Positions 1 through 64,000 of a DNA stretch of 64,000 bases are shown in pieces. A program made the position numbers and the translations under genes. The notes below the pieces were generated by a model. That model made no database searches. It was not told the origin of the DNA and was given only the letters and a program-made list of their open reading frames with translations. The stretch comes from an uncultured Thermoanaerobaculia bacterium (GTDB taxonomy: Bacteria; Acidobacteriota; Thermoanaerobaculia; Multivoradales; Multivoraceae), in contig OX638294.1 in the NCBI GenBank assembly GCA_951812325.1, positions 4,378,859 to 4,442,858 of the forward strand, written 5' to 3'. Positions within the stretch are counted from its first letter, which is position 1. Every line of letters begins with the position of its first letter.

Positions 1-131
1 CCAGTCGCCCCGCTAACGCTAACCTCGCGCGGGGGCGTTGCTAGAGTGCCGAACCGGAACCAGCCCGCCGGGCCTTTGGAGTCGGAGCGGCCGATGCGCC
101 GCGGATCAGGAAAGGAAGCGAGAAGAGATCG

Positions 132-983
132 ATGGAAGTGGAACGCGTAGGCATCGTCGGCTGCGGGCTCATGGGACGGGGCATCGCGGAGGTCTGTTCA
201 AGGGCCGGGATCCCGGTCACCGTCAGGGAGATCAACCGGGACGTGCTCGATGCGGGTCTCGGCGCGGTGCGGAGGTCCCTGGCCAGGAGCCTGGAGCGGC
301 GGCGTATCGACGCCGAGGAGCACGACCGGGCGATCTCGAACCTGAGTGGCACGGTCGATCTTGCGGATCTTGCCGGTTCCGACCTGGTCATCGAGGCGAT
401 CGTCGAGGACCTCGAGACGAAGCGCGAGCTGTTCGTTTCCCTGGACGACATCGTCGGGGACGAGACGATCTTCGCCAGCAACACCTCCTCGCTGACCCTC
501 ACCCAACTCGCCGCTTCGACTTCGAGGCCGGACCGGTTCGTGGGGCTCCACTTCTTCAACCCGGTACCGGCGATGCGTCTGGTCGAAGTCGTCCGTACCC
601 TGATGACGTCGGACGAGGCCTACGATGCCTGCTGGAATCTCGCCGGGAGGGTTGGCAAGACGCCGGTCGCCTGCAGGGACAATTCCGGGTTCATCGTCAA
701 CCGCCTGCTGATTCCGTACCTGCTGGATGCAATCCGCGCCTACGAGAACGGCGTTGGCAGTCTGGAGGACATCGACACGGCGATGAAGCTGGGCTGCGGC
801 TATCCCATGGGGCCGTTCACGCTCTGCGACTTCATCGGCCTGGACACGATGTACTACGTGGCCAACATCATGTTCGACGAGTACCGCGAAACCCGCTTCG
901 CCCCGCCGACACTGCTCAAGCAGATGGTCCAGGCCGGGCAACTGGGACGCAAGACCGGCAAGGGGTTCTTTGACTACCGCTGA
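132..983 (+). CDS. hbd: 3-hydroxyacyl-CoA dehydrogenase (3-hydroxybutyryl-CoA type)
   Basis: A 283-residue NAD-dependent dehydrogenase that would oxidise 3-hydroxyacyl-CoA (or reduce acetoacetyl-CoA) in fatty-acid or butyrate/PHB-type metabolism. The N-terminus carries the Rossmann motif GIVGCGLMGRG (residues 7-17). The family signature ASNTSSL is near 115, the catalytic His lies in GLHFFNPVP (His140), and the conserved Asn is in DNSGFIVNRLL. The C-terminal domain ends in the typical GRKTGKGFFDY. Length matches single-domain Hbd/PaaH enzymes. The start is the ATG preceded by the purine-rich AAGGAAGCGAGAAGAG. The last 14 bases overlap the next gene (phoH), so the two are probably cotranscribed although functionally unrelated. 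The exact chain length of the substrate cannot be told from sequence. Confidence 0.93.
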   Translation: MEVERVGIVGCGLMGRGIAEVCSRAGIPVTVREINRDVLDAGLGAVRRSLARSLERRRIDAEEHDRAISNLSGTVDLADLAGSDLVIEAIVEDLETKRELFVSLDDIVGDETIFASNTSSLTLTQLAASTSRPDRFVGLHFFNPVPAMRLVEVVRTLMTSDEAYDACWNLAGRVGKTPVACRDNSGFIVNRLLIPYLLDAIRAYENGVGSLEDIDTAMKLGCGYPMGPFTLCDFIGLDTMYYVANIMFDEYRETRFAPPTLLKQMVQAGQLGRKTGKGFFDYR

Positions 984-1974
984 ACCAGCGCCGGCGCAGG
1001 CACAGCTGGTTCTGCCCGAAGGCGCGGTGCAGGCGATCTGCGGTGCGCACGACGAGAACCTGCGCCGGGTCGAGAAGGCGCTCCATGTGACGCTCGGCGT
1101 GCGTGGGTCTGCGGTTCGAATCCACGGCACGGCAACGGCCGTTGGCCGGGCGGAGCGGCTGCTCACCGACCTCGGTACGCTGGCCGCGAGCGGGCGCCGG
1201 CTCAGCGGCGGCGATCTGGCGACCGCGCTGCGGGTCGTGGCCGCCGAACCGGCGGCCTCGCTGGTCGATTTCTTCAGGACCGGGGCGTTGATCCAGGCCT
1301 CGCGTCGTCCGGTCTCTCCGCGCAGCCTGAACCAGAAGCGCTACCTGCGCGCCATGCTGGATCACGATCTGGTCATCTCGACCGGGCCGGCGGGCACGGG
1401 CAAGACCTATCTGGCGGTGGCGGTGGCGGCTTCCGCGCTCAAGCAGGAGCAGGTGCAGCGCATCGTGCTGGCCCGGCCGGCGGTCGAGGCGGGCGAGAAG
1501 CTCGGGTTCCTTCCCGGCGACCTGGCGGAGAAGGTGAACCCCTACCTGCGGCCGCTCTACGACGCTCTCTACGACATCATCGGCTTCGACAAGGTCTCGC
1601 GGATGATGGAGCGCGAGGTGATCGAGGTGGCGCCGCTCGCGTTCATGCGGGGACGCTCCCTCAACGACAGCTTCATCATTCTCGACGAGGCGCAGAATAC
1701 GACGCCCGAACAGATGAAGATGTTCCTGACCCGTATCGGCTTCAACTCGAAGGCGGTGGTCAACGGGGACATCACGCAGGTCGACCTGCCGTTTGGCCAG
1801 CGATCGGGCCTCAAGCACGCTCTGGAAGTGCTGCGGGGCGAGGAGGGCATGGCATTCGTGCGCTTCGAGCGGTCCGACGTGGTTCGCCACGAACTCGTGC
1901 AGCGGATCGTCGGCGCCTATGACCGTTGGGAGGATCGTTTCGGCTCCGACCCGGCGCGGCACGAGGTCCCGTGA
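970..1974 (+). CDS. phoH: PhoH family ATPase
   Basis: PhoH-like P-loop ATPase of 334 residues, usual length for the family. Walker A is GPAGTGKT (139-146) and Walker B is FIILDEAQN (about 233-241). The N-terminal about 110 residues include the small KH-like/PhoH N-terminal part. The start is a TTG that overlaps the end of the upstream dehydrogenase by 14 bases; no other in-frame start would keep the N-terminal domain. PhoH proteins are linked to RNA metabolism and are commonly encoded next to the HD phosphodiesterase, ybeY and era, exactly as here. Its stop overlaps the next start as GTGA, so translation is probably coupled. Confidence 0.93.
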   Translation: MTTAEPAPAQAQLVLPEGAVQAICGAHDENLRRVEKALHVTLGVRGSAVRIHGTATAVGRAERLLTDLGTLAASGRRLSGGDLATALRVVAAEPAASLVDFFRTGALIQASRRPVSPRSLNQKRYLRAMLDHDLVISTGPAGTGKTYLAVAVAASALKQEQVQRIVLARPAVEAGEKLGFLPGDLAEKVNPYLRPLYDALYDIIGFDKVSRMMEREVIEVAPLAFMRGRSLNDSFIILDEAQNTTPEQMKMFLTRIGFNSKAVVNGDITQVDLPFGQRSGLKHALEVLRGEEGMAFVRFERSDVVRHELVQRIVGAYDRWEDRFGSDPARHEVP

Positions 1975-4388
1975 GCGCGTCGGCGAACATGACGCGGCGC
2001 CGGCGGAACGCCCGCCGCCGGCAGGCGCGCAAGCGGCTGCGGCGCAGCATGTTCCGCCGCCACGGCGAGCGGTTGACCGTCGCCGGCCTGTGGCACTACG
2101 TGCTGGAACGCGACGTCGTCTGGGTCGTGTTCCTGGTCCTGGCCGGTACCTGGATCATGGTTCCGACCGATGTCTTCTTCGGGCCGGGGCTCAGTGAGGG
2201 CGAGATCGCGAGTCGCGACCATCACGCGACGCGTGATGTCCTGATCCCGGATGAGGCGACGTCGGAAGAGCTGAAGCAGCGGGCGCGCTCCGGTGTCCGG
2301 CCGCTCTACGATTTCGATGCCTCTCAGGCCGAGGAGCTGGAGGGGCGGATCGGGCGGCTGTTCGAGATCGAGCGGGGCTTCGACGAAGTGGCCGATCTTC
2401 TGCGCGAGGAGGACGTGACCTCCGAACGGCGGCTGCGGCTGCGGGAGGGCAGCGACCTGAGGGTCGACGAGAGCCACGCCGAGCTTCTCGCCGCCCGCAC
2501 CGGCGGGGAGAACGCCGGTGCGGAGCTCGAGGAGCGCCTCGTGCAGCTGGTCGGGTTCCTGCTGAGGGCGGGGATCGTCGAGAACAAGGAGACCCTGCTC
2601 CAGAACCGGCTCGAGGGTGTGACGCTGCGCAACCTGAGGACCGGCGAGGAGTCGGTCCAGTTCGACCTCTTCGGCTACCGGGGGTACCCGGTCGAGGTGG
2701 AAAGCTACCTGGAGGAGGAGGTGGGCCGGTGGGGCGGCTGGTCGCGGTCCGACCGGGAAACGGTCGTCGATTTCCTGATGGTGAACCTGGCCCCCAACAT
2801 CTACCTGAATCTGAACGAAACGCAGGAACGCCGCAACGCGGAGGCGGAGAAGGTCGGACAGGTGTTCAACCAGATCCGCGCCGGCCAGGTCATCGTGCGC
2901 AAGGGCGAACTGGTCGACCGGGAGGCGATCAGCCTGTTGCAGGAGATGAGGGGCAGCGAGCGGACGCTGCCCCGACTCCGATCGCCGCTGGCGTCGGCGC
3001 TGTTGCTGGGGCTGGCGGTGGCGTTCCTGTGGATCGCGTTCCGGCGCAAGCATCTGGTCACCGTCGGGGCCGGCGCCTTCGGCGGCGTTGCCCTGCTGCT
3101 GATCCTGGCTCTCCTGGCGACCCGTCTCGGCTTCGTGGTGGCCGAAGCGCTCGCCGCCTCGTTCGAGATCGAGGCATTCGGTGCAGCGCGGAGCTACGGC
3201 TTCGCGATTCCCTTCGCCGCGGTCGCGCTTCTGGTGTCGGTTCTCTACGGGCGCGGCGCCGGGTTGCTCGCCGGCCTGGCCTTCTCCGTGCTGGTGGGGC
3301 GTCTCGGAGGGGCGGAGGCAGGCGCCGCGGCGCCCGGACTGGTGGGCGGCACGATGCTCTATTCCCTGACCGGCAGTCTCGCCGCCCTGGTCGCTCTCGA
3401 TCAGGTGAAGCAGCGGTCCGCGGTGATCAGGGCGGGCCTGCTGGTCGGACTCGTCAACATGGCCTCGGTGACGGTGGTGTCTCTGCTGGACGAGAACGGC
3501 GGCACGATCGCCGGCTGGGGCTTTGAACTGCTCTGCGGACTTCTGGGCGGCCTGCTGGTCGCGGCCGCGGCCGGTTTCGCGATCCCCGTGTTCGAGGCGG
3601 TGCTGTTCCTGACCACCGACCTGAAGCTGATGGAGCTCTCGGACACGAACAGTCCGCTCCTGCGGCGGCTTGCCTTTGAAGCGCCCGGGACCTTCCAGCA
3701 CTCGCTGATGGTCGCCAATCTGGCCAAGGCGGGCTGCGAGGCGGTGGGCGGCAACCCGACACTGGCCTATGTGGGAGGCCTCTACCACGACATCGGCAAG
3801 GTCCTGCGGCCACGGTACTTCGTGGAGAATCAGCGCGACGGCGACAACCCGCACGACGGCCTCGCACCGTCGATGTCGGCGCTGATTCTCGTCGATCATG
3901 TGAAGCAGGGCGTCCTCCTCGCTCGGGAGCAGGGCCTGCCGCAGCCGATCGTGGACGCGATCGAACAGCACCACGGCACCCGCGCGGTCGGCTACTTCCT
4001 CGCCCGCGCGAAGGAGTGCGCGAAGCCGGGGCAGTCGATCAACGAGTCCCAGTACCGCTACATGGGTCCGATGCCCCAGAACAAGACGATGGGCGTCCTG
4101 ATGGTCGCGGACACGGTGGAGGCCGCGAGCCGAACCCTGGGGGACTTCTCCGAGGATTCGATTCGGGAACTGGTGACGCGTCTCCTGGACGACATCGTCG
4201 AGAACGGCCAGCTCGATCAGACGGATCTGACGCTGTCGGACCTGCGACGGCTGAGCTACACGGTGCAGAATGTCCTCAAGACGATCCACCATCACCGGGT
4301 GGAGTACCCGGGCTTCGAGTGGCATGGGGAGGGCCGGGATTCGCCGGGCGTTCTTCCCGTCGGCGCCGGAAGCGGCGGGGACGGGTAG
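1971..4388 (+). CDS. 7TM-HD phosphodiesterase (PgpH-like)
   Basis: About 805 residues. A basic N-terminus ([11 protein letters not shown]) precedes one membrane helix (VVWVVFLVLAGTWIMV). A large extracytoplasmic region follows, then a block of seven helices at about residues 340-550, then a cytoplasmic HD hydrolase domain with HSLMVANLAKAG (near 577) and GLYHDIGK (near 605). This is the architecture of the 7TMR-HDED/HDIG family; characterised members (PgpH) hydrolyse cyclic di-AMP. Substrate here is inferred. The GTG at 1971 overlaps the phoH stop (GTGA); the ATG at 1989 is an alternative start giving a protein 6 residues shorter. It sits in the conserved phoH-HD-ybeY-era order. Confidence 0.9.
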   Translation: MSASANMTRRRRNARRRQARKRLRRSMFRRHGERLTVAGLWHYVLERDVVWVVFLVLAGTWIMVPTDVFFGPGLSEGEIASRDHHATRDVLIPDEATSEELKQRARSGVRPLYDFDASQAEELEGRIGRLFEIERGFDEVADLLREEDVTSERRLRLREGSDLRVDESHAELLAARTGGENAGAELEERLVQLVGFLLRAGIVENKETLLQNRLEGVTLRNLRTGEESVQFDLFGYRGYPVEVESYLEEEVGRWGGWSRSDRETVVDFLMVNLAPNIYLNLNETQERRNAEAEKVGQVFNQIRAGQVIVRKGELVDREAISLLQEMRGSERTLPRLRSPLASALLLGLAVAFLWIAFRRKHLVTVGAGAFGGVALLLILALLATRLGFVVAEALAASFEIEAFGAARSYGFAIPFAAVALLVSVLYGRGAGLLAGLAFSVLVGRLGGAEAGAAAPGLVGGTMLYSLTGSLAALVALDQVKQRSAVIRAGLLVGLVNMASVTVVSLLDENGGTIAGWGFELLCGLLGGLLVAAAAGFAIPVFEAVLFLTTDLKLMELSDTNSPLLRRLAFEAPGTFQHSLMVANLAKAGCEAVGGNPTLAYVGGLYHDIGKVLRPRYFVENQRDGDNPHDGLAPSMSALILVDHVKQGVLLAREQGLPQPIVDAIEQHHGTRAVGYFLARAKECAKPGQSINESQYRYMGPMPQNKTMGVLMVADTVEAASRTLGDFSEDSIRELVTRLLDDIVENGQLDQTDLTLSDLRRLSYTVQNVLKTIHHHRVEYPGFEWHGEGRDSPGVLPVGAGSGGDG

Positions 4389-4407
4389 CGCCCCGACGAT
4401 CCGGCGG

Positions 4408-5709
4408 ATGGCGATGATCGATCTGCAGGTGGCGGCTGCCGTCGAAACCGACTGCCGCGCGCATGTTCCCGGGCTCCGCCGGTTCGTGCGCGATGTGGTC
4501 GCGGAACTGGCGCCTGCCTGCGCGAGCCTGACTCTGCGGCTCACGGGCGACGATGAGATCCGGGATCTGAACCACCGCTACCGGGAGGTCGACAGGGCGA
4601 CGGACGTGCTCTCCTTCCCGGGCGAGGCGACACCGGAGGGGCCGCACCTGGGCGATGTCGTCATCTCGGTGGAGACTGCGCGGGCGCGCAGCGGCACAGC
4701 CCTGCGGCGGGAACTCCAGGTGCTCGCACTCCACGGAATCCTCCACTGCCTGGGCTACGACCATGAGACGGACGACGGCGAGATGGAAGCCCTGGAGCAG
4801 CGGCTGCGGGAGCGCATCAGGGAACCGTGCAGGACCGGAACGGTAGCGTTCGTCGGGCGTCCGAACGCCGGCAAATCGACCCTGATGAACCGGATGCTGG
4901 GCGAGAAGCTGGCGATCGTCTCCGACAAGCCGCAGACGACCCGCCACCGGCTGATCGGCATCCTGACCACGGAGCGCGGCCAGATCGTGTTCCACGACAC
5001 CCCCGGTCTGCACCGACCCCTGCATCGGCTGAACCGGCGCATGGTCCACGCCGCCTCCGCCGCCCTCGGGGAAGCCGACGTCGTTTGCCTGATCCGCGAC
5101 GCGGCGGCTCCGTTCGGCAGGGGCGAAGCCTACGCTCTGGAGCTTGTCGCCGCCGCGGCCGCCGGGCGGCCCATCCTGTGCCTGCTGAACAAGATCGACC
5201 AGGTCTCGAAACCGAAGCTCCTGCCCGAGATCGAGCGTTACGCAGACCGTGGCTTGTTCGAGGAGATCGTGCCCATCTCGGCGCTCACCGGGGACGGTGT
5301 GGAACGGGTCCTGGAGATCCTCTGGCGTCACCTGCCGACGGGCGAGCGCCGCCACGACCCGGAGCTCTTGACCGTGCACACGGAGCGGTTCCTGGCAGCG
5401 GAGCTCATCCGGGAGAAGGTGCTCGAGCAGACGCACGACGAGCTGCCCTTCACCACCGCGGTCGTGATCGAAGCCTGGGAGGAGGGCGCGAAACGAACGG
5501 ATCTGCTGGCGCACATCCTCGTCGACCGGGACAGCCACAAGGGCATCGTGGTCGGTCGTGGCGGCAAGCGGATCAAGGAGATCGGCACCGCCGCCCGCCG
5601 GGACCTGGAGGCCTTTCTGGGCCGGCGGGTGTACCTCGAGTTGCAGGTCCGGACCCATCCCGGATGGCGCGAGGACATGGCGGTGCTCGGGCGGCTGGAA
5701 ACGGGGTAG
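4408..5709 (+). CDS. YbeY-Era fusion: rRNA maturation endonuclease joined to GTPase Era
   Basis: One uninterrupted 433-residue frame holding two normally separate ribosome-assembly proteins. Residues 1-137 are YbeY: zinc motif HGILHCLGYDH with His109, His113 and His119, plus the conserved ATDVLSFP. From about 142 the chain is Era: G1 GRPNAGKST (150-158), DTPG (G3), NKID (G4), then the C-terminal KH domain with IVVGRGGKRIKEIG. YbeY acts in 16S rRNA 3'-end processing and Era binds that same 3' end, so the fusion joins two factors working at one site. The linker is only a few residues after the YbeY C-terminal helix (RLRERIREPCRTGT). Start ATG 4408; ATG 4414 is equally possible. 19 bases separate it from the HD gene. 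Confidence 0.92.
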   Translation: MAMIDLQVAAAVETDCRAHVPGLRRFVRDVVAELAPACASLTLRLTGDDEIRDLNHRYREVDRATDVLSFPGEATPEGPHLGDVVISVETARARSGTALRRELQVLALHGILHCLGYDHETDDGEMEALEQRLRERIREPCRTGTVAFVGRPNAGKSTLMNRMLGEKLAIVSDKPQTTRHRLIGILTTERGQIVFHDTPGLHRPLHRLNRRMVHAASAALGEADVVCLIRDAAAPFGRGEAYALELVAAAAAGRPILCLLNKIDQVSKPKLLPEIERYADRGLFEEIVPISALTGDGVERVLEILWRHLPTGERRHDPELLTVHTERFLAAELIREKVLEQTHDELPFTTAVVIEAWEEGAKRTDLLAHILVDRDSHKGIVVGRGGKRIKEIGTAARRDLEAFLGRRVYLELQVRTHPGWREDMAVLGRLETG

Positions 5710-6096
5710 CTCCCCGAAGTGCATCACAGGCTCCGGGGGCCTCCTCGCTACTTTCCTCGCCCCTCCGGGGTCGGAAGCGCCGTGCCACCGCCCGACTTCT
5801 GCTCGCTGGCCACCTCCGGCTGACGGGTGTCGAGCACGCGTCCTGACATCGATCCTCCCTGTAACGGCGTTTCCGCTGTGTCACGTACGTTGGCGGGGAG
5901 GGCCGGGGTTTCCGGGGAGCTGTGTCGTTCTGTCCGGTTTTGGTCTTCTCTTGTCCGGTTTCTGTCCTCCCATGACCGGACTTGGCGCTCTACCTTCTCT
6001 ATACTGTTTGACGATGAACACGCCGGCCGGATGCGCTCCCCTAAGGTACTTCAAGGCGATACGTCCGGGTGTAGACCAACCGAAGGAGGTTGGCCG
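5710..6096. other. Intergenic region with leader of the VWFA gene
   Basis: 387 bases without a convincing gene. The first 200 bases are featureless GC-rich sequence. From 5931 there is a set of spaced repeats (listed separately), followed by a possible -10 box TATACT at 6000-6005 and, just before the next start, a strong ribosome-binding site AAGGAGGT at 6083-6090. No good -35 box sits at the correct distance, which fits an activator-dependent promoter, but that is inference. Confidence 0.5.
5931..5981 (+). promoter_or_regulatory. Three half-sites spaced 21 bp (candidate operator)
   Basis: TGTCCGGTTT occurs at 5931-5940 and again at 5952-5961, exactly 21 bp apart. An inverted version (TGACCGGAC) follows at 5973-5981, again 21 bp on. 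Sites two helical turns apart, ending about 18 bp before a TATACT box, look like binding sites for a dimeric or oligomeric activator of the downstream secreted VWFA gene. The regulator is unknown. Confidence 0.45.
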
Positions 6097-7887
6097 ATGA
6101 AGAAACTGCTCTCGCTCCTCGTGTTGTCGCTCTTGCCGTTGGCAGCGGGCCTTCCCGCGCAGCAGATGGAGACGTTCGGCGAAACCGTAGACGTTGAAGT
6201 GTTTGAAGTGAACGTGGTCGTCACCGACCGGAAAGGGCGACCGGTCCATGGCTTGAGGCAGGAGGACTTCGAACTGGTCGTGGACGGCCAAGCTGTCGAG
6301 GTGACGAACTTCTTCGAGTCGACGGTCTATCTTGAGGTTCCGGGAGCCCCCGCCGCATCCCTTCCCGGGGAATCGGAAGGCCCTGGGGAATCGGAAGGCC
6401 CTGGGGAATCGGAAGGCGTCAAGGTCGAGGCTCCCGGAGCTGCGCCACCGCTCACCGTTGTTCTTCACCTCGACGACCTGAACCTCTACCCGCCACACCG
6501 CACCCGGTTTCTGAGACGGCTGGAGCGGGCGGTCGAGCCCTGGAGGCGACTCAGGGCGCGCTTCATGCTGACGACGTTCGTGGATCGCCTGGAGGTGGTC
6601 ATGCCGCCCACGAGCGACCTGGATGCGCTTCTGGCCGAGGCGGCCGGGCGGTCGAAGGGGCAGGCGCGCGCAATTCAGGTGGGCCGCCAACGCCTGACCG
6701 CCATTCACCGCATGGCCCTCTCGGACGAGACTTGCCGCAAGTTTCGGGACTGCAGGCCCTGTATCGACAACTGGGCCGAACTCCTCGGCATCGCGCGCAA
6801 CTGGGCGGCTGCGGAGTCGACGCGCGTGGCCGTCGCCGCGGACGGTCTGCTCGACCTGACAAGCACTCTGTCGGGCATATCGGGAAGGAAGGCCGTCATC
6901 TACGTCAGCGATGGCCTGTCGCAGCGGCCGGGCATTTCCCTCTTCGCCTATCTGACGGAGCAGATCTGTCCAGCAACAACCGGCGAGGTGGCGAGCAAGC
7001 ACTCCGAGGTGAACGCGGAGATGTCAAGCTACGACGAGAGTCGCCGCTTCAATCGGTTGTCTGCCCATGCCAACGCGAATCAGGTGACGTTCTACACTCT
7101 GGACGCCGCTGGAGTTCGTGGCGGCGGTACGGCCGATGTTTCGTTCGCCGATCTTCGGTACGCGCCCTCGGGCAACAACGCGAGCATTCATCGCATGAAC
7201 GCTCAGGGCGGCCTCTTTCTGCTCGCCTCGGAGACCGGCGGCAAGATGCTTGTCAACTCGAACGATGCGGCGGAGCTTCTGGACGACGTGACGGAGCATG
7301 TGACGGCGAGCTACTCGCTCGGTTTCGTGCTCTCGAGCCGTCGCCCCGGCGAGATCCGTCAAGTTGGCCTGGAACTCGCGCCCGGCGTCGCGAAAGGCAG
7401 ACGATTGGCCTATCGCCGGAGCTTCCGCGACAAGACGCTGGATGAGCGCCTGGCGGAGCGGCTCCTCTCGGCGGCCTACGTGGGAGGCGGGGCGAACTCG
7501 CTCGACGTCGAGTTGTCTTTCGCGGGTTCAAGACCGCTGGGCGGGAATGTCCACGCGCTTGACGTGGAGGTGGTCGTTCCGGAGAGCAGCATCATGGCCC
7601 TCCCGGGCAGGAACGGCGAGAGTGGTCTGCTCCGCCTGTGGATGCTCGCGGTGGAACAGGAGAAGGGCGCCCGGACCAGTGTGCGGCAACAGCAGTTCCA
7701 GGTTGGCGCCGCGAACGGCGTGTTGGCCGTGAACGGCGCATATCGCTTCGGCGTGGCCTTGAACCTGCCCGAAGGCAGTTACCACGTGGCGGTCGGCGTC
7801 CGCGACAGAATCACGGGTGTCACGTCCCTGCTGCGGCAAGACGTCACCGTGCCCCTTCAGCCGCTCCCTGCCGAGGACGGAATCTGA
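6097..7887 (+). CDS. Secreted VWFA-domain protein (acidobacterial VWFA-related family)
   Basis: 596 residues with a clear signal peptide ([23 protein letters not shown]). After it comes the family's N-terminal strand pattern [30 protein letters not shown], then a VWA-like domain ([16 protein letters not shown]; later [16 protein letters not shown]) and a C-terminal beta-rich part. This is the domain arrangement of the 'VWFA-related Acidobacterial' family, whose function is unknown; export to the periplasm or outside is expected. The classic MIDAS DxSxS is not intact (DDLN), so metal-dependent adhesion is doubtful. Start chosen for the perfect AAGGAGGT seven bases upstream. An 18-bp tandem repeat (6367-6420) lies in a variable loop. 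Confidence 0.85.
6367..6420 (+). repeat. 18-bp tandem repeat, 3 copies, in coding DNA
   Basis: Three head-to-tail copies of GGGGAATCGGAAGGCCCT at 6367-6384, 6385-6402 and 6403-6420 (the last varies in its final three bases), encoding GESEGP three times. The first two copies are identical, so the array is young and likely to vary in copy number. Confidence 0.95.
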
Positions 7888-8234
7888 AGCCGGATTCTGC
7901 GGCTTCGGTGCGGCCGGGCGCGCGCTGCACAATCGTCGGGGCGACTTCCGCAGGGGCGTTCCGGAGCCGCGAGAGAGCCGTTGGCTCGACTCCGGAGAGA
8001 TGCGCGTGGACACGCGATGAGGGCGCAGCTTGCGCGCCGGCATCCGGCCATGCGGGTTGCCAGTTCCAAACGACAGGCTGCGGCGTCGCCGAACGTGGGT
8101 TGCCAGTTGATGGGCTCGCTGATAGACAGTCGGCCCAGTGCTCTCGGGCATGTAGAAACCGGTCGGGTCGGCGGCTCGGCCATTCAGCTTTCGGCGCGGC
8201 TCGACCGCGGCAAGGAACAGCAAAGGAGAACGTC
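7888..8234. other. Intergenic region upstream of glutamine synthetase
   Basis: 347 bases with no convincing gene. It holds a 12-bp direct repeat GGGTTGCCAGTT at 8054-8065 and 8097-8108, start to start 43 bp (about four helical turns), which could be a regulator site. The ribosome-binding site AAAGGAGAA for the next gene is at 8222-8230. No convincing sigma-70 or sigma-54 promoter was found. Confidence 0.4.
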
Positions 8235-9656
<1,422 letters not shown>

Positions 9657-9698
9657 TCGGGAAGCCGGCGCCGTTGGCGCGCTCGGTGGATTCCGGAA

Positions 9699-9760
9699 TC
9701 GCGGGTCGGAAGACCCGCGACACTGGCCGGCCGCGCATCGCTGCGCGGCCGGCTCTTCTT
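9699..9760 (+). terminator. Double hairpin, rho-independent terminator of glnA
   Basis: Two hairpins in a row after the glnA stop. The first has stem TCGCGGGT/ACCCGCGA (9699-9706 with 9713-9720, six-base loop). The second has a perfect 11-bp stem GCCGGCCGCGC/GCGCGGCCGGC (9726-9736 with 9743-9753, six-base loop), followed directly by TCTTCTTT. The second is a textbook intrinsic terminator. Confidence 0.85.
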
Positions 9761-9869
9761 TCCCTGCAGGAATGGAGGCGACCTTGGCTGCTGGTAAGTT
9801 ACGCCTCCATCCCACAACGCGCGCCGACGAGCAAGCAGGCTCCGTCGTCAGCAGGAGGAGGTCCCTTCC

Positions 9870-11216
9870 GTGCAAGCCTTAGCGATTCGCACCCTTGGCA
9901 TCGTGCTGGGGTTGACGTTGACCGTGCCGGCGTTGGCCGACGACTGGCCGCAGTGGCGGGGCGTCGACCGTTCCGGCGTGTGGCAGGAGGACGGCATCGT
10001 GGAGGAGTTTCCCGAGGACGGCCTCGAAGCGGTCTGGCGGGTGCCGATCCACGGCGGCTACTCGGGGCCGGTGGTCGCGGACGGTCGCGTGTTCGTGACC
10101 GACTGGCGGCGCGTGGAAGGCACTCGCGCCATCACGGGCAAGGAACGCGTCCTGGCGCTCGACGAGGAGACCGGCGAGGAACTCTGGCGCCACGAGTGGG
10201 ACGTGAACTACTCGGCGCTGCAGCAGAGCTATGCGATCGGTCCCCGCTCGACGCCGGCGGTCGACGGCGACACGCTGTACGTGATGGGGGCCGTCGGCCA
10301 CCTGATCGCGCTTGAGGCAGAGACCGGCGAGGTGATCTGGGGCTACGACTCGGTGGAGCAGGGCGACGCCAGCGTCACGATCTGGGGGTTCGCCACGTCA
10401 CCGCTCGTGCACGGCGACCTGCTGATCCAGATCGTGGGGGCCGAGCCAAACGGCAAGGTGATCGCCTTCAACAAGCACACGGGCGAAGAGGTCTGGCGGT
10501 CCCTGTCCTCGGACTGGGAGATGGGCTACGGCCAGCCGATGATCTTCGAAGCCGGCGGCGTGGAGCAGCTCATCATCTGGGAACCGAAGGCGGTCAACTC
10601 ACTCGATCCGGCGACCGGCGAGGTCTACTGGACCGTTCCCTGGGAACTCGCGTCGGGAATGACCGTGACGACCCCCGTGATCGACGACAACCGGCTGTTG
10701 TTCAGCCACTTCTACCGCGGTTCGCTGCTGCTGGAACTCGCTGAGGACAAGCCGGAGGTCAAGGAGCTGTGGCGGGGCCAGAGTCGCAGCGAGATGCCGG
10801 AGGAGACGCAGGGCCTCCACTCCCTGATCACGACGCCGATCCTCGAGGGCGACACGATCTACGGGGTCTGCAGCTACGGCCAGTTGCGCGGTCTGGACGC
10901 GTCGGACGGCTCACGCCTCTGGGAGAGCGACGGGATGACCCGCCAGGGCCGCTGGGGCGCCGCCTTCATGGTCAAGCACGGCGACCGCTGGTTCGTCAAC
11001 AACGATCTCGGCGACCTGATCATCGCCCGCTTCACCCGTGACGGCTACGAGGAGATCGATCGCGCCAGGCTGATCGAACCGACGACGCGATCCGGCTTCG
11101 GCCCGCGCAGGTTCTACGACGCGATGGTGAACTGGACACACCCGGCCTACGCCAACCGCCACATCGTCGCGCGCAACGACGAGGAGATCATCCGTGTCTC
11201 CCTGGCCGCCCAATAG
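9870..11216 (+). CDS. Secreted PQQ-like beta-propeller protein
   Basis: 448 residues with signal peptide (LGIVLGLTLTVPALADDW) followed by repeated propeller blades of the PQQ/quinoprotein type: DDWPQWRG at the mature N-terminus, then ALDEETGEELWRHEW, ALEAETGEVIWGY, AFNKHTGEEVWRS, LDPATGEVYW and GLDASDGSRLWES. Such outer-membrane or periplasmic propellers often act as structural or binding proteins rather than PQQ enzymes; no dehydrogenase active-site signature is obvious. The start is a GTG with the strong site AGGAGGAGGT at 9853-9862. It precedes a sialidase-like secreted protein in the same direction, with overlapping open frames, so they likely form one operon. Confidence 0.85.
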   Translation: MQALAIRTLGIVLGLTLTVPALADDWPQWRGVDRSGVWQEDGIVEEFPEDGLEAVWRVPIHGGYSGPVVADGRVFVTDWRRVEGTRAITGKERVLALDEETGEELWRHEWDVNYSALQQSYAIGPRSTPAVDGDTLYVMGAVGHLIALEAETGEVIWGYDSVEQGDASVTIWGFATSPLVHGDLLIQIVGAEPNGKVIAFNKHTGEEVWRSLSSDWEMGYGQPMIFEAGGVEQLIIWEPKAVNSLDPATGEVYWTVPWELASGMTVTTPVIDDNRLLFSHFYRGSLLLELAEDKPEVKELWRGQSRSEMPEETQGLHSLITTPILEGDTIYGVCSYGQLRGLDASDGSRLWESDGMTRQGRWGAAFMVKHGDRWFVNNDLGDLIIARFTRDGYEEIDRARLIEPTTRSGFGPRRFYDAMVNWTHPAYANRHIVARNDEEIIRVSLAAQ

Positions 11217-11259
11217 CGCCCTTCGAGGACTCGCCGCCGGAGTGCCATCCGGGTGCTCG

Positions 11260-12576
11260 ATGACTGGCGCCCGGAGGTGGGGCGCGCGTGGCGCGGAACG
11301 CGCCACACGGGTTCGGCTGACCCTGGTCCTTGCGGCGCTCGCCGCTCTTGCCACCCTGCCGGCCACGGCCCAGGAGGGATCGGATGCCCAGGGTCCGGTG
11401 GGGGAGCTGATCTTCCCGCTCGAGCACTGGCACAACCACGGGTCCTCTCTCGTGGAGCTGCCGAATGGCGATCTGCTCGTGGCCTGGTTCCACGGTTCGG
11501 GGGAGCGGACAGCCGACGACGTGCGCATCCTGGGCGCCCGGATGCGGGCCGGCGCAGAAACCTGGAGCGAGCCGTTCCTGCTCGCCGACACGCCGGGCTT
11601 CCCGGACACGAACTGCACCCTGCTGCTGGAGCCGGTGAGCGCTGGCGGACACCGGCTGTGGCTGTTCTGGCCCACGATTCAGGCGAATCTCTGGCAGAGC
11701 GCCCTGATGAAGGTCAAGGTGTCGACCGACTTCGAGGGGCCGGGGCCGCCGGTGTGGGACTGGCAGGACGTGCTCCACATGAAGCCCGGCGACGGCTTCC
11801 ACGACCTGGTGGCGGCGAGGACCGACGAGTACTTTCGCAGCCTGGGCTTCGCCGGCGCGTCGGATCCGGCCGCCCCGGAGTCGTCCCGGGCGTGGGCCGC
11901 GCGCAACCTGGAGCAGGCTGCGGACAAGCTGACCCGGCGGATCGGCTGGTTCACCCGCGCGCATCCGGTCGTCCTCCCTCTTCCTGAGGGCGGCCAGCGG
12001 CTGCTCCTGGGGCTCTACTCGGACGGCTTCAGTTTCGCCGCCGCGACCTACAGCGACGACGGCGGCCACAGTTGGACGTTCACCGAGCCGATCATCGGCG
12101 GCGGCAGCGTTCAGCCCACCTTCGCGCTTCGCCGCGACGGCACGCTCCTGGCCTTCATGCGCGACAACGGGCCGCCGCCCAAGCGCGCCCACGTTGCCGA
12201 GTCGAAGGACTTCGGCGCCACCTGGTCCATCGCCCGCGACCACCCGGATTTGGTCGAGACCGGCGCCGGGCTGGAAGTCCTGAAGCTCGCGAGCGGCCGC
12301 TGGATTGCGGTCCACAACGACATCCCCGACGGCCGCTACCGGCTCGCGGTGTCCGTCTCCGAGGACGAGGGCAGGACCTTCAAGCGCCGGCGCTACATCG
12401 AGCGCGAGGAGAAGGGCGTCGGCCGCTATCACTATCCGTCGGTGATTCAGTCCGGCGACGGCCGCATCCACGTGACCTACAGCTACCACGTTGCCGGCGC
12501 GCTCGACGACGGTGGCCAGGGCAAGAGCATCAAGCACGTCAGCTTCGACGAAGCCTGGCTGCTCGGCGAAAGCTGA
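11260..12576 (+). CDS. Secreted sialidase-like (BNR repeat) protein
   Basis: About 438 residues. A signal peptide (RVRLTLVLAALAALATLPATAQE) leads a six-bladed-propeller-type protein with Asp-box (BNR) motifs such as YSDDGGHSWTF, ESKDFGATWS and VSEDEGRTFK. The segment HWHNHGSSLVELPNGDLLVAWFHGSGE is typical of exo-alpha-sialidase-like families that are not always true sialidases. Role: degradation or recognition of sugars outside the cell, inferred. Start uncertain: ATG 11260 gives a reasonable signal peptide; a GTG at 11194 inside the previous gene would add 22 residues. Confidence 0.8.
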   Translation: MTGARRWGARGAERATRVRLTLVLAALAALATLPATAQEGSDAQGPVGELIFPLEHWHNHGSSLVELPNGDLLVAWFHGSGERTADDVRILGARMRAGAETWSEPFLLADTPGFPDTNCTLLLEPVSAGGHRLWLFWPTIQANLWQSALMKVKVSTDFEGPGPPVWDWQDVLHMKPGDGFHDLVAARTDEYFRSLGFAGASDPAAPESSRAWAARNLEQAADKLTRRIGWFTRAHPVVLPLPEGGQRLLLGLYSDGFSFAAATYSDDGGHSWTFTEPIIGGGSVQPTFALRRDGTLLAFMRDNGPPPKRAHVAESKDFGATWSIARDHPDLVETGAGLEVLKLASGRWIAVHNDIPDGRYRLAVSVSEDEGRTFKRRRYIEREEKGVGRYHYPSVIQSGDGRIHVTYSYHVAGALDDGGQGKSIKHVSFDEAWLLGES

Positions 12577-12608
12577 GCGAGGCAACACGTTCAACCGGGA
12601 GGTTTCCC

Positions 12609-13946
12609 ATGCGCCATCGACCATTCTCAATCGTTGCCTTGATCGTCGCGACCTGTTTCGTCCTGCTTGCGGCCTGCGCCCCTCAGGACACTGGCGGCGC
12701 GGGCGCCGATACCTTCGCCGGCCTCCCCCGCGCGACACCCGAAAGCGCGGGCATGTCGAGCGAGCGTCTCGACCGCATCCGGCCGGCGTTCGAGAGCTAC
12801 GTGACGGAAGGCAAGCTCTCCGGCGTGGTCACCGTCGTCGCGCGAGACGGCCAGGTCGTTCACTTCGAAGCCAGCGGCAACCAGGACGTCGAGGCCGGCG
12901 AGCCGATGGCCGAGGACACGATCTTCCGCATGTACTCGATGACCAAGCCGGTCGCCTCGGCGGCGTTGATGATCCTCTGGGAGGAGGGCCACTTCCTGCT
13001 GTCGACGCCGCTATCCGCGATTCTCCCCGAGTTCGCGGATACGCAGGTCTACGTCTCCGGCGACGGCGACGACATGGTGACGGAGGCGCCGCGGCGGCCC
13101 ATCGTCATCCGGGACCTGATGACCCACACCTCCGGTCTGACCTACACCTTCATCCCCAGCCCGGTCGCCGCCTCCTACGCGGCGAACGGTCTGGAAGGCT
13201 CGGCCGACGCGGTCCCCCACGACGACCTGGCGCACTACGTCCGGGAGCTGGCGAAGCAGCCCCTGCTCGCTCACCCCGGCGCCGCGTGGAACTACAGCGT
13301 CGGTCTGGAGGTTGCGGGTCGGGTGGTCGAGGTCGTCTCCGGGCAGAGTTTCCGTGCCTTCCTGAAGGAACGCATCTTCGACCCGCTGGGCATGGTCGAC
13401 ACGGATTTCCACGTCCCGGACGAGAAGCTCGATCGCTTTGCCGTGAACTACGTGCCGACACCCGAAGGAGGCATCGCGGTTGTGGACGATCCCGAGACGA
13501 GCGCCTACCGCAAGCTGCCCCAGGTCGAGATGGGCGGCTCCGGCCTCGTCGCCACTGCCGGCGACTACCTGCGCTTCGCGCAGATGCTGGCGAACGGCGG
13601 TGAGCTCGGCGGGGTGCGCATCCTCGGACCGCGGACGGTGGCCCTGATGATGGACAACCACTTGGGATCGGCCTACGGGCCGTCGCCGATGTCGAGCCTC
13701 AGCCTCGACATGGGGAGCGAGGGCGTGGGCTATGGCCTTGGCGGGTACTCGGTCACCGACACCGGCCTGACCGGTCTGCCGGCTTCGCCCGGCGCCTACG
13801 GCTGGGGCGGCGCCGCCTCGACCGACTTCCTCGTCGATCCCGAGGAGCGCCTCGTCGCCATGGTGCTGACCCAGCTGCTGCCCAGCGGCACCTATCCGCT
13901 GCGTCCGACGATGGAAGTGCTGACCTACCAGGCGATCCTCGAGTAG
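12609..13946 (+). CDS. Serine hydrolase lipoprotein (class C beta-lactamase / esterase family)
   Basis: 445 residues. A lipoprotein signal peptide ends in VLLAAC (lipobox LAAC). The serine beta-lactamase/penicillin-binding fold follows, with the catalytic SxxK motif in YSMTKP, the HTSGLTYTF motif common to these esterase-like proteins, and a Tyr in the WNYSVGLEVAG segment matching the YxN motif. Members of this family include esterases, D-aminopeptidases and beta-lactamases; substrate cannot be predicted. GGGAGG precedes the ATG. It lies 32 bases after the sialidase-like gene and is probably in its operon. Convergent with the next gene. Confidence 0.87.
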   Translation: MRHRPFSIVALIVATCFVLLAACAPQDTGGAGADTFAGLPRATPESAGMSSERLDRIRPAFESYVTEGKLSGVVTVVARDGQVVHFEASGNQDVEAGEPMAEDTIFRMYSMTKPVASAALMILWEEGHFLLSTPLSAILPEFADTQVYVSGDGDDMVTEAPRRPIVIRDLMTHTSGLTYTFIPSPVAASYAANGLEGSADAVPHDDLAHYVRELAKQPLLAHPGAAWNYSVGLEVAGRVVEVVSGQSFRAFLKERIFDPLGMVDTDFHVPDEKLDRFAVNYVPTPEGGIAVVDDPETSAYRKLPQVEMGGSGLVATAGDYLRFAQMLANGGELGGVRILGPRTVALMMDNHLGSAYGPSPMSSLSLDMGSEGVGYGLGGYSVTDTGLTGLPASPGAYGWGGAASTDFLVDPEERLVAMVLTQLLPSGTYPLRPTMEVLTYQAILE

Positions 13947-14052
13947 GCAGCGCCCGGCGGATCGAGCCGGCCCCTCGGCGCGTCGCCCTCGTCCCGGTAC
14001 GGTGACCGGCGGCGCCGTGAAGCCGGCGTTGCCCGGCGCTCGCGGGCAGGCT

Positions 14053-15273
14053 TCAGGGCCCGGAACCGAACAGCCTGATCTGGCTCGGCTTGTGTCTCGA
14101 CAGAGCCGGATCCGGCTTGAGTCGGTCCATGCGCAGCAGCGCGCCAGCGGTGAGCTGGCGCTGTCCGAGTGCGGTGCGGCCGGCCTCGTCCAGGGGGCCG
14201 ATGCGGCTTTCCCCGTGGTCGGCGCGGACGGCCAGAATCGAGTCGGCCGCGATCTCTTCGTCGTCCAGAAGGTCAGGGCTGTGGCTGGTGACCAGAATCT
14301 GGGTGTGCTCGGCCGCCTCGCGCAGGCTGTCGATCAGGATCCCCGCTGCCGCCGGATGGAGCGCCAGTTCGGGTTCCTCGATTCCCACCAGACCCGGCAT
14401 CGCGCGTCCCCTGCCGGCGCCCTGGAAGACTGCCGCCAGGATGCCCAGGGCCCGGAGGGCGCCGTCCGACATGTTGTTCGCTTCGAACTTCCAGGGATGC
14501 CTGGCGCCTCGCACCTCCTGGCGGAACTCGAGGAACTCTCTGGGACCCGCCATCCTGCGGGCCACGCCGGTGATTCCCGGCACGATTCTGCTCAGGTAGT
14601 CATCGATCCGCCGCTGGGTGTGGGGAGAGCGCGCGGAGAGGTTGGAGAGCACGCTCGCCAGGTTGCTGCCGTCTTGAGCCAGAAGCTTGCCGGGGTCCGG
14701 CGGCTGAGGTTGACGGATCTGCCGGGGGTTCAGGCTGTAGAACCCGAGCGTGGACAGAGCGTCGTGGACGCGGCGGAACGGCGTGTGGCCGGAGACGCTG
14801 ACCAGAACCAGCCGGTCCGGGGCGGCGACCGGGCCGATCGGCAGAGTGCTCTTTCTGACCTCGCCCTTCTCCACCCGGTAGTGGTCTGCATCTCCGCCGT
14901 CTCGAGGCACGACCAGGCACTCCTCCCGCTGGACCTCGTAGCCGCCCGGGCTCCTGGCGCCGACCGTGAACGCGTAGTGTCCGTGGAGGTCCTCCAGATC
15001 GATCCCGACGCGAATGCCGAAGTGGGTCGGGTGACCGCCGGATCGCCGCCGCACGTCGCCAATTCCGCCCCGGTTCCGCAGCGCGTGATCGATGGAGTGC
15101 CGGAGCGCGTCTCGAACGAAGCAGATCGCGTCCAGGAAGTTGCTCTTTCCGGAACCGTTCGGCCCGACGAGGAAGCACCGGTTCGCCGGCGAGACGTCAC
15201 ACGCCGCGATGCTCTTGTAGTTGCGGAGCGCAACACGGGTCAGCAGGCGGCGGCCGGCGGTCACGCCGGTCAT
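14053..15273 (-). CDS. AAA ATPase, RecF/OLD-like ABC-type
   Basis: 406 residues. Walker A is GPNGSGKSN near residue 37; the ABC-like signature region is NNMSDGALRALG, Walker B is GLVGIEEPELALHP, and the switch is VTSHSPDLLD. These mark the single-chain SMC/RecF-type ATPases that often act in DNA repair or phage defence. No TOPRIM domain follows, and no partner gene (such as the small protein often paired with these ATPases) can be seen: downstream is a convergent gene and upstream about 390 bases without a clear gene. Its role is therefore open. Confidence 0.85.
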   Translation of the reverse strand: MTGVTAGRRLLTRVALRNYKSIAACDVSPANRCFLVGPNGSGKSNFLDAICFVRDALRHSIDHALRNRGGIGDVRRRSGGHPTHFGIRVGIDLEDLHGHYAFTVGARSPGGYEVQREECLVVPRDGGDADHYRVEKGEVRKSTLPIGPVAAPDRLVLVSVSGHTPFRRVHDALSTLGFYSLNPRQIRQPQPPDPGKLLAQDGSNLASVLSNLSARSPHTQRRIDDYLSRIVPGITGVARRMAGPREFLEFRQEVRGARHPWKFEANNMSDGALRALGILAAVFQGAGRGRAMPGLVGIEEPELALHPAAAGILIDSLREAAEHTQILVTSHSPDLLDDEEIAADSILAVRADHGESRIGPLDEAGRTALGQRQLTAGALLRMDRLKPDPALSRHKPSQIRLFGSGP

Positions 15274-15664
15274 CAGGGGTTGCGCCGCAGGCGCCGCCCT
15301 CGAGCCTCAACGACCGGGTCGTGAACGGGGGCGGTTCGCTGGACCAGACGCTCTGCAGCAGGCTTGGGACTTGCGTGGAACAGACCCGCACCCACGGCGC
15401 AGCTCGACGCCGTGGTCGAGCAGACGTCGGCCCTGGCCGGCGCGAGAGACTCCCAAGGGCCGACCGCCGCCGGGAAGCCCGCCGCCGGTTCCCTGCCGGA
15501 CAGCGCGGCGACCACGCTGCGAACCGTCCTGGGACCGAACCCGTTCATCCAACGAGTCTAGTCTTTGCGCCCGCGCCCGCGCCGCCGGATTGCGGAATCT
15601 GCCGGCGGTGCGGAGAGCGAAAACCGTCTTCCCGCACCGCTCCGGAGAGAAAGACAGCAGCCTG
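15274..15664. other. Intergenic region between SWIM gene and AAA ATPase
   Basis: 391 bases with no gene I can support; short open frames here have no recognisable features. Near the SWIM gene end there is a hairpin (listed separately). Confidence 0.5.
15605..15640 (-). terminator. Hairpin after the SWIM gene
   Basis: A perfect 9-bp inverted repeat GCGGTGCGG (15605-15613) / CCGCACCGC (15632-15640) lies about 25 bases after the stop of the SWIM-finger gene. No clear U-run follows, so termination is only likely. Confidence 0.45.
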
Positions 15665-16774
15665 TCAGCGGGCCGTCCCGATCTGTTCGTGCAGGGTCTG
15701 CAGCGCGTTGTACGAGGCGTTTCGCAGGGTGAGCCGGCCGCGCACGGACTCCCAGCGGCGCACGGTTGCCGGCGAAACGCCGAGTGTGGCGGCGAAGTCG
15801 GCCACCGACATGCGGCTGCGCCGACGGAGACCGCGCACCCGGGCGCCGGTGGGGCGGAACGGCAGCGCCGCCGCCGAGGCCTTCTTCGCGGCGCGCTTCC
15901 GCCCGGAGGTCTTCGTCGAAGCGCGCTTCCGTGCGGAGGCCTTCGTCGCGGCGCCCTTTCGCGCGGGGACCTTCTGCCCCGCGCGCTTTCGCCGGCGCGG
16001 CGGCCCGGAAGCCCCGCCGCGTTGGCGGGCTTTGCGGTCCGCCTTCTTCGGCGGCCGCGAGCGGGCAGCCGGCCCATCGTCCGTGTCCAGGTCGATGCCG
16101 AAGATGCCCGACAGGTCGCCTTCCTCGAGGGAATCCGCCCCCGCCGCGCCTGCCGGCAGCGCCATCTCTGCATCGATCAACTCCGATTCGTCGACCTTGC
16201 GCAGCAGGAAGAGGAGTTCGGGGCTGTCGTCGAGCCGGTTGCCGATGCCGTACAGGACGGAAGCCACGTGCTTGCACATGCCCGCCCAGTCCGGGCAGTT
16301 GCAATCGAATTCGATCTGGCGCGGGGTCGGGAACAGACCGCGGCGGCGATCCGTGACCACGTCCATCACCTGATCGGACAGTTTCCCCTGGAGCAGTTCG
16401 AGGACGGAACCGATCTGTCCGGTGCATCTTGTCTTGATCGACTTCCAGATTGCCGGCTTGAGCCCTTCGATGCGAATGGAGACGCGGTAGAGCCTGGTGC
16501 CGAAGACCAGCGCGTCGACCCGGCCGGCCCGGATCGCCAGGTCGCAGACGGCCCCGTGGCGCGCGTAGCTGCGGCCCCGCGGCAGCCGGTTGCGGTAGTC
16601 GGAGAAGGACTCCATGCGCTTGCACCAGCGCTTGCCCCAGAAGCTCCGGGCGATCAGGTTGCCCGTGATTTCGACCGGCTGGACCTTCTTCCCCTGCTTG
16701 CGGAGACTGGCGACCTTGCGCGCTGCCTTGGCGCGCCGCGCGGCGACTGGAACGTAGGTCGGGAACCTGTACAT
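15665..16774 (-). CDS. SWIM zinc-finger protein with H1-like linker and C-terminal HTH
   Basis: 369 residues in three parts. The N-terminal half ends in a SWIM finger (DCNCPDWAGMCKHVASVLYGIG, pattern CxC...CxH) that should bind zinc. The middle (about 235-315) is a Lys/Arg/Ala-rich run with repeated AARK/ASARKRAS-type units resembling histone H1 or AlgP-like tails. The C-terminus (MSVADFAATLGVSPATVRRWE) is a helix-turn-helix like those of Xre regulators. It starts six bases after the SNF2 helicase stop; SWIM/SNF2 pairs are common in bacteria and presumably act together on DNA. The basic tail plus HTH is unusual and suggests direct DNA contact. Confidence 0.85.
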   Translation of the reverse strand: MYRFPTYVPVAARRAKAARKVASLRKQGKKVQPVEITGNLIARSFWGKRWCKRMESFSDYRNRLPRGRSYARHGAVCDLAIRAGRVDALVFGTRLYRVSIRIEGLKPAIWKSIKTRCTGQIGSVLELLQGKLSDQVMDVVTDRRRGLFPTPRQIEFDCNCPDWAGMCKHVASVLYGIGNRLDDSPELLFLLRKVDESELIDAEMALPAGAAGADSLEEGDLSGIFGIDLDTDDGPAARSRPPKKADRKARQRGGASGPPRRRKRAGQKVPARKGAATKASARKRASTKTSGRKRAAKKASAAALPFRPTGARVRGLRRRSRMSVADFAATLGVSPATVRRWESVRGRLTLRNASYNALQTLHEQIGTAR

Positions 16775-16780
16775 GGGCTG

Positions 16781-19453
16781 CTAGACCCCCGCTCGGGTGA
16801 TGTCGAGGCGGACCAGGTCAAGCAGGTCCTCGTCGGAGAGTTCGGTGAGCTTCACCTCGCGGCCGTCATCCAGAAGATCCTTCGCCAGATCGTTCTTCTC
16901 GCTGATCATCCGATCGATCTTCTCCTCGATGGTGCCGGAAGTGATGAACTTGTGGACGACCACGTTGCGGCGCTGGCCGATCCGAAAGGCCCGGTCGGTC
17001 GCCTGATTCTCCACCGCCGGGTTCCACCAGCGGTCGAAGTGGATCACGTGCGAAGCGGCCGTCAGGTTCAGGCCCGTGCCTCCCGCCTTGAGGGAAAGCA
17101 CGAAGAACGGTGGTCCGTCGCCGCGCTGAAACGCCTCGACCAGGCCGCGGCGCGCCCTGACTCCAGTGCCGCCGTGCAGCGCCAGTCCCGGCCGGCCGAA
17201 GACTGCGGCGAGATGGGTGGACAGCGGATCGATGATCTCCCGGAACTGGGTGAACACGAGAACGCGTTCCTGGCGTTCGGCGAGTTCCGCGCAGATCTCG
17301 GCAATGCGTTCGAACTTGCCGCTGTGGTTCGGTTGGTAGTCGCCGTCGCCGGAGAGCTGGCTGGGGTGGTTGCAGACCTGTTTCAATCGCATGAGTGCCT
17401 GCAGCACGAGGCCCCGCCGCTTGATGCCCTCGGCCAACTCCATGTCGCGTTTCATCGACCGCACCACCTTCTGGTAGAGCGCGACCTGGGTTCGGGTCAG
17501 ATGGCAGTAGCGCGCCATCTCGGTCTTGTCGGGCAGGTCGTCGATGATGCTGCGGTCCGTCTTCAGGCGGCGCAGGATGTAGGGCGCGACGAGTCGACGA
17601 AGCGGCGCGAACGGCTGCAGTTCGCGTTGTTGCAGGGTCTTGACGAAGCGCCGAAACACGGCTTGCGAGCCGAGCAGACCGGGATTGAGGAAATCGAAGA
17701 GCGCCCACAGGTCCCCCGGGCGATTCTCCACCGGCGTGCCCGTCATCGCGACGCGGGCGTCGGCCTCGAGCTTTCGAGCCGAACGGCTCTGGAGCGTACC
17801 GGGGTTCTTGATCGCCTGCGCTTCGTCCAGGATGATCAGTCGCCACCGCATCTCGGCCAGCCAGGACTGCCGCGCGAGCATCGCGTACGTGGTCACTACC
17901 AGATCGGCGTCGGCCAGTGACCGCGCGGGGTCGTGGGCAATCCGGTTCAGGGTCTCGCGGTCCGTTTCCGACGGGTGCAGGAATCGAAGGACCAGCGACG
18001 GCGCGAACCGAGCCGCTTCGGCGCGCCAGTTTCCGAGCAGGGAGGCGGGAATCACGAGCAGCGAGGGCGCTCGTCGCTCGTCGTCGTGCCCGCCGCGGTC
18101 AGCCAGCAGCAGGGCCAGCACCTGGATCGTCTTGCCCAGGCCCATGTCGTCGGCCAGGCAGGCGCCGAGGCCCAGACGGGTGAGGAAGACGAGCCATGCG
18201 ACGCCTGCGCGTTGGTATGGCCGCAGGGTCCCCTGCAGCGTGCCGTCGTCGACGGGCGCCAGCGCTCCCGGATCACGCATGCCGGCGAGAATCCTGCGCA
18301 TGCCGTCTCCGGCCTCGACATGGACCCAGCGGCGTTCGGCCTCGGCTTCCGCCTCACCCTGAAGATCGACCGAGGCGCCAGCGAGGAGGCGCATTCCCTC
18401 GATGTACGAGATGCCGTGTTCGCCGGCCGCGCGGTGCACGGCATGCCAGTGCTCGATCGCCTGCCGCAGACGGTCGCGGTCCACTTCGACCCATTGACCC
18501 TTGAGAAGCACGAGGTTGCCGTCGCCTTCCAGGAGCTCGTTCAGGTCGGCTTCCGACAGCGGCTCGCCGCCGAGAGCGAGTTCGACGCGAAAGTCCAGCA
18601 TGGCCTCGGCGCCGACCAGGGATGACGTCTCGCCGACCGTCACGGAGACCTGCGGTCGCGGACGCTTGCGCCACCAGTTCGGCAACCGCACGGACAGGCC
18701 GCTCTCCTCGAGTTCCGGCACGCTGCGCAGGAGTCGATAGGCGCGATCCGGTGTCCAGGCCATCGGCCGGTAGACGTCGCCCGAATCCACGATCTCCCGT
18801 ATCCAGTCGCACGCCTTCGCGGCTTGCTGAATCGGTGACAGGAGCGTGATCAGCGCTGCGCGGTTGTTCGCGCCCGCGTACTGCTCGAGCGCTCGTCGCA
18901 GCGGCACGTGCCGCGCCCGTCCGGTCGCGCCGAATCGCGCGGCATAGGTGGCCATGAACGCGAACGGCCGTGCCGGGTCACTCTTGTTCTCGGCCAGGTG
19001 GAAGCACACCCGCCCCACCTGATGCCAGTTCGGCGCTCGCTCACGCAGGAACGGGGACAGCCCTCCTGCCGTCGAGGCCGCCTGGCGCACCCAGTCGTCC
19101 ATCTCGGTCCAGACGCTCTGCAGGCGCTCCACGGACAGGTACTCGCCGCCGACCATTGGTGGGGCGGCTTCGACGAGCGCGGCGCACGCGGCCGCGGTCG
19201 GTGGCTCCACGGTGGGTTGCGCCGCCCGTTCCGGCAGCTGGCAGAGCCCGGTCAGATGGCGCTCGGCGATGCTCTGCCAGAAGCGGAGAGCGGGCGACCC
19301 CAGGGTATTCGTCTTTTCCGCGGCCAGCGCGAACAGGGCCTCGCGCCAATCGGCGTTGAAGGCCTGCTCCAGGTGTCCGGTCCCGTCCGCAGCATCCTGA
19401 ACGCCGCCTTGTGTCCAGCGCAGGCCGCCGGCCGGCGTCAGTCCCAAGCTCAC
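16781..19453 (-). CDS. SNF2-family DNA helicase/translocase
   Basis: 890 residues. A long N-terminal SNF2-associated region (about 1-410) precedes the two RecA-like helicase lobes: motif I LADDMGLGKTIQ (near 438), motif II LIILDEAQAIKN (near 543), motif III MTGTPVENR, motif V GGTGLNLTAASHVIHFDRWWNPAVE and motif VI QATDRAFRIGQ. These are diagnostic of the Snf2/Rad54-like translocases. Start is a GTG. The SWIM-finger gene follows after six bases; the pair probably remodels or translocates along DNA, in repair or defence (inference). An acyl-CoA dehydrogenase gene ends 30 bases upstream, giving an operon-like run. Confidence 0.93.
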   Translation of the reverse strand: MSLGLTPAGGLRWTQGGVQDAADGTGHLEQAFNADWREALFALAAEKTNTLGSPALRFWQSIAERHLTGLCQLPERAAQPTVEPPTAAACAALVEAAPPMVGGEYLSVERLQSVWTEMDDWVRQAASTAGGLSPFLRERAPNWHQVGRVCFHLAENKSDPARPFAFMATYAARFGATGRARHVPLRRALEQYAGANNRAALITLLSPIQQAAKACDWIREIVDSGDVYRPMAWTPDRAYRLLRSVPELEESGLSVRLPNWWRKRPRPQVSVTVGETSSLVGAEAMLDFRVELALGGEPLSEADLNELLEGDGNLVLLKGQWVEVDRDRLRQAIEHWHAVHRAAGEHGISYIEGMRLLAGASVDLQGEAEAEAERRWVHVEAGDGMRRILAGMRDPGALAPVDDGTLQGTLRPYQRAGVAWLVFLTRLGLGACLADDMGLGKTIQVLALLLADRGGHDDERRAPSLLVIPASLLGNWRAEAARFAPSLVLRFLHPSETDRETLNRIAHDPARSLADADLVVTTYAMLARQSWLAEMRWRLIILDEAQAIKNPGTLQSRSARKLEADARVAMTGTPVENRPGDLWALFDFLNPGLLGSQAVFRRFVKTLQQRELQPFAPLRRLVAPYILRRLKTDRSIIDDLPDKTEMARYCHLTRTQVALYQKVVRSMKRDMELAEGIKRRGLVLQALMRLKQVCNHPSQLSGDGDYQPNHSGKFERIAEICAELAERQERVLVFTQFREIIDPLSTHLAAVFGRPGLALHGGTGVRARRGLVEAFQRGDGPPFFVLSLKAGGTGLNLTAASHVIHFDRWWNPAVENQATDRAFRIGQRRNVVVHKFITSGTIEEKIDRMISEKNDLAKDLLDDGREVKLTELSDEDLLDLVRLDITRAGV

Positions 19454-19483
19454 GACAGGAGCGCCTGCGCCGACCCGGGGGCC

Positions 19484-20536
19484 TCAGGGGTACATCGCCG
19501 CGGCCGCCTGCTCCCGGAGCGCCGTGGGGTTCCCCAGCATCTGTCGGTCGTAGCCGGCGCGCTTGTAGAAGATGTGCATGTCGCACTCGTGGGTGAAGCC
19601 GATGCCGCCGAAGACCTGGGTGGTCAACGTGACGGCGTGGCTGGCGACGTCGGTGGCGTGGGCCTTGAGCAGCGGGGCGAAGTGCTCGATCTCGTCCGAT
19701 CCCCCGTCCCACACGTCGGCGGTGTGCCAGAGCAGGGACTGAACCGGCTCGACCTCGGCGAGGACCTCGGCGCAGATGTGCTTGACCGCCTGGAAGGAGC
19801 CGATGATGCGGTCGAACTGCTTGCGCTCCCTGGCGTACTCGACCGCGATGTCCAGCCCCTTCCGGGCGGCGCCGAGGGCGTCGGCGGCGAGGGCGATCTG
19901 GGCCGCGTAGACGGCTCGCCGCGTGTTGGCGGCGTTGCCGCCGAGGTTCCGGGCCGCTCCGAGGTCGATGTCCGAAAAGGTGACTTCGGCGACCCGGCGG
20001 GTCTGGTCGACGGTCTGCAGGGGCTCCACACCGATGCCCGGCGTGGCCGCGTCGAGCAGGTGCAGGCTGCCTTCGTCCTCGAGCAGGAAGGCGTCCGCCC
20101 ATGCCGCGTCGGGCAGGTAGGGGACGGAACCGTCGACCCGGCCGTTCCCGATCGGGGCGTCGAGGATCGGCGTGACCAGGGTCTTCCCTTCGGCGATCCC
20201 TTCGAGGAGGCCGCTCCGGCGTTCACCGCCGTCCGCGCCGGCAATAAGCAGCGGCGCCAGGACGCAGGAGGAATGGAAGTTCACCGGCGCCGCGGCGCGC
20301 CCGATCTCCTGGGCGGCGATCGCGGCCTCCTGCATCCCGAGTTCCGAGCCGCCGCGGTCCATGTCGACCAGGAGCCCCGTGATCCCCTGGTCGCCGAGTT
20401 CAGCGTGGATCGCCTCGTCGTGGCCGGATTCCGAGTCCATCACGCGACGGACGCGATCGATGCCCACGCCCTGGGCCAGGAAGCGGGCGATCGAGTCGCG
20501 GAGCAGCTCTTGCGGCTGCGTCAGTCCAAAGTCCAT
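19484..20536 (-). CDS. Acyl-CoA dehydrogenase
   Basis: 350 residues, FAD flavoprotein of the acyl-CoA dehydrogenase superfamily. It has the N-terminal helical domain (MDFGLTQPQELLRDSIARFL), a middle beta domain, and the C-terminal helical domain with AVEYARERKQFDRIIGSFQAVKH and QVFGGIGFTHECDMHIFYKRA, both family signatures. The start ATG has AAGGAGT nine bases upstream. It is the second of two adjacent, different acyl-CoA dehydrogenases (spacing 35 bases), a pairing typical of heteromeric ACADs acting on steroid side chains or branched substrates; that specific role is inferred. Confidence 0.92.
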   Translation of the reverse strand: MDFGLTQPQELLRDSIARFLAQGVGIDRVRRVMDSESGHDEAIHAELGDQGITGLLVDMDRGGSELGMQEAAIAAQEIGRAAAPVNFHSSCVLAPLLIAGADGGERRSGLLEGIAEGKTLVTPILDAPIGNGRVDGSVPYLPDAAWADAFLLEDEGSLHLLDAATPGIGVEPLQTVDQTRRVAEVTFSDIDLGAARNLGGNAANTRRAVYAAQIALAADALGAARKGLDIAVEYARERKQFDRIIGSFQAVKHICAEVLAEVEPVQSLLWHTADVWDGGSDEIEHFAPLLKAHATDVASHAVTLTTQVFGGIGFTHECDMHIFYKRAGYDRQMLGNPTALREQAAAAMYP

Positions 20537-20571
20537 GTCGGACTCCTTTGGCTCAAGCGGCGGCGCGGACT

Positions 20572-21777
20572 CTAAACCGCGGCCGGCTTCGGCTCCCGGG
20601 GCAGACCGAGGCCGCGCTCGCCAATGATGTTCTTCTGGATCTGGGCGGTGCCGCCGCCGATGATCAGGCCCAGGGCGTACATGTAGTTGCGCTGCCAGTT
20701 GCCGTAGTCGCGGACGTGCTTCGAGCCGCGCCTGAGGACGCCGCGCTCGGCCATCGCGTCGATCGCCAAGGCGCAGACGTCGTAGTTCAACTGGCAGTTG
20801 TTCAGCTTGACGATGAGCCCCCCGGCGCCCGAGTCCCGCTGCTTCAGCCGATCGGTGAGCAGGCGCAACTGGTGGTACTTCATCGCCTGCACCCGGCCCT
20901 CGAGCTTGAGCAGCCTGTCCCGGTAGACGGGCGAGTCGATCAGGCCGGTCTCGCGCAGGATGTCGACACAGCCGGCCAAGTAATTCTCCGTCGCGTTCGA
21001 ACGGCCGAGCATGTTGCGCTCGAAGCGCAGGGTGTACGTGCCCACTTCCCAGCCCTGGCCGGGGCGGCCGATCACGTTCGTTGCGGGCACCCGCACGTCG
21101 GTGAAGAAGACCTCGTTGAAGGAGGCGTCGCCGGTCATCGTCATCAGCGGCCGCACGTCGAGGCCGGGCGTGTCCATCGACAGCACCAGGTAGCTGATGC
21201 CGCCGTGCTTTCCGGCGTCCGCTTCGGTGCGGATCAGGGCGAACATCATGTCGGCTTCGCGGGCGCCGCTGGTCCAGATCTTCTGACCGTTGATCACGTA
21301 CTCGTCGCCGTCGAGCACCGCGGAAGTGCGCAGCGACGCCAGGTCGGAGCCGGATCCGGGCTCGCTGTACCCCTGGCACCAGATCAACTCGCCGCGGATC
21401 GTCGGACGGATCAGGTCCTGCTTCTGGTCCTCGCGACCGAAGTGCAGCAAGGTCGGGACGAACATGCTGATGCCCTGGTTCTCCATCCCGAGGGAAATCC
21501 CGGCGTTCTGGAATTCCTCTTCGATTACCAGGTTCGCGAGGGGGTCGGGCTCGTGGCCGGCGCCTCCGTAGCGTTGCGGGATCTCGCGGCCGGCGTAGCC
21601 GGCGTCCACGAGCCGTTGCTGCCACTCGACGACGCGCCTTCGCACTTCCGAGGCGTCGCCGCCGAAGCCGGGGCCGGCGGGGACCGCGGCCGCCCGGTTG
21701 GCGGCGAAGAAGGAGCGGGTCTCCTCGCGGAGGGAGTCATACCGGGAACCGATCATCGTATCCATGACGGGCGTCAC
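20572..21777 (-). CDS. Acyl-CoA dehydrogenase
   Basis: 401 residues. Family signatures: EEEFQNAGISLGMENQGISMF, WCQGYSEPGSGSDLASLRT (FAD/substrate contact), INGQKIWTSGAREADMMF, and C-terminal IGGGTAQIQKNIIGERGLGLPR. FAD-dependent oxidation of an acyl-CoA. The start could be the GTG at 21777 or the ATG at 21765; neither has a clear ribosome-binding site. Together with the following ACAD it probably forms a two-subunit enzyme. The gene is divergent from the M24 peptidase at 22045. Confidence 0.92.
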   Translation of the reverse strand: MTPVMDTMIGSRYDSLREETRSFFAANRAAAVPAGPGFGGDASEVRRRVVEWQQRLVDAGYAGREIPQRYGGAGHEPDPLANLVIEEEFQNAGISLGMENQGISMFVPTLLHFGREDQKQDLIRPTIRGELIWCQGYSEPGSGSDLASLRTSAVLDGDEYVINGQKIWTSGAREADMMFALIRTEADAGKHGGISYLVLSMDTPGLDVRPLMTMTGDASFNEVFFTDVRVPATNVIGRPGQGWEVGTYTLRFERNMLGRSNATENYLAGCVDILRETGLIDSPVYRDRLLKLEGRVQAMKYHQLRLLTDRLKQRDSGAGGLIVKLNNCQLNYDVCALAIDAMAERGVLRRGSKHVRDYGNWQRNYMYALGLIIGGGTAQIQKNIIGERGLGLPREPKPAAV

Positions 21778-22044
21778 TTTATCGTGTCCGGACGGCTCAC
21801 GTCAGGGCTCCGGCGCATTCGGAGCAGGACGATCCCGGAGTCCGGCGCCTTGCGCCGAGTGCAGGCAGGAGACATGCACTCCCGGGCGTCGAGAACCGCG
21901 CCCGCACAAACTGCCGATTCCGGAGTGGTTTCCTCACTTCGGTCGCCGGAGTTTCCGGCCCTGGAACGGCCCGGCAGGCATTCGGAGTAAGCTGTGGCTT
22001 CCGACGGATCCGGCAGGCGGGCAACGACGAGCGGCGGGGGCCAG

Positions 22045-23223
22045 ATGAGCGATGACACGGTGGGAGGGGATTTCGCGGCAGAGGCAGGCGACATCGGCCA
22101 GCAGGCGCCGTCCAGCCGAGATGCCCTGCGTCTGGAACAGTTGCGCGAGGCGGCCTCGGCTGCCGGGTTCGACGCGGTCGTCCTGACCCCGGCGGCGACG
22201 ATGACCTGGCTGCTGGGCCAGGAGTTCGAAGCCCACGAGCGGCTCTTCCTGCTCATCGTGCCGACGTCCGACGCGGCGACGGCGGTCGTCCCGGCACTGG
22301 AAGAGGCGAACTTCCGCCGCGCGGCGCCGTCCGTCGAGTCGCTTCACCTCTGGGACGACGCGGAAGGTCCCGGGAAGGCCGCCGCAGACGCGTTTCGGCG
22401 CCTGGCCAGGGCGTCGCGCGTCGCGGTGGAACCGTTGAGCCTGCGCTTCATGGAATTCGAGCATGTGCGCCGTGAGCTTCCGAACGCGAAGATCGAGAGC
22501 GCCGAGAGCGTCGCGACCGCTCTGCGGCTCAGGAAGAGCGACGAGGAAGCCGCGATGATGAAGAGGGCGTCGAAGATCGCGGAGGCGGCGCTCGAGTTCA
22601 CGCTGCGCGACGTCAAGCCCGGGCGGACGGAGATCGCGATTGCGTCCAAGCTCTCAAGCGAACTGCTGCGGCGGGGCGGCGGCGGCATCTCGTTCGGGCC
22701 GATCGTCCTGAGCGGCCCCAGGTCGGCGTTGCCGCACGGCGTGCCGGACGATCGCGAGATGCAGGAGGGCGAGTTCCTGCTGATCGACTTCGGAACCTCT
22801 TTCGACCACTACCACTGCGATATCACGCGCACCTTCGTGGTCAGCGGTTCGCCGACCGACCGCATGCGGGAGGTGTACGAGGCCGTGCTGCAGGCGAACA
22901 TCCGCGGCGTCGCCGCGTCGCGCCCCGGCGTGACCTACGACTACGTCCACAAGAACTGCCAGGCCAATCTCCACGCGCCCCGCTTCAGGGAGTTCCTGAC
23001 TCATCGCACCGGCCACGGCCTGGGGCTCGAGATCCACGAACCGCCCTCCGTCATGGCGGGCAACACCGAAGTGGTCGAGGAGGGTGCGGTGTTCACCATC
23101 GAACCGGGCCTCTACCTCGACGGTTGGGGCGGCGTTCGCATCGAGGACAACGTCCGGGTGACCAGCACGGGCTGCGAACTCCTCACCTCCTCGCGCCGCG
23201 AGTTGCGTATCCTCGGTCCCTGA
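22045..23223 (+). CDS. M24 family Xaa-Pro aminopeptidase-like protein
   Basis: 392 residues. The N-terminal creatinase-like domain is followed by the pita-bread metallopeptidase domain. Metal ligands are visible: DFGTSFDHYHCDITRTF (Asp pair), HRTGHGLGLEIHEPP (His), FTIEPGLYL (Glu) and GVRIEDNVRV (Glu). These match aminopeptidase P/prolidase enzymes that split X-Pro bonds using two divalent metals. Start chosen at ATG 22045 behind GGCGGGGG; an in-frame ATG at 21994 would add 17 residues with no family match. Monocistronic or first gene before pdxA, 141 bases away. Confidence 0.9.
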   Translation: MSDDTVGGDFAAEAGDIGQQAPSSRDALRLEQLREAASAAGFDAVVLTPAATMTWLLGQEFEAHERLFLLIVPTSDAATAVVPALEEANFRRAAPSVESLHLWDDAEGPGKAAADAFRRLARASRVAVEPLSLRFMEFEHVRRELPNAKIESAESVATALRLRKSDEEAAMMKRASKIAEAALEFTLRDVKPGRTEIAIASKLSSELLRRGGGGISFGPIVLSGPRSALPHGVPDDREMQEGEFLLIDFGTSFDHYHCDITRTFVVSGSPTDRMREVYEAVLQANIRGVAASRPGVTYDYVHKNCQANLHAPRFREFLTHRTGHGLGLEIHEPPSVMAGNTEVVEEGAVFTIEPGLYLDGWGGVRIEDNVRVTSTGCELLTSSRRELRILGP

Positions 23224-23364
23224 GTCGACGCGTACCTGACGGGGCCGGCGCCTTGGCGGACCGTCGGCGGCTTGGCTATGGTCTCCGACATCCTTGATCT
23301 CCGGCGGCGCCGCACACCGCGGCCGGCCGCAGGGGTTTGCCGGGGCAGGGAGTAGATTCCGGTC

Positions 23365-24348
23365 ATGACCGGGCGGCGGATGGCGGTGACGATGGGAGAT
23401 GCTTCGGGCGTCGGGCCGGAGATCGCGGTGCGCCGGTTTGCGGAGGGGCGGCTGGGCGGGGACGCCCTGGTGTATGGCGATGCGTCGGTCCTGGCGCGGG
23501 TTGCGGACGTGTTGGGTCTGGACGTGCCGGTTCGTCCCGTCGCCGGGGTGGACGAGTGCGTGGAGGATGCGCTCAACGTCCGTGATCTGCGGCGGTTGAG
23601 CGTGGACTGCGTGACGCCCGGCGTGCTGAGTCCGGAGGCGGGCGCGGCGGCGCTGGCCTACGTGGACCGCGCGACGCGCGACGCGTTGGCAGGCGAGGTG
23701 GCTGGCGTCGTGACTCTGCCGATGAACAAGGAGGCGACCAGAGCCTCACGGCCGGACTTCCGGGGGCACACCGAGTTCATCGCCGGGCTGTGCGGCGCCG
23801 AAGACTTCGCAATGATGCTGACGGTGCCGGAACTGGCGGTGACCCACGTCAGCGCCCACGTCAGCCTGCGCGAGGCGATCGGGCGCGTGGAACCGTTGCG
23901 GATCCGCAAGGTGATCGACCTGACCCACGCGGCTCTGTCGAGGTTCGTCGCGCGTCCACGGATCGCGGTCTGCGGGCTGAACCCGCATGCGGGGGAGCAC
24001 GGCCTGTTCGGAAGCGAGGACGAGGAGATCATCCGACCCACCATCGAACGGGCGGCCGCCGACGGTCTGGATGTGTCCGGCCCGCATCCGGCGGACACGA
24101 TCTTCCGCCAGGCGATCCGACTCGACCGCCACGACGGCGTGGTCTGCATGTACCACGACCAGGGACACGCGCCGATGAAGCTCTACGGCTTCGAGCGCGG
24201 AGTCAACGTGACGATCGGCCTGCCGATCGTCCGCACGTCGGTGGATCACGGCACCGCGTTCGATATCGCCTGGCAGGGAAAGGCCTTCACGGATTCCCTG
24301 GGCCATGCGCTCGACTACGCCTGGAAGCTGGCTGAACGGGTCGACTAG
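23365..24348 (+). CDS. pdxA: 4-hydroxythreonine-4-phosphate dehydrogenase family (PdxA)
   Basis: 327 residues. Motifs: MGDASGVGPEIAV at the N-terminus, the substrate/metal site GHTEFIAGL, THVSAHVSLREAI, NPHAGEHGLFG with the metal His, CMYHDQGHAPMK and RTSVDHGTAFDIA. PdxA makes the pyridoxine precursor 3-amino-2-oxopropyl phosphate; the paralogue PdxA2 works on 4-phospho-threonate in sugar-acid breakdown. No sugar-acid kinase is adjacent, so PdxA proper is more likely. The stop is one base before the next start, so cotranscription is near certain. Confidence 0.92.
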   Translation: MTGRRMAVTMGDASGVGPEIAVRRFAEGRLGGDALVYGDASVLARVADVLGLDVPVRPVAGVDECVEDALNVRDLRRLSVDCVTPGVLSPEAGAAALAYVDRATRDALAGEVAGVVTLPMNKEATRASRPDFRGHTEFIAGLCGAEDFAMMLTVPELAVTHVSAHVSLREAIGRVEPLRIRKVIDLTHAALSRFVARPRIAVCGLNPHAGEHGLFGSEDEEIIRPTIERAAADGLDVSGPHPADTIFRQAIRLDRHDGVVCMYHDQGHAPMKLYGFERGVNVTIGLPIVRTSVDHGTAFDIAWQGKAFTDSLGHALDYAWKLAERVD

Positions 24349-24349
24349 G

Positions 24350-25717
24350 ATGTCCCGTGTGAGTCCCTGGCCCCTGGACACGTCTGATCGCACTCCTGCC
24401 GCATTCGTCGTTGCGCTTCTCCTGCCGGTACTCCTCGCCGTGCCGGCGGCGGGTGTCGCCCAGGGCCTCTCCGATGCGATCGCCGAGGACTACCAGGCCG
24501 AGCTGAGGTCGCTCTTCGAGCACTTCCACCGCAATCCCGAACTGTCCTTTCTGGAACACCGGACGGCGGCGCGGCTCGCCGACGAACTGCGCAGGTCGGG
24601 GGTCGAGGTCACGGAGGGGATCGGGCGCACCGGCATCGTCGGCATGATGGAGAACGGCGACGGTCCGCTGGTCCTGGTGCGCGCGGACATGGACGGTCTC
24701 CCGGTCGCGGAGAAGTCGGAGTTGCCCTACGCATCGACCGCCACCCAGGTCGATCTGTCGGGTGAGGAAGTTCCGGTCATGCACGCCTGCGGCCACGACA
24801 TGCACATCACGACGATGGTCGGCGTGGCGCGGCGTCTCGCCGCGATGCGCGGACAGTGGTCGGGCACGGTCATGTTCGTCGGTCAGCCGGCGGAGGAACG
24901 GATCATGGGCGCCCGCGAGATGATCGAGGACGGCCTGTACGAACGATTCGGCGTGCCCGACTACGCGTTGGCGCTCCACGTTTCGGCGGGCCGGCCGGCG
25001 GGGAAGATCGAGGTGCCGCCGGGTCTGCTCGCGTCGTCCTCGGACAGCGTCGACATCACGGTGTTCGGCGTCGGCGCGCACGGGGCGTCGCCGCACCGGG
25101 GCAGGGACCCGATCTACATCGCGGCGCAGCTGGTCGTCGCACTCCAGGGCATCGTGAGCCGCGAGCTCAACCCGCTTGAGCCCGGCGTGGTCACGGTGGG
25201 CGCGATCCACGGAGGCTTCAAGCACAACGTGATCCCCGACCGGGTCGAACTGCAGCTCACGGTGCGCGCCAACAGCGAGGAAACGCGCGAGCAGCTGCTC
25301 TCGGCGATCGAGCGGATCGCCGAGGGTGTCGGCAGGGCGGCCGGACTTCCGGCTTCGCTGCTGCCGAACGTTGTGCGGACGAAGGAATCGACGCCGGTCA
25401 CCGTGAACGATCCGGAACTGGCGGACCGGGTGCGGACCGCGATCGCCGCCGGCATGGGCGAGGACGTGTTCCACAGCGAGCCGCCCTCGGGCATGGGCGC
25501 CGAGGACTTCGCCTACTTCGTCGGCACGGAGCACAGGGTGCCCGGCGCCTACTTCAACGTCGGCGGCACGCCGCCCGCCGATCTCGAGGCCGAGGCAGCG
25601 GGCGGTCCGCCGGTGCCATCGCACCACTCGCCCTTCTTCCGCATCGAGCCGGAACCGTCGATTCGCGCCGGCGTCGAGGCGATGACGCTGGCGGTGCTGG
25701 ACCTGTTGCGGCCCTGA
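24350..25717 (+). CDS. Secreted M20-family amidohydrolase/peptidase
   Basis: 455 residues with signal peptide (FVVALLLPVLLAVPAAGVAQG), so periplasmic or secreted. M20D/amidohydrolase features: HFHRNPELSFLEHRTA, RADMDGLPVAE, HACGHDMHITTMVG (metal ligands), QPAEERIMGAREMI, a dimerisation lid domain, and GAEDFAYF. These enzymes remove acyl or aminoacyl groups from amino acids or indole conjugates (hippurate/IAA-amino-acid hydrolase type). The start ATG lies one base after the pdxA stop. The stop codon region is tandemly duplicated (listed separately). Confidence 0.9.
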   Translation: MSRVSPWPLDTSDRTPAAFVVALLLPVLLAVPAAGVAQGLSDAIAEDYQAELRSLFEHFHRNPELSFLEHRTAARLADELRRSGVEVTEGIGRTGIVGMMENGDGPLVLVRADMDGLPVAEKSELPYASTATQVDLSGEEVPVMHACGHDMHITTMVGVARRLAAMRGQWSGTVMFVGQPAEERIMGAREMIEDGLYERFGVPDYALALHVSAGRPAGKIEVPPGLLASSSDSVDITVFGVGAHGASPHRGRDPIYIAAQLVVALQGIVSRELNPLEPGVVTVGAIHGGFKHNVIPDRVELQLTVRANSEETREQLLSAIERIAEGVGRAAGLPASLLPNVVRTKESTPVTVNDPELADRVRTAIAAGMGEDVFHSEPPSGMGAEDFAYFVGTEHRVPGAYFNVGGTPPADLEAEAAGGPPVPSHHSPFFRIEPEPSIRAGVEAMTLAVLDLLRP

Positions 25718-25763
25718 CTTCCCCCTGGAAGAACTGTTGCGGCCCTGACTTCCCGTGGAAGAA
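25703..25763 (+). repeat. 31-bp tandem duplication spanning the stop codon
   Basis: A 31-base unit at 25703-25733 beginning CTGTTGCGGCCCTGACTTCC is repeated at 25734-25763 with one base missing and one to two changes near its end. The unit includes the last codons and the TGA of the M20 gene, so the first copy ends the protein and the second is untranslated. Confidence 0.92.
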
Positions 25764-26043
25764 GTCGCGCTGCATTCGAACGGCGCCGCCTCCCGTCCAG
25801 TATCGTGCCCTCCGTGTGTCGCTGACCCGCACCCGGATGTGGTTCGCGTGTGTTGCGGGGCGCGCCACACCGGTTGCTCTTCGGTCGTCCCCGTTCCGCG
25901 GATTGCGGGCGGCCCGAACTCGCCGCGAAACCTGTCGCAGGCGCCATGTTGGGCCCCGGCCCCGCCTTCCCGGGAGCTTCGGCCGCGCCACCCTCTGCGC
26001 AGCGTCTCTGCGGCGCAAGCTCCCGGCAGCCATGGGCTGTTGA
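25718..26043. other. Intergenic region before endonuclease III
   Basis: 326 bases without a convincing gene. Besides the second copy of the stop-codon repeat, it has a wide inverted repeat GGGAGCTT (25973-25980) / AAGCTCCC (about 26017-26024). No promoter stands out. Confidence 0.4.
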
Positions 26044-26712
26044 ATGCCGGAAGCGGAAGGGCCTTTCGAGCGGATCCCGGAGCCGGCGCTCCAGGAGGTT
26101 CTCGTTGAACTGGGTCGGCTGTACCCGGACGCTGACTGCGAACTCCGGCACGAGAACGCGCTTCAACTCCTGATCGCGACGATTCTCTCCGCCCAGTCGA
26201 CCGATGTCCGGGTGAACCAGGTCACGGAAACCCTGTTCCGGCGCTACCGCAGCGCCGGGGATTTCGCCGCCGCCGATCCGGCCGTCTTCGAGCAGGAGAT
26301 TCGCACCACCGGCTTCTTCCGCAACAAGACGAAGAACGTGCTCGGCGCGGCCAGGAAGATGGTCGACGACTTCGGCGGCGAGGTCCCGGACACGATGGAG
26401 GAACTCGTGACCCTTCCGGGCGTCGCACGCAAGACGGCGAACGTCGTGCTGGGCACCTGGTTCGGAAAGCCGGTGGGCGTCGTCGTCGACACGCACATCG
26501 GTCGACTGGCCCGCCGGCTGGGCATCACGCCCGAGACGGCTCCGGTCCGCGTCGAGCGGGACCTGATGAACCGGCTGCCGCGGGACCAGTGGATCTCGAT
26601 GGGCCACGCGATCATCTGGCACGGTCGCCGCGTCTGTTCCGCGCGCCGGCCCGACTGCGGGAATTGCACCCTGGCCGGGTGGTGTCCGCGCAACGGCCTG
26701 CCTGGCTGTTAG
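26044..26712 (+). CDS. nth: Endonuclease III
   Basis: 222 residues, normal for Nth. Base-excision repair glycosylase/AP lyase for oxidised pyrimidines. The helix-hairpin-helix [13 protein letters not shown] carries the catalytic Lys; the catalytic Asp is in [14 protein letters not shown]; the [4Fe-4S] cluster loop is C-x6-C-x2-C-x5-C ([17 protein letters not shown]). All required residues are present. ATG start directly after an upstream in-frame stop. The next gene starts 16 bases later. Confidence 0.96.
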
Positions 26713-26728
26713 GCTGTCGCAACTCGTG

Positions 26729-29722
26729 ATGAGGGTGGAGAATCGTTTGCGGGCGTTGCTCGTGTGGCTGGCTCTGGGGCTGCCTGCCGCAACGGCGCTG
26801 GTGGGCGGACCGCCGCCCGAGCCGCCGCCGTTCTACGCGATCGAGGGGGCGCGGGTCGAGGTCGGCGACGGGACGGTGCTCGAGCGCGCGACCGTCGTGA
26901 TCGAGAACGGGACGATCACGGCGGTGGCCGAGGACCCGGCCGTTCCGGCTCATGCCCGGGTCATCGACGGCGAGGGGCTGACCGTGTTCCCGGGGATGAT
27001 CGACGCCCTGGGCAGACTGCCGGCGCCGCGGCGTCCCGGCGCCGGGTCCGAAGCGGGCGGCCCCGGTCAGCGTGGTCCCCGACGGCGCCCGGGTCCGGAC
27101 AGCCCGCTGCCGCGCGGTCCGGAAGACCGCCCGCTGACGACTCCCTGGAAACGGGCGGCGGACGATCTGGCGCTGGACGCGGAGACGGTCGAATCGTGGC
27201 GCGAGGCGGGGTTCACGTCGGTCGCCGCGCGGGCCGGACAGGGTCTGTTCCCGGGGCGCCTCTCGCTCGTGCGGTTCGGCGAGCCGGCGGCGGATCCGGA
27301 ACACCAGGTGGCTGCCCCTGAACTGGCGCAGATGGTTTCGTTCGACACCGGGGGCGGGTTCGGCTCCTATCCCGGCGCTCTGATGGGCAAGATCGCCTAC
27401 GTCCGCCAGGTGCTGCTGGACGCCGGTCACCATGCGGCCGCGGTGGCGGCCTTCGAGGCGGATCCGGCGGGTTGGCGGCGTCCCGAGTTCGATCGCGCAC
27501 TCGCCCCCCTCGCCTCGGCGGCGGCCGGGAACGAGCGGATTCTGCTGCCGGGTTCAAGTGCCGCCGAGATCGGGCGGGCGCTTGGTCTGAGCCGGGAGTT
27601 CGGCTTGAACTCGATCGTTTATGGCGGCCAGGAGGCATACCGCCTCGCCGGAGCGCTCGCGGCCGGCGGCGTGCCGGTGCTCGTCGACGTCGACTGGCCC
27701 GAGCCGTTGCCGGAGCGCGACCGGGATCCGGACGCCGACCGGCCCTTGAGGGAGATCCTCCACGAACGGTTGGCGCCATCGACGCCGGTCGAGCTGGCTG
27801 AAGCCGGAGCGCCGTTCGCCTTCTCCTCCGGCGGCGCCGGAAGCCCGGACGAGTTCCTGGCCGGCCTGCGCCGCGCGGTCGCGGCAGGGCTGGACCCGGC
27901 GCGGGCGCTCACGGCGTTGACCCGTGACGCGGCGGCGGTCTACGGACTGGAGGATCGGCTTGGCACGGTGGCCGAGGGGATGGCGGCGGACCTCGTGCTC
28001 GCCGACGGCTATCCCTGGCAGGAATCGGCCCGGGTCGAGGCGGTCTTCATTGACGGCCGCCGCTACGCCGCGACGGACCGTGAAGACGGCGAAGAGGCCG
28101 AGGATGCCGAAGGTACCGACTCCGAAGTTACCGACGACACCGAAGGGACCGAAGATTCCGAGCGCACCGGAGACACCGGAGACACCGAAGACGCCGAAGA
28201 CGAAGGAGACGAAGGCGGGAGCGGCGAGGCCGCTGCGGAGGCCGCGCCCGGAGCGGAATCCTCCGAGAAGGCGGCGGACCCGGACGAGCCGCGGCCGCGG
28301 GGACGCGGCGCACGCGGTGCGGGTGGACGGGGTGGTTCGCCCGGAGCCTCGGGTGAGGCGCTGCCACCGATGCGGTTGGCCGAGGTGGCAGAGAAGTACG
28401 AGGAGGTCGCGGGCGACTCCGGCGTGCCGATGACCGGTCCGTACCGCGAAGACGGCGTGCTGGCGATCGTGGGCGGAACGGTCCTGACGATGGCCGGCGA
28501 GACGATCGAGGACGGCACGGTCGTCGTGCGCGACGGTCGGATCGCCGCGGTCGGCACGCGCGTGCGGCCGCCGCGCGGCGCCCACGTGATCGATGCCGCG
28601 GGCCGGTACGTGACGCCCGGCATCATCGACGCGCATTCCCACATCGCGGCCGAGGGCGGGATCAACGAGGGCAGTCTGGCGGTGACGTCCATGGTGCGGG
28701 TGGCCGACGTGGTCGATCCGACGGACATCGCGATCTACCGCGCCCTTGCCGGCGGCGTGACGACGATCAACGTGCTGCACGGCAGCGCGAACCCGATCGG
28801 CGGTCAGAACCAGGTGCTCAAGCTGCGCTGGGGGCAGGACGCCGACGGCATGCGCTTCGAGGGCGCGCCGCCCGGAATCAAGTTCGCGCTGGGCGAGAAC
28901 CCGAAGCGGTCGCGGTCCTTCGGACAGGGTCCCCGACGCTATCCGGCAACCCGGATGGGCGTGCTGGACGTGATCCGGCAGGCGTTCACCGAGGCCGCGG
29001 AGTACCAGGCGGCATGGGTGGGTCACGGGCAGGCGGAAGCCGCCGGCGAGCGCAGCCGGCCGCCGGCCCGCGACCTGGAGCTCGAGGCGCTGGTCGAGAT
29101 CCTGGAGGGACGCCGCCTGGTGCACGCTCACAGCTACCGGGCCGACGAGATCCTCCAGTTGCTCCGTCTGGCGGAGGAGTTCGGCTTTCGTATCGCGACC
29201 CTGCAGCACGTGCTCGAGGGGTACCGGGTGGCTGACGAGATCGCCGCCCACGGCGCGGGGGCTTCGACCTTCTCCGACTGGTGGGCGTACAAGGTGGAGG
29301 CCTACGAGGCGATTCCGCACAATGCCGCCCTGATGACCGACCGCGGCGTCGTCGTCTCGATCAACTCGGACGACGCGGAGGAGATGCGCCACCTGAACCA
29401 CGAGGCGGCCAAGGCGGTCAGGTGGGGAGGCTTGAGCGACGAGCAGGCACTCGCGCTGGTCACGATCAATCCCGCGAAGCAGCTTCGGATCGACGACCGC
29501 GTCGGTTCGATCGAGGTCGGCAAGGATGCCGATCTCGTCGTCTACGACGGGCATCCGTTGAGTTCGTACGCCGTGGTCCGGACCACCCTGGTTGACGGCA
29601 GGGTCTATTTCGACCGCGAGCTGGATCGGCTGCGCCGGGAGCATCTGGCCGCACTGGAGCAGTCGCTCCTGGAATCGGACGGCGAAGAAGAAGAAGAGGA
29701 AGAAGGTGGAGACGCGCCGTGA
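26729..29722 (+). CDS. Secreted tandem amidohydrolase with degenerate first domain
   Basis: 997 residues with an N-terminal signal sequence ([18 protein letters not shown]). It contains two imidazolonepropionase-like amidohydrolase domains. The first (about 35-450) has the flanking beta-sandwich ([30 protein letters not shown]) and the C-terminal DLVLADGYP, but its metal site is lost: [11 protein letters not shown] replaces PGxxDxHxH. The second (about 575-990) keeps [31 protein letters not shown] and the Asp in [10 protein letters not shown]. Between them lies a very acidic repetitive linker (about 450-510, Glu/Asp/Thr/Gly). It probably hydrolyses cyclic amides or peptides outside the cytoplasm. 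Start ATG 26729; GTG 26726 precedes it directly. Confidence 0.85.
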
Positions 29723-29796
29723 GCGGAGCAGAGCAGCGCACGCCGGCCATCGTCGCCGGCTCCTCCAGGACGCCGGCGACCGGGGAAGCACCGTGA
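29719..29796 (+). CDS. Mini-ORF: duplicated start of the next amidohydrolase
   Basis: A 25-codon frame whose GTG overlaps the stop of the previous gene (GTGA) and whose TGA overlaps the GTG start of the next (GTGA again). Its product begins MSGAEQR and the real protein begins MSAAGQR. The two DNA starts match at about 19 of 24 positions and are 74 bp apart. It is either a coupling leader peptide or the relic of a tandem duplication of the gene junction. Translation is not proven. Confidence 0.4.
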
Positions 29797-31118
29797 GCGC
29801 AGCCGGCCAGCGCAGGAGCCGGGCCTCGTTGCCCGTCGTGATCGCGGGGCTGCTGACCTTGGCCGCGACGCTGGTCCCGAAGACTGCGGCGGCACAGACG
29901 CTGGCGATCGAGGGAGGCACGGTGCATCCCGTTTCGGGTTCTCCCTATGTCGGCGCCGTGGTCGTGCGCGACGGCCTGATCGAGGCGGCGGGCGCGGGCG
30001 TGGAGACGCCTGCGGAGGTCGAAGTGGTGATCGACGCCACGGGGTTGCACGTCTATCCGGGCCTGCTCAACGCGTTCACTTCGGTGGGCCTGGTCGAGAT
30101 CGGCTCGATCGCGGCCACGCAGGATGACAGCGAACTGGGTGACACGCCTCATCTGCGGGCATTGGAGGCGGTCCACCCGGCGAGCGAGATCATCCCCGTG
30201 ACCCGGGCGAATGGCATCACGCACGTCGTGTCGGCGCCCGCCGGCGGTCCCTGGGCGGGCCAGGCGTCGGCGATTCTCCTCGACGGATGGACCGTGGAGG
30301 AGATGGCGATCGAACCCGCTGTCGGTCTGGTGCTCGAGTGGCCCGGTCTCGAGACCCGGGAGTTCGACTTCTCGACGTTCAGCGTGCGGGAGAAGAAGTT
30401 CTCCGAGGCCAGGAAGGACTACGAGCGGGCGATTGACGAACTCGCCGACTGGATCGACGCTGCCCGCCAGTACGACGATGCACGGTCTGCCGCCGGCTCC
30501 GGAGCGGCGGCGGAGCGGAATCATGCCCTGGAAGCCGTGGCGAAGGCCGCGCGGGGCGAGTTGCTCCTGATCGTCGTGGCCGACCGGGCGCGGGCGATCC
30601 GGGATGCGGCTGCGTTTGCCGAGCAGCACGGCTTGCGCCTGGTCCTCGCCTCGGGACGCGAGGCGGCGCAGGAGGCCGAGCTGCTTGCCGAGAAGGGCAT
30701 ACCGGTCATCCTGGGAGCCGTCCAGGCCCTCCCGAGGCAGGAGGACGACGCCTACGACGGCCCCTTCACGGCGCCCGGCGACCTGGAGCGGGCCGGGGTT
30801 CCCATCGCTTTCGGCACCTTCGATTCGTCGAGCGCGCGGGTGCTGCCGTACGAGGCGGCCACGGCCGTCGCCTTCGGTCTCGACCCGGAGGCCGCGCTGC
30901 GAGCCCTCACCCTGGGCGCAGCCGAAATCCTCGGCCTCGACGACCGGCTGGGCTCGATCGACCCGGGCAAGTGGGCCAACCTGATCGTCACCGACGGCGA
31001 CCCGCTGGAAGTGCGGACCGCGGTGCGTCACGTGATCATCCGTGGCCGCGATGTCGGCTTGGCGAATCGCCACAGCCGCTCGTACGCGTTGTACCGCAGC
31101 CGACCAGCCCGACCCTGA
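29793..31118 (+). CDS. Secreted amidohydrolase-like protein lacking the HxH metal motif
   Basis: About 441 residues with a signal peptide (SLPVVIAGLLTLAATLVPKTAAAQ). The amidohydrolase N-terminal strands are present (LAIEGGTVHPVSGSPYVGAVVVRDGLIEAAGAGVE), as is the C-terminal DRLGSIDPGKWANLIVTDGDPLEVRTAVRHVIIRGR. The catalytic core lacks the metal ligands: YPGLLNAFTSVGLVE stands where PGxIDxHxH should be. This resembles the degenerate first half of the preceding gene, so the two may form a complex in which only one active site works. Start GTG 29793 is the only in-frame start that gives a proper signal peptide. Confidence 0.82.
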   Translation: MSAAGQRRSRASLPVVIAGLLTLAATLVPKTAAAQTLAIEGGTVHPVSGSPYVGAVVVRDGLIEAAGAGVETPAEVEVVIDATGLHVYPGLLNAFTSVGLVEIGSIAATQDDSELGDTPHLRALEAVHPASEIIPVTRANGITHVVSAPAGGPWAGQASAILLDGWTVEEMAIEPAVGLVLEWPGLETREFDFSTFSVREKKFSEARKDYERAIDELADWIDAARQYDDARSAAGSGAAAERNHALEAVAKAARGELLLIVVADRARAIRDAAAFAEQHGLRLVLASGREAAQEAELLAEKGIPVILGAVQALPRQEDDAYDGPFTAPGDLERAGVPIAFGTFDSSSARVLPYEAATAVAFGLDPEAALRALTLGAAEILGLDDRLGSIDPGKWANLIVTDGDPLEVRTAVRHVIIRGRDVGLANRHSRSYALYRSRPARP

Positions 31119-31151
31119 TCAGCCCGATCCTGCCCAGCCCCGATCCTGCCC
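31106..31151 (+). repeat. 15-16-bp tandem repeat over the stop codon
   Basis: Three diverged copies of CAGCCCGAYCCTGMY: 31106-31120, 31121-31135 and 31136-31151. The first contains the TGA of the amidohydrolase-like gene, so later copies are untranslated. Confidence 0.75.
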
Positions 31152-31225
31152 GCAGGGCCGCCGCGCCGGGGGCCCCCGCCCGGTTTCCCGGATCCCGGCC
31201 TGCCGCCGCCGGTAGGCGCCGCGGA

Positions 31226-31780
31226 CTACGGTTCCCGGCTCGACTCCGACTCCGACTGTTCCTGCGCCTGGAGCATCTCGATGACCCGCGGCGTCAGGTC
31301 GACCCGCGCGCTGGCGTGGAGTACGCCCCCCACGCTGGCGTTGAGGATCAGGTCGTAGCCGACCTCGCCGATCAACTGCTGGACGATCGGCCGTAGCCGC
31401 TCGTTGATCTGCCGCAGCGTCTCGTCTTCGCGCTTCGTCGCCCGGCGCTGGGCATCGTCGGCCAGGCGCTGCGCCTCCCGTCGCAGATCTTCGATCTGGT
31501 GCTGGATGCCGCGGCGTTCGTCCGGTCCCTTGCCGACCGCGCTCTGGCGCAGGCTCTGCTGCCGGCTGGCGTTGGCCTCGAGTGCCGCCCTGGTCTGCGT
31601 CTCGGTCTGCTGCAGGAATGCCCTCAGCTCCTTGCCCTCCCTCGCTTCGGCGACCACGAGTTCGACGTTGATGATCGCAACGCGAACGGCGCCGGCGTCC
31701 GCCTGCTGCGCGTACAGGGAGGGCGCGGCTGCGGTCAGCAACAGGAGCTGGAGGACGCGGACGGCTGAGCGACGGGTCAT
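31226..31780 (-). CDS. OmpH/Skp-like periplasmic chaperone
   Basis: 184 residues from the ATG at 31780. A signal peptide (SAVRVLQLLLLTAAAPSLYAQQ) is followed by VRVAIINVELVVAEAREGKELRAFLQQ and a long alpha-helical, Gln/Arg/Glu-rich stretch (about 55-130), then the C-terminal strand GYDLILNASVGGVLHASARVDLT. That is the Skp/OmpH pattern: a trimeric periplasmic chaperone that carries unfolded outer-membrane proteins. An alternative start at 31855 overlaps the DUF1820 stop (ATGA) and adds 25 residues that begin with the same MTRRS and come from duplicated DNA. The shorter form gives the better signal peptide. Confidence 0.8.
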   Translation of the reverse strand: MTRRSAVRVLQLLLLTAAAPSLYAQQADAGAVRVAIINVELVVAEAREGKELRAFLQQTETQTRAALEANASRQQSLRQSAVGKGPDERRGIQHQIEDLRREAQRLADDAQRRATKREDETLRQINERLRPIVQQLIGEVGYDLILNASVGGVLHASARVDLTPRVIEMLQAQEQSESESSREP

Positions 31781-31870
31781 CGAGACCCTTGCCGGCAGCG
31801 TGATCGGGGTCTCTGCCTCCGAGAGGACGACGCGGATGGATGAACGACGGGTCATGGAGACTCTCCACCG
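31770..31870 (-). repeat. 75-bp-spaced duplication of the Skp gene start
   Basis: On the minus strand the start region reads GTCTCxATGACCCGTCG at 31855 and again at 31780, with matching bases continuing (TCAxCCxTCCGCGTC). The spacing is exactly 75 bp, so the upstream copy is in frame and would add 25 codons. Bases before the ATG (CCGG...GTCTC) are also shared. Confidence 0.85.
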
Positions 31871-32193
31871 GGGGTGTAGATCGGCATCGGAAACGGCGTG
31901 ACCTTCCGGCTCTCGGGCCGGTCCTGATCGCGGATGCGGGCCGTGCCCTGCTTGGTGACCTGATCGATGCGCAACACCGCGTGCATCGGCAGGTAGGTGC
32001 GCTTCACGCCGCTGAACTCGCGCTGCAGGCGTTCTTCCGAGGGGTCGACGACGATCCGGGTCTTCTCGCCGAACACGAGCTCGCCGAGCTCGACGAAGCC
32101 GAGCAGGCCGCCCTGGGCGACCGACCTGGCGTAGACCTCGTAGACCTCGCCCTGGCTCAGGAACGTGACCCGGTAGATCAGGTCGTCGGACAC
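31852..32193 (-). CDS. DUF1820 family protein
   Basis: 113 residues: IYRVTFLSQGEVYEVYARSVAQGGLLGFVELGELVFGEKTRIVVDPSEERLQREFSGVKRTYLPMHAVLRIDQV. This closely follows the DUF1820 pattern (small cytoplasmic protein, function unknown). GTG start. Its stop overlaps the alternative Skp start as ATGA. The start region is duplicated 74 bp upstream (next entry), where the S1-domain gene ends. Confidence 0.9.
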   Translation of the reverse strand: MSDDLIYRVTFLSQGEVYEVYARSVAQGGLLGFVELGELVFGEKTRIVVDPSEERLQREFSGVKRTYLPMHAVLRIDQVTKQGTARIRDQDRPESRKVTPFPMPIYTPGGESP

Positions 32194-32273
32194 GGGTTCA
32201 CCTGGACGTGGGCGCCCTGCACCGCGGCGCTCACGATCTCGACGCGGTGGATCAGGTCGTCGGACGGGTTCAC
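32178..32273 (-). CDS. Mini-ORF: duplicated start of the DUF1820 gene
   Basis: A 31-codon frame on the minus strand. Its GTG overlaps the stop of the S1-domain gene (GTGA), and it reads MNPSDDLIHRVEIV, against MSDDLIYRVTFL at the start of the DUF1820 protein. It ends inside the true DUF1820 start. The DNA copies TCCGACGACCTGATC are identical and 74 bp apart; similarity continues for about 34 bases, and TCCARGTGAACCCG in front of it is also shared. This looks like a tandem duplication of the gene junction; expression not shown. Confidence 0.45.
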   Translation of the reverse strand: MNPSDDLIHRVEIVSAAVQGAHVQVNPCPTT

Positions 32274-34045
32274 TTGGACTGCTGGAGTTTGGCGAAGGCG
32301 GCCGCCATCGCGTTCAGGCCCGCGGGTTTCTTCTGGCGCTTGCGGTAGTTCTTGTAGTCCGCCTTCGTGCCGACGAGTTGCGAACCCGGCGGCGCCAGCC
32401 CGAGACGGCGGCGCCTGCGGTCGATGCTCTCGATGACCACCTTGAGTTGGCGTCCCGGTGGATAGGCGCGCTGCGCCTGATTGCCGTCGGGGAGGGTGAC
32501 CGCGGACATCGGCAGCAGGCCGGTCAGGCCGGGTTCCAGTTCAACGAAGATGCCGAAGCGCGACACCTGCTCGACGCGGCCCTCGACCTCCGAGCCCTCC
32601 ACGTACTGCGCACCGAGGCTCTTCCAGGGATCGTCGGCCGGCACTTCGCGCAGCGACAGGGCGATCCGGCGACGTTTGGGTGTGACCTCGACCACCCATC
32701 CCTCGATCTCCTCGCCGGTCGCGAACTCGGGAGCGCTCATCTGCTTGCCGATCGGCAGTTGGGACGTATGCACGAGACCGTCGAGACCGGGGGCCAGCTC
32801 GACGAACAGGCCGAACTCGCTGTGCCGCACGACCTTGCCCTTGAACTTCGCGCCGGCGGTGAAGTTCCTCGCGGCCTCCTTCCATGGATCCGCCTCAAGG
32901 GCCTTCATGGACAGCGAGATGCGGGCGCTGCGCTTGCCGTTCTTCTTCTCGATCTTCGTGACCACCGCTCTCACGCTCTGCCCCACCTTCAACAGGTCGC
33001 CGGGTTCGCCCGATCGGGAACGGGAAATCTGCGTCCTGTGCACGAGGCCGCCAAGCCCGCCGCCCAGATCGACGAAGGCGCCGAAATCGGTGACGGAAGT
33101 CACCTTGCCGCTGATCGGTTCGCGGGACTCCTGCCTGGCGTGGAGATCCTCGAGTGCCTGCTTGCGTTCGTTGCGGATGGCCGGTCGCCGGGTCAGCACG
33201 ATGCGGCGGCCGGCTTCCTTGATCTCGAGGACGTGGAAGGTGTACGTGTTGTTCACGTACCGGGCCGGAGACCTGGGGCGGTTGCCGAGTTCCATCAGCG
33301 ACCGCGGGCAGAACGTCGTGACGCCCTCCGAGACGATGTGGAAGCCGCCCTTGTTCCAGCCGATCACCCTGCCCTCGATCGGGTTCTTCGCCTCCAGCGC
33401 GGCAGCGAACGGGATGGCGGCGGGCGCCAGTTCGACTACGGGGGCCTGCTCAGTTGCCTCGGGCTCGGGTGCTGGCTGCACCTCGCTGTCCGCCGGCGAC
33501 TCAGCCGCAGGACTGTGCGCCGGCGGCTCATCCGTCCGGCTTTCCGCCGACGGGTCGCCTGCCCGGCCTCCCGCCAGGCGTTCATCGGCTGTGCTGTCGG
33601 CCGGGTGCGCATCCGCCGGGCTGTCCCCCGGCGGCTCGTGTGCCTGGCTTTCCGCCAGGCGTTCGCGCGCTGTGCTGTCCGCCGCCGGCTCGTGTGCCGG
33701 GTTCTCCGCCGAGGGTTCACCTGCCGGGCTGGCCGCCAGGTGTTCGCGCGCTGTGCTGTCCGCCGCCGGCTGGTGTGCCGGCGGCTCACCTGCGGGGCTT
33801 TCCGTTGGCGGCTCATCCGCCGGGCCCTCGTCGTTCCCGGCCTCGGCCGACGTCGCGCCGCTGACGGCGGCCCCGGCAACACAGGCCGGCTGGGCGGTTT
33901 CGAGGTCTGCCTTCGGGTTCGGCTCGGCCGTTGTTTCGGGCTGGTCCATGGGCGCTTCGTCCTGGCCTGAGGGCACCGCCGGTTCGCGGGGCGCCTCGCT
34001 GTCCGTCGGCGCCTGGGCGAGCGCTGGATCGTTCGTCTCGGTCAT
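32270..34045 (-). CDS. Four-S1-domain RNA-binding protein with repetitive N-terminus
   Basis: 591 residues from ATG 34045. Residues 1-200 are low-complexity Pro/Ala/Glu/Ser sequence with a 27-residue repeat. After it come four S1 (OB-fold) RNA-binding domains: IEGRVIGWNKGGFHI, ISGKVTSVTDFGAFVDLG, FKGKVVRHSEFGLFVELA and VEGRVEQVSRFGIFVELE. The basic C-terminus is KADYKNYRKRQKKPAG. It resembles ribosomal protein S1 (RpsA) but with fewer domains, so it may be the S1 homologue or an S1-like accessory translation factor. First gene of a run with DUF1820 and Skp. Confidence 0.87.
   Translation of the reverse strand: MTETNDPALAQAPTDSEAPREPAVPSGQDEAPMDQPETTAEPNPKADLETAQPACVAGAAVSGATSAEAGNDEGPADEPPTESPAGEPPAHQPAADSTAREHLAASPAGEPSAENPAHEPAADSTARERLAESQAHEPPGDSPADAHPADSTADERLAGGRAGDPSAESRTDEPPAHSPAAESPADSEVQPAPEPEATEQAPVVELAPAAIPFAAALEAKNPIEGRVIGWNKGGFHIVSEGVTTFCPRSLMELGNRPRSPARYVNNTYTFHVLEIKEAGRRIVLTRRPAIRNERKQALEDLHARQESREPISGKVTSVTDFGAFVDLGGGLGGLVHRTQISRSRSGEPGDLLKVGQSVRAVVTKIEKKNGKRSARISLSMKALEADPWKEAARNFTAGAKFKGKVVRHSEFGLFVELAPGLDGLVHTSQLPIGKQMSAPEFATGEEIEGWVVEVTPKRRRIALSLREVPADDPWKSLGAQYVEGSEVEGRVEQVSRFGIFVELEPGLTGLLPMSAVTLPDGNQAQRAYPPGRQLKVVIESIDRRRRRLGLAPPGSQLVGTKADYKNYRKRQKKPAGLNAMAAAFAKLQQSK
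33560..33822 (-). repeat. 81-bp (27-residue) tandem repeat in S1-domain protein
   Basis: Diverged copies of an 81-bp unit, with equivalent points at 33580, 33661 and 33742. The best-matched stretch is GTTCGCGCGCTGTGCTGTCC. Encoded units read like PAHxPAADSTARExLAxS followed by a more variable half. The repeat makes a disordered acidic/Pro-rich tail. Confidence 0.85.
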
Positions 34046-34215
34046 GGTGCTGGAGGAAGGGCCGGGCCGCAGCTTCAAGCCGGCCGTCATCATAGCAGTC
34101 CGCCATGGAACAGGCTGCGTTCAGCTTGGGCAGCGGGGCCCACGGGGCCTTCGGCTACCGAAGCTCCGACCTCGGAACCGCCCTGCCGCGTTCAGCCGCG
34201 CGTTCAGAAGCAGGA

Positions 34216-34239
34216 CGGGCCCCGCCGAAGCGGGGCCCG
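34216..34239 (-). terminator. Hairpin terminator after hsp20
   Basis: A perfect 10-bp stem CGGGCCCCGC/GCGGGGCCCG (34216-34225 with 34230-34239). On the minus (transcribed) strand the loop is the extra-stable UUCG tetraloop. It lies 30 bases after the hsp20 stop; the tail is only moderately U-rich. Confidence 0.7.
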
Positions 34240-34269
34240 CGGCGGCCGATCGCGCGAATCTGTCGGGGA

Positions 34270-34737
34270 TCAGACGATGTCGATCTTCCGCGCCTTCGCT
34301 TCCTCGACCTTGGGGATCGAGATGCTCAGCACGCCGTTCTCGAACTCGGCGGCGACTGTCGAGGCATCGGCATCGGCGGGAAGGTGGAAGCGCCGGCCGA
34401 AGCGCCCGTGGACGCGCTCGAGACGGTCCACGCTCGATCCCTCGCGCTCGATGCGACGCTCGCCCGAGAGGGTGAGGGTGCGATCCTCGACCGTCAACTC
34501 GATGTCCTTCCGGGACAACCCCGGGAGGTCGACGGTCAGGGTGTAGGCGTCCTCGGTCCGGGTGAGGTCCGCGGCAGGCGACCAGGTCATCGCGGCGGAC
34601 TCGGCGCCGTCGTTACCCGCGAAGCGGGTCAGCACCGGCAAGAAGAAGTCGTCGAGCATGGCCTTGCCGAAGAGCGGCTCGAAGGCCCCGATCAGGGGGC
34701 GGCGGATGGGAGTGTGGTGAATCAGGCTGCGAGTCAT
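34270..34737 (-). CDS. Small heat-shock protein (Hsp20 family)
   Basis: 155 residues. The alpha-crystallin domain is clear: SPAADLTRTEDAYTLTVDLPGLSRKDIELTVEDRTLTLSGERR, then GRFGRRFHLPADADASTVAAEFENGVLSISIPK. ATP-independent holdase. The start has GGAGG seven bases upstream. Single gene with its own leader inverted repeat and terminator, as expected of a stress gene. Confidence 0.95.
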   Translation of the reverse strand: MTRSLIHHTPIRRPLIGAFEPLFGKAMLDDFFLPVLTRFAGNDGAESAAMTWSPAADLTRTEDAYTLTVDLPGLSRKDIELTVEDRTLTLSGERRIEREGSSVDRLERVHGRFGRRFHLPADADASTVAAEFENGVLSISIPKVEEAKARKIDIV

Positions 34738-34770
34738 CGTTGTTCGTCCTCCATTGTTGTCCTGGTGTTC

Positions 34771-34798
34771 CGTCGGGCTTGGGTCTCAAGTCCCGACG
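34771..34798 (-). promoter_or_regulatory. 28-bp inverted repeat upstream of hsp20
   Basis: CGTCGGG (34771-34777) pairs with CCCGACG (34792-34798), and inside it CTTG (34778-34781) pairs with CAAG (34787-34790). It lies 34-61 bases before the start codon. The minus strand reads ACTTGAG within it, reminiscent of half an HspR-type (HAIR) box. It could be an operator or, in the mRNA, a temperature-sensitive hairpin. Confidence 0.45.
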
Positions 34799-35029
34799 AA
34801 GCGGAGTATGAGTGACTCACGCGCAGATGTCAAGGTATCTGAGGGAGAAAGACGCAGGATCACGGCCGCGGCCCGTCGCCGTCGCGCCGCTGGTCTCCGA
34901 AGTCGATTCGGGCGTGGCGCCGAGGCGACGATCCCCGCCGGCGTGGAAACGGACTCGACGGACCACGGCGATTGGCCGGCTTGCCGACGATGCCGCCGGT
35001 TGCGCTCGGACGCGGCCGCCGGAAGGCGG

Positions 35030-35806
35030 TCAGTTGGGGAGGCTCACGCCGGTGATTCCGCCCAGCGTCGGCCCGATCTCGGCGTGGAGCACCAGGTCGG
35101 CAATGCGGTCCAGGTCGGTCGCCTCGCGGTTCAGGATGACCAGCCTGGCGCCCGCCTCCTTGGCCAGGGTCGGGAAGCCGGCAGCCGGGTAGACCACGAG
35201 GGAACTGCCGATCGCCAGGAAGAGATCCGCGGTCAGAGTTGCCTCATGGGCGCGTCGCATGGCGAGCTCGGGCATCGCCTGACCGAACGAGATGGTCGCC
35301 GTCTTGATCATGCCGCCGCAGGTCTCGCCGGCCAGGTTCTGCCTTGAGCAGACCGGCAGTTCCTCCCGCTCGCGGAAAGCCGCCACGATGGGCTCCAGTT
35401 CGTAGCGCTTCCGGCACTGGAGGCAGGCGGCGTAGGTGGCGTTGCCATGCAGCTCGATCACGTCCTCGTCGGGAATGCCGGATTCCTGGTGCAGACCGTC
35501 CACGTTCTGGGTGATCACGGACCGGAGCTTTCCCAGACGGCGGAGTTCGGCGAGCGCGAGGTGGCCGCGGTTCGGCCTGGCCTTCGACATGGTGCGGTCG
35601 CTGCCGATCTTTCGCCGCCAGGACTCACGCCGCGCCTCCTCGGAAGCCACGAATTCGCCGAAGTCGATGGGCTTGTACCTGGTCCAGATGCCGCCCGGGC
35701 TGCGGAAGTCCGGGATGCCGGACTCGGTGCTGATGCCCGCGCCCGTGAACGCGACGATCCGGGTCGCTTCGTCGATCAGGCGCTCGAGTTCCTGTATCTG
35801 GCTCAT
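35030..35806 (-). CDS. cobB: Sir2 family NAD-dependent protein deacylase
   Basis: 258 residues. NAD-binding motif GAGISTESGIPDFR, catalytic TQNVDGLHQESG with the active-site His in ELHGN, zinc-knuckle cysteines CLQC and CSRQNLAGETC (second pair more widely spaced than usual), GSSLVVYPAAGF and ILNREAT. Removes acyl groups from protein lysines. ATG start; divergent from the MoxR gene. Confidence 0.93.
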   Translation of the reverse strand: MSQIQELERLIDEATRIVAFTGAGISTESGIPDFRSPGGIWTRYKPIDFGEFVASEEARRESWRRKIGSDRTMSKARPNRGHLALAELRRLGKLRSVITQNVDGLHQESGIPDEDVIELHGNATYAACLQCRKRYELEPIVAAFREREELPVCSRQNLAGETCGGMIKTATISFGQAMPELAMRRAHEATLTADLFLAIGSSLVVYPAAGFPTLAKEAGARLVILNREATDLDRIADLVLHAEIGPTLGGITGVSLPN

Positions 35807-35968
35807 GGTGGTCTCCCGATGGTCGGATGGCGGCGTCCCGGAGTCTAGGAGAGTTCGCAGGTTCGTCCCTGCGTTCCGGGCAGGGAACAGCGGCGGCGCC
35901 GGCGGCTTCCGGATCCGGGGAGCTTCGTCGTGGAGCGCTGCGCGGCAGGTGGCGACCGCTCGTTCTCT

Positions 35969-35992
35969 ACCGACCGGTCGGTCTGTTACACT
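35969..35992 (+). promoter_or_regulatory. TetR-type palindrome and -10 box ahead of moxR
   Basis: The perfect 14-bp palindrome ACCGACCGGTCGGT (35969-35982) ends four bases before a possible -10 box TACACT (35987-35992). It therefore covers the promoter spacer, a classic repressor position. Palindromes of this sequence are typical operators of TetR-family repressors. No TetR gene is in the window. It lies 60-83 bases before the MoxR start. Confidence 0.6.
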
Positions 35993-36051
35993 GGCGTCCG
36001 CCCGCGCATCAGTTGGATGGAACCGGCATCGCCGGAGGATAGAGAGTCAGC

Positions 36052-36882
36052 ATGTCCTTCCATAGCTTCACAGGAACAGACACCTACCTCGCCGCACCGG
36101 AGCTCCGGGACTCGGTGAACGTCGCCTCGGCGCTCGAGAAGCCGCTGCTCGTCCGCGGCGAACCCGGAACCGGCAAGACGGTGCTCGCCGAGGCGATCGC
36201 CGAGAACCTGGTCATGGACCTCCTGACCTGGAACATCAAGTCGACGAGCAAGGCCCAGGAGGGGCTCTACGTCTACGACACGGTTCAGCGGCTCAATGAC
36301 GCCCGGTTCGGCGACAAGGACATCACGGACATCTCCCGGTACATCAAGTACGGACCCCTCGGACGGTCCTTCCGTGCCGACCAGAGGGTCGTGCTGCTGA
36401 TCGACGAGATCGACAAGGCGGACATGGAGTTCCCGAACGACCTGCTGCATGAGCTGGACCGGATGAGCTTCTTCGTCCACGAGACGGGCAGGCAACATAC
36501 CGCCAGATTCCGGCCGATCGTGATCATCACGTCGAACAACGAGAAGGAGCTGCCGGACGCCTTTCTGCGCCGGTGCGTGTTCCACTACATCGCCTTCCCC
36601 GACAAGGCCGAGATGGAGGACATCATCCGCGTCCACCATCCGGACGTCGAGGCCGAGCTCCTGCAGCAGGTTCTGCTCCGGTTCTACTGGTTGCGCGATC
36701 TGCCCGAGATTCGCAAGAAGCCGTCGACCAGCGAGTTGATCGACTGGATCGCCGCGCTGCGCCGCGGCGGCGTCAGCACCGACGTGATCGAGAGTGAACT
36801 ACCCTTCCTGGGCGTGCTGATGAAGCGGGAGAACGACTTGGAGGCGGTGATGGCGGCGCACCGCCGCGGCCGCATCAACTGA
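36052..36882 (+). CDS. MoxR family AAA ATPase
   Basis: 276 residues. Walker A GEPGTGKT, Walker B VVLLIDEIDKAD, sensor 1 VIITSNNEKELPDAFLRRC. The protein starts directly with the AAA core (SFTGTDTYLAAPELRDSVNVASALEKPLLV). MoxR ATPases act as chaperones or metal-insertion factors together with VWA proteins; the next gene encodes that VWA partner (CoxD/CoxE-like pair). ATG start. Confidence 0.93.
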   Translation: MSFHSFTGTDTYLAAPELRDSVNVASALEKPLLVRGEPGTGKTVLAEAIAENLVMDLLTWNIKSTSKAQEGLYVYDTVQRLNDARFGDKDITDISRYIKYGPLGRSFRADQRVVLLIDEIDKADMEFPNDLLHELDRMSFFVHETGRQHTARFRPIVIITSNNEKELPDAFLRRCVFHYIAFPDKAEMEDIIRVHHPDVEAELLQQVLLRFYWLRDLPEIRKKPSTSELIDWIAALRRGGVSTDVIESELPFLGVLMKRENDLEAVMAAHRRGRIN

Positions 36883-36914
36883 TCGTTCCCGACGCTGCAG
36901 ACCGGTGTGATCCG

Positions 36915-37001
36915 ATGTTCGTTGACTTCTTCCGCCGCCCGAGGCGGGGCCTGATGCGGACCGGAGGGTCCGCGCACCCGGTGCGAGCCGATGTTCGTTG
37001 A
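36915..37001 (+). CDS. Mini-ORF: duplicated start of the CoxE-like gene
   Basis: 28-codon frame that begins with the same 18 bases as the real gene (MFVDFF in both), 76 bp upstream, and then stops inside the true start (frame +1). Similar bases also precede both ATGs (GCA.CCGGTG.GA.CCG). The peptide is MFVDFFRRPRRGLMRTGG...; the real protein is MFVDFFYHLRGYGLKVT. Probably a tandem-duplication relic, possibly a coupled leader. Confidence 0.4.
   Translation: MFVDFFRRPRRGLMRTGGSAHPVRADVR
36953..36981 (+). repeat. 29-bp hairpin repeat, copy 1
   Basis: GATGCGGAC-N6-GTCCGCGCACCCGG, with stem GCGGAC/GTCCGC and a six-base loop, in the spacer before the CoxE-like gene. The same element (23 fixed bases identical, loop different) is present in inverse orientation at 43394-43422. 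Likely a dispersed REP-like repeat of this genome. Confidence 0.75.
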
Positions 37002-38184
37002 CTTCTTCTACCACCTGAGGGGCTATGGCCTGAAGGTGACGATCACGGAGTGGCTGGCGCTCATGCGGGCGCTGGCCATCGGCTACAGCCGTGCCGATCT
37101 GCACGTCTTCTACAACCTGGCGCGCTGCCTGATGGTCAAGCGGGAGGCGGACTTCGACAACTACGATCGCGCCTTCGCCTCCTTCTTCATGGGGGTCGAG
37201 AACCACTTCGACATCAGCGACGAACTGCTGGAGTGGTTGTCGAATCCGAAGCTGCCGCGGGAATTGACCGACGAGGAGCGCGCGAAGCTGCAGGCGCTCG
37301 ATCTCGATGAACTGCGCGAGCGCTTCAAGGAGGTGCTCGATGAGCAGAAGGAGCGCCACGACGGCGGCAATCGCTGGATCGGGACCGGCGGCATGTCGCC
37401 TTTCGGCCACGGCGGCGAGCATCCCACGGGGGTCCGCATCGGGGGCGCCGGCGGCGGCCGTTCCGCCGTCCAGGTGGCGACGGACCGCCGTTTCCGCAAT
37501 CTCCGCTCGGACCGCATCCTCGACACGCGTCAGATCGGGCTGGCGCTCCGCCGCCTGCGCAAGCTGGGCAAGGACGAAGGGCCCGAGGAACTCGATATCG
37601 ACGAGACGATCGACAGCAGCGCCCGCAACGCCGGCGAGATCGACCTCGTGTTCCGGCCGCCGAAGCGGAACCGGATCAAGTTGCTGTTGCTGATCGACGT
37701 GGGTGGGTCGATGGACCCCCACACGCTGCTCTGCGAGCGGCTGTTCTCCGCTGCCCACAAGGCGAACCACTTCAAGAAGTTCGAGTTCAAGTTCTTCCAC
37801 AACTGCGTGTACGAGAATCTGTACACGGACATCAGCCGCTGGAAGGGGGAGCCGACCTCCCGGGTCCTCAAGCGCCTCGACCACACCTGGTCCGTGTGTC
37901 TCGTCGGCGATGCCTGGATGAGCCCGTACGAGTTGACTCACACGGGCGGCGCGATCGACTACTACCACAGCAACCAGGTCACCGGTCTCGACTGGCTGCG
38001 CAAGTTCCGCGACCGCTGCCCGAACTCGATCTGGCTCAACCCGGAGCCGCTGCGGATCTGGAACGCACCGACCATCCACCTGATCCGGCAGGTCTTCCCG
38101 ATGTTCGAACTGACGATCGACGGCCTGACCGAGGGTATCGACGTGCTGCGGGGCATCCGGCCGAACCGGGCGCTGGCGGCCTGA
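36991..38184 (+). CDS. VWA domain protein, CoxE-like
   Basis: 397 residues. The N-terminal half is helical; the C-terminal half is a VWA domain of the CoxE type with LLLLIDVGGSMDPHTLLCERLF (MIDAS variant DVGGS), FFHNCVYENLY and LVGDAWMSPYEL. Works with the MoxR ATPase just upstream, probably in maturation or assembly of an unknown enzyme. In the CO-dehydrogenase system CoxD and CoxE load the active-site metal; no such enzyme is seen here. ATG at 36991 was chosen over the duplicated upstream ATG at 36915, whose frame stops. Confidence 0.9.
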   Translation: MFVDFFYHLRGYGLKVTITEWLALMRALAIGYSRADLHVFYNLARCLMVKREADFDNYDRAFASFFMGVENHFDISDELLEWLSNPKLPRELTDEERAKLQALDLDELRERFKEVLDEQKERHDGGNRWIGTGGMSPFGHGGEHPTGVRIGGAGGGRSAVQVATDRRFRNLRSDRILDTRQIGLALRRLRKLGKDEGPEELDIDETIDSSARNAGEIDLVFRPPKRNRIKLLLLIDVGGSMDPHTLLCERLFSAAHKANHFKKFEFKFFHNCVYENLYTDISRWKGEPTSRVLKRLDHTWSVCLVGDAWMSPYELTHTGGAIDYYHSNQVTGLDWLRKFRDRCPNSIWLNPEPLRIWNAPTIHLIRQVFPMFELTIDGLTEGIDVLRGIRPNRALAA

Positions 38185-38290
38185 CCCGGGGCGAAGGTGA
38201 GAGCCCGCCCCGTTGCCGCCGTGGCGGAAGTCCGGCGGCGGCGGTCAGGCAGCGGAATGGTTGGCGGGAGCTCAGGGTTAGACTGTCCAG

Positions 38291-39247
38291 ATGGATGAGA
38301 AAGGCTCAGGGGCGGCCCCGTCCGATGACTTGGGTACGCCCGGCAACGAGTCGGATCGCAGCGGTCCGGTCTTCGATCTGCCGTTGCGCGTGACCGGGGA
38401 GGCGGCTCCGGGCGAACCCGGGAGCGGGGAGGACGGGTTCGGCGACTCGTCCCGCGAGGGGCCGCCGGATCGCTCGGGGACGATGGCGGTCATCGTGATC
38501 GCCGGTCTCATTCTGCTTGGCGGCGGCGCGGTGACCTGGTGGTGGTACGCCAGCGGCTCGGCCGCTCCCGTCGCTTCGGACGCCGCGGTTGCCGCCGCCG
38601 AGGAGACCCGTGCTCCCGATCCGGGCGCTGCGCCGCCGGCCGCCGATCCGCCGGCCGCGGAACCGGAGGTGTTGCCGGCCCTGTCGGACAGCGATTCCCT
38701 GGTCCGGGATCTCGTGGGCGGCCTGTCACGGCATGCAGAGTGGCTGCCGTGGCTGGTTCCCGAGGAACTGGCGATGAACTTCGTGCGCGCGGTCTCAGCC
38801 GTCGCCTACGACGAGCCGCCGCAGTCCAGCCTGGAACCGCTGCGCCCCGACGAGGGCTTCAGCGTGGTGCGCCGGGGGCAACGCTTCTACCCGGCCGAGA
38901 CGAGCTTTCGCCGCTATGACCTGGCGGTCGAGGTCTTCGATTCGATCGATGTCGCCGGCGCCGCCCGCGCCTACGAACGTCTGGAACCGCTGTTCGAGCG
39001 GGCGCACGATGAACTCGGCTACCCGAACGAGTTCGCCGACACGCTGGAACTCGCGGTGACCAGGCTACTGGCGACGCCGATGCCGGACGCGCTGCCTGAG
39101 CTTCGGTTGCGCGTGATCAGTTTCGAGTACGTCGATCCCGGTCTCGAGGAGTTGGGCCCGGCCCAGAAGCTCCTGTTGCGGCTCGGTCCGGACAACGGCG
39201 ACCGGGTGCGGGCGAAGGTCAGGGAGCTCTACGGGGCGCTGCCGTAG
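38291..39247 (+). CDS. DUF3014 membrane protein
   Basis: 318 residues. A hydrophilic N-terminus of about 64 residues, one membrane helix (VIVIAGLILLGGGAVTWWWY), a Pro/Ala-rich spacer, then a periplasmic domain (ALSDSDSLVRDLVGGLSRHAEWLPWLVPEELAMNFVRAVSAVAYDEPP...) typical of DUF3014. Function unknown. ATG start. Ends convergent with the sugar operon. Confidence 0.85.
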   Translation: MDEKGSGAAPSDDLGTPGNESDRSGPVFDLPLRVTGEAAPGEPGSGEDGFGDSSREGPPDRSGTMAVIVIAGLILLGGGAVTWWWYASGSAAPVASDAAVAAAEETRAPDPGAAPPAADPPAAEPEVLPALSDSDSLVRDLVGGLSRHAEWLPWLVPEELAMNFVRAVSAVAYDEPPQSSLEPLRPDEGFSVVRRGQRFYPAETSFRRYDLAVEVFDSIDVAGAARAYERLEPLFERAHDELGYPNEFADTLELAVTRLLATPMPDALPELRLRVISFEYVDPGLEELGPAQKLLLRLGPDNGDRVRAKVRELYGALP

Positions 39248-39308
39248 CTCGCTGCCCGGAGCCTGAGGTGGCGCCACAGGGAGGAGGGGATGCCGTCCGC
39301 GACGTGGG

Positions 39309-39352
39309 GGCTCGATCTCCGGGCGCGTTACCCGTAAGCCTAAGACGAGCCC
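39309..39352. terminator. Possible bidirectional hairpin between convergent genes
   Basis: GGGCTCG at 39309-39315 can pair with CGAGCCC at 39346-39352, with a smaller CGGG/CCCG hairpin inside. It lies between the DUF3014 gene and the end of the FGGY kinase. No U-run is present, so this is tentative. Confidence 0.3.
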
Positions 39353-39392
39353 CTGGCGTCAGCAACGACCAGCGCCGCAAGCGTCCGGCTCG

Positions 39393-40979
39393 CTACCCGG
39401 CGGTTTCCCGGATGAGCGCTCGGCGCTGCGCTTCGGCATACCGCACGAGCATCCGGTCGTAGACCGCCGCGGCTTCCGGGCGCGGCGCGGCGGCAGGACC
39501 GGGTGCGCCGGCCGGCGGTAGCGGGCACGGTCTGCGGGCGGTCGCGCGCAGAGCGGCGCCCAGGGCTGCGCCGTCGCTGACCTCGTGGCTCTCGACGCGG
39601 CAGCCCATCACATCGGCCGCGATCTGGAGCAACTCGCGGTTCCGGGCGCCGCCTCCGGTGGCCAGAATCCGGCTGGGCCGGGTCGCCATCCAGTCCGAGT
39701 TGAGCCGCATGGACAGGAACTGCCCCTCGACCACGGCACGGCAATTGTGCGCGGCCCGTTCCGGGGTGTCCGTGAGGCCGCCCAGCCGTACCACCCGGGG
39801 CGACGCGACGCGGGGGACGATCTCCGGCTCGAACCACGGCAGCATCATCATGCCGTCGTTGCCCGGCGGCGTGGCCCGCAGTGCGTCTTCGAAGCCCCGC
39901 CAGTCGAGACCGTGGCGGTCTCGCACCGCCTCACGCGCGAGCGATCCGTTGCGGAAGCAGATCAGGCCCATCGGATGTCCGCTCGGCGCGATGAACACAT
40001 GCCCGTTTGCCTCGGGGTCGACCGCGGTCTCGGCCAGAAGGCAGAAGAAGGTGTCGCTCGTTCCCAGGCTCAGTACCGCTTCGCCCGGTTCACGGACACC
40101 GACGCCGACCAGGGAACAGGGGTTGTCGCCGGAGCCGATGGTGACCCGCGCATCCGGCGGGAAACCATACCGGGCGACGAACCAGGGAGCGATGGCGCCG
40201 ACCACGGTCCAGGGCGGCCGGGGCGGCAGCAGACGCCTGCCCAGACCTGCCGCAGTGGCGGCGATGGCCGCGGCGGACCATTCCCGCCGCCGGATGTCGA
40301 GCAGATTCATGCCCGCGCCGTCCCCGTGGTCGATCGGCGCCACTCGGCCCGCCAGGATCGACGTGATGAAGGAACTGACCAGACAGATGTGAGCGGTGCG
40401 GCCCCAGGCCTCGGGTTCGGTCTCCGCGAAGCGGCGGATCTGCGGCCCCGTGAAGCGCTCGAAGGTGTCGCTGCCGGTGAGTTCCGCAGTTGCGGCTGCT
40501 CCGCCGAGCGCCCGGCGGATCTCTTCGCACTCCCGCGCGGTGGAGGAGTCCGTCCAGATCGGCGCCTCGGCACGGGCGAGGAGAGGCGCAGTCTGTTCGG
40601 CCAGACTGCGCTTCGGATCGAGCGAACGGAGCGCGTCTTCGCTGCGCTCCCGGAGGTAGACGGAGCCGTGCTGCTGCCCGGCCACGGACACCCCGCGGAT
40701 GTTTCGGCAGGCTGCCTTCTCCAGCCTCTCGAGCGCCAGGTCCAGCGCTTCGAGCCACATGGACGGCGGCGCCCGTCCGATTGCCGGATCGTCGTTCGGA
40801 AGCTGTCCGTTGACGGTGCCGTACCTGCAAAGCTCCGTGTCGTACTGGACGCTGACGCGGGCGGCGATCCCGAGGGCGCGGTCCTCGGCGCCGCCCTGCG
40901 GCTGCGAAGCCTCGACGAGAATCGCGGTCAGGCTCTGCGTGCCGACATCGATCCCAAGGTGGAGCCCGGCGGTCGTCAC
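39393..40979 (-). CDS. xylB: FGGY-family carbohydrate kinase (xylulokinase type)
   Basis: 528 residues from a GTG that overlaps the xylA stop (GTGA). Actin-fold kinase: LGIDVGTQSLTAILVE (phosphate 1), WTDSSTARECEEI, VTIGSGDNPCSLVGVG (phosphate 2 region), and the adenosine motif RILATGGGARNRELLQIAADVMGCRVE. Position next to xylose isomerase points to D-xylulose as the substrate, giving xylulose 5-phosphate for the pentose phosphate pathway. The frame is open further upstream inside xylA, but that part is not kinase. Confidence 0.9.
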   Translation of the reverse strand: MTTAGLHLGIDVGTQSLTAILVEASQPQGGAEDRALGIAARVSVQYDTELCRYGTVNGQLPNDDPAIGRAPPSMWLEALDLALERLEKAACRNIRGVSVAGQQHGSVYLRERSEDALRSLDPKRSLAEQTAPLLARAEAPIWTDSSTARECEEIRRALGGAAATAELTGSDTFERFTGPQIRRFAETEPEAWGRTAHICLVSSFITSILAGRVAPIDHGDGAGMNLLDIRRREWSAAAIAATAAGLGRRLLPPRPPWTVVGAIAPWFVARYGFPPDARVTIGSGDNPCSLVGVGVREPGEAVLSLGTSDTFFCLLAETAVDPEANGHVFIAPSGHPMGLICFRNGSLAREAVRDRHGLDWRGFEDALRATPPGNDGMMMLPWFEPEIVPRVASPRVVRLGGLTDTPERAAHNCRAVVEGQFLSMRLNSDWMATRPSRILATGGGARNRELLQIAADVMGCRVESHEVSDGAALGAALRATARRPCPLPPAGAPGPAAAPRPEAAAVYDRMLVRYAEAQRRALIRETAG

Positions 40980-42340
40980 TCGATGCGGGTGCTGTACAGG
41001 TAGTCGTTGAGGATGCTCTCGAGCTCCTCCTGGCGGCCGCTGATCTTCGGCGGTTCGCCGAGTCGTCCGGCCCAGTCCTCCAGCTCCTCGAGGGTCGTCT
41101 CGCCGGCCAGGAGCCTGCGGCCGAGGCCGCGGCGGTAGCCTGCGTAGCGCTGCCGGATGCGCTCTCCGGCGAGGCCGAGGACGCCGTCCCTGCGGATGCG
41201 GTCGACGATCAGGAGCGCCTTGGCGAAGACGTCCATCGACGCGATGTGGGCGTAGAACAGGTCGACGGTGTCGAAGGAGCCGCGCCGGACCTTGGCGTCG
41301 AAGTTCAGGCCGCCCCAGCGGAGGCCGCCCTGGCCCTCGATGATGAGGAGGGCCAGGACACATTCCCGCAGACTCATCGCGAAGTTGTCCGTGTCCCAGC
41401 CGACGCCTTCCAGGCCGCGGTTGATGTCGACGCTGCCGAGCATGCCCGCCCCCGCCGCGGTCGCCAGTTCGTGTTCGAAGGAGTGGGTCGCGAGCGTCGC
41501 GTGATTCGCCTCGACGTTGAGCATGAAGTCGGAAGTGAGGTCGAACTCGCGCAGGAAGTTCAGGCAGTGACCGCAGTCGAAGTCGTACTGGTGAACCGAG
41601 GGCTCCTTCGCCTTGGGCTCGAGGAAGAACTTGCCCTCGAAGCCCTGGCGGCGCGCGTAGTCGACGGCCAGGCGGAGGAAGGCGGCCATCTGCTCCCGCT
41701 CATGGCGCATGTCCGTGTTGATCAGCGAGGTGTAGCCCTCGCGGCCGCCCCAGAACACGTAGCCGCTGCCGCCGAGTTCGATCGTGGCGTCGATCGCGCG
41801 CCGGACCTGGGCGGCCGCGTGGGCGAAGACCCGCGGGTCGGGATTGGTCGCCGCGCCGTGCGTGTAGCGGGGATGGCCGAACAGGTTTGCGGTGCCCCAG
41901 AGCAGCTCGACACCGGTTTCCCGTTGCCTCGTCTTCGCCAGCTGGACGATTTCCTCCAGGTACCCGTTGCTCTCGGCGACGGAGCTGCCCTCGGGCGCGA
42001 TGTCGCGGTCGTGGAAGCAGTAGTACCGCACCCCGATCTTGGTGAAGAACTCGAACGCCGCATCGAGCGTCCGCCGCGCCGCCTCGATCGGTGTCGGTGC
42101 GTGGTCCCAGGGGCGGTCGTACACGGGATCCGGTCCGAACGGATCCTGGCCGCCGCCCTTGAAGGTGTGCCACCAGGCGACCGCGAACCTGAGTTGCCGC
42201 TCCATCGTGCTGCGGCCGACCCGGCGTGAGCGGTCGTAGTATCTGAACGCGAGCGGGTCCCGGCTGTCGGGGCCGCGGAACGGGATGGCCGTCCGGACTT
42301 CAGGGAAGAACGGCCCGGATTCGGGCAGGAACGGGGTCAT
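40976..42340 (-). CDS. xylA: Xylose isomerase
   Basis: 454 residues; family length about 440. Motifs: RFAVAWWHTFKGGGQDPFG, YYCFHDRDIAPEG (catalytic His/Asp), VFWGGREGYTSL, FFLEPKAKEPSVHQYDFD (metal Glu), NVEANHATLATHSFEHEL, GSVDINRG (metal Asp) and WGGLNFDAKVRRGSFDTVDLFYAHIASMD. Converts D-xylose to D-xylulose with two divalent metals. Fourth gene of a co-oriented sugar operon; overlaps the kinase gene by four bases. Confidence 0.96.
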   Translation of the reverse strand: MTPFLPESGPFFPEVRTAIPFRGPDSRDPLAFRYYDRSRRVGRSTMERQLRFAVAWWHTFKGGGQDPFGPDPVYDRPWDHAPTPIEAARRTLDAAFEFFTKIGVRYYCFHDRDIAPEGSSVAESNGYLEEIVQLAKTRQRETGVELLWGTANLFGHPRYTHGAATNPDPRVFAHAAAQVRRAIDATIELGGSGYVFWGGREGYTSLINTDMRHEREQMAAFLRLAVDYARRQGFEGKFFLEPKAKEPSVHQYDFDCGHCLNFLREFDLTSDFMLNVEANHATLATHSFEHELATAAGAGMLGSVDINRGLEGVGWDTDNFAMSLRECVLALLIIEGQGGLRWGGLNFDAKVRRGSFDTVDLFYAHIASMDVFAKALLIVDRIRRDGVLGLAGERIRQRYAGYRRGLGRRLLAGETTLEELEDWAGRLGEPPKISGRQEELESILNDYLYSTRIE

Positions 42341-42367
42341 CGCAGTGTGCGCCTCCCGGGCGGTTTC

Positions 42368-43363
42368 TCAGTTGTCCTCGAACGCGGCGTCGAAGGCGAT
42401 CGCGGAGGGTGCGAAGTCGAGCGCCCGGACGAAGTCGGCTGCCTCGGCGGCCCCGTGTTCGCGGTCCATCCCCGAGTCCTCCCACTCGACGGAGAGCGGT
42501 CCGTCGTGGCCGATGTCGTTCAGCGCCCGGATGATCTCCTCGAAGTCGACCGAGCCGCGTCCGGGCGACCGGAAGTCCCAGAAGCGGCGATGGTCGCCGA
42601 AGTTCGTGTGGCCGCCGAAGACGCCGCAGGGCCTGGGCTGATCGGACCACCAGGCGTCCTTGATGTGGACGTGGAAGATGCGGTCGGCGAACCGGCGAAT
42701 GAAGTCCACGTAGTCGACACCCTGGTAGCCGAGGTGGCTGGGGTCGTAGTTGAAGCCGAACGCCGGGTGGCCTCCCACCGCCTCGATGGCCCGCTCGGCG
42801 CTGACCGTGTCGAACGCGATCTCGGTCGGATGCACCTCCAGGCCGAAGCGCACGCCGAGCTCCCGGTAGGCGTCGAGAATCGGCGTCCAACGGGCGGCGA
42901 AGTCGGCGAACCCGTCGTCGATCATCTCCGGCGGCGCCGGGGGGAAGGAATAGAGCAGGTGCCAGATGGAGCTTCCCGTGAAGCCGTTCACGACCGAAAC
43001 CCCGAGGGCCCTGGCCGCCTCGCCGGTGCGGATCATCTCGTCGGCGGCCCGCTTGCGGACGTCTTCGGGGTCGCCGTCGCCCCAGACGCGGGGCGGCAGG
43101 ATCGCCTCGTGCCGGGCATCGATCCGGTCGCACACCGCCTGGCCGACCAGGTGGTTGCTGATCGCGTGGAGTTCGAGCCCGTGCTGCTCCAGCAGCTCGC
43201 GGCGCGAGGCCGCGTAGGCGTCATCACAGCGGTCGACCTCCACGTGGTCGCCCCAGCAGGCGAGTTCGACGCCGTCGTAGCCGAGGTTTCGCGCCAGGGG
43301 GCAGAGGTCGGCGACGGCCAGATCGGCCCACTGGCCGGTGAACAGGGTAACGGGTCGTGCCAC
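42368..43363 (-). CDS. Sugar phosphate isomerase/epimerase-type TIM barrel
   Basis: 331 residues from GTG 43363, with AGGAG six to ten bases upstream. AP-endonuclease-2-like TIM barrel: [69 protein letters not shown] (metal), [19 protein letters not shown] (metal), HVHIKDAWW and [12 protein letters not shown] (metal). Such enzymes act with Gfo/Idh oxidoreductases in inositol or rare-sugar pathways. Lies between the oxidoreductase and xylA. Confidence 0.88.
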
Positions 43364-43393
43364 GGTGCGTCTCCTGCGGGTTTGCTGCTTCTG

Positions 43394-43422
43394 CCGGGTG
43401 CGCGGACCTCTCTGTCCGCATC
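43394..43422 (-). repeat. 29-bp hairpin repeat, copy 2
   Basis: Reverse-complement copy of the element at 36953-36981: the same GATGCGGAC and GTCCGCGCACCCGG flank a different six-base loop. It lies in the 95-bp spacer between the oxidoreductase and the TIM-barrel gene. Confidence 0.75.
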
Positions 43423-43458
43423 GGGTCCGTTCGGTTGGTTCAGGCGCCTGTCGCTTCG

Positions 43459-44616
43459 TCAGGTGGGCATCCGGAGCCATTTGTGGTCGCTCTCGCTGCT
43501 TGCCACCACGGTCTCGATGAACTGCATTCCGCGCAGCCCGTCGTGAACGGTGGGGAAGTCGAGCATCGTCGCGTCGGGCTCGGCGCCGCGCCGGCGGCAG
43601 TCGAGCGTCCGGGCGAAGTTCCGGTACAGGTTGGCGAAGGCTTCGAGGAACCCCTCGGGGTGGCCGGCGGGCAGCCGCGTGTGCGCGGCGGCGTCGTCGG
43701 ACAGGCCCTGGCCGGAAGTCCGCAGAATCTCGCGGGGCCGGTCCAGCCACTTGAGGATCAGCGTGTTCGGCTCCTCCTGGCGCCACTCCAGGCCGCCCAG
43801 TTCGCCGTACACGCGGATCGTCAGCGCGTTCTCCTCGTCGATCGAGATCTGGGAGGCGCAGAGCACTCCGCGGGCTCCGTTGTCGAAGCGGAGCAACACG
43901 CTGCCGTCGTCCTCCAGCGGCCGCCCGTCGACGAAGGTGGTCAGGTCGGCGCACAGCGACCGGATGCCCAGCCCGGTGATCGCTTCGGCGAGATTCTCGG
44001 CGTGGGTGCCGATGTCGCCGATGCAGCAACTGATTCCCGCCCGCTCCGGGTCCGTCCGCCAATCCGCCTGCTTCTGGCCGCCCGACTCGAGTGGGGTGGC
44101 GAGCCACCCCTGCGGATACTCGACGACGACCTTCCGTATCTCGCCGAGCTGGCCGCCGCGCACCCGGTGGCGGGCTTCCTTGACCATCGGGTAGCCGGTG
44201 TAGTTGTGGGTCAGGCCGAAGACGAGGCCGGTCCGCTCCACGAGCTCGACCAGGGCCTCGGCCTCGGCCGCCGACCTGGTCATCGGCTTGTCGCTCATCA
44301 CGTGGAAGCCGGCCTCGAGGGCAGCCTGCGCGACCGGAAAGTGCAGGTGGTTCGGGGTGACGATGGAGACGAAGTCCATCCGCTCGGCCGGGTCGAGGGC
44401 GGCCTCGCGCGCCATCATCTCCCGGTAGTCGCCGTAGCAGCGCCCGGGCGGCAGGAAGAGTTCGGCGCCGGAGGCCAGTGAACGTTCCGGATCCGAGCTG
44501 AAGGCGCCGCAGACGAGCTCGACCAGGCCGTCGAGCCCCGCCGCCATCCGGTGGACGGCGCCGATGAAGGCGCCCTGACCGCCGCCGACCATGCCCATGC
44601 GGATCTTCCGTTCCAT
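43459..44616 (-). CDS. Gfo/Idh/MocA family oxidoreductase
   Basis: 385 residues. Rossmann motif [18 protein letters not shown] at the N-terminus, [27 protein letters not shown] (the catalytic-domain motif with the Lys), and [18 protein letters not shown](P)-dependent dehydrogenase of sugars or cyclitols. Co-oriented with the TIM barrel, xylA and kinase genes; likely feeds the same catabolic route. ATG start. Confidence 0.92.
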
Positions 44617-44642
44617 GCGCTGTCTCCCGCCGCTTCCCGGAC

Positions 44643-46889
44643 TCAGTTGGGCGTGATCAGCACGTTGTCGTAGGAGACGACGGACGGCGAGTAGCCGAGC
44701 AGGCCCGGGGAACCGTTTCGAATCGGATGGGGATCGACCGCGGTCACCGTCCAGTCCGCGGGCTCATCGGCGCCGCGCGCCCAGACCTTGCCGCGAATCC
44801 GGGCCTCGTCGTCGTCGGACTCGACCTGGAGCTTCATCGTGTACCACTGGTCCATCTCGACTTCGAAGTCGGCTGCACTCTCGACCCGAAGTTGTGCCGA
44901 CCAGGAGCGGATCTGCAGCCGCTGGTGAATGCCAAGCAGGTCCAGGATGTAGCCGCTGTTGATCATCCCCGCGTCCGACTTGCGACGGCCCTTCTGTGAG
45001 AGGCGGACATCGGCCTGGATCGTGTAGTTGCCGAGGGATGGCGGACCGAGCAGCAGCGGCGAGCGAAGCAGACCCCGTTCTGCGACCGGCTTGATCAGGA
45101 TGCTGTCGCCGTTCTCTTCGGTCACGTCGTAGCGGCCGCCGCCAATCCACGCGCTGCGCTTGCCGCCCGAGAAGTCCTCGCTCCAGGGCAGGGGCGGGAA
45201 CACGCGGAGCCGGGCCTCGGCCTCGAGATCGCCGCTGCTGGCGACCAGGGCGCCGGCCGCGAAACCGGCGTCGGCGGGGATGGTCACGCTGCCGCCGGCG
45301 AGTTCCGCGTCGATTCCGCGGAGCGTGAGGGTCGCCTCGACCGGGCCGAGGGCTCGGCCGAGGGCGTCGAAGGCGTGAACCTCGAAGTCGTGGGTCTCGC
45401 CGGGGTTCGCGGTCACCTCCGCGGGGCTTACCTGGAGGGTTGTCGCCGGTCCCTGGGCGGGGCCTTCGTCGCCGAGGTCGGGTGGCGGTGACGGCGCGAC
45501 CTCGAACGGCGCGTCCTTGTCGCCCAGGCAGTACAGGCCCTCTTCCGTCGTGAAGTAGATCCGCCCGTAGGCGATCGCCGGCGACCCGTAGAACTCCGCG
45601 TAGCGCTGGCCGTCCGGCATCTTCAGCTCGTGCCGGGCGAGGATCTCGGCGCTGTCGTCGGCGGGCCGGACGATGGCGAAGTGGCCGTTCGTCTCGGGGG
45701 CGTAGAGCTTGCCGTCGGCCCACACCGGCGATGCCTTGCCGACCGTGCCGATGCTCAGTTCCCAGTGGACGTCGCCGGTGGCCGCGTCGACGGCGGCGAG
45801 GTTGCCCTGGTTGCTCACGATGTACACGCGGCCGTCGTGGAGCGCGGGCGACGGAAAACCGGCCTTGTTCCGGTTCCAGCGCCACAGTTCGCCGGTCGCC
45901 GTGATATCGCCGCTGCCGGCGCCGTCGAGCGCCACCACCCGGCCGAGCGTCGCTTCATCGACGTTCTCCTCGCTGTGGGAGACGAATACCCGACCCGCGT
46001 CGTCGACAACGGGGGAGACGTTGATGCCGCGCTTGGAAAGCTCGAACTCCCAGACCTTCCTGCCGGTGCGGGCCTGCAGCGCGTAGATGTGTCCGTCCGC
46101 GTTGCCGCCGATGACGAGCCGCTGACCGTTGATCGTCGCGAGGACGGGGACCGACTGCGTGTTCCGATCGTAGACCGCGCCGCCTGGAGTCGACATCCAG
46201 CGCACCGCCCCGGATCGCTTGTCGAAAGCGTAGTAGCGGTGGCGGGGAGCGCCCTGGTTTCCCCAACTGCCGTTGATCATGTTCAGGATGACGAGATCCT
46301 CGTGGATCACCGCGGACGCGGTCCGGCCGCCGTAGCCTTCGAAACGTCCGTGTTCCTCCTTGAGGGATCGTGACCACACGGTGTTGCCGTCACGGTCCAG
46401 GCAGAGGAAGAAGCCGCTGACCAGTTGCGCGTAGATGTATCCGGTTTCCGGATCGCCGGTGAGCGAGGCCCAGCCGACGCGGTTCATCGGCACCGTGGTG
46501 AGGTAGAGGTTGTAGCGCCGTTCCCAGATCGGCTCGCCGGTCCCGGCGTCGAATGCCGCGACGACCGCCTGCTGGTCAACCCCGGTCCCGTCGCGTCCGT
46601 TGACGAACACGCGCCCGCCCATGACCACCGGCGTGGAGCGGCCGGTGAAGTCCCGCCGCCAGATCAGGTTCTTGCCGTCCGGGCTCCAGGTGTCGATGAG
46701 ACCGGTCTGAGAAGAGGTTCCGTTCTGATGCGGACCGCGCCAGGAGGTCCACTCTTCGGCCGGCGCCGAACAACCGACGGTCAAGACCGCCAAGAGTAGC
46801 ACCGCGCCCGCCAGTCGTCGGGTCGTCGTCCTGTCGCCTGCCTGTTGGCGCCCGGAAGGATGGGCCCCGCCCCCACATGCGTCGTTCAT
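44643..46889 (-). CDS. PQQ-like beta-propeller lipoprotein
   Basis: About 748 residues. A lipoprotein signal ([18 protein letters not shown]; lipobox TVGC) leads an eight-bladed propeller with blades such as [54 protein letters not shown] and [13 protein letters not shown]. After residue 470 there is an Ig-like region and a C-terminal concanavalin-like domain ([21 protein letters not shown]...). Surface- or periplasm-anchored, perhaps sugar-binding, given the operon. ATG 46889 has AAGGAG upstream; a TTG three codons before it is less likely. Confidence 0.85.
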
Positions 46890-47031
46890 TCTGCGCAATC
46901 TCCTTGGCTCGCCTGGTTCGCGTGAGTGCCCGCGGTGTGGCGGATGATGTCGCTGCTCGGCCTGGTTGCCAGTCGTTCAGGGCTTCCGCGCGATGGGTGC
47001 GCGATGGCCCGCTGTACTTCGTGATCGGCGG

Positions 47032-47042
47032 GATAGACTATC
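47032..47042. promoter_or_regulatory. Palindrome in the divergent spacer before grx/bolA
   Basis: Perfect GATAG-A-CTATC palindrome 89 bases before the glutaredoxin start, overlapping a TAGACT that might be a -10 box. It could be a regulator site; evidence is weak. Confidence 0.25.
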
Positions 47043-47130
47043 GCCTCATACCGGCAACGGCACGATCCTCCGCCCGGCGCCCGTCCGGGGCGTGTCGCGG
47101 TGGAGCAGACGCCATGCCCAGAGGTTGATC

Positions 47131-47751
47131 ATGTCCATTTCCCCCCAGGTCGAGGCCCGCATCCAGGAGATCGTGGATTCAGGCCACGCCGTCCTCTTCA
47201 TGAAGGGTGGACCCGCCGCCCCACAATGCGGTTTCTCCGCCCAGGTCGTTCAGGTGCTGAACCGGCTGCTTCCCGAGTATCAGACCTTCGACGTGCTGTC
47301 GGACTCCGAGGTCCGCGAAGGCGTCAAGGAGTTCTCCGACTGGCCGACGATCCCCCAACTCTACGTCGGCGGCGAGTTCATGGGCGGCTGCGACATCGTC
47401 AAGGAGATGTACGACAGCGGCGAACTCCACGATGCGCTGGGCGTGGAGCGGCCTGCGCTGGCGCCCGATCAGGTGGCGATCTCGATCAGCGCGGAGGCGG
47501 AGCAGATCCTGCGCGAAGCCCAGCAACAGCAACAGGCCGAGCTCCACTTCGGCATCGACGCCAGGTTCCAGCCCTTCCTCGGCTTCGGGCCGGCGGCGGG
47601 ATCGGAGGTTCGCGTCCAGGTTGGCGATCTGACCTTCCTGCTCGACCAGGACAGTGCCGCGCGGGCGCGGGGCGCGTCGATCACCGTCGTCCAGAGTGAG
47701 CACGGCCAGCGCCTGGATGTCGACATCCCGGCTTCCGGGACCGCCGGCTGA
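47131..47751 (+). CDS. Monothiol glutaredoxin fused to an A-type-carrier-like domain
   Basis: 206 residues. Residues 1-108 are a Grx4-type monothiol glutaredoxin: VLFMKGGPAAPQCGFSAQVV with the CGFS active site, then WPTIPQLYVGGEFMGGCDIVKEMYDSGEL. These carry [2Fe-2S] clusters with BolA partners. Residues 115-200 (ISISAEAEQILREAQ...VQVGDLTFLLDQDSAARARGASITVV) follow the HesB/IscA (A-type carrier) fold pattern but have no cysteine, so that part cannot hold a cluster the normal way. BolA is the next gene. ATG start; AGAGG upstream. Confidence 0.87.
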   Translation: MSISPQVEARIQEIVDSGHAVLFMKGGPAAPQCGFSAQVVQVLNRLLPEYQTFDVLSDSEVREGVKEFSDWPTIPQLYVGGEFMGGCDIVKEMYDSGELHDALGVERPALAPDQVAISISAEAEQILREAQQQQQAELHFGIDARFQPFLGFGPAAGSEVRVQVGDLTFLLDQDSAARARGASITVVQSEHGQRLDVDIPASGTAG

Positions 47752-47783
47752 GCCGTCGGCGACGGGTCGGACCGGCTCCCGGA

Positions 47784-48050
47784 ATGGAGATCACTGCACA
47801 ACCGCCGCCGCGGGAGACGGCCGAGCGCATTCGGGAAGCCGTGGCTGCGGCGCTGCCGGGCGCCCGCATCAGGGTCACCGGCGAGGGCAGTCATTTCAGC
47901 CTGCGGGTGGAGTCCGCCGCCTTCGCCGGCCAGACCAGGCTGGCGCGCCAGCGGCTCGTTCTGCGTGCCGTCGCGCCTCTGATGAAGGGTGACGGCGCAC
48001 CCGTCCATGCGATCGACCGGTTGGAGACGGTCCTGCCGCCGGCAACCTGA
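47784..48050 (+). CDS. BolA family protein
   Basis: 88 residues: IREAVAAALPGARIRVTGEGSHFSLRVESAAFAGQTRLARQRLVLRAVAPLMKGDGAPVHAIDRLETV. The class-II KH-like BolA fold with the conserved His in GSHF and the RxxRHR-like segment. BolA and CGFS glutaredoxins form a cluster-bridged complex involved in iron sensing or cluster transfer; the upstream gene supplies that partner. Starts 33 bases after it. Confidence 0.92.
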   Translation: MEITAQPPPRETAERIREAVAAALPGARIRVTGEGSHFSLRVESAAFAGQTRLARQRLVLRAVAPLMKGDGAPVHAIDRLETVLPPAT

Positions 48051-48112
48051 ACCGGGCGGCGGCGCGGGCCGCCCCTCACGGCGCCGCGGCAGTCGCGGCG
48101 TAGAATCGACTG

Positions 48113-48454
48113 ATGGACCGGGTTGTGCTCGCGGCGCCGACCGTGGCGCCCGCACTGGTGCGCTTCGCCGCCGCCGTGCGCGAGACGTACGGCGACGCCG
48201 TGGTCGACATCCGTCTGTTCGGCTCGTACGCGCGTTCGAGCGCGCACGAGGAGTCCGATGTCGACATCGCGGTCGTGCTCGACGAAGCAGGCTGGGAGAT
48301 CCGGCGCGATGTGATCGACTTGGCGACCGACGCGGGCATCGAGCATGGCCTGTCCCTGTCTCCCACCGTGTTCGACCGGGCGGAATACGAACGATGGTGC
48401 GCCCAGGACCGGCCCCTGACCCGGGACATCGAACAGGAGGGGATTCCCCTGTGA
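48113..48454 (+). CDS. MNT-type nucleotidyltransferase (antitoxin)
   Basis: 113 residues. Minimal nucleotidyltransferase with IRLFGSYARSSAHEESDVDIAVVLDE (GSxAR...SDxD, both catalytic Asp). MntA-type proteins neutralise HEPN toxins by AMPylation. Its stop overlaps the HEPN gene start (GTGA). Confidence 0.9.
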   Translation: MDRVVLAAPTVAPALVRFAAAVRETYGDAVVDIRLFGSYARSSAHEESDVDIAVVLDEAGWEIRRDVIDLATDAGIEHGLSLSPTVFDRAEYERWCAQDRPLTRDIEQEGIPL

Positions 48455-48876
48455 CCGGAGAAGGCCGACGCGAGAGTTCGCTTGCGGAGCTGACACTCGC
48501 GGACGAGGAGTTGCGGGGCGCCGACGCGTTGCTTCAGGCCGGCTATCCGCGCATCGCTCTGACGAGGGCGTACTTCGCGGTGTTTCACGGCTGTCGCGGG
48601 ATCCTCTATTCCGCCGGCCTTGAACCTCGGACCCATGCCGGCGTCCAGCATCTGTTCAACCTGCACTTCGTGAGGTCGGGCCGGTTCGATGCCGCGGCGG
48701 CCCGTCTCCTGGCACGGTTGCAGAAGTACCGCCAGGAAGCGGACTACTCGCGGTCCTTCGTCGTGGACGCGGAAGGCGCCAGGGAGGAACTCGACGCGGC
48801 CCGGGCGTTCGTCGGCACGGTGCGGGCCCGGGCGGCGGCCGAGCGTGGCGAATCCGGGGCGGAGACCAGAGGCTGA
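48451..48876 (+). CDS. HEPN domain protein (toxin)
   Basis: 141 residues from GTG. HEPN fold: LADEELRGADALLQAGYPRIALTRAYFAVFHGCRGILYSAGLEPRTHAGVQHLFNLHFV. An R-x6-H (RAYFAVFH) fits the HEPN RNase motif. Directly coupled to the MNT gene, forming a probable type VII-like MNT/HEPN toxin-antitoxin pair, with the antitoxin gene first. Confidence 0.88.
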   Translation: MTGEGRRESSLAELTLADEELRGADALLQAGYPRIALTRAYFAVFHGCRGILYSAGLEPRTHAGVQHLFNLHFVRSGRFDAAAARLLARLQKYRQEADYSRSFVVDAEGAREELDAARAFVGTVRARAAAERGESGAETRG

Positions 48877-48898
48877 GTCGTCGCTCAGTGTGTTAGGG

Positions 48899-48916
48899 TT
48901 TCACTCCAACGTGAAA
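48899..48916 (+). promoter_or_regulatory. Inverted repeat upstream of the copper monooxygenase
   Basis: TTTCAC (48899-48904) / GTGAAA (48911-48916) with a six-base spacer, 24 bases before the start. Possible operator in an AT-richer leader; no promoter could be assigned with confidence. Confidence 0.35.
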
Positions 48917-48939
48917 TCAGTACTCGGAGGACGCCCGTG

Positions 48940-50271
48940 ATGTCATGCCGTTCCCGCCTCGCCGCTCTCGCCGCCCTGCTCGTCGTTGCCGCGGCGCCGG
49001 CAATCGCCGCCGGCCCCGATGAGGCCGGCAGCCCCGACGCGATCACCTTCCACGAGGACGTCGAGCCGATCCTGCAGCGCTCCTGCCAGGGCTGCCACCG
49101 GCCCGAGGGTGTGGCCTACGGCGGCATGAAGGCGCCGATGGCCCTGACGACGTACGAGGAGACCCGTCCCTGGGCCCGCAGCATCGCCCGCCAGGTCGAG
49201 GCGAAGCGGATGCCGCCCTGGTTTGCGAGCGAGGAAACCCACGGGCTGTTCACGAACGAGCGGATTCTGAGCCGGGAGGAGGTCGACACGATCCTCAGTT
49301 GGGCCAGCACGGGCGCCCGCCGCGGCGATCCGGCGAACGCGCCGGCGCCGGTCGAGTGGCCGACCGGATGGCTGATCGGCGAGCCGGACCTGGTGCTCGA
49401 TCTGGCCGAGCCGTTCTGGGTCGACGACGACGTGAAGGACCTGAACATCAGCCTGAAGGCGGAGATGATCACGAACGAGATGCTGTCGGAGCCGCGCTGG
49501 ATCAAGGCGATCGAGTTCCGCGCCGGCAGCGACGTGGTGCACCATGTCGTCGGTTCCCGGATCGCCGCGGAGACCGAGACGCCCGGCGCCTCGGGTCTGA
49601 TCGGCGGCATCGCCCCCGGCACCGAGCCGTTCCAGCTTCCCGACGGGGCTGGCCGCCTGCTGACGCCGGGCACCCAGCTCTACTTCTCGATGCACTACAA
49701 CAAGGAGCCGGGGGTGGACACCGGTGTCTGGGATCGCTCCCAGATGGCCTTCAAGTTCCATCCCAAGGACGCGAAGATCGACCGGATCGCCGAGTGGGAA
49801 GCGGTCGGCAACAGCGATTTCGAGATTCCGCCCGGTCATGAGAACTGGATCATCGGCGCCTCGAAGGTCTTCGAGCACCCGACGACGATCTACGGCTACC
49901 TGCCGCACTCCCACCTTCGGGGACTGGACGCCAAGTACACGGCGTACTACCCGGACGGTACCGAGGAGGTTCTCCTCGACGTTCCGGCATACGACTGGAA
50001 CTGGCAGACGAACTACATCTACAAGGAGCCGAAGGACATTCCGGCCGGTACCCGCGTCGACGTGCTGATGACCTACGTCAACACGGAGGAGCGGAACGAG
50101 CTGACGGTGCTTGAGCTCGACACGACCCGCGCCGTCCAGTTCGGCGGCCCGACGACCGACGAGATGATGATCGGCTTCATCGACTACTCGGAGGATCGGG
50201 GCGAGGAACTCATGACCGAGACGGAGGACGCTTCGGCGGCCGCGACTCCGGCGGCGGGCGGCGCCCGGTAA
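48940..50271 (+). CDS. Secreted copper type II monooxygenase with c-type heme motif
   Basis: 443 residues with signal peptide (LAALAALLVVAAAPAIAAG). A heme c motif CQGCH lies near residue 48 in a short cytochrome-like part (FHEDVEPILQRSCQGCHRPEG). The rest matches PHM/DBM-type copper hydroxylases: the His pair in DVVHHVV and His in SMHYN (CuA), HSH in YLPHSHLRG (CuB) and Met in TTDEMMIGF. Family members hydroxylate organic substrates with O2 using two coppers; the heme may supply electrons in place of ascorbate (inference). CGGAGG precedes the ATG; GTG 48937 is directly ahead. Confidence 0.87.
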   Translation: MSCRSRLAALAALLVVAAAPAIAAGPDEAGSPDAITFHEDVEPILQRSCQGCHRPEGVAYGGMKAPMALTTYEETRPWARSIARQVEAKRMPPWFASEETHGLFTNERILSREEVDTILSWASTGARRGDPANAPAPVEWPTGWLIGEPDLVLDLAEPFWVDDDVKDLNISLKAEMITNEMLSEPRWIKAIEFRAGSDVVHHVVGSRIAAETETPGASGLIGGIAPGTEPFQLPDGAGRLLTPGTQLYFSMHYNKEPGVDTGVWDRSQMAFKFHPKDAKIDRIAEWEAVGNSDFEIPPGHENWIIGASKVFEHPTTIYGYLPHSHLRGLDAKYTAYYPDGTEEVLLDVPAYDWNWQTNYIYKEPKDIPAGTRVDVLMTYVNTEERNELTVLELDTTRAVQFGGPTTDEMMIGFIDYSEDRGEELMTETEDASAAATPAAGGAR

Positions 50272-50272
50272 C

Positions 50273-50311
50273 CGTCGGCAAGAACCAGCGAGGCTTCGCC
50301 TCAGACCGACG
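50273..50311 (+). terminator. Hairpin after the copper monooxygenase
   Basis: Inner stem GAGGC/GCCTC (50290-50294 with 50298-50302, loop TTC) inside an outer CGTCGG/CCGACG pair. No U-run; likely structural 3' end. Confidence 0.5.
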
Positions 50312-50395
50312 AGCGTTCAGGCCGGCGCACCCAGTGGGCGGAACTTGCCTCAACTGTAAAGGTCAGCCCTGTTCAAGGAGTCTGGAGCCTTCGAT

Positions 50396-50461
50396 ATGCG
50401 GCGCGTCCACTTCGCTGGGCGCGCCGTTTCCCTTTGTGAGAGTCTCGACGTCGCACGATGA
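50396..50461 (+). CDS. Leader ORF ahead of the ROK kinase
   Basis: 21-codon frame (MRRVHFAGRAVSLCESLDVAR) whose TGA overlaps the ROK start (ATGA). Its first half contains a full terminator-like hairpin (next entry). The ROK gene itself lacks a ribosome-binding site, so translation may depend on this leader. Expression is not shown. Confidence 0.45.
   Translation: MRRVHFAGRAVSLCESLDVAR
50399..50436 (+). terminator. Terminator-like hairpin inside the leader ORF
   Basis: Stem CGGCGCGTCCA/TGGGCGCGCCG (50399-50409 with 50416-50426, one G-U pair) with a six-base loop, followed by TTTCCCTTT. It sits 22-59 bases before the ROK start, where it would either end upstream transcripts or act as an attenuator. 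Confidence 0.65.
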
Positions 50462-51477
50462 CCTCTGAAGGTTCCGGGACGACTGAAGACTCCGGGGAGG
50501 TGCTCTACGGCGCCGTCGATCTCGGCGGTTCCCACATCGGGCTGGCGCTGGGAACCGTCGACCCGGCGGCGGGCGAGTACCGCCTGATCGCGCGGCGGAA
50601 CCTCGAGGGCGGCGGCTATGAGGGCTGGGCGCCGGTGCTCGACCAGATCGCTGAGGGCATCCTCGAACTGGGCCGGGAGGTCGGCGCGCGCGCGGCAGCG
50701 GTCGGTCTCGGCTGTCCGGGCTGGGTGGATACGGAGAAAGGCGAGACGCGGTTCTTGCCCAACCTGCCAACCCGGTGGCGCGACGTACCGGTGGCGCGGA
50801 TTCTCGGCGAACGGCTGGAGGCGCCCGTCCATCTGCTGAACGATGTGCGCGCCGCCACGCTGGGCGAGTTCACGCTGGGCGCCGGACGCGGAACGTCGAC
50901 GATGGCTCTGTTCGCGCTCGGCACGGGGATCGGCGGTGGCGTCGTCGTGGACGGCAAGCTGCGTCTGGGGCCGCTTGGTTCGGCGGGAGAACTCGGCCAT
51001 CAGACCGTCGACCCGAACGGCCCGCTCTGCGGCTGCGGCAACCGCGGCTGTCTGGAGGCCGTGGCGAGCGGCCCGGCGGTCGCCGGCACTGGCGTCCGGC
51101 TTCTGCGCTCGGGCCAGGCGCCGGCGCTGTTCGAACTCACCGGAGGAGACGCGGGCCTGGTGACGGCCGAGACGATGGGCGAAGCGGCCAGGGCCGGCGA
51201 CGAGGCGGTCAAACGGGAACTGGAGCGGATCGCCCGCCTCGTCGGCATTGCCGTGGCCAACGTCGTCGTGGCAATCCATCCCGAGCTCATCGTGCTCGGC
51301 GGCGGCGTCGCCGGCCTGGGCGACCTGCTGTTCGACGGTGTCCGCCAGGAGTTGGCCGAACGTGTCCGTGTGTTCCCGATCGACGACGTGCGCGTCGAAC
51401 CGGCCGTTCTCGGCACGGACGCTGGACTGGCCGGGGTCCTGGTCTGGACGGCGTCGTTTGGAAGCAGCTCGCCGTAG
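50458..51477 (+). CDS. ROK family sugar kinase
   Basis: 339 residues. ATP site VDLGGSHIGLALG; catalytic region HLLNDVRAATLGE; ALGTGIGGGVVVDG; the ROK zinc signature GELGHQTVDPNGPLCGCGNRGCLEA with its three cysteines and His. Phosphorylates glucose or a similar hexose; no N-terminal DNA-binding HTH, so an enzyme rather than a repressor. ATG overlaps the leader ORF stop. Confidence 0.93.
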   Translation: MTSEGSGTTEDSGEVLYGAVDLGGSHIGLALGTVDPAAGEYRLIARRNLEGGGYEGWAPVLDQIAEGILELGREVGARAAAVGLGCPGWVDTEKGETRFLPNLPTRWRDVPVARILGERLEAPVHLLNDVRAATLGEFTLGAGRGTSTMALFALGTGIGGGVVVDGKLRLGPLGSAGELGHQTVDPNGPLCGCGNRGCLEAVASGPAVAGTGVRLLRSGQAPALFELTGGDAGLVTAETMGEAARAGDEAVKRELERIARLVGIAVANVVVAIHPELIVLGGGVAGLGDLLFDGVRQELAERVRVFPIDDVRVEPAVLGTDAGLAGVLVWTASFGSSSP

Positions 51478-51550
51478 CTGGTCAAGAAGGACGTCCGCCG
51501 CGACCAATCGCCGTTCGCGGTCGCCGGGCTGGTTGTCGACCGCCGAACTA

Positions 51551-53325
51551 GTGTCTGCCAGAAAACCGGCGAAGTCCTTGATCCAGAAGGCCTTTCGGGT
51601 CTTTTTGGCCGGTTGAAGATGGCTCCGATGTCGTAGTGTAGCGGTGTTGATCCCGCGTTTTGGGTCAATCTTCGGGTGTTTTGGGGGGGGGGCGGATGCG
51701 AGAAGTTCACCGGTTGCAGATGGAGGTTGGCGAGACGCCGATCGAGAAGATTCGGCTCGACCCGAAGTCGCGGGACGACATACCGGCGGTGTTCAGGGGT
51801 CTTCAGCATCTCTGGTGCGACCGTGCGTTGCGGGGTCGTCTGTTCGAGCTGCTGGAGGAGGGCGTGCTGCCGGGCGTGGACCGGTCGGTGGGTCGTCCGG
51901 GGATGGAGTTGTGGCGGATTCTGGTGTTGGGGGTTCTGAAGCAGGGTCTGGGCTGCGACTTCGACCGGGTTCACGATCTGGCTAACCACCACACGACGGT
52001 GCGGGCCTTCCTGGGTCACGGCGAGTTCGGGGACAGGAGCTACTACGAGTACCAGACGGTGGTCGACAACGTGAGTTTGTTGACTCCGGAGGTGTTGTCT
52101 GCGGTGGGCAGATTGGTGGTGGAGAGCGGCCATGCGGTCGCGCGAAAAAAGCCTGGCGCGCCGTTGCGCGGGCGGTGTGACTCGTTCGTCGTCGAGACGG
52201 ACGTGCACTACCCGACGGACGTGAGTCTGTTGTGGGATGCGATGCGTTGCGTGCTTCGCGAGACCGGACGTGCCGCCGGCAAGCACGGAGTCACTGGCTG
52301 GCGTCAGTGGCGCTACCAGTCGAAGTCGGTGCGCCGGTTGTTCAACCAGGTGCGCGGCACGCGCCGGGCGAAGCGGTTTCCGTCGCGTGTGAAGGCGTAC
52401 CTGGCCCGGTGCGAGATGCTGGTGGCGCGGTCGGCAGAGACGGTTGAGGCACTGCGGTGTGCGGGACACGAGGCTTCCTGCGAGTCAATTGCCGGATTCA
52501 TCGCTCATGCGCGCCGTCAGATGGACCAGGTTGAGCGCCGGCTGCTGCTGGGGGAGACGATTCCTCATCAGGAGAAGGTCCTCTCGGTCTTCGAGCCTCA
52601 TACGCGATGGGTGTCCAAGGGGAAGGCGGGCACGCCGGTGGAGCTCGGCGTTCCGGTAGCAGTGATCGAGGACCAGCACCAATTCATCCTGCACCATGAG
52701 GTGCTGTGGAAAGGCGAGGATGTCCATGTGGCGCTGCCGCTGGTGAGGGCGGCCCAGGAGCGGTTCCCGGACCTGCGCGCATGCAGTTTCGATCGCGGGT
52801 TCCATAGTCCTGAGAACCGGGCCCGGCTTGATCAGCTGCTTGACCTCGCCGTGCTGCCGAAGAAGGGATACTTGTCTGTCGCTGACCGGAAACGCGAAAC
52901 CGAGGAGGCCTTTGCCGCCGCGCGGCGCAAACACCCGGCGATCGAGTCGGCCATCAACGCCTTGGAGCATCGCGGGCTCGACCGCGTCCGAAGCCGCGGA
53001 GCAGATGGCTTCGAGCGGACCGTCGCCCTGTCGGTGCTCGCCGCCAACCTGCATCGGCTCGGACGCATGCTCCGGGCACGCGAGAAAAAACGCAGGCGAC
53101 GGCGACCAGCCGCCTGACCCCAACGCCTCCAGAACACAACCCGCGACGAACCGCTTCTACCAAGCTACAGGCACCGCCACGCCCGAAACCGCCTGATTCC
53201 GACAGATTCCGACACCACCGCATCGAACTTCACGGCGCACGCCCCGGACACCCTTCCCACACGCCCGAATTCCCGCGCCAAGAGACATGAAGCCTCGCTC
53301 AAACAGGGGGTTTTCTGGCAGACAC
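51551..53325 (+). mobile_element. Complete ISNCY-family insertion sequence
   Basis: 1775 bp bounded by perfect 17-bp terminal inverted repeats: GTGTCTGCCAGAAAACC at 51551-51567 and its reverse complement at 53309-53325. It is flanked by a 6-bp target duplication GAACTA (51545-51550 and 53326-53331). One transposase gene fills it. Intact ends, intact target duplication and open transposase mean recent insertion and probable activity. Confidence 0.95.
51696..53117 (+). CDS. ISNCY family transposase
   Basis: About 473 residues from ATG 51696. Starts MREVHRLQMEVGETPIEKIRLDPKSRDDIPAVFRGLQHLW, then GRPGMELWRILVLGVLKQGLGCDFDRVHDLANHHTTVRAFLGHG and RCDSFVVETDVHYPTDVSLLWDAMR, with the DDE-type core further on (ACSFDRGFHSPENR). 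This is the ISNCY (ISDol1-like) pattern. Full length, no frameshift. Very Arg/Lys-rich C-terminus (KKRRRRRPAA). Confidence 0.92.
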   Translation: MREVHRLQMEVGETPIEKIRLDPKSRDDIPAVFRGLQHLWCDRALRGRLFELLEEGVLPGVDRSVGRPGMELWRILVLGVLKQGLGCDFDRVHDLANHHTTVRAFLGHGEFGDRSYYEYQTVVDNVSLLTPEVLSAVGRLVVESGHAVARKKPGAPLRGRCDSFVVETDVHYPTDVSLLWDAMRCVLRETGRAAGKHGVTGWRQWRYQSKSVRRLFNQVRGTRRAKRFPSRVKAYLARCEMLVARSAETVEALRCAGHEASCESIAGFIAHARRQMDQVERRLLLGETIPHQEKVLSVFEPHTRWVSKGKAGTPVELGVPVAVIEDQHQFILHHEVLWKGEDVHVALPLVRAAQERFPDLRACSFDRGFHSPENRARLDQLLDLAVLPKKGYLSVADRKRETEEAFAAARRKHPAIESAINALEHRGLDRVRSRGADGFERTVALSVLAANLHRLGRMLRAREKKRRRRRPAA

Positions 53326-53331
53326 GAACTA

Positions 53332-53468
53332 CCCGCCATGAAGTCCCGGACCTCGTCGAGGGTCCGAAGCCGTTCGATCTCGAGATGCAAGATCAATCCT
53401 TCAATGATCCCCGATCCCACCCGGCTCAAGCTCACTTCTCGCTGGACAGCTCGAAGGGTACGATACAC
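53332..53468 (-). pseudogene. Fragment of a minus-strand gene cut by the ISNCY element
   Basis: Minus-strand reading MYRTLRAVQREVSLSR...RLRTLDEVRDFMAGSS runs into the IS end. Removing the IS and one target copy keeps the frame open into 51544 and below (SSAVDNQPGDRERRLVAADVLL). I do not recognise the family, and the open frame beyond may be only the shadow of the ROK gene, so the call is weak. Confidence 0.3.
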
Positions 53469-53470
53469 CG

Positions 53471-53716
53471 ATGACCTTCGACACCCTTGCCGCCGCCCGA
53501 ACGCTGGAAGACGCCGGTCTGACTTCGAAGCAGGCCGAAGCGGTCACGACGACGATCCGCGTAGCGATCGCCGAAGGCACTGCCACGAAGCAAGACATCT
53601 TCCGCTTGGAAGCGAGACTCGCAGAGCTTGAACTGCGGCTCACCTGGCGCGTCCTGGGCGGCGTGGGCGCGCTGCTCGCGGTCGCTGTCGCCGTCGCCCG
53701 GCTCCTGTTCGCTTGA
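53471..53716 (+). CDS. Small coiled-coil membrane protein (DUF1640-like)
   Basis: 81 residues: MTFDTLAAARTLEDAGLTSKQAEAVTTTIRVAIAE, then a short coiled coil (FRLEARLAELELRL) and one C-terminal membrane helix (VLGGVGALLAVAVAVARLLFA). Fits the DUF1640 type often found in mobile or toxin-antitoxin contexts; function unknown. Its stop overlaps a TTG start of the next frame. Confidence 0.75.
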   Translation: MTFDTLAAARTLEDAGLTSKQAEAVTTTIRVAIAEGTATKQDIFRLEARLAELELRLTWRVLGGVGALLAVAVAVARLLFA

Positions 53717-54213
53717 CCAGGCCCTGCGCGGCGACTGAATCCGATGTCATGCGCCGCGCGGTCTCGGAGTTGCGCCGCGTTTCGGGGTTGACGTGGGAGC
53801 AACTGGCGCAGATCTTCGGCGTCTCACGCCGCAGCGTGCATTTCCGGGCCAGCGGCAGGCCAATGAACTCTGCCAACGAACGGCGCCTCCTCAAAGTGCT
53901 TGACGTCGTGCGAGAAGCCGACCGGGGTGACGCCAGAAGCAACCGCGCGGCGCTCTTCACCGGGTCCGCAGGCAGTTCGCCCTTTGATCTCTTGAGGTCG
54001 CAGGCGTTCGACGAGGCCGCCGCGCGGCTCGGTCGTCGACGGCCGGGCCGGCGGGTTGAGCTGCGCGAGCTTGATGCGGACGCTCGGGCCGAGCGGACAC
54101 CGCCGCCGCCGGATGGCTTGATCGAGGCGATGAACGATCGGATCCACCGGGATGCCGGGGCCGGTTCCGCCGCCCGCACCGTGAGGAACATGCGGCGTGA
54201 ATCGACCGAATGA
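53713..54213 (+). CDS. HTH DNA-binding protein of an uncharacterised module
   Basis: Up to 166 residues. N-terminal helix-turn-helix (SELRRVSGLTWEQLAQIFGVSRRSVHFRASGRPMNSANERRLLKVLDVV), then SPFDLLRSQAFDEAAARLG and a Pro/Arg-rich tail. TTG 53713 overlaps the previous stop; ATG 53749 (MRRAVSELRR) is an alternative. It overlaps the next gene by 17 bases, so they are a unit. Possibly the regulator or antitoxin of the pair; not recognised further. Confidence 0.75.
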   Translation: MTRPCAATESDVMRRAVSELRRVSGLTWEQLAQIFGVSRRSVHFRASGRPMNSANERRLLKVLDVVREADRGDARSNRAALFTGSAGSSPFDLLRSQAFDEAAARLGRRRPGRRVELRELDADARAERTPPPPDGLIEAMNDRIHRDAGAGSAARTVRNMRRESTE

Positions 54214-54856
54214 GGCGCGCCCGGAAGCCATCGACCGCATTGACGACGCTCTCCAGTCGTGGCGCCAGGGCGACTGCGTACTGGGCGACCAGGGGTTCCT
54301 GTTCCGGTTGGACCTGAGGGCGCCGCTAACGGAAGCGGCGGCTGTCGCAGCCGCCGTCGGCGCCGACGCGGCAGAAGCACGGGTCCATGGATTCGCCGTT
54401 GTGACGCAGACCTGCGACATCGTCCGTGCCTGCGAGAGCCGGCCCTTCGTCCAGGTGTGCCCCTTGGTAGAGGTGGACGCCGACAGGCTCGCGGAGATCA
54501 GACGAGGCCGCAGACCGAACTATGCGTTCCTTCCGGGAACCGAGCCTCAGGGGCTCGTCGCCGACCTCGACCGCGTGATGACCGTCGAGAAGGCGGTCGT
54601 GGCTGATTGGGAACGCGTCGTTGGCGCGCCTCGATACGAGGACGTCAGACGTTTACGGCAGGCACTCACCCGGAACCGGAGTCGCGTGGCGTTCCCCGAC
54701 GACTTCGTGCGGTTGGCGTCGCAACTGTCACGCCGAATGTCGAAGAAACACGACGCGCAGAGCGAAGAGGGGCGTGCTCTTCGCGCGCTACGGGAGATTC
54801 GGGTGCGGGCCGCGCCCTCCTGGCGGGCCTCCGATGTGAAGATTACAGTACCTTGA
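54197..54856 (+). pseudogene. Uncharacterised 'TQTCDIV' protein, 3' end cut by IS1380
   Basis: 219 residues as it stands, from GTG 54197. Noticeable blocks: QSWRQGDCVLGDQGFLFRLD, GFAVVTQTCDIVRACESRPFVQVCPLVEVD, RRPNYAFLPGTEP, ADLDRVMTVEKAVVADW and GRALRALREIRVRAAPSW. No family I can name. The last codons and the stop (CCT TGA) belong to the IS1380 terminal repeat: the original frame continued past AAG ATT ACA GTA and, with the IS and one AGTA removed, reads VTTPDCGNSSGRGPQR to a stop at 56420. Only the tail was lost, so activity may persist. Confidence 0.75.
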
Positions 54857-56367
54857 TTCGCGAGTATTCAGGCTCGATTAGCGTTGGTGATTGCGAGGAA
54901 ACGGGCTGCTACCGCGGGTGACGAGCCGAGGTGGAGGGTGGTCTTTCCTGCTGGTCGCAGCAGGACGGCGGCCCGACCGAGGAGTTTGAATCGCATGGTG
55001 TGGATGCTCTCGAATCGTCGGCTCGTTCGGCGCTTGCGGTTGGTTTTTCTGACCGGAGCAAGTGTCTGAGCCTGGAAGGCTCGCGAGAGATTGAAGGCGA
55101 GTGCCGAGAGCATCTGCCAGGCCGCGTTGGCCGGTTCGCTGAGGCTGGGAACGCAGTCGAAGGCGAAGCCGGCCTTGAGTTCGCCGTAGACCTTCTCGTG
55201 GCTTCCTCGACCGTTGTAGAAGTGCCACAGGTTGCGGGGCGTCAGCCGCTTGTTGGTGAGGATGGCTGAGTACTCGTAGTGGCCATCGTCGGGGTGGAAG
55301 AGGTCGAGTTGGAAGTTCCTCCCGGTCTCGTGCGCGACGTGGCGTCGGTAGAGCACCACGCGGCGGTCCTGGCCCCAGACTTCAAGCCGGCTCTCGTGAG
55401 CCCAGGTGCGGTCGTCGGCACGTTTCCAGTGGTCCCCGGCGTTGGCTTCGGCAGCGACGCTTCTGAGGTTGAGCCACGGATAAAAGGGGGCCTTGAAGGC
55501 GTAGTCTGCGCCCGAATCGTCGAGGACCCGGAGTACTTCCCGTCGAAAGAACGCCCCGTCCATGCGGAGTTCCAGCAGTCGGCGGCGGCCGACCGTGTCG
55601 CGGACCTGCCGGATCAGGTCCTTGAGGAACGTCACGCTGGCGGCTCCGTCGTTGACGTTGCCCGGTCGATTCGAGAGGCGCACGATCTGGCCTTCCTGAG
55701 CCTCGTAGGCGGTGATCGGGTAGTAGCTGCGCGCTCCCCGACGCTGGCGGTTGTACCCCCGAAAGGCCCCCTCCACCTTGGACCCCGTGCTGCTCACCGA
55801 GCCGTCCACATCGAGGGTGAGCCGCCGCCTGCCGGTTTGCCGCAACAGAGCGCCGACCAGGTCCTCGTTGACCTTCGAACAGCCGCTCCACATGCTCCTT
55901 GCGCAGGCACTGGAGCCAGTAGCTGACGGTGCGTGGCGCCGGCAGTCTGCTCAGGCCGGCAAAGCGCGCCATAATCGGATCGCCTTGCTCGTTCTGAAGA
56001 TGCAGGACTCGGCGTCCGCCGACGAGAATCAAGCCCAGCAGCGAAAGCAGCATCGCAACAGCGCCGAAGTCGGTCGTCGGAAACGAGGAGCCGACCGCTT
56101 TGCGAAGCAGATCGATGAACCCGCTTCGCCTCAGGTACTCCCGCAACAGCTCGAGGCCGGCGTGGGAGGTCACCTCCTGGCGTCCGAACCGATAGTCCAA
56201 CTTGCCGTTGACGCGACGCTTCAGATCTGCTCCTCTATACCGCACTGGGAGTGGCCCTTCGTCGAAGGGGTCTGTGATGGTTGCGAATCACGATTCTACC
56301 CCATCCCGTAAGGCCCTCCCGGCTTCAATTTTGGCTCAGAACCCGAGACGATATTCGCGAATCAAGG
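54851..56367 (-). mobile_element. IS1380-family insertion sequence
   Basis: 1517 bp with terminal inverted repeats CCTTGATTCGCGAGTAT (54851-54867) and, inverted, CCTTGATTCGCGAATAT (56351-56367), 16 of 17 matching. It is flanked by the 4-bp target duplication AGTA (54847-54850 and 56368-56371). Single transposase gene on the minus strand, frameshifted. Size, CC ends and 4-bp duplication fit IS1380. Confidence 0.92.
54868..56245 (-). pseudogene. IS1380 family transposase, frameshifted
   Basis: The N-terminal part in one frame (MRYRGADLKRRVNGKLDYRFGRQEVTSHAGLELL...RTVSYWLQCLRKEHVERLF, from 56245) continues in another frame as KVNEDLVGALLRQTGRRRLTLDVDGSVSSTGSKVEGAFRGYNRQRRGARSYYPITAY to 54868. 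The break is a single extra base at about 55876 (TTC-G-AAGGTC). Catalytic Asp in LTLDVDGS and a conserved FAFDCVPS segment are present. Either a decayed copy or, less likely, programmed frameshifting. Confidence 0.85.
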
Positions 56368-56412
56368 AGTAGTAACCACTCCTGACTGCGGGAACTCGAG
56401 CGGCCGCGGTCC

Positions 56413-56841
56413 TCAGAGATAGAATCTTCCCCGATCCGAGTAGCCAATCGGTTCGACCTCTAGCTCGGCAAGCTGCATCAGAAGCGTTCGGCGGCAGCTG
56501 AAGTGCCCATACCCACGGTGTTCGCACTGTAGCCACTGACCGTCTTTGCGCTCGAGCCAGCCACTTGCTGTGGCGTCGCAGGACTTCAGAGAGGAGTCCA
56601 TGGCGGGCTTCTCTCCTGCCTTAAGGTTCACGCATACAGCAAATGACACTTCGCCATGCCGGGCCTCATTCAGGCAGCCACGACACTGCATGCCATTGGG
56701 CAACGTAAAGTCAAAGTCCACGCGAGCAGATTGAACGTCGTCTTGGTTGTACTCAAGCGACACCAGATTCCTCTCCAGTGCAGCGTTGATTACGCTAACC
56801 ATAAGGTTCCGCCACGAACGAGCACGGAGCGACTTGTACAT
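56413..56841 (-). CDS. Hypothetical protein, AT-richer than neighbours
   Basis: 142 residues from ATG 56841, which has AGGAGG upstream. Reads MYKSLRARSWRNLMVSVINAALERNLVSLEYNQDDVQSARVDFDFTLPNGMQCRGCLNEARHGEVSFAVCVNLKAGEKP... and has several cysteines (CRGC, KSC, CEHRGYGHFSC) that might bind metal. No family recognised. Base composition is lower in GC than the surroundings, suggesting transfer. Its upstream region is cut by the IS4 remnant at 56865. Confidence 0.6.
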   Translation of the reverse strand: MYKSLRARSWRNLMVSVINAALERNLVSLEYNQDDVQSARVDFDFTLPNGMQCRGCLNEARHGEVSFAVCVNLKAGEKPAMDSSLKSCDATASGWLERKDGQWLQCEHRGYGHFSCRRTLLMQLAELEVEPIGYSDRGRFYL

Positions 56842-56864
56842 ACTGCTACTTCCCCCTCCTATAC

Positions 56865-57556
56865 CACTGCTGTCCCATAGACTGGGTTGAGAAACGGGTC
56901 TGAATCCGTGCCTTTCTGTATCATTGGTTTGGTCAAAAGAGCCAATGACTACAAGGAGGATCCAGACCCATGGCACATCATAGCACCGTACTCAGACAGG
57001 TTCTCAGGATGGTGTCGCGACATGAGTTCGAGCAGGACGCTCGGAGGCGCCACAGAGGGACGAGACTCCGGTCCATGAGCCGGTGGAGCCAGTTCGTGGC
57101 GATGGCGATGGCGCAGCTCTCGGGTCGGTGCAGCCTGCGGGATGTGGTGGCGAATCTGGAGGCCCAGAAACAGAATCTCTACCATCTAGGAGTCGGACGG
57201 GTCGCACGGTCCTCGCTCTCGCGCGTCAACCAGGAGCAGCCTCACGAGCTTTTTGAGCGCAGTTCAACCGTTCAAGTGGATCAACCAGAACCTCCGCATC
57301 AAGAGCTTTCTCGGCACCTCCCGCAACGCCGTGTTGACCCAGATCTGGATCACCATGTGCGTCCACCTGACCCTCGCCTCCCTGAAGTTCTTGAACCGCC
57401 TCAAGTGGCGGCTCAGCGAAATCCTCCGGCTGCTTCAACTCAATTTCTTCGAACGACGAACGCTCAACGACTTGCTACAGCCCGAACGCGATTCGCCAAA
57501 CCGAGAAACTGCTCAACTACAACTCGCGTTGCCCTGAAGTCTGTGGGACGGCAGTG
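56865..57556 (+). mobile_element. IS4-family remnant with both ends but deleted core
   Basis: 692 bp between inverted repeats CACTGCTGTCCCATAGACT (56865 onward) and, inverted, CACTGCCGTCCCACAGACT (ending 57556), 17 of 19 matching. The transposase inside lacks its middle. CCTCCT is present just outside both ends and might be the remains of a target duplication. Confidence 0.75.
56970..57537 (+). pseudogene. IS4 family transposase, internal deletion
   Basis: The N-terminal domain (MAHHSTVLRQVLRMVSRHEFEQDARRRHRGTRLRSMSRWSQFVAMAMAQLSGRCSLRDVVANL, the DUF4372-type start) runs to HELFE near 57260. A different frame then gives the C-terminal part FKWINQNLRIKSFLGTSRNAVLTQIWI...LNDLLQP. The catalytic DDE core is missing, so the protein cannot transpose. 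Confidence 0.85.
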
Positions 57557-57562
57557 CCTCCT

Positions 57563-58628
57563 GGGTGTTCAACAAAACGCCCGGTCGGATGCCGGGAGAA
57601 AGGACACGCCGCCCATGCTCAAGATAGCCGAAACCGCTTCGGAGGGGAACACCGCGGCGCCTCTCGACGAGCTCTTCCGGGAGGGCGCTCGCCGGATGCT
57701 GGTGGAGGCCCTGGAGGTGGAAGTCTCCGAGTACCTGGAGAGACACCGCTGGGAACGTGGAGAGGGTGGCCGAGCACTGGTGGTGCGCAACGGCCATGCC
57801 CGCGCGCGGCAGGTGACGATGGGCGCCGGCACGTTGGAGGACGGGGCTCCTTGGGTCGACGACCGGAGGCCTGATTATCGCTTCACGAGCTCGATCCTGC
57901 CGCCGTACATGCGTCGCTCGCCGAAGGTCGGGGCGGTCCTGCCGGTCTTGTACCTGCGGGGTCTGTCGACGGGCGACTTCACGGAAGCGCTCGGCGCGTT
58001 GCTGGGGGAGAGGACCTCGGGCCTGTCTGCATCCAGCATCGCGCGGATGACCTCGTCGTGGGAGGAGGAGTACCGGTCCTTCCGGCAACGAGACCTGAGC
58101 GGTGAGGACTACGTGTACGTGTGGGCGGACGGCGTGCACTTCCGGGTCCGTATGGAGGACGACCGCCTGTGCACCCTGGTCCTGCTCGGTGTGCGCCATG
58201 ACGGGACCAAGGAGCTGATCGCGGTGGAGGACGGGTACCGGGAGAGCGCGGAGAGCTGGGCAAGTGTCCTGCGGGACCTGAAGCGCCGCGGCCTGCAAGC
58301 GCCGGCCCTGGCCATAGGCGACGGCGCTCTGGGCCTGTGGCGGGCGATCCGCGACGTGTGGCCCGAAACCAGAGAGCAGCGATGCTGGGTGCATCGGCTG
58401 AGGAACGTGCTGGACAAGCTGCCGAAGCGGCTCCAGGCGAAGGCGAGACGGGCGCTGCACGAGATCATGTACGCGGACTGCCGCGAGGACGCCGAGGCCG
58501 AGATCGAGCGTTTCGCCGAGGACTACGGCGCCAAGCACCCCAAGGCAGTCGAGTCGCTGATCAGGGACCAGGACTGCCTCCTTAGCTTCTTCGACTTCCC
58601 GGCCGAGCACTGGCAGCACTTGCGCACT
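57563..58628 (+). mobile_element. IS256-family element, truncated at the right end
   Basis: Begins near GGGTGTTCAAC (57563), only six bases after the IS4 remnant. The transposase is read through most of its length, but the right end and right inverted repeat are absent; sequence after about 58628 belongs to another gene's end. Confidence 0.75.
57615..58628 (+). pseudogene. IS256 family transposase, C-terminus missing
   Basis: About 338 residues: PLDELFREGARRMLVEALEVEVSEYLERHRWERGEGGRALVVRNGHARAR, SSILPPYMRRSPKVGAVLPVLYLRGLSTGDFTEALGALLGE, DYVYVWADGVHFRVRMED (catalytic Asp), LIAVEDGYRESAESW, AIGDGALGLWRAIRDVWPETREQRCWVHRLRNVLDKLP. The frame leaves the family at HWQHLRT, where IS256 proteins continue with TNPIES-type sequence; about the last 60 residues, including the final catalytic Glu region, are lost. 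Confidence 0.88.
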
Positions 58629-58650
58629 GCGACGGATGTCAGGCGGACGG

Positions 58651-58887
58651 CTAGGGGCACGCCTTGTCGGCGAAGATTCGGGGGCGGACGGCTTTCCAAG
58701 TCGCCGAACGTTCCTCGGGCAGGATCTCATCCAGGGCCGCCAGCCGATCGTGAATCAGATCCCGCTGCCACTCGGGGATCGGAATCTCCCCCGGCGCCAG
58801 ACTGTCCCAGAGCTCGACCACGAGTTCGATGCGTTCCTGCGCCGGCAGGCTCAGCGCTTCTTTCTGGCTTCCGGCCTTGGCCAGCAT
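58651..58887 (-). CDS. Addiction-module protein (orphan antitoxin-like)
   Basis: 78 residues: LSLPAQERIELVVELWDSLAPGEIPIPEWQRDLIHDRLAALDEILPEERSATWKAVRPRIFA. Matches the putative addiction-module component family usually followed by a RelE/ParE toxin. Here the DNA after the stop is the broken end of IS256, so no toxin remains. Confidence 0.8.
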   Translation of the reverse strand: MLAKAGSQKEALSLPAQERIELVVELWDSLAPGEIPIPEWQRDLIHDRLAALDEILPEERSATWKAVRPRIFADKACP

Positions 58888-58935
58888 GTTCAGAGCATAG
58901 CGGTCGCCGCCCGTGCGAGGAACACTCGATTCTGG

Positions 58936-59179
58936 CTACGCCGTCGGCCGATTCTCGCGGCGAGCCGCAGTGGCGGAAGCGCACCTGCCAAGGCTGCCAC
59001 CGGCCCGAGGGTGGCTGAAGTCGCCGTCCTTTGACGCGATGGCAAAGCGCGTACTCCCAGATGTCGGAGTCGTCTGCCGCTGCGAGACCGACCGCTCGAA
59101 CATGAGCCGAATCGGGCCAGAGGTCCAGAAGGCGCGTGCAGAGCTTCGGTGAGAGATTCTGGTCGAAGAGCAGCTTCAC
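58936..59179 (-). pseudogene. DUF5615 PIN-like toxin, broken
   Basis: GTG 59179 overlaps the DUF433 stop (GTGA). Reads MKLLFDQNLSPKLCTRLLDLWPDSAHVRAVGLAAADDSDIWEYA, typical of DUF5615. A small out-of-frame deletion near 59045 then shifts the frame, after which FAIASKDGDFSH (the next conserved block) appears. After that the sequence is unrelated and ends in TAARRENRPTA, which copies the end of the VWA protein at 59499. Surely inactive. Confidence 0.8.
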
Positions 59180-59403
59180 CTTGCGCCGGCTGCGGCGAGC
59201 CGCCGTTCGCGGTCGGCGGCGAAGGCGAGACAGGCTCGGATGTCCTCGCGCGTCAGGTCGGGGAAGTCTCTTGGGAGTTCGTCCTGGGACATGCCTGACG
59301 CCAGGTAATCCAGCACATCGGTCACCGTCATGCGCAGGCCACGGATGCAGGGTTTGCCGCTGCGCTTTCCGGGCTCGATCGTGATTCGACCCAAGTCCGT
59401 CAT
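59176..59403 (-). CDS. DUF433 antitoxin
   Basis: 75 residues: MTDLGRITIEPGKRSGKPCIRGLRMTVTDVLDYLASGMSQDELPRDFPDLTREDIRACLAFAADRERRL. Standard DUF433 HTH protein, the antitoxin partner of DUF5615. It stays intact although the toxin is broken. Three CCTAGG sites lie just upstream, as expected of an autoregulated antitoxin. Confidence 0.9.
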   Translation of the reverse strand: MTDLGRITIEPGKRSGKPCIRGLRMTVTDVLDYLASGMSQDELPRDFPDLTREDIRACLAFAADRERRLAAAGAR

Positions 59404-59411
59404 TGGTTCAG

Positions 59412-59430
59412 CCTAGGCCCTAGGCCTAGG
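59412..59430 (-). promoter_or_regulatory. Triple CCTAGG operator candidate
   Basis: CCTAGG at 59412-59417, 59419-59424 and 59425-59430, starting nine bases before the DUF433 start. Each is a palindrome; such arrays suit self-repression by the antitoxin. Confidence 0.6.
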
Positions 59431-59498
59431 TAACCACGAGCTATCGGTCAAGCGAGCACGGAGGGAGCATCGGGTGATCGGGACGGGACCTGCACCAG

Positions 59499-62123
59499 TC
59501 ATGCCGCCGGCCGGTTCTCGCGGCGGGCCGCGGTGGCGGTGGCTGTAGCCACATGCCGCCGCCGGCGGCGCAGGAGGAGTTCGGCCAGGAACAGGAGGGT
59601 CGCCGCGCTGGCGAGGACGGACCACAACTCGAAGCGGCGGACCGCGGTCCGGGCGCCGGGCGCGGTGAGTGCTGCCACGGCGCCGTCCATCGTCTCGTGG
59701 AACAGGCCGGAGGTTTCGGCGGCGAGTTCGGCGAGGGCGGCGGTGTCGGGGGCGCCGGGGCGCAGTTCGTCGCGGGCGGGAAAGAAGAGCGTGCGGCCCG
59801 GGCCGACGCTCGCTTCGGCGCCCGGTGCTCCGGTGTGGACCTCGACTCGGTAGGGCTCGAGGCTCGGCGCGAGTTGCAGGCCAGCTTCGGGCGAAAGCCG
59901 GTAGAGACCGGGGCCGGTGCGCTGCATCGGCGCTTCAAGGCGCCGGTCGCCGCGCAGCACGACGAGCCGTGGGGAGAGGTCGCTGGCGAACCGCCCGCCG
60001 TCCTGGATCACGCTGAGTTCCGCTTCGAGGACCTCGTCCCGCCGGTCGAGGCGCAGGTTCCATTCGGAGCTCGCGCGCCGGTCGGCCGCGTCGCGCACGA
60101 CCTGGGCGACGAGGCGGGGCAGTTCGGGCCATCGCAGCCAGTCGCTGGCCCATCGGGGCTGGAGGTCCGACGTGAACATCCAGGTCTTGCCCATGCCGAC
60201 GTAGCGGCTGGCGAGGATCGGATCGCCGCCATTCCCGGTTCTTGGGCCTGCGCCGAGAATGACCTCGGCGCTGTCCTTGGCCACAGCGGCAATGCGTCCG
60301 TAGAGTTGAGGCGCTTCGGCGACGTCGACTCCGGCCAGGGCTTCGGACTGGCCGCGTTGCTCGACCCGGATCTCCTCCTCCCGCGTCGAGTCGGGGAGCT
60401 GGTTCATCGTCTCGTCGATCAGGATGCTCTGGACGGAGGAGGCGTCCTCGATCGTGTAGGCGTTGCCGTCGCCCCAGTCGGCGATGTCCGCGAGCAACTC
60501 GCGGTCGGACTCCACGCCGATTGCGACGGTGGAGACGGTGATTTCCTCCTCTCGCATGCGGCGCACGAGGTTCTCGTACTCGTCGGGGTAGGTGCGGCCG
60601 TCCGAGACCAGGATGACATGCCTGACCTCGGACTCGACCGCCGAGAGCTGATCCAGACAGGCTTCGAGCGCCGGATAGAAGTTCGTCTGGGCGCTGGCTT
60701 CGATCCGGTCGACGCGGTCGGCGAGCCGCTGCTGCTCGCGCACGAACTGCAGCGGGACGATCTCGTGAGTGTGCCAGTCGAAGGCGACCAAGCCGAAGCG
60801 GTGTTGCTCGTTGAGCATGCCTAGGGCAGCTTTGGCGGCCTCCTTGGCGAGGTCCATCTTCGGACCCTTCATGCTGTAGGACTTGTCCAGAGCGATCATC
60901 AGCGCAACCTCGCTGCGCTCCTCCTCGATCTCGAAGTCGAGCGGCAGCACGGCTTCGAGCGGTGAGTCGCGGTACCCCTCCTCGCCGAAAGTCGCCTCGC
61001 CGGCGACGAACAACAGGCCGCCGCCTTCGTCCTCGACCCACTCGCCGAGCGTTCGCTGGGCCGGTTCGGGAAGGCTGTCGGCGGCGACGTTGCTCAACAG
61101 GACGGCGTCGTACCGCAGAAGCGCGGTCGGATTGAGCGACGCCCGATCCGGCGTCCTCCGGGTGACCTGCAGGCCCTGATTCTCCAGCAGTCGCTCCAGG
61201 TCGCCCGAGTGATCGGTCGGCGCGAGGAGCAGGACGCGGTGTTCGGGCGCCACGCGGAGGCTGCCCCGCCACAGGGCGCCTTGGGCCGGACCGTCGCCTT
61301 CGCCGCTCCCGAGCACGGCCTCGAAGGTCTGGAGCCCCGGCTCAGGGAACGTCCATTCGAGCTGGATCCGGGTCACGCCGGGTTCAAGCGGGACGCTGTG
61401 CAGTTCTTCGGCGCCGCCCCCGCGCAGGGTCAGGGGCGCCTCGGGCAGGGACGCCCGGCTGCCGATGCGGAAGATCCAGTTGTGAGGCTCGCCCGCGCGC
61501 AAGGGCCGCTCGTCGTCGTCGAGTTCAACGGACTCGATCCAGACCGGCGGCGCCACCCGATCGAGAACCGCGGTGTCGATTCGGAGTTCCGGATACTCGG
61601 TCGCGGTTCGCCCGGCCATGCCGCTGGCGTTCTGGCCGTCCGAGAGGAGAAGGATGCGGCGGACGCGGTCGGCCCGCAGCGCTGCCGCCGTCTGACGAAT
61701 GGCGGCGTCCGGACGCGTGCTGCCGCGGTCGAGCGCGGCGTTGCCGGCGGAGGCTGTGCTGGAGTCGGCGACCTCGAGTCGCCGCAGGTCGTCCGCGTCT
61801 GCAGCCGCGGTCGCGCGGTCCGCGAAGGCGAACAGGCGCACCGGCGCCTCCGCATCGATGCCGCGGTCGATCGCCTGAAGCGCCCGGTTCAGGCTCGCCG
61901 GTTCGACGCTGGCGGAGACGTCGACGAGCACGGCGACATCGAGCTCGCGGCTGCTCCATGTGATGACCGGTTCGGCAAGCGCCAGGACGACCAGCGCCAG
62001 CAGCGATCCACGCATCCACAGCAAACGCCGCCGCTGCCGGTCGGGCCTATCGCTCCGCTGCGACCACAGCAGCACGGCAACCGGCAACGCGGCGAGCAAC
62101 CAGTACGGCTCGAGCAGGGTCAT
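59499..62123 (-). CDS. Membrane-anchored protein with two VWA-like domains (BatA-like)
   Basis: 874 residues. Two N-terminal helices (YWLLAALPVAVLLW, LLALVVLALAEPVITW) flank the usual BatA start, then a first VWA domain with LVDVSASVEP (MIDAS), a middle domain with GATase-like features (DAVLLSNVAADSLPEPAQRTLGEWVEDEGGGLLFVAGE), a second VWA with MIALDKSYSMKGPKMD, and a C-terminal helix (VLASAATLLFLAELLL) followed by a basic tail. Similar proteins sit in MoxR/DUF58/BatA operons. Having two VWA domains in one chain is notable. ATG start. Confidence 0.88.
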   Translation of the reverse strand: MTLLEPYWLLAALPVAVLLWSQRSDRPDRQRRRLLWMRGSLLALVVLALAEPVITWSSRELDVAVLVDVSASVEPASLNRALQAIDRGIDAEAPVRLFAFADRATAAADADDLRRLEVADSSTASAGNAALDRGSTRPDAAIRQTAAALRADRVRRILLLSDGQNASGMAGRTATEYPELRIDTAVLDRVAPPVWIESVELDDDERPLRAGEPHNWIFRIGSRASLPEAPLTLRGGGAEELHSVPLEPGVTRIQLEWTFPEPGLQTFEAVLGSGEGDGPAQGALWRGSLRVAPEHRVLLLAPTDHSGDLERLLENQGLQVTRRTPDRASLNPTALLRYDAVLLSNVAADSLPEPAQRTLGEWVEDEGGGLLFVAGEATFGEEGYRDSPLEAVLPLDFEIEEERSEVALMIALDKSYSMKGPKMDLAKEAAKAALGMLNEQHRFGLVAFDWHTHEIVPLQFVREQQRLADRVDRIEASAQTNFYPALEACLDQLSAVESEVRHVILVSDGRTYPDEYENLVRRMREEEITVSTVAIGVESDRELLADIADWGDGNAYTIEDASSVQSILIDETMNQLPDSTREEEIRVEQRGQSEALAGVDVAEAPQLYGRIAAVAKDSAEVILGAGPRTGNGGDPILASRYVGMGKTWMFTSDLQPRWASDWLRWPELPRLVAQVVRDAADRRASSEWNLRLDRRDEVLEAELSVIQDGGRFASDLSPRLVVLRGDRRLEAPMQRTGPGLYRLSPEAGLQLAPSLEPYRVEVHTGAPGAEASVGPGRTLFFPARDELRPGAPDTAALAELAAETSGLFHETMDGAVAALTAPGARTAVRRFELWSVLASAATLLFLAELLLRRRRRHVATATATAARRENRPAA

Positions 62124-62471
62124 CAGTGAATCGTGGTCACCCGCCTGCGGCGGGGGCGGCGGGGTCGGTCCCAGGGGTCGTTCGCGCTAGTCGGATTGGG
62201 CAAGGGGGTGCGCTCACTGCACTCCGCTCGCTCCGATTGGGCGTAGCCGGTTGGAGCGGCGTCGGCAGTCGCTCACTCCGAGCACCCCCGGGTCCGACCC
62301 CGCCGCTCCCTCGGCAGGCTGGCGGTCGTCGTTGGGCGAGCGGGCGCTTGTGGGCGGAGGTTTCGGGTCGGCTGCCAGGGGGAGACATTGGGCGAGCGGT
62401 GCGTGGGTGGTGTTTCGGCGGATTCCACGACGCGGAGAGTGGAACGGGGGGCTGGGACGGGGGCATTCCAG
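62124..62471. other. Spacer between the two VWA genes
   Basis: 348 bases without a gene I can support. TTGGGC occurs repeatedly (about 62196, 62236, 62333, 62389), with TTGGGCGAGCGG at both of the last two positions, 56 bp apart. A wide inverted repeat GCGGCGGGGTCGG (about 62155) / CCGACCCCGCCGC (about 62292) is also present. Possibly an old repeat element. Confidence 0.45.
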
Positions 62472-64000
62472 TTACACCGTGAGGCCGCGGAAGAAGGTGA
62501 TCGCCTCGAGGGAGGCGAGGAGGAGGCCGGCCAGGGCGAGGGCGCGCCAGGACCAGGGGCGGCGGGTGTCCCGGGTGAGTTCGGCGAAGCGACCCGGCGG
62601 GACGGGGTCGAGGTTCGAGTCGTTGATCCGGGTGGCCCATTCTTCCTGGAGATTGATCGCTTCCTGGAGATTGGCGGCTTCCTGGAGATTGACGGCGTCC
62701 CGGAGCCCGCCGGCGCGTTCGGCTGCAGCCACGGCGTTGCCGGCCGTCAGCCACTCCGTCGCGTTCTGGAGGAGGGCGGCGAGATCCGGGCGTTGGGACA
62801 GGGGGGAGAGGTCCAGGTCGAAGGCGATGACGACGGAGCGGGCCTCAAGGTGCGGGAGTGTCGGGTCAAAGGAAGACGAGGCCGACGGCGAGGCCGGGTC
62901 GGCGGGATCGCAGACGGCGATTGCGGTCAGGTCGCCGGCCGCGGCCAGGGGTCTGCAGCGGAAATCGAGCTCGCGCGCGGGGATGGTTGCGGGTAGACCG
63001 AGCAGTGAGACGCCGGCGAGGATCGGGTGGTCCGCGTCGATGCGGTTGATGCGACGTTGGCCCTGGGAGCCGGCCTCGGCGGCGGAGAGTCCGCCGGCAG
63101 GAAGGGCTTCCGGAGGATCGAGAAACAGGCTGGGCATCCAGGATGGAGCCTCCGCCGTGATTGCTGAAGACCCCGGACCGCGTGTGGTGGCCGTGAGGCC
63201 CGCCGGCGCCGTGCGGTGGAAGACGGCGACGTCGGCCAGAACCGGTTCGGGCGAGGAGTTCCGGTCGCCAGGAGTGACCGCAGGTGCACGCTTAGCGGTT
63301 TCGTCGCCTGTCTCGTCGGTTTCCGAGTGCACGGCGACGATCTCGACCGACGGGTCCGCCTCAAGAGCCCTGGCGACGGCCGAGTCGTCGAAGGAGGCGC
63401 GGCTGCGGGCCTGAACGAACAGAAAACGTTCGCTCTTCGGCCGCACTACGCGGGCCGAGCCGGCTGTTTGAGCGGCGATCAAGGTGGCCCGGTCGTCCAG
63501 CGGGAAGACATCGCCGGGCGTCCGGAGCCGCGCCACAACAGGTCCGGGGGCGAAACCGGCGATGTCGATCAGGGCGGTGAAGCGGTCGCCGGGCGGCAGT
63601 TCCAGTTGGCGCCGGATACGGATCGTCTCCGAATCGGCGACCGTCAGTTCGGTTCGCAAGGGACTGCTGGCGTCGGCCGAGTCCGTCGCGAGCACTTCGA
63701 GAAGCGCCTCGGGCTTCGCTTCGTGGCTGGGCGCCGGGCGGGTTACGAAGAGGACGATGCCGGCGTTTCTGGCCGGGGCGAGGACGGACACCGTGCGCGT
63801 CTCGGTCGCGGGGTCCGTGATCGGCCGCCAGTCGGAGACCCCGTCGGTGAAGAGGTAAGCCGCATCGCCTGAGGGGATCGCCGGTTCCAGGTCGGCTTCC
63901 ACGGCCTCCGGCTCGACGGCGCCGGACAGGGCGAGCAGCGCCTCGGCGGAGGTGAGCGGAGTCGGGTCGGCGCCCAGGGTGAATCGGCTGGCGGAATCGG
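62472..64000 (-). CDS. BatA-like membrane protein (partial, runs off the window)
   Basis: Open from 64000 (upstream end outside the window) to 62472, at least 509 residues. The visible part includes YLFTDGVSDW (end of a VWA-like domain), long beta-rich domains, a repeat (NLQEAANLQEAINLQEEW) and a C-terminal membrane helix (SWRALALAGLLLASLEAITFF). Same orientation and type as the next gene, probably one operon. The sequence before 63902 (TLGADPTPLTSAEALLALSGAVEPEA) is in frame and protein-like, so the true start lies outside. Confidence 0.8.
   Translation of the reverse strand, partial: DSASRFTLGADPTPLTSAEALLALSGAVEPEAVEADLEPAIPSGDAAYLFTDGVSDWRPITDPATETRTVSVLAPARNAGIVLFVTRPAPSHEAKPEALLEVLATDSADASSPLRTELTVADSETIRIRRQLELPPGDRFTALIDIAGFAPGPVVARLRTPGDVFPLDDRATLIAAQTAGSARVVRPKSERFLFVQARSRASFDDSAVARALEADPSVEIVAVHSETDETGDETAKRAPAVTPGDRNSSPEPVLADVAVFHRTAPAGLTATTRGPGSSAITAEAPSWMPSLFLDPPEALPAGGLSAAEAGSQGQRRINRIDADHPILAGVSLLGLPATIPARELDFRCRPLAAAGDLTAIAVCDPADPASPSASSSFDPTLPHLEARSVVIAFDLDLSPLSQRPDLAALLQNATEWLTAGNAVAAAERAGGLRDAVNLQEAANLQEAINLQEEWATRINDSNLDPVPPGRFAELTRDTRRPWSWRALALAGLLLASLEAITFFRGLTV
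62644..62697 (-). repeat. 18-bp tandem repeat, 3 copies, in coding DNA
   Basis: Three copies of TTCCTGGAGATTGNNNGC at 62644-62661, 62662-62679 and 62680-62697, coding on the minus strand for NLQEA/NLQEE repeats just before the C-terminal region. Confidence 0.92.

Follow-up and report, generated by a model that had tools for sequence, protein, structure and literature searches.

A duplicated CoxE gene start as a probable fossil of ectopic CRISPR spacer integration

Spacer integration outside CRISPR arrays has so far been seen chiefly as a product of overexpression or of in vitro reactions, and few traces of it are known from nature. Several putative natural cases, in Yersinia pestis and Sulfolobus islandicus, were reportedly put forward by Nivala, Shipman and Church in 2018 (Nat. 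Microbiol. 3:310-318). When overexpressed, Cas1-Cas2 inserts spacers at places other than arrays in the E. coli genome (PMC11788318), off-target integration favours IHF-like sites (PMC9456107), and the type II-A Cas1-Cas2 integrates in vitro into plasmid sites that resemble the leader-repeat junction (PMC6895254). The locus described here, a duplicated start of a CoxE-like gene, and the dozens of sites that share its geometry resemble neo-CRISPR (non-canonical integration) in having spacer-sized inserts at non-array chromosomal sites, those of the type I-E class being repeat-like as well. They differ from it in that they occur in a natural genome without overexpression, 62 pairs being found in 36% of the chromosome, in the presence of old events common to two species and of in-frame insertions in genes, and in a main class that is probably of type I-G or III-B. 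As in the type II-A reaction, the sites are non-CRISPR ones, and the chemistry would be the same, as would the use of a molecular ruler for the repeat length, whereas the in vitro products are mostly half-site ones at leader-repeat-like sites with a preference for G (PMC6895254), and no such motif was found in the main class of pairs reported here.

A second comparison is offered by casposons, which also combine a Cas1-type integrase with target-site duplications. These duplications are of about 14-15 bp in casposons, long elements with terminal inverted repeats, whereas the inserts found here are of about 35 nt and all different. A casposon was rejected as the source on the basis of these short and mutually unrelated inserts, and of host cas1 genes that sit within CRISPR loci. 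The literature searched, which left most subscription papers outside, contained no report of a natural genome with scars of this kind by the dozen, and their scale (about 150 per genome by extrapolation), their age, the in-frame gene insertions and the small ectopic arrays look unreported.

Anatomy of the MoxR-CoxE junction

In the window, the 64-kb stretch of DNA analysed here, the start of a VWA/CoxE-like gene is present twice behind a MoxR-type AAA ATPase gene (Table 1), with the 18-mer ATGTTCGTTGACTTCTTC at positions 36915 and 36991, 76 bp apart. The initial annotation had noticed this repeated start, which turned out to be not only real but longer than first seen: the two copies match over 43 nt, 37 of them identical (86%), and are separated by 33 unmatched nt, only 43 of the 76 nt of the offset length being repeated. 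The ungapped score of the pair is 28, compared with a maximum of 16 at offsets of 20-299 in 12 first-order Markov resamples of the whole window. The short peptide of 28 residues proposed to start in the upstream copy is also found as a predicted frame, MFVDFFRRPRRGLMRTGGSAHPVRADVR plus a stop, with an 11-nt overlap between this stop and the CoxE start.

Table 1. Coordinates of the junction features in the window
Feature	Position	Strand	Basis or remark
MoxR-type AAA ATPase gene	36052..36882	+	stop 19 nt ahead of upstream copy
Upstream target copy (target-site duplication, decaying)	36902..36944	+	missing in 20/20 congeners
Insert (33 nt in the alignment; at most 39 nt, with a 37-nt duplication)	36945..36977	+	palindrome GCGGACCGGAGGGTCCGC resembling a dispersed intergenic repeat
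Downstream target copy with the true CoxE start	36978..37020	+	repeat comparison and congeners
28-codon predicted frame made by the upstream copy	36915..37001	+	stop overlaps CoxE start
VWA/CoxE-like gene, start in second copy	36991..38184	+	PF05762; congener starts
Spare (upstream) copy of OmpH-gene start, offset 75	31825..31864	-	about 75 bp missing in relatives
Insert of OmpH-junction pair, 35 nt	31790..31824	-	pair alignment
Functional copy of OmpH-gene start (start 31780)	31750..31789	-	codon model
Spare (upstream) copy of DUF1820-gene start, offset 74	32229..32265	-	relatives single-copy (overlapping matches)
Insert of DUF1820-junction pair, 37 nt	32192..32228	-	pair alignment
Functional copy at DUF1820-gene start	32155..32191	-	codon model

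The junction was oriented and aligned in 20 other genomes of the genus that carry CoxE (PF05762). In every one of them the CoxE start is single and the spacer between MoxR and CoxE is shorter, indicating that an insertion with target-site duplication was gained by this genome. Each of these congeners starts the gene at the position of our second copy, in agreement with the earlier proposal that it is the true start. An assembly error, the other reading then considered, is discarded by the empty site in relatives and by copies that have diverged to 86% identity; the duplication is neither an assembly error nor a product of chance. The conserved TTCTACCACCTGAGG is kept in copy 2, and copy 1 has drifted to TTCCGCCGCCCGAGG. 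Moreover, both copies read GTT where the congeners have GTC, so the duplication took place later than that change. The upstream copy and the insert are old and now decaying, and the borders of the insert are blurred, with an uncertainty of about 6 bases. In its dimensions, the duplicated target (43 nt) corresponds to about one CRISPR repeat and the insert (33-39 nt) to the length of a spacer.

Only two other pairs in the window, once two coding-repeat regions are left out, score at least 16 at offsets of 40-119, and both of them likewise lie at gene junctions: one at 31750 (offset 75, target copies of 40 nt) and one at 32155 (offset 74, copies of 37 nt). At the latter, one stretch in relatives matches both query copies. 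The empty sites in relatives indicate that the three pairs are insertions with target-site duplication and not assembly errors. It had also been suspected that automatic annotation could misplace the gene start at the first copy, which is impossible for CoxE because an offset of 76 places this copy in a different frame, but could arise at the OmpH junction with its offset of 75. There, the longest frame of the gene (31226-31855, minus strand) begins at its first ATG, which lies in the spare copy, at 31855, whereas the codon model gives a start at 31780, probably the real one, so that automatic annotation may add 25 residues. Duplicated starts can in this way mislead start-codon annotation at offsets divisible by three, a class of cases explained by these insertions. 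The start at 31780 is followed by a signal-peptide-like stretch. Elsewhere in the window (25700-25754) there is a 24-nt direct repeat with 7 nt between its copies (offset 31), which falls outside CRISPR geometry.

Isolated pairs in the chromosome and the host CRISPR arrays

A scan of 36% of the chromosome (1.656 of 4.63 Mb) for isolated direct repeats that enclose an insert of 20 nt or more, with genes called by a simple codon model, gave 82 pairs. Their offsets are far from evenly spread: 53 pairs fall at 70-80, nine at 58-64 (eight of them at 60-62), two at 81-100 and 18 at 101-299, and none was found in these 1.656 Mb at 20-57 or at 65-69. By extrapolation, the 70-80 class would reach about 150 members per genome. 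Young pairs, with a modal offset of 72, consist of copies of 34-41 nt (mode 37-39) that are 93-100% identical, and their inserts of about 33-41 nt are all different and match nothing adjacent.

These two offset classes coincide with the two geometries seen in the host's own CRISPR arrays. Its genome contains four cas1 loci, two of them type I-G Cas4g/Cas1g, one within a type III-B locus and one of type I-E, with repeat lengths of 36-37 and 29 nt. Both I-G arrays are built of 36-nt repeats, with periods of 70-75 and spacers of 34-39; the III-B array has periods of 73-80 and spacers of 36-43; and the I-E array combines a 29-nt repeat with spacers of 32, all of its 75 periods being equal to 61. 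In addition, targets in the 61 class are similar to the I-E repeat, with a mean of 15.0 matches vs 12.4 (z 3.9, n=7). No such resemblance to the I-G or III-B repeats was seen for the targets of the 70-80 class, to which the CoxE pair belongs (z 0.5 or below), and a search for a border motif in this main class gave none that was clear. Within the III-B locus, the associated Cas1 (513 aa; L081 9707-11248, minus strand) has about 170 N-terminal residues without a Pfam match, and two spacers of the array match the host chromosome exactly over 37 nt, i.e., they are self-targeting (L081 7805-9199; L079 5610-5646; L013 9566-9602).

Most of the sites are intergenic (48 of 62, against 13% expected), and among the 12 pairs inside genes 11 are in frame (p = 5e-5). 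One in-frame case adds 75 bp (25 codons) to a gene (L022 13600-13714; C1:4516458), the insertion being present in the sister species and missing in the other matching congeners. A gene start lies within 15 of the 42 non-coding pairs, compared with 15% in random allowed targets (p = 0.0007), so that readers meet these pairs as duplicated starts. Such an enrichment can reflect integration in promoter regions or survival bias, the latter not supported by the comparison of old (8/18) and young (7/24) non-coding pairs (Fisher p = 0.35). It would also be expected if the duplication had been selected, the extra start serving as a regulatory leader or upstream frame that controls CoxE, and the 28-codon frame does end across the CoxE start. 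This explanation is nevertheless very unlikely, as the upstream copy is the diverged one and is present in only this species, and pairs of this geometry are also found within genes and at sites far away from any gene start.

Origin of the inserts and occurrence in related genomes

A search of the whole chromosome revealed that five of 25 young inserts match elsewhere in it over essentially their whole length and no further. The matches comprise 34/34 nt at 97% (pair 3384823), 35 nt at 100% (1058584), 35 nt at 97% (35898), 38/38 nt at 92% (112186) and 38/39 nt at 92% (4064805), and the motifs that adjoin these few donor sites disagreed with each other. Full-length distant donors are expected for captured prespacers, unlike slippage. 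In this regard, an ordinary tandem duplication of about 76 bp by replication slippage, with an inner part that diverged later, would invoke a common process and agree with the head-to-tail copies of the CoxE junction. However, the copies of young pairs, of 37-40 nt, are 97-100% identical, yet the 34-38 nt that separate them have no match in the adjacent sequence, several inserts come from distant places of the chromosome, and slippage cannot explain the sharp offset clusters at 70-80 and 60-62. Tandem duplication is refuted for the young pairs by the distant full-length sources of their inserts, and it is a highly improbable origin for the CoxE pair.

The insert of the CoxE junction matches a dispersed palindromic repeat of the host, but over only 25 nt (96%), and a self origin for it is plausible, although not proven. 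The repeat, with the core TGATGCGGACCGGA(A)GGTCCGCGCACC, is found in the window at 36946-36983 and 43394-43428, in at least 13 places of the genome, and in congeners too. As in REP or MITE-like palindromes, a dispersed palindrome is part of the insert, and the recurrence of GCGGACC..GGTCCGC in intergenic regions would suit a small palindromic element that inserted at this junction. Elsewhere, however, the palindrome is not the carrier of a duplication: 11 of the 12 other copies examined have no flanking duplication, and the twelfth adjoins a separate I-E-like three-copy site. Moreover, the other pairs have inserts that share nothing with the palindrome or with one another, and the palindrome also occurs in a Cas1-free congener where no such pairs were seen, which altogether leaves this origin as extremely unlikely.

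Control stretches of 200 kb per genome were analysed in related species. Two congeners without Cas1 (G050 and G058) gave no such pair in 400 kb, where about 12.8 were expected at the rate of this genome, and a third one with only a I-E type Cas1 (G054) gave none in 200 kb, about one 61-offset pair being expected. On the other hand, the sister species G062, where Cas1 is present, showed five pairs in its 200 kb, four with offsets of 70-80 and one with an offset of 61, three of them with inserts identical to inserts of this genome. Three further pairs (one intergenic, one in-frame and one of the I-E class) are also filled in G062, indicating that the insertions were inherited; the first two have an empty site in most other congeners, and for the third the closest of the remaining congeners (G052) is shorter by about 55 nt. 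G062 has two other Cas1 genes, one of which is the only close relative of the host's III-B Cas1.

Outside the genus, the surroundings of Cas4g/Cas1g genes in other phyla (557 kb) yielded true minimal arrays and a single weak pair but nothing else of this kind, indicating that carriage of a I-G system is insufficient by itself and that the high activity is specific to this lineage. A non-CRISPR integrase or repair process that inserts fragments of about 35 nt with target duplications of about 37 bp would be in keeping with these other Cas4g/Cas1g genomes lacking pairs, and with main-class targets that are not repeat-like. Such a process would however have to mimic the array periods of the host (61 and 70-80), to choose I-E-like targets in the 61 class, and to be absent from Cas1-free congeners, and we consider it quite improbable.

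Probable ectopic integration by Cas1-Cas2

The MoxR-CoxE junction very probably records an ectopic (off-target) integration of a CRISPR spacer by Cas1-Cas2, a fossil that became fixed and is now in decay. We infer the catalysis by Cas1-Cas2 from the anatomy of the pairs, their donors and their distribution. According to this mechanism, the Cas1-Cas2 complex of one of the host's four adaptation modules would capture a spacer-sized DNA fragment and join it to both strands of an ordinary site between MoxR and CoxE, with a stagger of about one repeat length (37-43 bp). Filling of the gaps would then produce the target-site duplication, with a target copy at each side of the insert, as in a CRISPR array with a single spacer. 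CoxE would keep working from the downstream copy, while the upstream copy and the insert would be left to decay.

As to the acting enzyme, the type III-B-associated Cas1 fits best for the CoxE pair, since the offset of 76 lies within the III-B periods (73-80) and just above those of I-G (70-75), although small indels in such an old scar could shift the offset. For most young pairs the type I-G Cas4-Cas1 fits best, as their mode of 72 lies within the I-G range and below that of III-B. A III-B-type Cas1 is common to the only two genomes where pairs were found, this one and G062, which points to III-B as well.

More broadly, CRISPR adaptation in this lineage has probably acted as a chronic, genome-wide insertional mutagen, by which about 150 spacer-sized fragments, several of them self-derived, were fixed over species-level time, duplicating gene starts, adding in-frame segments to proteins and seeding small ectopic arrays. 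If so, genome evolution here would have been shaped by Cas1 activity outside immunity. With about sixty scars in the third of the genome that was read, off-target CRISPR writing is an apparent natural source of mutation in this organism, and the combination of dated scars, empty sites and some donors would make it possible to measure how often off-target integration occurs, which targets it takes and what becomes of its products. The origin of new CRISPR arrays from stray integrations would also become testable with such a genome.

Some ectopic sites have three copies instead of two. Two of them (L008 ~1350-1500, G000:C1 near 1375950; and L082 14663-14815, C1:1279663) carry a non-canonical I-E-like repeat three times at spacings of 61-63, the two inserts being different from each other, and have the appearance of ectopic arrays to which a second spacer was added. 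In the other three, all intergenic (L038 1844-2007, L055 15443-15611 and L096 761-928), the copies are spaced by 71-74 nt and the same insert occurs twice, apparently through expansion of the ectopic unit by recombination. One of the nine pairs at 58-64 (C1:1674340), with a regular I-E-like repeat, is probably a true orphan array. Finally, four insertion pairs lie within 3 kb in L043 (700-3600; C1:280700-283600), a possible hot spot for ectopic integration.
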